Positions 1 through 20,111 of a stretch of 20,111 nt of DNA are shown here, in pieces. The stretch is from the IMG/VR virus record IMGVR_UViG_3300042387_001871, positions 1 to 20,111 of that record. One strand, written 5' to 3'. The DNA is from a virus. Every line of letters starts with the position of its first letter. Positions within the stretch are counted from its first letter, which is position 1. The position numbers and the translations under genes were made by a program. The notes beneath the pieces are model-generated. The model was given only the letters and a program-made list of their open reading frames with translations. It was not told where the DNA came from and made no database searches.

Positions 1-237
1 GACCAGTTATTTTTATGTGTTAAATATAACGGTCTCTATAGATACTATGGAATAGTATATACTGTACCAGCTGGTCATCTAATTAGTTTAATAGATAAAT
101 ACGAAAACATATTAGATCATTTTACTGCTCCCAGCAGCAAAACTCCACAAGAAGCTTTGTTAGACATTTGTCGAGAATACGATATGTTTTGGTATCCAGA
201 ATTATTTGAAAATAACTCTCAGTCGGTTGACAACTGA
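1..237 (+). CDS. C-terminal fragment of an unknown protein
   Basis: An open frame enters from the left edge in frame 1 and runs 78 codons to a TGA at 235-237. The visible part has YGIVYTVPAGHLISLIDKY early and ends ...FWYPELFENNSQSVDN. I do not recognise the family, and no catalytic motif, signal peptide or membrane segment is evident. It reads in the same direction as everything downstream. Its last codons overlap the -35 box of the promoter that drives the next gene. The true start lies outside the window, so size and role cannot be judged. The frame is long for AT-rich DNA and the amino-acid composition looks like a real protein. Confidence 0.6.
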   Translation, partial: DQLFLCVKYNGLYRYYGIVYTVPAGHLISLIDKYENILDHFTAPSSKTPQEALLDICREYDMFWYPELFENNSQSVDN

Positions 238-254
238 TCGCTACGCCATATAAT
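227..254 (+). promoter_or_regulatory. Consensus sigma70-type promoter for the dCMP deaminase gene
   Basis: TTGACA at 227-232, a 16-base spacer, then TATAAT at 249-254; both hexamers match consensus exactly. A start about 6-8 bases past the -10 box would fall at 260-262, immediately before the ATG at 263. No Shine-Dalgarno sequence precedes that ATG. The -35 box overlaps the stop region of the upstream gene (TGA at 235-237). Confidence 0.75.
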
Positions 255-262
255 ATGCTTAT

Positions 263-718
263 ATGAGACCCGACTGGATTCAATATTTTTTGGGCATTGC
301 CAAAGTAGTATCTTTGCGTAGCCATGACATTCATACTCAGCACGGATGCGTCATAACAGACAGCCACCATCGCATTATAGGAGTTGGATATAATGGATAT
401 CCTAGAGGACTAGACGATAATTCCCTGCCAAAAACCAGGCCAGATAAATACAACTGGATGATTCATGCTGAAAAAAACGCCTTATCTAATTGCGTAATAC
501 GACCAGATAATGGGGTGGCTTATGTTACTGGTCAATGTTGTAATAACTGTATTATGGCCCTACACCAAGAAGGTATTAAAAAAGTATATATGGGAAATAA
601 TCATGGAACACATTTATTTGATGAGACCCAACAAGCCATATTTGATACATTTATCAAAATGAGCGGCATAGAAATTCACAAGGTTGATACAGATTTTTCT
701 TGGATCAAAGGTGTATGA
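263..718 (+). CDS. dCMP deaminase
   Basis: This zinc enzyme deaminates dCMP to dUMP, feeding dTMP synthesis. The 151-residue length is normal for phage dCMP deaminases. GYNGYPRG (42-49) is the typical loop. HAE at 68-70 gives a zinc ligand and the catalytic glutamate, and C93 and C96 (CNNC) complete the zinc site. The usual proline before CxxC is replaced by cysteine (QCCNNC). No other in-frame ATG lies near the start. A perfect promoter ends 8 bases before the ATG and there is no ribosome binding site, so translation may be leaderless. It fits with the class II RNR and the dNMP kinase in this window as the nucleotide-supply set. No thymidylate synthase is visible. The family assignment is strong; preference for dCMP over other cytidine substrates is inferred from family resemblance. 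Confidence 0.93.
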   Translation: MRPDWIQYFLGIAKVVSLRSHDIHTQHGCVITDSHHRIIGVGYNGYPRGLDDNSLPKTRPDKYNWMIHAEKNALSNCVIRPDNGVAYVTGQCCNNCIMALHQEGIKKVYMGNNHGTHLFDETQQAIFDTFIKMSGIEIHKVDTDFSWIKGV

Positions 719-719
719 G

Positions 720-854
720 ATGGTAGTCAACATCTTTATTGTATCATCGATAGCCACATTATTTTCATTGGTGTTCTATCCTCAATATTATTATTATAAT
801 TTATATCATACAATTTTATTAGGTATTTTAACTCTTTTACTTAGAAATAAATAA
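720..854 (+). CDS. Small putative membrane protein (44 aa)
   Basis: An ATG at 720 opens one base after the dCMP deaminase stop and reads 44 codons to TAA at 852-854, filling most of the gap before the RNR gene. The product begins MVVNIFIVSSIATLFSLVF and later has HTILLGILTLLL, so there are two hydrophobic stretches separated by PQYYYYN, ending in RNK. This could be a short two-pass or hairpin membrane protein. No ribosome binding site is clear; translation could be coupled to the preceding stop. I recognise no family. The position and hydrophobic pattern favour a real gene, but AT-rich spacer DNA can mimic hydrophobic coding sequence. Confidence 0.42.
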   Translation: MVVNIFIVSSIATLFSLVFYPQYYYYNLYHTILLGILTLLLRNK

Positions 855-860
855 TCAAAT

Positions 861-3056
861 ATGTCAGCACTTCAAGAACTACAAAATTATACATTCGTTA
901 GTAAATATGCTAGATGGTTAGAAGATAAGAACCGTAGAGAAACATGGAAAGAGGCGGTAGAAAGAGTTAAAAATATGATGCTGCATAAATATGCAGCAAA
1001 CGACGTTAAGGAAGATATTGTTTGGGCATATGACCTTATGTACAAAAAAAAGGTTCTTGGTTCTCAGAGAGCTTTGCAATTTGGTGGTGATCCTATTCTT
1101 AAAAGACACGCAAAAATATATAATTGCACAAGTTCTTATTGTGATAGATTAAGATTTTTCCAAGAATGTTTTTGGCTTTTGCTTTGTGGTTCTGGTACTG
1201 GTTTTAGTGTGCAAAAACACCACGTAGCCAAACTACCATCTTTAGAGCACGACATAAAAGATTCCGAGGTTGGTGTTAAGTTTTTGGTTGAAGATACGAT
1301 AGAAGGCTGGGCTGACGCCTTGGGTGTCTTATTAAGCTCATATTTTAGTAAGCCAGTAGAGGAATTTAAACAATATAAAAATTGTCACATTGTTTTTGAT
1401 TATTCCAAAATTAGACCAAAGGGTTCGGATCTAAGTTCTGGTGTAGGCAAAGCACCAGGGTTTGAACCACTACAAAAGGGTCTAGAAAAAATACGAGCAC
1501 TATTAGATCGCTGCGTTGCTAATGGACAAAAAAAACTACGCCCAATTGACGCTTATGATATTGTGATGCATAGTAGCGATGCTGTGCTTAGTGGCGGTGT
1601 GCGTCGTTCAGCAAGTTTGGCTTTGTTTAGTCCAGATGATGAGGAAATGGCAAAGGCTAAAACAGGAAACTGGTATATAGAAAATCCACAAAGAGCCAGA
1701 AGTAATAATTCTGCACTCCTACTTAAGAATACAACAACTTTTGAGGAATTCCAAAGCTTAATGGAATCTGTTAAAGAGTTTGGTGAACCAGGATTCATTT
1801 GGAGCGAATCAACAGAAATGATTTTTAATCCATGTGTTGAAATTGGTATGTGGCCCATCGATGAAACTAATGGCAAAAGTGGATGGCAAGGATGTAATCT
1901 ATCTACTATTAATTGTTCTAGTGTAACAGATGAAGATGATTTTTATGAAAGATGCAAGGCTGCTGCGATTATCGGTACTTTGCAAGCTGGATTTACCAAA
2001 CTAGATTATCTTGGTTCGACCAGCGAAAATATCTTTAATAGAGAGGCACTGCTTGGAGTTTCTCTCACTGGCACTATGGAAAAACACGATCTTGTTCTTT
2101 CAGAAAGTGTTTTAACTAAGGGTGCCAAAATTGCTGTAGAAACCAATAAGCAAATAGCAAAAAAAATTGGCATCAATCAAGCAGCAAGAGTCACATGTCT
2201 TAAGCCAGAAGGAACAAGTAGTAGTATGTTGGGTACAAGTTCGGGTATCCACCCACACCATGCTAAACGCTATATAAGACACGTACAGGCTAACGTTTTA
2301 GAAGCGCCATACCAACACTTTAAAAAACTAAATCCACAAGCTTGTGAAAAATCTTCATGGTCAGCCAATAATACGGATGAAGTAATTAAATTTCCAATTG
2401 AAGTTCCTGATGGGGCAAAACTCAAAAATCAGTTGCCCGCTGTGGAAATGTTGGCAGTAGTTAAAGAAACTCAAAAGAATTGGGTTAATTCTGGAAAAAA
2501 CAGAGCATTATGTACCCAAGAATACCTGAGTCACAATGTAAGCAATACTGTCACAGTAAAACCAGATGAATGGGACGATGTTACAAAATATATCTATAAT
2601 AATAGAAAATATTTTGCCGGTATTTCTCTAATTCCTCAAAGCGGAGATAAGGATTATCCACAGGCTCCATTTACTACTGTATATACTAGTAGAGAAATTG
2701 TAAAAGAATATGGGGATGCGGCATTGTGGTGTTCTGGTCTTATAGAGTTGGGATTAAATGCTTTTAATAATAATTTATGGGCAGCATGTGATTATGTTAG
2801 CATGAATCAATCTAATAAGGACGATACTCAAGAAAAGCTTTTATTTATGACCAAAATGAAGAATTTTGCTGGTAAGTATTTCGAAGGAGATATAAAACGC
2901 TTAACATATTGTATGAAAGATGTATATAACTGGAAGTTATATTGTGATTTATTTAATACTTTTAAGAAAGTAGATTATACTCAACTTTTAGAGACGGAGG
3001 ACAACACCATGGGTATAGAGGAGATTAGCTGCGCCGGTGGTGCGTGTTTATTGTAA
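861..3056 (+). CDS. Class II (adenosylcobalamin-dependent) ribonucleoside-triphosphate reductase
   Basis: Reduces ribonucleoside triphosphates to dNTPs with a cobalamin-generated thiyl radical; monomeric RTPR type, 731 residues, close to the roughly 740 usual for the Lactobacillus enzyme. The catalytic motif NPCVE (323-327) supplies N323, the likely thiyl-radical C325 and E327. The redox pair is likely C89 (YNCTSS) with C345 (GCNLST). The C-terminal shuttle cysteines are C724 and C729 in CAGGACLL. GSGTGFSVQ (110-118) and GGVRRSA (245-251) are family-typical. No N-terminal ATP cone is evident. The start ATG has no obvious Shine-Dalgarno sequence. All key residues are present and no intron or intein interrupts the gene, although RNR genes are frequent targets for these in phages. 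Being oxygen-independent, it would work in aerobic or anaerobic hosts that supply B12. Confidence 0.95.
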   Translation: MSALQELQNYTFVSKYARWLEDKNRRETWKEAVERVKNMMLHKYAANDVKEDIVWAYDLMYKKKVLGSQRALQFGGDPILKRHAKIYNCTSSYCDRLRFFQECFWLLLCGSGTGFSVQKHHVAKLPSLEHDIKDSEVGVKFLVEDTIEGWADALGVLLSSYFSKPVEEFKQYKNCHIVFDYSKIRPKGSDLSSGVGKAPGFEPLQKGLEKIRALLDRCVANGQKKLRPIDAYDIVMHSSDAVLSGGVRRSASLALFSPDDEEMAKAKTGNWYIENPQRARSNNSALLLKNTTTFEEFQSLMESVKEFGEPGFIWSESTEMIFNPCVEIGMWPIDETNGKSGWQGCNLSTINCSSVTDEDDFYERCKAAAIIGTLQAGFTKLDYLGSTSENIFNREALLGVSLTGTMEKHDLVLSESVLTKGAKIAVETNKQIAKKIGINQAARVTCLKPEGTSSSMLGTSSGIHPHHAKRYIRHVQANVLEAPYQHFKKLNPQACEKSSWSANNTDEVIKFPIEVPDGAKLKNQLPAVEMLAVVKETQKNWVNSGKNRALCTQEYLSHNVSNTVTVKPDEWDDVTKYIYNNRKYFAGISLIPQSGDKDYPQAPFTTVYTSREIVKEYGDAALWCSGLIELGLNAFNNNLWAACDYVSMNQSNKDDTQEKLLFMTKMKNFAGKYFEGDIKRLTYCMKDVYNWKLYCDLFNTFKKVDYTQLLETEDNTMGIEEISCAGGACLL

Positions 3057-3117
3057 TCATTTTTTAAATGCTTAATTTGCTAAAAGGTGTATTTAATACT
3101 GTTTTAGTAGCTCATTT

Positions 3118-3125
3118 AAAAGGAG
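3118..3125 (+). promoter_or_regulatory. Shine-Dalgarno site that decides the TTG start of phoH
   Basis: AAAAGGAG lies six bases upstream of the TTG codon at 3132. No ATG is available near the beginning of the phoH frame, so this strong site is the reason for choosing TTG. Confidence 0.75.
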
Positions 3126-3131
3126 ATACAT

Positions 3132-3842
3132 TTGACCAAACGCTCAAAAAAACATAAAGCAACCACAGATAACACACAACAGGCTTCTCATGAGATTTAT
3201 AAAAATAGACTGAGAGCTAGGTCAGAAAATCAAAAACTTTACATAGAAACCATTAAAAATAATGTTGTAACATTTTGTCAAGGATTAGCTGGTAGTGGTA
3301 AAACACATATTGCTGTTGGCATGGCAATAGAAGCCTTGTTAGGAGAGCAAGTAGATAAAATTATTATTACCAGACCAGTATTAGAAGCAGGAGAAAGAAT
3401 AGGATATCTTCCAGGAACGGCAGAAGAAAAACTACATCCTTATCTTTTACCAATTGTTGATGAAATACTATACTTTATAAGTATGGGGCATTACACGGCA
3501 TTAAAATTGAATAATAAAATCGAGGTAGTTCCGCTAGGTCTTATGCGTGGTCGTAATTTTCATAATGCATTTATTGTAGCCGACGAATGTCAAAACGCAT
3601 CTTATGATCAATTAAAAATGTTATTAACAAGAGTAGGGAGAAATAGTAAAATAGTATTGACTGGTGACGTCAAACAGTCTGATCTAAATAAACACCTACA
3701 AGGAGGTTTTGCTAAAATTAGTCAGGCGCTAAGTTCTGTAGATGGAATAGGCTCATCAATTTTAGAAGCAATAGATATTGTACGCAACCCTATTATTGCT
3801 AAAATTTTAAATGTTTTGGATGAGTTGCCGGAGGAAAAGTGA
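3132..3842 (+). CDS. phoH: PhoH-like P-loop ATPase
   Basis: A 236-residue PhoH-family protein. Walker A is GLAGSGKT (51-58), Walker B is AFIVADE (146-152), and a sensor-like LTGD is at 176-179. RPVLEAGERIGYLPG (81-95) and the ECQNAS stretch after Walker B are characteristic of PhoH. These proteins are ATPases linked to RNA metabolism and are very common in phages; the exact phage role is not established. No N-terminal PIN domain is present, so this is the short PhoH form. The basic N-terminal tail (TKRSKKHK) may bind nucleic acid. The TTG start is supported by AAAAGGAG six bases upstream. Its stop overlaps the GTG start of the methyltransferase (GTGA), implying translational coupling. The family call is secure; the function in this phage is inferred only. 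Confidence 0.93.
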   Translation: MTKRSKKHKATTDNTQQASHEIYKNRLRARSENQKLYIETIKNNVVTFCQGLAGSGKTHIAVGMAIEALLGEQVDKIIITRPVLEAGERIGYLPGTAEEKLHPYLLPIVDEILYFISMGHYTALKLNNKIEVVPLGLMRGRNFHNAFIVADECQNASYDQLKMLLTRVGRNSKIVLTGDVKQSDLNKHLQGGFAKISQALSSVDGIGSSILEAIDIVRNPIIAKILNVLDELPEEK

Positions 3843-4747
3843 AGTCCGATCCTTTACAGAGTCATATTAAAAATAATGTTGATATCTTCAATATAAAATT
3901 ATTGAATAGCACATTTATATCACAGAAAATCTTGCCTATAAATTATAATAATTCTCCATATATCTTATCAGATACAAATCATAATGACGTCATGTATTAT
4001 GATGGCATGCTTTATCCAGACGAAATACTCAGAGAAAATTATGGTTCTACGATAGAAGACTATGCTGTTTCCGGAAATTTAGCAGCACAGTCTATAGCCG
4101 GACTTTTGTCTCAATATAAAAATTTAGATAAACATACCTCTATCTTAGACTGGGGGTGTGCGGCGGGCAGAGTGATCAGATGGTTACCAAAATATGTAAG
4201 TAGCAATTTATATGGATGCGATATTAATTGTAATTATATTTATTGGTGTCAAAAGTATTTAAATAATATCGGCATATTTACACAGTGTTCGTCATTTCCT
4301 CATTTACCATTTAGGGACAACACTTTTGATATAATTTATGGATTATCCGTATTTACTCACATTAATCAACTAATTGATATGTGGTTATTAGAACTTAAAC
4401 GCATACTAAAACCGGGAGGTATGTTATTAATAACATTACATGACAATAGTGCATATCAAATTATAAAAAACAATCTAAACAATAAAAAACATACATCATC
4501 AGGAGCTGCTTTTGTTATTAAACGATCTTTTCAACAATTCCCAGATATTTCCACCTTTGATAGGATGTCATGCGGAAATGGTGATCCAAGAGGCAATTTT
4601 ATGTTTTTTAGCGATGAAAATATTAGACGTACATTTGGTAAAATTTTTACCATAAAAGAAAAATTAACTATACTAGATAATAGTAAATATGATTTAGCAT
4701 TGAACATAGGAAACTTTCAAACAACATATGTTCTCGGTAATGAATAA
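3839..4747 (+). CDS. Class I SAM-dependent methyltransferase
   Basis: A 302-residue protein with a Rossmann-type methyltransferase core. Motif I is ILDWGCAAGR (102-111), YGCDIN (125-130) ends strand 2, FDIIYGLSVFTHI (163-175) is the motif IV region, and LKPGGML (190-196) is typical of the Methyltransf_11/25 type. There is no DPPY/NPPY motif as in adenine DNA methylases and no PCQ motif as in cytosine-5 methylases. A small-molecule, lipid or sugar substrate is therefore more likely than DNA. The roughly 95-residue N-terminal extension is not recognised. The GTG start overlaps the phoH stop by four bases and GGAGG at 3830-3834 precedes it. Sugar-related genes occur at the right end of the window (DUF3431 and a glycosyltransferase), so glycan modification is one guess. 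The substrate is unknown. Confidence 0.82.
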   Translation: MKSDPLQSHIKNNVDIFNIKLLNSTFISQKILPINYNNSPYILSDTNHNDVMYYDGMLYPDEILRENYGSTIEDYAVSGNLAAQSIAGLLSQYKNLDKHTSILDWGCAAGRVIRWLPKYVSSNLYGCDINCNYIYWCQKYLNNIGIFTQCSSFPHLPFRDNTFDIIYGLSVFTHINQLIDMWLLELKRILKPGGMLLITLHDNSAYQIIKNNLNNKKHTSSGAAFVIKRSFQQFPDISTFDRMSCGNGDPRGNFMFFSDENIRRTFGKIFTIKEKLTILDNSKYDLALNIGNFQTTYVLGNE

Positions 4748-4765
4748 TAAACCTATTTAAGTTTT

Positions 4766-5332
4766 ATGTATCAGCACAAACCTTGTCTTATACTTAATAG
4801 TAATCATATGCCATTGGGAATTATACACTGGCAAAGAGCCTATTGTTTATATTATCAAAATAATAATAACATAGACGTTTTAAGCTTTTATGAAAATGAT
4901 CATATAGTTGGGACCGGCGGTAAAAAATTGCCAGTGCCAGCGGTTATTAAAACTCGTCAGTTTTTTAATATTTATCAATATTCTGTTAGATTCTCTAGAA
5001 AAAATCTTTTTTTACGAGATAACTATACTTGTCAATATTGTAATACTAAATATGAAATTGCTAAATTAACATATGATCATGTTGTTCCAAAATCTAAATG
5101 GAATCATAATTCTGGACATCCTACGTGTTGGACAAATATAGTAACAGCATGTACGGTGTGTAACAGAAGAAAAGGCGATAAAACACCACAACAAGCCAAT
5201 ATGACACTACATACAAAGCCCTATGCGCCCAAAAAAACAACAAAATACTTGCCAATACAGCACCATCTGCTTACTATAAAAGAAAGCTTACCAGCGGAAT
5301 GGTCTCTTTACCTAACAGAATCATATGCCTGA
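4766..5332 (+). CDS. Free-standing HNH endonuclease
   Basis: A 188-residue protein with a zinc-bound HNH nuclease domain in its middle: C89xxC92, D104-H105 in LTYDHVVPKSK, N124, C129xxC132 and then NRRKGDKTP. These are the paired CxxC zinc knuckles and the His-Asn core of the HNH_5/HNH_4-like group. The N-terminal part (SNHMPLGIIHWQRA) is common in stand-alone HNH proteins of bacteria and phages. It is not inserted in another gene; 18 bases separate it from the methyltransferase and its end overlaps the FmdB-like gene by eight bases. It could be a mobile homing-type nuclease or one recruited for DNA processing. No ribosome binding site is evident. The domain call is strong; the biological role is open. 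Confidence 0.88.
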   Translation: MYQHKPCLILNSNHMPLGIIHWQRAYCLYYQNNNNIDVLSFYENDHIVGTGGKKLPVPAVIKTRQFFNIYQYSVRFSRKNLFLRDNYTCQYCNTKYEIAKLTYDHVVPKSKWNHNSGHPTCWTNIVTACTVCNRRKGDKTPQQANMTLHTKPYAPKKTTKYLPIQHHLLTIKESLPAEWSLYLTESYA

Positions 5333-5702
5333 ATATACATATAATTGCGATAAGTGTGATAGAGTTTTTACTATTATTTGTAGTATATCTCAATATCAGG
5401 ATAATGTTTTATGTACCAAATGTAATAACCAATGTATTAGAGCATATAATATAGATATGCCAACAATACAAGGAGCTATAAAATTAGCAGCATCAGAAAT
5501 TAAAACACTGGGACATTTGGCGCAAAGAAACACAGAAACAATGACACAAGATCAAAAAGATGAATTATATAGAAAACACAACTCATATAAAGAAAATGCA
5601 CCAGAAAAACCATTGCCAAAGGGCATGAAGAGACTTAAGAAACAAAATAAAATACAATGGACAGAACAACCAGTTGTTAAACAAAGGAGAAAAATCAAGT
5701 GA
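5325..5702 (+). CDS. FmdB-type zinc-ribbon protein
   Basis: A 125-residue protein whose N-terminus (MPEYTYNCDKCDRVFTII) is the classic FmdB/CxxC_CxxC zinc-ribbon start. The four ligands are C8, C11, C30 and C33. The remainder is polar and becomes strongly basic at the end (KGMKRLKKQNK, KQRRKIK), which could contact nucleic acid. FmdB was named as a putative regulator and similar ribbons are widespread; no enzymatic role is known. The start codon lies inside the end of the HNH gene and the stop overlaps the next GTG start, so it belongs to the tightly coupled series that continues to the RecA-like gene. Confidence 0.75.
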   Translation: MPEYTYNCDKCDRVFTIICSISQYQDNVLCTKCNNQCIRAYNIDMPTIQGAIKLAASEIKTLGHLAQRNTETMTQDQKDELYRKHNSYKENAPEKPLPKGMKRLKKQNKIQWTEQPVVKQRRKIK

Positions 5703-6094
5703 AAGATCAATTTGTTTTTCATAGAGCAAAGAAGGAAGCGTCGGAGCAGATTAGCTCCAACACTGAATTATACACACTAATAGATCATCAGGATTTTATT
5801 GATAGTGACAACAATCCCAGAGCTAAAAATGACAACGATCAGGTTCTAGCTAAAAAAATTATTAGGGATGATGGAAGTATCAAATATATGGTTAAAAGAG
5901 ATGGTTCTGGTAAGCTGTATAATCCTATTTCTATCTATGGTCAAAATGTATCCAGAAGTACCACCTTTTTGGATAAAACTTGTAAGGACTTTAAATTCAG
6001 AACTGTAAATATGAAGATTTTCGAATACTATATTAGTTTCTTGAAAACAAAAAATTTATCATGGCTTTATAATGCAGAAAGAGAGGCTGAGTAA
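5699..6094 (+). CDS. Unknown protein, 131 aa (first of three before recA-like)
   Basis: Begins at GTG 5699, overlapping the previous stop as GTGA, and ends in TAATG shared with the next gene. The product is charged and soluble, with no cysteine motif or membrane segment. A central stretch (SIKYMVKRDGSGKLYNP) looks like beta-strand pairs. The C-terminus (FEYYISFLKTKNLSWLYNAERE) looks helical and aromatic-rich. I have an impression that similar small proteins sit near recombination genes in other large phages, but I cannot confirm a family or function. The overlaps at both ends strongly support it as a real gene. Confidence 0.7.
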   Translation: MKDQFVFHRAKKEASEQISSNTELYTLIDHQDFIDSDNNPRAKNDNDQVLAKKIIRDDGSIKYMVKRDGSGKLYNPISIYGQNVSRSTTFLDKTCKDFKFRTVNMKIFEYYISFLKTKNLSWLYNAEREAE

Positions 6095-6447
6095 TGGCTC
6101 GTTTATCAAAAACAGAAACGTGTGCTATTCTATGGTTGAATAGTCAAAATAAATCTCCAGAAGAAATCTCGCAAGAGTTATCTTTGACCACTAAACAAGT
6201 AGTAGCAGTTATAGAAAAAAATGGCAAAACATTATCAGCAGGTGAATCCGCTATCAAAACCGTTAGTGAATCTGCCGCCAAAAAAAGCAAGAGTAAGAAT
6301 CTTATGATCACTCAGACCAGAGACAAAAAGACTAATAATGTTTCTATTATGACAAGAGAAGCTTCTGCTTTAAATGATGAGATTAAGAAAAACTTTAGAA
6401 GTAAAACAATTAATGAAAATACTATCTATAGACCCAATAGTAGATAA
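6094..6447 (+). CDS. Unknown protein with N-terminal helix-turn-helix-like region, 117 aa
   Basis: The start is part of TAATG overlapping the upstream stop, and the end overlaps the following start the same way. The first 40 residues (AILWLNSQNKSPEEISQELS followed by LTTKQVVAVIEKNG) read like a helix-turn-helix with a spacing similar to sigma-factor or MarR-like DNA readers. A flexible Ser/Lys-rich linker (about 50-70) and a second conserved-looking block (LMITQTRDKKTNNVSIMTRE) follow. It may bind DNA, either as a regulator or as a recombination accessory. No partner or operator can be assigned. The HTH reading is by eye only. Confidence 0.65.
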   Translation: MARLSKTETCAILWLNSQNKSPEEISQELSLTTKQVVAVIEKNGKTLSAGESAIKTVSESAAKKSKSKNLMITQTRDKKTNNVSIMTREASALNDEIKKNFRSKTINENTIYRPNSR

Positions 6448-6857
6448 TGTCATCACAAAAATATCCATCTAAATATTCTAATGGCAAAACAGTTAGTGGT
6501 GCTCAATACATCACTGAAATAGTTTGTGAAAACAAAGCCATAAGAGAAAAAAAGGATTTGCATTTTAGATTTTGGACCGAGCCCTATTGGGAAAAGTTTT
6601 TTAGGAACCAGATAGCATCTGCAAATAAACTTATTAAAATCTATGACCCAATAGATATAGCCAAAGCATTAAAAACTCCAACAGGACAAAAAATTTTTTC
6701 TTTGCGGGCTCCGCATCTCAAACAGATTATAGAGATAGAAGCAAGCAAACGAAAGACTACTAATAGTAGAAAATTTACTCCCGTGGAAAGAAAAGAGAAC
6801 TTAGTAGTACGACAACATCAGCCACAAAAAAACATTTTAGATATGTTAGAGGAATAA
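6447..6857 (+). CDS. Unknown basic protein, 136 aa
   Basis: Third of a run of three unknown genes; starts in TAATG with the previous stop and ends six bases before the RecA-like ATG. The N-terminal half is polar with YPSKYSNGKTVSGAQYITE. The middle (FRFWTEPYWEKFFRNQIASANKLI) is aromatic and helical, as in small adaptor or DNA-binding domains. The tail ends QKNILDMLEE, an acidic C-terminus after a basic stretch. No catalytic motif is seen. Position directly ahead of the recombinase in one coupled operon suggests an accessory role in recombination or replication. That is inference from context only. Confidence 0.68.
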   Translation: MSSQKYPSKYSNGKTVSGAQYITEIVCENKAIREKKDLHFRFWTEPYWEKFFRNQIASANKLIKIYDPIDIAKALKTPTGQKIFSLRAPHLKQIIEIEASKRKTTNSRKFTPVERKENLVVRQHQPQKNILDMLEE

Positions 6858-6863
6858 AAATCA

Positions 6864-7880
6864 ATGTCTATAAAAGAAGCAGTAGAAAAAAGCTTTGGTG
6901 AAAACATCATTTTGGACGGCAAAGCACTTGTAGATAAAAAGCTTATGACCATACCGGTGAGTCCAGCACTAGATATTATCCTCGGTGGGGGCATACCGGA
7001 AGGAAGTTTCGTGGTATTGACTGGTCAGCCAAAGTGTGGTAAAACAACAACTTCTTTAGACTTTGCGGCCACGGCCCAAAGACCAGAATACAACGGATTG
7101 AATGGACCAAGAAATGTGTACTACCTAAATATAGAAGGTAGACTTAAAAAACGAGACCTAGAAGGAATACCGGGTTTGGATCTGGAAAGGTTTCATATCA
7201 TAGGATCACAAACTGGTAAAATTCTTCACGCAGAAGAATATTTACAAATAGCTGAAAGAATTATTAATGAGGCTCCAGAATCCCTATTGATTATAGACTC
7301 ATATTCAGCATTATGTACGGAAGCAGAAATTACATCTGATATGGATAAAATGCAAAGAGCAGACGGAGCAAAGCTTTTGGCTAAATTCTGTCGTAAGGTT
7401 GCTAATGTTATTCCTGTTAATAGAAACATAGTAATAGGCATCACACACTTAATGGGTAACCCCGGTTATGGCAATGTTGAATGGAAAGAAAAATCTGGCC
7501 AAGCTATAGCATATCAAACAGATATTAAATTAAGGGCCAAATTCCACAAACCTTGGACCATTGGCACAGAATCAAACGAAACCCAAATTGGCCAAGAAAT
7601 TGAATGGTTAACACAGTGTTCTGCACTTGGACCACCCGGAGGCACAATAACATCCTATATACGATATGGACAAGGTATAGACAAAGCAATGGAATTAACG
7701 TCTCTAGGAGCTGATATGGGACTTATTAATAAATCCGGTGCTTGGTATACCCTATCGTTTTTAACAGATAAAAAGGAGAAGTTGCAGGGGATAGAAAAAG
7801 TCAGACAATACTTGGTGGACAACCCCAAGGCTTATGATTTATTGTACAAAGGAATAAAGGATTTGATTGGGTTAAAATAA
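6864..7880 (+). CDS. RecA/UvsX-like recombinase
   Basis: A strand-exchange ATPase of the RecA superfamily, 338 residues. Walker A is GQPKCGKT (54-61), departing from the bacterial GPESSGKT. Walker B is LLIIDS (141-146), and a motif like RecA's loop region follows in GITHLMGNPGYGN (192-204). The C-terminal block GLINKSGAWYTLSFL (286-300) closely resembles the GxxxKSGAWY signature of bacterial RecA. The start is supported by AGAGGA at 6848-6853. It would form filaments on single-stranded DNA with the SSB encoded at 19074, and promote repair and recombination-dependent replication. No intron or intein interrupts it, but a Vsr-like nuclease gene follows with no gap. Assignment to RecA rather than to a KaiC/RadA relative rests on the C-terminal signature. 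Confidence 0.9.
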   Translation: MSIKEAVEKSFGENIILDGKALVDKKLMTIPVSPALDIILGGGIPEGSFVVLTGQPKCGKTTTSLDFAATAQRPEYNGLNGPRNVYYLNIEGRLKKRDLEGIPGLDLERFHIIGSQTGKILHAEEYLQIAERIINEAPESLLIIDSYSALCTEAEITSDMDKMQRADGAKLLAKFCRKVANVIPVNRNIVIGITHLMGNPGYGNVEWKEKSGQAIAYQTDIKLRAKFHKPWTIGTESNETQIGQEIEWLTQCSALGPPGGTITSYIRYGQGIDKAMELTSLGADMGLINKSGAWYTLSFLTDKKEKLQGIEKVRQYLVDNPKAYDLLYKGIKDLIGLK

Positions 7881-8279
7881 ATGCTAGTCTATGATCTAGA
7901 TGGTAATAATTATAAATGGTCTATTTTGGGTAATACAAAGAATAATAGGAAAAACCAGTCGTCTTTACACAAAGCGGCCAACGCACTATTATCCGAAATA
8001 TACCCAACTATTACCATCTTACAAGAAGTACCAATAGCTATTAGAAAAAACCAAACTCTATATTTAGACTTTTATATCCCTCTCCTAAAAAGAGCGATAG
8101 AAGTTCATGGAGAACAACATTATAAATTTGTGGCGCATTATCACTCTAATGCTATGGGTTATATTAAGCATAAAAAAAGAGACAGCGATAAAAAAGAGTG
8201 GTGCGAGATTAACGGGATCGAACATATAGAACTTCCTTATAATGAAACGATAGAACAATGGAAACTCAGAATAAAATAA
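7881..8279 (+). CDS. PD-(D/E)XK-fold nuclease of EDxHD / Vsr-like type
   Basis: A 132-residue small nuclease. The pattern fits the restriction-endonuclease fold seen in Vsr and in EDxHD homing nucleases such as I-Bth0305I: E49 (LQEVP), D63 in LYLDFYIP, IEVHGEQH at 73-80 with H80, then RD at 100-101 with K104-K105, and the trailing hydrophobic strand IEHIELPY (113-120). No LAGLIDADG, HNH or GIY-YIG motif is present. It begins on the base after the recA-like stop, without a ribosome binding site of its own, so it is probably translated by coupling. It could be a homing nuclease targeting recA, a mismatch or nicking enzyme, or a domesticated recombination nuclease. The fold call is by motif and is fairly confident; the role is not known. 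Confidence 0.72.
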   Translation: MLVYDLDGNNYKWSILGNTKNNRKNQSSLHKAANALLSEIYPTITILQEVPIAIRKNQTLYLDFYIPLLKRAIEVHGEQHYKFVAHYHSNAMGYIKHKKRDSDKKEWCEINGIEHIELPYNETIEQWKLRIK

Positions 8280-8758
8280 TGTCTTCAAAAGAAGAACTGG
8301 AATACTGGGATAGTATACTAGATGAGTATGAAAATCAAATAGGGTTTACAAAATATAAATCAGATCTTTTGCCAGAATCTGAACTAAATCACTATCTGAT
8401 TATGAGCAGAGACGAACTAGAAAAGCTAACCCCCGACGACTGCGGACAAATAGCATATCGATTATCTCAGTTTAGTTTTCATGTACAAAGAACGGTAAAT
8501 AGAGAGCAAGCTAGACACGATTGGGCAGAGGACACCATTAAATCTGTCATTGCCGATGAAATAAATTCATATAAAGGTTATGGATATTTAGAGAAATCTT
8601 TACAAGCAATTAAACACAATGACAAAGCAAGGTCATTAGATAAAATTAAAAGATATGCTAAACAACGCATAGACCGACTCTCATATCTAGCTAATTCTAT
8701 TAATAATCTGTCTAACATTCTTATTAATATTCAAAAACTAAAGGTTAAAAATGGATAA
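8279..8758 (+). CDS. Helical unknown protein between recA region and helicase, 159 aa
   Basis: I chose ATG 8279 because it forms TAATG with the nuclease stop; an in-frame ATG at 8258 would add seven residues inside that gene. The product is rich in charged and helix-forming residues throughout. A distinctive aromatic and basic segment (IAYRLSQFSFHVQRTVNREQ) is followed by HDWAED, and the last 60 residues probably form two long helices (KRYAKQRIDRLSYLANSINN). There are no cysteines forming a zinc site and no nucleotide-binding loop. Flanked by recombination and replicative helicase genes, it could be a mediator or loader protein, but nothing in the sequence proves this. Confidence 0.7.
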   Translation: MSSKEELEYWDSILDEYENQIGFTKYKSDLLPESELNHYLIMSRDELEKLTPDDCGQIAYRLSQFSFHVQRTVNREQARHDWAEDTIKSVIADEINSYKGYGYLEKSLQAIKHNDKARSLDKIKRYAKQRIDRLSYLANSINNLSNILINIQKLKVKNG

Positions 8759-9170
8759 TACAAATTTTAGTCCGGAACAAATTCAGCAAATGATTCTATT
8801 ACTACAAAAAATGTTACCACAACAAGAGGCTGTTGTAGAGCAAGAGCCCAAGGTATCAAAACCAAAAGTTAAAAAAAATAGCACTAGCACAAAATCTAAG
8901 CAGAATCCGATCAAGACTAAAAAAATAAATATGACATCGCAGCACCATGAGAATAAGTTTTTGGAAATGTCAGAAATGAATATGCACAAAAGCGATGCTG
9001 ATATAGACAAAAGATTAAATAAATTCCCACCAACGCCACGCAGCAGACCATTTTCTCTAGTGTCTGTAAGATGTAGGGTGTGTGGTAAGCCAGAAGAAGT
9101 ACACCCGAAGCTTGTATTAGATTCGTTAGATCGGTATAAATGCAACGATTGCTCCAAGGCCCAGGGGTAG
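8751..9170 (+). CDS. Zinc-ribbon protein with disordered linker, 139 aa
   Basis: Starts eight bases before the end of the previous gene, with AAAGG at 8740-8744. The N-terminus (FSPEQIQQMILLLQKML) is a likely short amphipathic helix. A low-complexity Lys/Ser/Thr/Pro linker spans about 30-62. The C-terminal 45 residues hold a C4 zinc ribbon (CRVC and CNDC, 20-odd residues apart) ending SKAQG. This helix-linker-zinc layout suits a protein that tethers a partner to nucleic acid. The gene ends 11 bases before the DnaB helicase. No family name can be given with confidence; a helicase- or primase-associated role is inferred from position. Confidence 0.7.
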   Translation: MDNTNFSPEQIQQMILLLQKMLPQQEAVVEQEPKVSKPKVKKNSTSTKSKQNPIKTKKINMTSQHHENKFLEMSEMNMHKSDADIDKRLNKFPPTPRSRPFSLVSVRCRVCGKPEEVHPKLVLDSLDRYKCNDCSKAQG

Positions 9171-9181
9171 GATAATACAGT

Positions 9182-10642
9182 ATGATACTGAGCGACCCAT
9201 CAGCCGAAAGAGCCGTACTGTCTGGAATACTTAGCTATGGCTATAATAGCTATCTAGATATTGCAGATATTTTGAAAGAAAGCTCTTTTTCTATAAATAG
9301 CAATATTGTTTTATTCAAATGTTTAAAAAACATATTTGAGCACCATTCAGCAGAGAATGTCGATGTCGCTTTAATTTTATCGTCTGCACAGGAATTAAAC
9401 CTATATAACTTTTATAACAAGCCAGATGAAATGGCTCACCTAAAAGCTATTAGAGACTTTCCTGTTAGCAAAGATAATATTAGAAAGCTTGCTGTTAAAC
9501 TAAAAAAACTAGAAATCGCAAGACTACTTCACAAACAGCTCGAAGTTGCTCAAGATAAAATGCTGGATGTGAGTGGATCCGAAAGTATCAACGAGATTCT
9601 ATGTATTGCAGAAGACACCATTTTTAATTTCACCTCTAATCTAAACGATGAGGATCAGTCACCATTATTAATGGGAAAAAATATAAATGAGTATATAGAT
9701 AATCTAGAAAAAAATCCAGTTGATCAAATTGGTATTTCTACTGGTTTTCCGGTTTACGATAAGTCTATCGGAGGTGGATTAAGACGTAGTACTATTAATG
9801 TTATAGCCGCTAGACCAAAAACTGGTAAAACATTACTGGTAGATAATATGGGTGTACACATAGCAAAACAGGGCATACCCGTCTTAAATCTAGATACAGA
9901 AATGACTAGAGAAGATCACATTAATAGAATTTTAGCCATGATGAACGAGGTTGATCTAAAAGAGATAGAAACTGGTAAATTTGCACAGTCTCCGGATCAA
10001 CTTAGAAAAATCCACCAAGGCAAAGAAGCCTTAAAGGATCTACCTATTTACTATAAGTCAATCGCCGGAAAAGCCTTTGATGAGCAATTGTCATTGATGC
10101 GTCGATGGGTTACAAAAACGGTCGGCTTAAACAACGACGGATCCGCTAAAGATTGTGTTATTTTTTACGACTATCTTAAACTTATGGATAGTCAAGGAAT
10201 ATCTCAAGACTTAAAGGAATACCAAGTCTTAGGTTTCATGATGACCTCTCTACATAATTTTGCCTGTAAGTACAAAGTTCCTATCGTAGCATTTGTTCAA
10301 TTAAATAGAGATGGAATAACGAAAGAAACTACAGATACGGCTTCTGGGTCCGATAGAATTATATGGTTATGTAGCAACTTTACAATCTTTAAACGTAAAA
10401 CAGACGAGGAGATCGCAGAAGACGGTGCGGATAGCGGTAATCGCAAATTGGTTCCTGTTATTAGTCGTCATGGCGGAGGACTAGATGATAATGATTACAT
10501 CAACTGTAACATGAAGGGCTGGTGTGCTAAAATAACAGAAGGTAAAACAAAAATTGAGTTAACACATAATAGAGGAAAAAAGCATGACGGATTCAGCATT
10601 AATGATCAACAAATCACAGAAGAAGAAATACCGTTCATATAG
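9182..10642 (+). CDS. DnaB-type replicative helicase
   Basis: Hexameric 5'-3' helicase that unwinds the fork and recruits primase; 486 residues, slightly longer than bacterial DnaB. The N-terminal domain (1-150) starts DPSAERAVLSGIL, matching the DnaB N-terminal helix. The RecA-like motor has GISTGFPVYDKSIGGGL (184-200), Walker A ARPKTGKT (210-217; usual form GRPSMGKT), DTEM after the second strand, Walker B VIFYDY (326-331) and FVQLNRD (371-377). The acidic C-terminus ends ITEEEIPFI. A weak promoter-like pair (TTGCTC, 16 bases, GATAAT ending 9176) lies just ahead, too poor to annotate separately. Its last 59 bases overlap the primase start. The family call is strong. Confidence 0.93.
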   Translation: MILSDPSAERAVLSGILSYGYNSYLDIADILKESSFSINSNIVLFKCLKNIFEHHSAENVDVALILSSAQELNLYNFYNKPDEMAHLKAIRDFPVSKDNIRKLAVKLKKLEIARLLHKQLEVAQDKMLDVSGSESINEILCIAEDTIFNFTSNLNDEDQSPLLMGKNINEYIDNLEKNPVDQIGISTGFPVYDKSIGGGLRRSTINVIAARPKTGKTLLVDNMGVHIAKQGIPVLNLDTEMTREDHINRILAMMNEVDLKEIETGKFAQSPDQLRKIHQGKEALKDLPIYYKSIAGKAFDEQLSLMRRWVTKTVGLNNDGSAKDCVIFYDYLKLMDSQGISQDLKEYQVLGFMMTSLHNFACKYKVPIVAFVQLNRDGITKETTDTASGSDRIIWLCSNFTIFKRKTDEEIAEDGADSGNRKLVPVISRHGGGLDDNDYINCNMKGWCAKITEGKTKIELTHNRGKKHDGFSINDQQITEEEIPFI

Positions 10643-11792
10643 TAAGGAAGAATTAAGACAAATCAGCGATTTGTTATGTGATCATATAGATAGCCTGTTG
10701 GATATGTTCAATATTGAATATCGCAAAACGTCTAAAATGATTATATCTACATGTCCTGTTCACGGTGGAGATAATCACTCCGCATTTAATATCTATCCAT
10801 ATGGTGAAAACTATAAAGGAAACTGGAAATGTAGAACACATCATTGCGAAGAATCGTTTATGCCTTCGCCTATCGGATTTGTAAGGGGGCTACTCTCTCA
10901 TCATCATAAAAATTGGACCTCAAAAGATGACGAGATGGTTTCTTTTAATGAGACAATGACGTTTATAGAAGAATTTCTCAAAAAAGAAACTGGCTATTCA
11001 TTAACAGAGAATAATACAGATGATTGTCAAGATTTTATAAAACTCATACAATCCATCAAGCCACCTATAAAAACCACAACTCCTAAAGAGCTGCCTAAAA
11101 ATATTATCACAAAGATTATACCGAGAGATGTTGTTAGAAAACTGTTAAATATACCATCAAAATATTATATTGAAAGAGGCTACAGCCAGGAAATACTTGA
11201 TAAGTATGATGTTGGACTATGCTTAACCAAAGGCAAAGAAATGTATGGCAGAGTTGTGGTGCCAGTCTACGACGATGAGTATACATCAATGATAGGATGT
11301 ACCGGTAGAAGCATATTTAATAAATGTGAGAGTTGCAAATGTTACCATAATGAGTCATACAGATGCCCTGATAAAAATAACCAATGGAAATATTCTAAGT
11401 GGAAACACAGCTTCGGATTTAAAAGTCAAGCATGTTTATATAACTATTGGTTCGCCAAGGAACATATTAAGCAAAGCGGTATGGCTATCTTAGTAGAAAG
11501 TCCAGGAAACGTATGGAGACTCGAAGAAAGTGGTATACACAACAGCGTAGCAATGTTTGGTTCTAATCTGAGCGATAAACAGCTTTCGTTGTTAGATGAA
11601 GCTGGAGCAACTACTATTATCATATTAACAGACAATGACGCGGCTGGACAAGATGCTAAGAAAGCCATTATTCATAAGTGTCAGAAAACACACAGACTTT
11701 TTAGTCCTATAATCTCTAAAGAGGATGTTGGAGAAATGACAAAAGAAGAGATTCAAACACAAATTATTGATTATATAGGAAAAATTAAATGA
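10584..11792 (+). CDS. DnaG-like primase with CHC2-type zinc site and TOPRIM domain
   Basis: Synthesises RNA primers at the fork; 402 residues, shorter than bacterial DnaG because no helicase-binding C-terminal domain is obvious. The N-terminal zinc site has C57xxH60 (CPVH), then C83 and C88 (CRTHHC). The TOPRIM core has E305 in AILVESPGN and D350xD352 in LTDNDAAG. An additional cysteine group, C248, C251, C253 and C261, sits just before the TOPRIM domain and may bind a second zinc. The start at 10584 is favoured by AGAGGA at 10571-10576, seven bases upstream; the next ATG (10602) lacks such a site. It overlaps the helicase gene by 59 bases in another frame and the dNMP kinase start by four (ATGA). 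Confidence 0.9.
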   Translation: MTDSALMINKSQKKKYRSYSKEELRQISDLLCDHIDSLLDMFNIEYRKTSKMIISTCPVHGGDNHSAFNIYPYGENYKGNWKCRTHHCEESFMPSPIGFVRGLLSHHHKNWTSKDDEMVSFNETMTFIEEFLKKETGYSLTENNTDDCQDFIKLIQSIKPPIKTTTPKELPKNIITKIIPRDVVRKLLNIPSKYYIERGYSQEILDKYDVGLCLTKGKEMYGRVVVPVYDDEYTSMIGCTGRSIFNKCESCKCYHNESYRCPDKNNQWKYSKWKHSFGFKSQACLYNYWFAKEHIKQSGMAILVESPGNVWRLEESGIHNSVAMFGSNLSDKQLSLLDEAGATTIIILTDNDAAGQDAKKAIIHKCQKTHRLFSPIISKEDVGEMTKEEIQTQIIDYIGKIK

Positions 11793-12403
11793 CTAAAATT
11801 ATTGCATTTGCCGGTAGAAAACAATCTGGTAAAAGTACGGCGTGTGAGTATATATCCAATATTATATCCACTAGACCATACAACACATTTACTAATAAAA
11901 TTTATAGTTTTGCTGATCCACTAAAGCAAGATATTTGTATAAACATACTTGGGCTATCCCATGATCAATGCTATGGTTCGGATGATGATAAGAACAGCCT
12001 AACTCACTTAACATGGAACGATAAACAATTAACAGCCAGAGATGTTATGCAAATAGTTGGAACAGAAATGTTTAGAACCATGTATCCTAATGTTTGGGTT
12101 AATGCATTAATTAATAAGATTAAAAATGATAATATAGAAGTAGCATTAATCTCCGACTGTAGATTTCCAAATGAAGTTGACATAGTTCATAAAAATCATG
12201 GATATGTTATACGATTAACTCGTAATCTTTTTAATGTTGATCATCCTAGCGAAAAAGCATTAGACAAAGAATATTATGATTGGTCTAACTTCGATTGGGT
12301 GATTGATAATCAAAATCTTAATATTGATGATAAAAACAAAGCAATTAGCGACTATTTGTACTACAGTAGAGCCCTATATTACAGCAATACAAAAAATATA
12401 TGA
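11789..12403 (+). CDS. Deoxynucleoside monophosphate kinase
   Basis: Phosphorylates dNMPs to dNDPs, the step after dCMP deaminase. The 204-residue product begins with MTKIIAFAGRKQSGKST, where GRKQSGKS (9-16) is the P-loop; this is the phage dNMP kinase pattern (T4 gp1-like family). FADPLKQDI, LTARDVMQIVGTEMFR and VALISDCRFPNEVD match conserved blocks of that family. It starts by a four-base ATGA overlap with the primase and ends the same way into the nuclease gene, so expression is coupled. Phage enzymes of this kind often accept several dNMPs, including modified ones; substrate range here cannot be read from sequence. Confidence 0.9.
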   Translation: MTKIIAFAGRKQSGKSTACEYISNIISTRPYNTFTNKIYSFADPLKQDICINILGLSHDQCYGSDDDKNSLTHLTWNDKQLTARDVMQIVGTEMFRTMYPNVWVNALINKIKNDNIEVALISDCRFPNEVDIVHKNHGYVIRLTRNLFNVDHPSEKALDKEYYDWSNFDWVIDNQNLNIDDKNKAISDYLYYSRALYYSNTKNI

Positions 12404-13461
12404 TTATTACCTATTTACGCAGTAGTTCTTATGGCACACACTCCATGTGTGAGCAACAGTATTTTATAGAATATGTATTGGGCTTAAAGTCCCCATCTAA
12501 TAAAAAGGCAGACAAGGGAACCATAGTACATAAAGTGCTAGAAATTCTAGCACTAATGAAACACGCTGAGCAGAATAAACAGCAATATGTTGAAGACGAT
12601 GTTGTAGGCCAAATTGATATAGTAAAACATAGTATGCATGACGGAGTATTCGTGCATAGCGTAGTAGATAAGGTATACCAATATTATACTTCTCAATTTA
12701 CACACCATGAATGGACAGAAACCGATAAAAAGGACTGTATTAATTGGATCAATAAGGCTCTAACTCATAATAATAGAATGTTTGATCCTAGACATAGAAT
12801 CATAGTACAACCAGAGCAAAAATTTGATATAACAATTAATAAAGATTGGGCTAAGTATACTTTTGATACTAAAGAAGGACAACTAACCGGAAATTTAGCC
12901 ATTAAAGGTACGATAGATTTAATCACAGAAGTAAATCAAGACACATTAGAAGTAATAGATTGGAAAACAGGAAAAAGGCTGGATTGGGCCACAGGCGAAA
13001 TTAAGACGCCAGAAAAACTACAAAAAGACGCTCAATTAAGAATGTATCATTATGCTATTAGCATATTATATCCACAATATAATCACGTTATGGTTTCTAT
13101 TAACTTTATTAATGATGGTGGACCGTTCTCTATTTGTTTTGATAAGTCAGACTTATACGAAACAGAAAATATGCTTAGAAGAAAGTTTGAAACTATAAAA
13201 AACGCTACAATACCACGCCTAAATAAAAGTTGGAAATGCAATAAGTTATGCCACTTTGGTAAAACATCTTTTGAACAAGGACATATTGAGCCGATTAAAG
13301 AGTATAGAGAAAATCAAGTTACTAATATTAACTATAATATGTGCAAGTGCGAACAAATAAAACATGACACAGACCTATATGGTATAGACCACGTAGTTGA
13401 CAAGTATACTAAGCCGGGTTATAATGTGGCTTCTTACAAAGCACCAGGGTCAGTAGAATAA
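12400..13461 (+). CDS. Cas4/RecB-like PD-(D/E)XK exonuclease
   Basis: A 353-residue nuclease of the PDDEXK_1 group. The motifs appear in order: H44 in GTIVHKVLE, D173 in GTIDLI, D187-W-K189 in EVIDWKTG, and Q212xxxY216 in AQLRMYHYA. Cysteines C17, C280, C284, and C315 or C317 are placed as in Cas4, AddB and Dna2, with one near the N-terminus and a group after the nuclease core. An iron-sulfur cluster is therefore plausible, though the spacing is unusual. Such phage nucleases are thought to resect DNA ends for recombination. There is no CRISPR array or cas1/cas2 nearby, so a CRISPR role is not indicated. The 3' end contains a consensus promoter for the polymerase gene, and the stop forms TAATG with it. 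Confidence 0.85.
   Translation: MIITYLRSSSYGTHSMCEQQYFIEYVLGLKSPSNKKADKGTIVHKVLEILALMKHAEQNKQQYVEDDVVGQIDIVKHSMHDGVFVHSVVDKVYQYYTSQFTHHEWTETDKKDCINWINKALTHNNRMFDPRHRIIVQPEQKFDITINKDWAKYTFDTKEGQLTGNLAIKGTIDLITEVNQDTLEVIDWKTGKRLDWATGEIKTPEKLQKDAQLRMYHYAISILYPQYNHVMVSINFINDGGPFSICFDKSDLYETENMLRRKFETIKNATIPRLNKSWKCNKLCHFGKTSFEQGHIEPIKEYRENQVTNINYNMCKCEQIKHDTDLYGIDHVVDKYTKPGYNVASYKAPGSVE
13397..13425 (+). promoter_or_regulatory. Consensus promoter inside the nuclease gene, ahead of dnaE-N
   Basis: TTGACA at 13397-13402, a 17-base spacer, and TATAAT at 13420-13425; both hexamers and the spacing are ideal. Transcription would begin near 13432, leaving a leader of about 28 bases before the polymerase ATG at 13461. 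The elements are embedded in codons for VDKYTKPGYNVAS. A chance match is possible but two perfect hexamers at perfect spacing directly upstream of a major gene make function likely. Confidence 0.65.
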
Positions 13462-15299
13462 TGTACATACCTTTGCATAATCATACTCACTATAGTCTAT
13501 TGGATGGCCTTTCTCGACCAGAACAGATCGCTGACAAGTGCGCCAAATTTGAGATGAAATCTTGTGCTATTACCGATCATGGTAATATCTGTGGAGCTAT
13601 CCAATTTTATCAAAAGCTTAAGAAAAAAAAGATTAAGCCCATCTTGGGTATAGAATTATATATTTGTGATCAAGATAGTTCTATTCAAGAAAAAGACAAT
13701 GCTAATTTATCTCACATGTTACTATTAGCAAAAAATCTAAAAGGATGGAAAAACCTAATTAAGCTGGTATCTCAATCAAATCATCCGTCTAGATTTTATC
13801 ATAAACCAAGAGTATCTTTAAAAGATTTAGAAGACTATCAGTCTGATGATTTTATTTGTATGACGGGTCATCTTGGTTCAGTTATTGCTAATCATATTTT
13901 AAATGATAATGTCTTATCTCCAGATGCTAGTGCTATATTCGATCAAAAGCTTTCTTATTTATATGATATTTTTGGTACACAAAACGTCTTTATTGAATGT
14001 CAGCAAATGGATCGAGATTACACCAAAGAACAATCAATATTAACCAACTTTTACAGAGAAAAAGCAGCATCTAACAATAGTATTAAATTAATCGCGACCT
14101 GTGATGCTCACTATGTAAATCAGGAAGACTCTGTAGACCAAAGAATATTATTGTGTAATAATTTAAAAACAACATTTGCAGAAATATCTAAAAAAGACAA
14201 TATACCACTTAAAACCTTTTTTGAGTCTGATAAATATTATCTATTAACACCAAATGAAATGCAACAGCTTCATACTGAAACCGAAATAAAAAATACACTG
14301 TTAGTAGATAGTATGTGTGAGGAGTATGAGATACTAGTGCCACCACAATTACCAAAATTTACTTGCCCAAATGGTTTAATAGAAAAGGATTACTTGTATA
14401 AGCTATGTAGTGACAAGCTATCAAATATAGACAAATCTAATCCTAATGCGTATAAAGATAGGTTAAATAGCGAGCTTAATACTATTAATAAGGCTGGTTT
14501 GTCTGGATATTTCTTGATAGTAAAAGATATTGTGGACTTTATTAGATCTAATGATTGGCTTCCTGGTCCTGGGCGAGGGTCGGCGGCTGGGTCTTTGGTG
14601 TCATATCTTTTAGGTATAACATCTATAGATCCTATAAAATACGATCTACTCTTTGAGAGATTCTATAATGACGGACGTAATACCGAAGGTCGTATTTCTA
14701 TGCCTGATATCGACGTTGACGTACCCATTGACAAAAGAGAATTAGTTATTCAACATATGAAAGATAAGTATGGCAGCAGCAAGGTAAGTCAAATGATTAC
14801 CTTTAATACCCTAAAGGGCCGGGGAGCCTTAAAAGAAGTGCTCAGGGTCTATGGAGACATATCTTTTGAAGAGACTAATAGAATTACGGAAAATATTCCA
14901 GACGAAGCCAAAATTGCGGATGAATTACAAGAAATGAAAGAAGAATATGGTGAGGCTTCCATCATTAGATGGGCTCTTGAAAATGAGGGAGAGAAGCTAA
15001 AACAGTGGTGTTCAATCGACTCAGATGGCAACCTTTCTGGACCTCTATCGAAGAGATTTGAGCAGGCTATAAGACTGGAAGGAACAAAGTGTCATCAGTC
15101 TAAACACGCGGCTGGAGTGGCTGTGTCTGCTCAAAACTTAGATGAGATTTGTCCAATGATATATGACGGCAAAACAGAACAAACTATAGCGGGGCTAGAA
15201 ATGGCCGATTTGGAATCGTTGGGAGTTGTAAAGTTTGATATTCTTGGTGTAGCACTATTGGACAAAATTATGAACATACGAGACATGTTGCGGGGTTGA
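13461..15299 (+). CDS. dnaE: DNA polymerase III alpha subunit (DnaE type), N-terminal fragment: PHP and catalytic palm
   Basis: The front half of a C-family replicative polymerase, 612 residues. The PHP domain (1 to about 290) keeps apparent metal ligands: H6 and H8 (LHNHTHYS), D39-H40 (TDHGN), E65, H85, C133 and D215/H217 (TCDAHY). The same sites are degenerate in E. coli DnaE, so PHP may be an active nuclease here. In the palm, GPGRGSAAGSLVSYLLG (369-385) precedes the catalytic D416 and D418 in PDIDVD; the third catalytic aspartate is D593 in KFDILG. The gene ends normally soon after that (DMLRG, TGA). The rest of the enzyme is encoded at 16309. No intein sequence is present at the end. It starts in TAATG after the nuclease gene and has its own upstream promoter. 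Polymerase activity would require the second fragment. Confidence 0.93.
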   Translation: MYIPLHNHTHYSLLDGLSRPEQIADKCAKFEMKSCAITDHGNICGAIQFYQKLKKKKIKPILGIELYICDQDSSIQEKDNANLSHMLLLAKNLKGWKNLIKLVSQSNHPSRFYHKPRVSLKDLEDYQSDDFICMTGHLGSVIANHILNDNVLSPDASAIFDQKLSYLYDIFGTQNVFIECQQMDRDYTKEQSILTNFYREKAASNNSIKLIATCDAHYVNQEDSVDQRILLCNNLKTTFAEISKKDNIPLKTFFESDKYYLLTPNEMQQLHTETEIKNTLLVDSMCEEYEILVPPQLPKFTCPNGLIEKDYLYKLCSDKLSNIDKSNPNAYKDRLNSELNTINKAGLSGYFLIVKDIVDFIRSNDWLPGPGRGSAAGSLVSYLLGITSIDPIKYDLLFERFYNDGRNTEGRISMPDIDVDVPIDKRELVIQHMKDKYGSSKVSQMITFNTLKGRGALKEVLRVYGDISFEETNRITENIPDEAKIADELQEMKEEYGEASIIRWALENEGEKLKQWCSIDSDGNLSGPLSKRFEQAIRLEGTKCHQSKHAAGVAVSAQNLDEICPMIYDGKTEQTIAGLEMADLESLGVVKFDILGVALLDKIMNIRDMLRG

Positions 15300-15313
15300 C
15301 ACCTCAACGGTGT
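15295..15313 (+). repeat. Two overlapping inverted repeats at the -35 region
   Basis: GTTGA (15295-15299) pairs with TCAAC (15304-15308) around CACC, and ACACC (15299-15303) pairs with GGTGT (15309-15313) around TCAAC. The two five-base stems share sequence, so they exclude each other. They cover the -35 box of the internal promoter and the dnaE-N stop codon, a sensible place for an operator. The stems are short and chance is not excluded. Confidence 0.35.
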
Positions 15314-15324
15314 ATTATTATTAT
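15296..15324 (+). promoter_or_regulatory. Promoter between the two polymerase halves
   Basis: TTGACA at 15296-15301 overlaps the dnaE-N stop (TGA 15297-15299). A 17-base spacer leads to TATTAT at 15319-15324. The predicted start near 15331 is upstream of the AAAGGAG ribosome binding site and ATG 15358. It would give the small protein, the exonuclease and the C-terminal polymerase fragment a transcript independent of dnaE-N. Confidence 0.72.
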
Positions 15325-15345
15325 AAAACAGAGTCTTTTACGCAC

Positions 15346-15352
15346 AAAGGAG
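15346..15352 (+). promoter_or_regulatory. Shine-Dalgarno site fixing the start of the 78-aa gene
   Basis: AAAGGAG lies five bases before ATG 15358. It excludes the in-frame GTG at 15310, which would also lie upstream of the predicted transcript start. This is among the strongest ribosome binding sites in the window. Confidence 0.8.
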
Positions 15353-15357
15353 CAGTT

Positions 15358-15594
15358 ATGAAATTTTTTGAATTGGCAGTGGGCGATAAATTTAGATACG
15401 AAGGATTACTATATGTAAAAGCTAAAGAAGAAAGAATTTCTTGCTGTAAAGTAGGAAAAAATGCAACTTTATGGGGGGCAGATGATTCGAAAGTGGTAAT
15501 CAAGCCATTAGCAGATGTAGAAAAAGTAGATAATTCCACACATCAGCCCATAGAACCCCCAACAGGACACATAGCTCCAGCTAAATCAGAATAA
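15358..15594 (+). CDS. Small unknown protein, 78 aa, first gene of the internal polymerase operon
   Basis: The product begins MKFFELAVGDKFRYEGLLYV and is likely a small beta-rich domain over the first 55 residues. It has CC at 29-30 and a Pro-rich tail (IEPPTGHIAPAKSE). The opening 'F-x-x-L-x-x-G-D-x-F' style is common in short phage and bacterial proteins of unknown function, and I cannot assign a role. A strong promoter (15296-15324) and the strong AAAGGAG site suggest abundant expression. It precedes the DnaQ-like exonuclease by eight bases. Its place between the polymerase halves makes a polymerase-associated role worth testing, but the protein may equally be an unrelated cargo gene. Confidence 0.75.
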   Translation: MKFFELAVGDKFRYEGLLYVKAKEERISCCKVGKNATLWGADDSKVVIKPLADVEKVDNSTHQPIEPPTGHIAPAKSE

Positions 15595-15602
15595 AACTCT
15601 TT

Positions 15603-16322
15603 ATGCTTATTAATCAAAAAAAGATTTGCGTCTTCGATATGGAGACGGACGGATCAGATCCGTACACATGTAGTCCGGTACAAATAGCCGCACTCATGAT
15701 AGACCCTATAAAATTAGAAGTGGTCAAGGATTCTGAGTTTAACATAAATCTTAAACCAGACAAACTTGAAACAGCTGACCAAGATCATAACCCATACTTG
15801 GATAGCGATATATTGCAATGGCATGCAAAAATTAAAGGAGTAACTCCAGAAAAAATATTGGAAGACTGGAAATCTTATCCCAGTCAAAGTAAATCTTGGG
15901 AGCAATTTATTAATTATTTAGATTCGTTTCATACAAGAACAACGAAAAAAAGTCTATTTACAGCTCCTATTGCAGCTGGTTACAATATTTTTAGATTTGA
16001 TTTGAAAATTGTAGAAAGATTGGGAGAAAAATACGGAAACGTAAATAGCAATGGAGAAATAGATATTTTTTATCCTCGCGATACTTTAGATCTAATGAAT
16101 CTATTATTTTATTGGTTTGAAAGTAGTCGTGATGTAAAAAGCTTATCAATGGACACCATGAGAGGATATTTTGGCATTAGCAATATGAATGCGCACGACG
16201 CATTAAAAGACGTTCAAGATACAGCGGAAATATTAATTAGATTTTTAAGACTACACAGAAATCTATCTAAAAAAATCAAATTTAAGGATTCCTTTTCAAT
16301 AGCATCTAATGGACAAATTTAA
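15603..16322 (+). CDS. DnaQ-like DEDDh 3'-5' exonuclease (proofreading type)
   Basis: A 239-residue exonuclease resembling the epsilon proofreading subunit of DNA polymerase III. The four catalytic acids and histidine are visible: D12 and E14 in VFDMETDG (ExoI), D133 in AGYNIFRFDLKI (ExoII), and H198 with D203 in NAHDALKDVQDTA (ExoIII, DEDDh form). The middle of the protein (40-115) is longer than in minimal epsilon and includes QWHAKIKGVTPE, seen in many phage DnaQ-like proteins. No clear clamp-binding motif is seen. It lies between the two polymerase fragments and its end overlaps the start of the C-terminal fragment by 14 bases, so the two are probably made together. Proofreading for the split polymerase is the natural inference; a repair exonuclease is the alternative. 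Confidence 0.88.
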   Translation: MLINQKKICVFDMETDGSDPYTCSPVQIAALMIDPIKLEVVKDSEFNINLKPDKLETADQDHNPYLDSDILQWHAKIKGVTPEKILEDWKSYPSQSKSWEQFINYLDSFHTRTTKKSLFTAPIAAGYNIFRFDLKIVERLGEKYGNVNSNGEIDIFYPRDTLDLMNLLFYWFESSRDVKSLSMDTMRGYFGISNMNAHDALKDVQDTAEILIRFLRLHRNLSKKIKFKDSFSIASNGQI

Positions 16323-17943
16323 ATATAATTGCGGCTGTTCTTTTGATATTCTTGACAAACAAGAAAATATTCCCAAAATTTTATTTGATATCAATATTGA
16401 GAACATTAATCTTGATTGCTCTAGAACATGGGATTTATTATCAGACGGAAATACTAAGGGGTGCTTTCAGCTAGAGTCTAGACTGGGGCAAACATTAGCT
16501 AAAAAACTAAAACCAGAAAACATAGAACAGCTTGCGGCATTGATAAGTATTATGAGGCCGGGATGTTTGGAAGCTATACGCAATAATAAAAGCGTTACTA
16601 ATCATTATATAGACAAAAAGAATGGTGACGAGTCTATAGATTACTTTCATCCGTGTTTAGAGCCTATTCTTGATAAGACGTACGGAGAGATGATTTATCA
16701 AGAACAAGCGATGCAAATAGCCCAAAAGGTTTCTGGTTTTGATCTAAAAGAAGCAGATATGTTAAGAAAAGCCATTGGCAAAAAAAAACCAGAAGAAATG
16801 GCTAGACTGAAAGTAAGATTTTTGGATGGAGCTAAAAAGCTAGGCATTATAGACGATGCTTCTGCGGAGGAGCTTTTTGGATGGATCGAAAAATCTCAAA
16901 GATATTCTTTTAATAAAAGTCATGCCGTAAGCTATGCTTTCAATGCATATCTTTCCGCATATGCTAAAGCCCATTTCCCAAAAATCTTTTTTGCCTCATA
17001 TCTAAAATATGCTAAAGATAAAATAGATCCACAAAAAGAAATCAAAGAATTGGTTGCAAATGCATTAGAATCCGATATTAATATTAGAGTACCGGATTTA
17101 AGACTAATGAATAGATCTTTTATAATACATAAGCGAGATGTATATTTTGGCTTAACAGATATCAAGGGTTTTGGGGACTCTGTGTACGAAAAACTATGTG
17201 GTTTAACAGAACACTTGGACCTATATAAGTTAAATTTTCTTGAAATTATTTTTCATATACTACTATCTATTAACAGCTCAGCAGCAAAAGCCCTAATAGA
17301 AGGAGGAGCACTCGGTTTTATAGGTTTATCTAGAAAGTATATGTTGCACAGCTATAATATATGCAGCAAGCTTTCTGATAGAGAGATTAAGTGGGCCAAA
17401 GCCAACTTAGACCTGTCAAAATTTAATAACATTTCGGGGTTTTGGGACTTTGTATTCTCTATGAGTTCTGGTAAGAACAGTTTTTTTGCAACATCAAAAA
17501 GAATGCAATCATTAACAGAGGAGTACGCTTTGTTTAAAAATCCTCCATTTTCTCTAGAAGATTCTGTGGAATGGTTAGCCGATGCTGAACATAGACTATT
17601 GGGTATTTCTATTACTTGTTCTAGGGTTGATGGGTGCGATACTTTAAGTGCTAATACTACATGTAAAGAAATTAAAACAACACTAAACAAAAAAGTATTA
17701 GTGGCGTGTGAGATAGATGATATTAATGTTGTAAAAACAAAAAAGGGTAAAAACCCTGGACAAGAAATGTGTTTTATTAAAATATCGGACGCCACAGGCT
17801 ACGCAGACAATATTGTATGCTTTCCTGAACAATACAAAGAATTCGAAAGCCTGCTAATAACAGGTAATACTATCCTAATTGAAGGAGACAAGCCAAAAAG
17901 CACAGAAGGAGGATTGCTAGTCAAAAAAATCTGGCAAATATAA
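16309..17943 (+). CDS. dnaE: DNA polymerase III alpha subunit (DnaE type), C-terminal fragment: fingers, HhH and OB fold
   Basis: The rear half of the polymerase, 544 residues. Residues 36-57 (DCSRTWDLLSDG...GCFQLES) resume the DnaE sequence, followed by IMRPG (81-85), TYGEMIYQEQAMQIAQ (124-139), MLRKAIGKKKPEEMA (151-165) and SFNKSHAVSYAF (200-211). An HhH-like GFG lies near 287-289, and an OB fold spans about 461-544. The first 35 residues, including NCGC at 7-10, are extra relative to the usual link in DnaE and may form a docking segment. ATG 16309 is inside the exonuclease gene; the next methionine (M82) would remove conserved sequence. With the N-terminal fragment the total is 1,156 residues, a normal DnaE size, so nothing essential appears lost. 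No ribosome binding site is seen; coupling is likely. Confidence 0.92.
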   Translation: MDKFKYNCGCSFDILDKQENIPKILFDINIENINLDCSRTWDLLSDGNTKGCFQLESRLGQTLAKKLKPENIEQLAALISIMRPGCLEAIRNNKSVTNHYIDKKNGDESIDYFHPCLEPILDKTYGEMIYQEQAMQIAQKVSGFDLKEADMLRKAIGKKKPEEMARLKVRFLDGAKKLGIIDDASAEELFGWIEKSQRYSFNKSHAVSYAFNAYLSAYAKAHFPKIFFASYLKYAKDKIDPQKEIKELVANALESDINIRVPDLRLMNRSFIIHKRDVYFGLTDIKGFGDSVYEKLCGLTEHLDLYKLNFLEIIFHILLSINSSAAKALIEGGALGFIGLSRKYMLHSYNICSKLSDREIKWAKANLDLSKFNNISGFWDFVFSMSSGKNSFFATSKRMQSLTEEYALFKNPPFSLEDSVEWLADAEHRLLGISITCSRVDGCDTLSANTTCKEIKTTLNKKVLVACEIDDINVVKTKKGKNPGQEMCFIKISDATGYADNIVCFPEQYKEFESLLITGNTILIEGDKPKSTEGGLLVKKIWQI

Positions 17944-17947
17944 TATT

Positions 17948-18973
17948 ATGAACTCGGAATTAGTAGTATCTGTTTATAATGAAGATCCCTCATGGATTCT
18001 TGAAGCCTTAAAAACAAAAAAGATAGGCAAGGTTTTTGTATACAACAAAGGATATAAGGACTTGTCATTAGATGACCCTAGAGTTGAGATAATAGAAAAA
18101 CAAAATATAGGTAGAGAAGGCGAAACATTTTTATATCATATAATTAAAAACTGGCACAACCTATCCGATAATATATGGTTTTGTCAGGGAGATCCGTTTG
18201 AGCACTCACCAGATTTTATTGGTTTAATTAAGAACTTGGATGAATATAAAGCTTATCCGTATTGGCCTATGAGCTATAAATATAAAGAAGATATCCCACC
18301 ACAGCAACTATTAGATATCAACAATAAAGACCATATAAATGGCTTAAGGTGTGCTAATTATTTTATTCAAAATATGCAGATTGTTGGACACTGTGGGTTT
18401 GTGGATATTCCTTTATATGGATCCATATCAGAATGTAGGCAAAAATATAAAACATATGATCTTTTTAGATATTTATCAAACAGGCTGGGATTAGCAACGC
18501 CTGGGCCAATAACAGACTTTGCATATTCTGCATGTTTATTTACAAAAGGCTCCAGTATTAGACGGCACGAAACCTGGGTATATGAAGAACTATACACATT
18601 TCTACTAGAAAGTCATGAGCAAGGTGGTTGTCAGGGATACATATTAGAGAGATTTTGGCCATATTTATTAACTGGAAGAAGCTATCAAAGTCTGACAGAT
18701 TGTTATAAAACTCTTATTACACCCTCTCCGAGCGTGGGTGTGTGGAGTGCGTCTAAAAAATTGTTATATACGAAAAAAAAATTGGGATGGCATGAAATTT
18801 TACCGTGTAATGATTCTACCATTTGTGTTTATGACAAAAAAACAAATTCAGTAAAATTTTTGCCAAATATTGTATTATATGATAGATCAAATACTCATAG
18901 CGTTAAATGTGAATCATTAGATCAGGCACAAGACATTATATTGAACTCTATATACGACCAACCCATACCGTAG
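17948..18973 (+). CDS. DUF3431-family protein (possible glycosyltransferase-like)
   Basis: A 341-residue protein matching the DUF3431 pattern as I know it: VVSVYNED (6-13), VFVYNKG (29-35), NIGREGETFLYHII (53-66) and FCQGDPFEH (78-86). The family resembles glycosyltransferase A-fold proteins and often occurs near sugar-transfer genes, but its biochemical function is not established. The C-terminal 100 residues carry a separate block (KKLLYTKKKLGWHEILPCND) not obviously part of DUF3431. It begins five bases after the polymerase gene stop. A glycosyltransferase starts at 19546 beyond SSB, and a methyltransferase lies at 3839, so virion or DNA glycosylation is possible. The family call is moderate; the substrate is unknown. 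Confidence 0.72.
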   Translation: MNSELVVSVYNEDPSWILEALKTKKIGKVFVYNKGYKDLSLDDPRVEIIEKQNIGREGETFLYHIIKNWHNLSDNIWFCQGDPFEHSPDFIGLIKNLDEYKAYPYWPMSYKYKEDIPPQQLLDINNKDHINGLRCANYFIQNMQIVGHCGFVDIPLYGSISECRQKYKTYDLFRYLSNRLGLATPGPITDFAYSACLFTKGSSIRRHETWVYEELYTFLLESHEQGGCQGYILERFWPYLLTGRSYQSLTDCYKTLITPSPSVGVWSASKKLLYTKKKLGWHEILPCNDSTICVYDKKTNSVKFLPNIVLYDRSNTHSVKCESLDQAQDIILNSIYDQPIP

Positions 18974-18993
18974 GATGGTCTTAAAGAAAAACC

Positions 18994-19021
18994 TTGACAC
19001 AGTGCGACGATTGGCTACAAT
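18994..19021 (+). promoter_or_regulatory. Promoter for ssb
   Basis: TTGACA at 18994-18999, a 16-base spacer, and TACAAT at 19016-19021. The predicted start near 19028 gives a leader of about 45 bases with AAAAGGAA at 19059-19066. With the terminator at 19478-19515 this defines ssb as a separate, probably strongly expressed transcription unit. Confidence 0.78.
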
Positions 19022-19073
19022 AGTATTGTCCGAAGTTTGGTATGTATAACTTTTAAACAAAAGGAAATTGAAT

Positions 19074-19448
19074 ATGAATATGGTTGTATTAAAGGGTAAT
19101 CTTGCTAGGGATCCTGAACTTAGAACCGTTGGTTCTGGCGAAAAGCAAACATCGGTGGTAAATTTCACCGTTGCTACATCTAGGGAGTTTACCAAGGCCG
19201 ACGGAGAAAAGGACAAGATCACGTCGTTTATTCAGTGTGAGGCTTGGGATTCTGGAGCAGAAACGATTGCCGAGACCCTAAAAAAGGGCGACCTAGTTTT
19301 TGTAGAGGGATCGCTAAGGAATGACTCTTGGGAGAAGGATGGCGTAAAGCATTCAACCCTAAAGGTAAGAGTCAATAACTTTGCCAAGATCATCAGAACT
19401 TCCAGAAAGAAGTCAGCAGCCATTTCAGAGGAAACAGTGTCCTTCTGA
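19074..19448 (+). CDS. ssb: Single-stranded DNA-binding protein
   Basis: Bacterial-type SSB of 124 residues with one OB fold. MNMVVLKGNLARDPELR at the start, VVNFTVATSREF, FIQCEAWDSGAETIAETLKKGD and FVEGSLRNDSW are the standard SSB strands and the GxL/GNL signature. It coats single-stranded DNA at the fork and interacts with RecA and primase. The C-terminal tail is short and ends SEETVSF: a terminal phenylalanine and two glutamates remain, but the usual DDDIPF tip does not. I chose ATG 19074 because AAAAGGAA lies seven bases upstream; an in-frame TTG at 19068 sits too close to that site. It has its own promoter and terminator. Confidence 0.93.
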   Translation: MNMVVLKGNLARDPELRTVGSGEKQTSVVNFTVATSREFTKADGEKDKITSFIQCEAWDSGAETIAETLKKGDLVFVEGSLRNDSWEKDGVKHSTLKVRVNNFAKIIRTSRKKSAAISEETVSF

Positions 19449-19477
19449 TGCAGATGTTAAACTGCTAATCTCTTAAA

Positions 19478-19515
19478 CGAACCACTATGCTAATTGGTAT
19501 AGTGGTTTGTTTTTT
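19478..19515 (+). terminator. Rho-independent terminator after ssb
   Basis: AACCACTAT (19480-19488) and ATAGTGGTT (19499-19507) form a perfect nine-base-pair stem with a ten-base loop, extendable by one G-T and one C-G pair. TG and six T residues follow (19508-19515). It lies 30 bases past the ssb stop. Confidence 0.88.
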
Positions 19516-19545
19516 AGTTACAAAACCCTACAGATAAAATCTAAA

Positions 19546-20111
19546 ATGTCTATAAGAAAACGCAAGCCAAGAATACTAATGTGTAACGAAGCCAGTTTTA
19601 TGAATTCTGGCTACGCTAATTACGGTAGAGAAATTTTAAAGGGTCTATATAAAACAGGTAAATATGAAATAGCAGAACTGGGATGTTTTGCCACTGTAGA
19701 AGATGCAAGAGGCAAAGATCTACCATGGAAATTCTATCCAAATGCAGTATCATCCAAAGATGAAAGATATCAAAAATACATATCTAATCAAGCAAATTCT
19801 TTTGGATTTTGGAGATTTGATCTTACATGCTTAGATTTTAAGCCAGATATAGTAATTGATGTTAGAGACCCATGGATGTTTGAGTATCAGTCTTTTTCTC
19901 CTCTAAGAGAATTTTATCACTGGGTTATTATGCCACCGGTAGACTCTATTCCTCAAAAAACAGAGTGGTTGAATACATTTTCATCAGCAGATATAGTAAT
20001 ACCGTATACCCAATGGGCAAAAAATGCTCTTGGAGCTTTGGAGCATAAAAATCTTTATCATAAAATAGCACCAGCTGGTATTAATAAAGACGTATTTTAT
20101 CCAATAGAAAA
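19546..20111 (+). CDS. N-terminal part of a phage glycosyltransferase
   Basis: An open frame from ATG 19546 runs off the right edge after 188 codons. The N-terminus (RILMCNEASFMNSGYANYGREI) is a Rossmann strand, loop and helix, as in GT-B glycosyltransferases, with the SGYANYGREIL block seen in phage and bacterial GT4-like enzymes. Further along, DIVIDVRDPWMFEY, FYHWVIMPPVDSIP and DIVIPYTQWAKNAL fit the acceptor-side domain of such enzymes, and KIAPAGINKDVFYPIE matches the linker before the nucleotide-sugar domain, which lies outside the window. It follows the ssb terminator, and only weak promoter-like sequence is visible in the short gap. The target could be virion proteins, host glycan or DNA. 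Confidence 0.75.
   Translation, partial: MSIRKRKPRILMCNEASFMNSGYANYGREILKGLYKTGKYEIAELGCFATVEDARGKDLPWKFYPNAVSSKDERYQKYISNQANSFGFWRFDLTCLDFKPDIVIDVRDPWMFEYQSFSPLREFYHWVIMPPVDSIPQKTEWLNTFSSADIVIPYTQWAKNALGALEHKNLYHKIAPAGINKDVFYPIE

What the first reader, a model, noticed from the sequence alone, without database searches (positions are those of the whole stretch)
13461..17943. DnaE polymerase split into two genes with a proofreading exonuclease gene between the halves
Seen: a DnaE-type polymerase is broken just after the third catalytic aspartate (D593 of the first fragment). A 78-aa gene and a DEDDh exonuclease gene lie in the gap. The two fragments add to about normal DnaE length and no conserved block looks lost. 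Known: the cyanobacterial split DnaE breaks further downstream, just before the FNKSH motif, and is rejoined by a split intein. Here FNKSH is at residue 201 of the second fragment and no intein sequence is found, so this is a different break without protein splicing. Inference: the fragments may assemble non-covalently with the exonuclease as a three-part core polymerase.
Basis: partly seen in the sequence, partly recalled or inferred. Interest (0 to 1): 0.78.

Follow-up and report, generated by a model that had tools for sequence, protein, structure and literature searches.

The report
Phage replication polymerase in two pieces
A large, widespread group of uncultured phages makes its only detectable DNA-copying enzyme as two separate proteins, with a proofreading-type nuclease gene always between the two halves, and two unrelated cultured phage groups have cut the same enzyme at the same place, so the two halves very probably join without being chemically stitched together.

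Summary
A family C (DnaE-type) polymerase is encoded as F1 (13461-15299: PHP and palm/thumb, all three catalytic Asp) and F2 (16309-17943: fingers, HhH, OB). A 78-aa gene and a DEDDh exonuclease lie between, and the exonuclease gene overlaps F2 by 14 nt. The break falls in the palm-fingers linker. It is not an artefact: all 183 related loci holding both halves (111 distinct F2 sequences) have a stop after F1 and the exonuclease before F2. Both halves are under strong purifying selection (median dN/dS 0.04 and 0.03), and all catalytic residues are invariant. Twenty-two relatives of 112-238 kb carry one palm, one fingers and no detectable PolA or PolB. No intein or known RNA family was found at the break. 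I found the same break independently in cultured mycobacteriophages Cuke and Fowlmouth, whose relative Indlulamithi is intact, and in Rossellomorea phage phiT1. So the halves most likely assemble non-covalently into the phage's sole replicase, as T4-like gp43A/B do. The exonuclease as a physical third subunit is plausible but untested. In relatives, F1 also carries split inteins and a strange hairpin/stop insert at its N-terminus, a candidate ribosome-bypass element.

The parts
13461..15299 (+). F1: N-terminal half of the DnaE-type polymerase (PHP domain, palm, thumb; ends 19 residues after third catalytic Asp D593)
   Evidence: Pfam PF02811 and PF07733; PHROG 405; maps to Thermus alpha 6-635; AlphaFold model mean pLDDT 77.6 matches DnaE structures, Foldseek E 1e-42; D416, D418, D593 and PHP ligands invariant
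15358..15594 (+). small gene, 78 aa, conserved motif around RISCC; function unknown
   Evidence: no Pfam or PHROG match; homologue detected by tblastn in 126 of the 183 loci that hold both halves, listed
15603..16322 (+). DEDDh 3'-5' exonuclease, 239 aa, predicted proofreading exonuclease
   Evidence: RNase_T PF00929; PHROG 192 'DNA polymerase exonuclease subunit' E 8e-19; D12, E14, D133, H198, D203 invariant in 28 relatives
16309..17943 (+). F2: C-terminal half (N-terminal Cys-containing hairpin, fingers, HhH, OB domain), 544 aa
   Evidence: Pfam PF17657 and PF14579; maps to E. coli alpha 584-1055; AlphaFold model mean pLDDT 84.3 matches DnaE structures, Foldseek E 2e-22
16309..16322 (+). 14-nt overlap of exonuclease stop and F2 start, consistent with translational coupling
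   Evidence: in most relatives the exo-F2 spacing is -1 to -8 nt
16309..16419 (+). F2 N-terminal extension with invariant C8, C10, C37 (KYNCGCSF ... LDC), absent from the intact phage DnaE aligned and from the other two split lineages
   Evidence: alignments; predicted beta-hairpin, pLDDT 80-90
12400..13461 (+). PD-(D/E)XK nuclease gene directly upstream, overlapping the F1 start
   Evidence: PF12705
6864..11792 (+). RecA-like recombinase, DnaB helicase and Toprim primase: phage replication region
   Evidence: PF00154, PF03796, PF13662
19068..19448 (+). single-strand DNA-binding protein
   Evidence: PF00436

Best explanation
The phage makes its replicative family C polymerase as two polypeptides from one operon. 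F1 brings the PHP domain, the palm with all three catalytic aspartates and the thumb. F2 brings the fingers and the DNA-binding HhH and OB domains. They fold around one another across the normal palm-fingers interface and form one active site without protein splicing. The DEDDh exonuclease made from the gene between them proofreads for this polymerase. It is probably produced in step with F2 through the overlapping start and stop codons and may bind the complex. Shown: the split, its conservation, selection on both halves, intact active sites, no second polymerase detected, and repeated origin of the same break. Inferred: non-covalent assembly, polymerase activity, and exonuclease partnership.
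For: Break between Pfam palm and fingers families with the rest of the core retained. 183/183 loci split with the exonuclease between and a stop after F1. Median dN/dS F1 0.042, F2 0.034. Catalytic and PHP residues invariant. One palm, one fingers, no PolA, no PolB in 22 records of 112-238 kb. The same linker is broken in cultured mycobacteriophages Cuke and Fowlmouth (MrMiyagi also annotated as two genes), whose relative Indlulamithi has one gene, and in Rossellomorea phage phiT1; all breaks fall in one linker. Split T4-like gp43A/gp43B co-purify and polymerise (review PMC2988022).
Against: No direct evidence of association or activity. F1 predicted alone has low confidence at 447-550, which could mean it needs F2 or only reflects a shallow alignment. 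All family members are metagenomic fragments, so a second polymerase in unsampled genome parts cannot be excluded. The exonuclease has a higher median dN/dS (0.20). The two other split lineages have no exonuclease between the halves.
Confidence: 0.8

Rival explanations
1. Two-part polymerase as above, but the exonuclease is an independent enzyme (for example in recombination or nucleotide turnover) that simply landed between the halves and is kept there by operon structure.
For: The other two split lineages lack an exonuclease between the halves. The PHP domain keeps a full set of metal ligands and could proofread itself. Some loci carry inserts between F1 and the exonuclease or between the exonuclease and F2.
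Against: The exonuclease is present in 183/183 loci; it matches PHROG 192 'DNA polymerase exonuclease subunit'; its stop overlaps or abuts the F2 start; Pseudomonas phage DL68 has an exonuclease gene abutting its polymerase gene.
Confidence: 0.25
2. The two halves are joined covalently after all, by protein trans-splicing or RNA trans-splicing.
For: Split inteins do occur in F1 of relatives L009 and L020/L023 at another site; cyanobacterial DnaE is joined by a split intein.
Against: No intein-like sequence at the end of F1 or the start of F2 in 27 and 35 aligned relatives; no Rfam match in the window; the intervening kilobase is filled by conserved genes.
Confidence: 0.03
3. The polymerase is decaying and the phage uses the host replicase.
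For: Gene fission often marks pseudogenes; the tau-binding domain is missing.
Against: Low dN/dS in both halves, invariant active sites, conserved in more than a hundred distinct sequences, and sits in an otherwise well-stocked replication region.
Confidence: 0.03
4. F1 and F2 are separate proteins with separate jobs, such as a PHP nuclease and a DNA-binding protein, and no longer make a polymerase.
For: PHP ligands are fully retained in F1.
Against: Palm and fingers residues, which matter only together, are invariant in both halves; no other polymerase detected in long relatives; cultured phages with the same split are viable.
Confidence: 0.05

Closest known systems
Split gp43A/gp43B DNA polymerase of T4-like Aeromonas phages 25 and 44RR (review PMC2988022)
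   Same: A phage replicative polymerase encoded by two genes that assemble without splicing; reported to co-purify and polymerise
   Different: Family B enzyme with a different fold and break; separated by a homing endonuclease gene or untranslated spacer, not by a proofreading exonuclease
Split minimal DNA polymerase III alpha of group 2.2 jumbo phages (Iyer et al. 2021, PMC7824862)
   Same: Phage family C catalytic module in two proteins, proposed to reconstitute an enzyme
   Different: There the genes are far apart, PHP and the other domains are missing and a family B polymerase accompanies it; here the genes share one operon, PHP to OB is retained, and no PolB was found in 22 long relatives
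Cyanobacterial split DnaE with split intein
   Same: DnaE encoded in two pieces
   Different: Break lies about 200 residues further on (just before FNKSH) and is healed by protein trans-splicing; neither holds here
DnaE genes of mycobacteriophages Cuke, Fowlmouth, MrMiyagi and of Rossellomorea phage phiT1
   Same: Same palm-fingers linker broken; two neighbouring genes
   Different: No exonuclease between; Cuke and Fowlmouth genes overlap by 4 nt, phiT1 has a 49-aa gene between; sequence only about 30% alike; no Cys hairpin at the start of F2
Exonuclease plus intact family C polymerase of Pseudomonas phage DL68 (Pbunavirus)
   Same: 3'-5' exonuclease gene abuts the family C polymerase gene
   Different: Polymerase is one gene and the exonuclease lies upstream of it
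Fractured genes with split inteins (Dassa et al. 2009, not readable here)
   Same: Phage-type replication gene split with another gene in the gap; found in F1 of L009 and L020/L023
   Different: Not the arrangement at the F1/F2 break, which has no intein

Membership tests
Family C DNA polymerase (DnaE type) | PHP domain plus Pol-beta-like palm with three catalytic Asp | tested here: met
   PF02811, PF07733; D416, D418, D593 invariant
Family C DNA polymerase (DnaE type) | Fingers and HhH/OB C-terminal domains | tested here: met
   PF17657, PF14579, match to E. coli alpha 584-1055, fold match
Family C DNA polymerase (DnaE type) | C-terminal tau-binding domain | tested here: not met
   Match ends in the OB domain; not a core catalytic feature
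Family C DNA polymerase (DnaE type) | Polymerase activity | not testable with these tools
   needs protein
Cyanobacterial split-intein DnaE | Break just before FNKSH | tested here: not met
   FNKSH at F2 201-205
Cyanobacterial split-intein DnaE | Intein halves at the two new ends | tested here: not met
   Alignments of the ends in relatives
Minimal split Pol III alpha of jumbo phages | No PHP or other domains, distant genes, accompanied by PolB | tested here: not met
   PHP and OB present, one operon, no PolB in 22 records
T4-like split gp43 | Family B polymerase | tested here: not met
   Family C; works alike only by analogy
DEDDh proofreading exonuclease | Motifs DxE, D, HxxxxD | tested here: met
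   D12, E14, D133, H198, D203 invariant
DEDDh proofreading exonuclease | Binds the polymerase alpha subunit | not testable with these tools
   no complex prediction available

The most novel reading that the evidence does not exclude
An obligate three-part core replicase: F1, F2 and the DEDDh exonuclease form one stable complex in which the exonuclease, together with the Cys hairpin added at the start of F2, helps hold the two polymerase halves together, replacing the covalent palm-fingers link.
Probability: 0.25. Interest if true: 0.78.

Novelty: new variant of a known kind. Interest (0 to 1): 0.64.

Why it matters
It shows that a bacterial-type replicase can be encoded in two pieces across its palm-fingers interface and stay conserved in a large phage group. 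The same cut arose at least three times, twice in cultured phages, so the modularity of family C polymerases and their proofreading can be tested with natural parts.

Tried and rejected
Rfam and tRNA scans of the window found nothing, so no intron was detected. A search for close intact relatives with a spacing pattern gave five hits; four lie in contigs already known to be split and the fifth, L182, proved split. One codon choice only was used, so an intact cousin could be missed. The single genome-contig scan gave three MAG contigs holding family members and one distant DnaE; host assignment from MAG names is not safe. Gp23 capsid search rang nowhere, controls included, and says nothing. Bacterial beta clamp was not found in 22 records; a T4-type clamp was not searched. 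Records MT836213 and Pseudomonas phage Y1 looked like near relatives but encode intact bacterial-looking DnaE. I first suspected stop-codon recoding in nine loci because tblastn ran through a stop in F1; it proved to be a single short insert at one site. Literature searches found no description of this arrangement in the open-access library.

Full report
What is there. The window is a 20,111-base fragment of a virus record. It carries a phage replication region: B12-type ribonucleotide reductase, PhoH, RecA-like protein, DnaB helicase, Toprim primase, dNMP kinase, a PD-(D/E)XK nuclease and SSB. Within it a DnaE-type polymerase is encoded in two genes. F1 (13461-15299, 612 aa) holds the PHP domain and the palm family PF07733, which ends at residue 596. 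F2 (16309-17943, 544 aa) holds the fingers family PF17657 from residue 27, then an HhH domain and an OB domain (OB by match to E. coli alpha). Between them lie a 78-aa gene (15358-15594) and a 239-aa DEDDh exonuclease (15603-16322) whose last 14 bases overlap F2.

Is the break real and conserved? Yes. Related loci were fetched from IMG/VR with F2 and with the exonuclease. Of 188 loci, 183 hold both halves. In every one there is a stop after F1 and the exonuclease lies before F2; the F2 sequences fall into 111 distinct variants. The F1-to-F2 match spacing is usually about 0.9 kb. In eight loci it is longer; where I looked, other genes have slipped in. No fusion of exonuclease and F2 was seen. 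An assembly artefact is excluded.

Are both halves alive? Median pairwise dN/dS is 0.042 for F1 and 0.034 for F2, on 20 pairs each, and 0.20 for the exonuclease on 29 pairs. The palm aspartates D416, D418 and D593 are invariant in 106 distinct F1 sequences. So are the PHP ligands D15, H40, E65, H85, H137, D215 and H217; H6 and H8 are invariant in the 27 aligned uninterrupted genes. H137 stands where Thermus alpha has Cys. The exonuclease keeps D12, E14, D133, H198 and D203.

What is lost or gained at the break? F1 covers Thermus alpha 6-635 and F2 covers 641 onward. No core residues are missing; the tau-binding C-terminal domain is. F2 has gained about 25 residues at its start, a predicted hairpin with invariant C8 and C10, followed by an invariant C37. 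This extension is absent from the intact phage DnaE aligned. It could bind metal or a partner; that is a guess. AlphaFold models of each half match DnaE structures. F1 alone is poorly predicted at 447-550.

Is there another polymerase? In 22 relatives of 112-238 kb there is exactly one palm, one fingers, no PolA and no PolB. These are fragments, so absence is not proof. No bacterial-type sliding clamp was found either.

The same break elsewhere. Rossellomorea phage phiT1 encodes DnaE as gp20 (573 aa) and gp18 (469 aa) with a 49-aa gene between. Mycobacteriophages Cuke and Fowlmouth encode it as two genes overlapping by 4 nt, and MrMiyagi is annotated as two genes as well. The relative Indlulamithi has one gene of 1,059 aa at about 59% identity in the C-terminal half. 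In an alignment all breaks fall in the linker between the helix after the third catalytic Asp and the start of the fingers. Other phages checked are intact by annotation or translation: Sundance, GBK1, DL68, FEC19, ChickenPhender, Yikes, Thoth, VRE9_3, DAC16, PcaP2EGY, PIS 136 and MTATph1. So the cut most likely arose at least three times, which marks this linker as a place where family C polymerases tolerate being cut. For Cuke the 4-nt overlap leaves room for coupled re-initiation or rare frameshifting; for the window a frameshift cannot join the halves.

How it most likely works. Inference from anatomy: F1 and F2 form the usual palm-fingers interface non-covalently. The exonuclease-F2 overlap suggests translational coupling and therefore matched amounts. 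T4-like gp43A/gp43B and the split NrdA of phage Aeh1 are tested precedents for such reassembly (PMC2988022). The proofreading role of the exonuclease is likely from its family and position. Physical membership in the complex is not shown, since the other split lineages have none between the halves and DL68 has the exonuclease next to an intact polymerase.

What is known. A minimal split Pol III alpha has been described in group 2.2 jumbo phages, in distant genes and beside a PolB (PMC7824862). The present arrangement differs in domains, gene order and lack of PolB. A survey of polymerase swapping in Caudoviricetes does not mention split PolC in the passages searched. I rate this a new variant of a known kind.

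A second oddity in relatives. In 37 fetched loci (23 distinct upstream sequences) the F1 reading frame is interrupted near its start. A strict pattern found the element in 34 contigs across IMG/VR, all at F1. In most, after ATG GAC GTG (or close variants), nine bases, TAT GTN CCN YTN CAC GTC CAT TCN comes TAA or TAG. Then 7 to 12 bases in all (stop included) precede the HYSLLDG or MYSLLDG codons, in any reading frame. The region folds strongly: mean z about -4.3 against mononucleotide shuffles, versus +0.5 for uninterrupted starts. Two competing hairpins are seen, one with the stop codon in an internal loop. On an F1 tree the trait needs at least 12 changes (the test of single origin did not finish), and in L084 an HNH-like endonuclease gene lies just upstream. 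The remaining PHP ligands stay invariant in these genes, which suggests that the HxH part is still supplied. T4 gene 60, with its 50-nt bypass and linked homing endonuclease, is the obvious comparison (PMC5009743). Re-initiation is a rival, but at least five variants (L007, L060, L066, L074, L084) lack an in-frame ATG or GTG between the stop and LLDG. The window itself has an uninterrupted start.

Noticed in passing
L007 about 4220-4310, L028 about 3400-3490, L063 about 4205-4290, L084 about 2475-2560, L209-L242; 37 fetched loci before the pattern scan: F1 N-terminus interrupted by a conserved 14-codon leader, a stop codon and a 7-12 nt gap of any frame within strong competing hairpins, patchy on the tree: candidate ribosome-bypass (stop-hop) element.
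   Followed up: partly
L009 3041-6117; L020 3068-6128 (L023 near identical): A split intein inserted in F1 at PGPGRG|SAAG, with a free-standing gene that looks like a nuclease between the intein halves, so DnaE is in three pieces there.
   Followed up: partly
L060 3128-6121: A different insert of about 1.1 kb in F1 near residue 410, with frame-disrupted sequence.
   Followed up: no
L084 1761-2504: HNH-like endonuclease ORF directly upstream of the interrupted F1 start; similar upstream sequence in L020 and L023.
   Followed up: partly
L085, L094, L097, L084, between F1 and the exonuclease: A large (over 800 aa) ORF starting with RCC1-like repeats inserted between F1 and the exonuclease.
   Followed up: no
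L071 3362-7000; L016 5979-7000: Extra genes between exonuclease and F2; L071 has a pilin-like protein resembling planctomycete DUF1559 proteins (recalled, not tested), a possible host hint.
   Followed up: no
L045 6323-6992; L043 3205-4933: Exonuclease (L045) and F1 (L043) reading frames are broken, either sequencing error or decay.
   Followed up: no
L191 (MT836213.1) and L192 (Pseudomonas phage Y1, OQ572403.1): Records labelled phage carry full-length bacterial-looking DnaE among apparent chromosomal genes; they may be bacterial sequence.
   Followed up: partly
window 17948-18973 and 3839-4747: DUF3431 protein just after F2 and a methyltransferase after PhoH, both within the replication region.
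   Followed up: no
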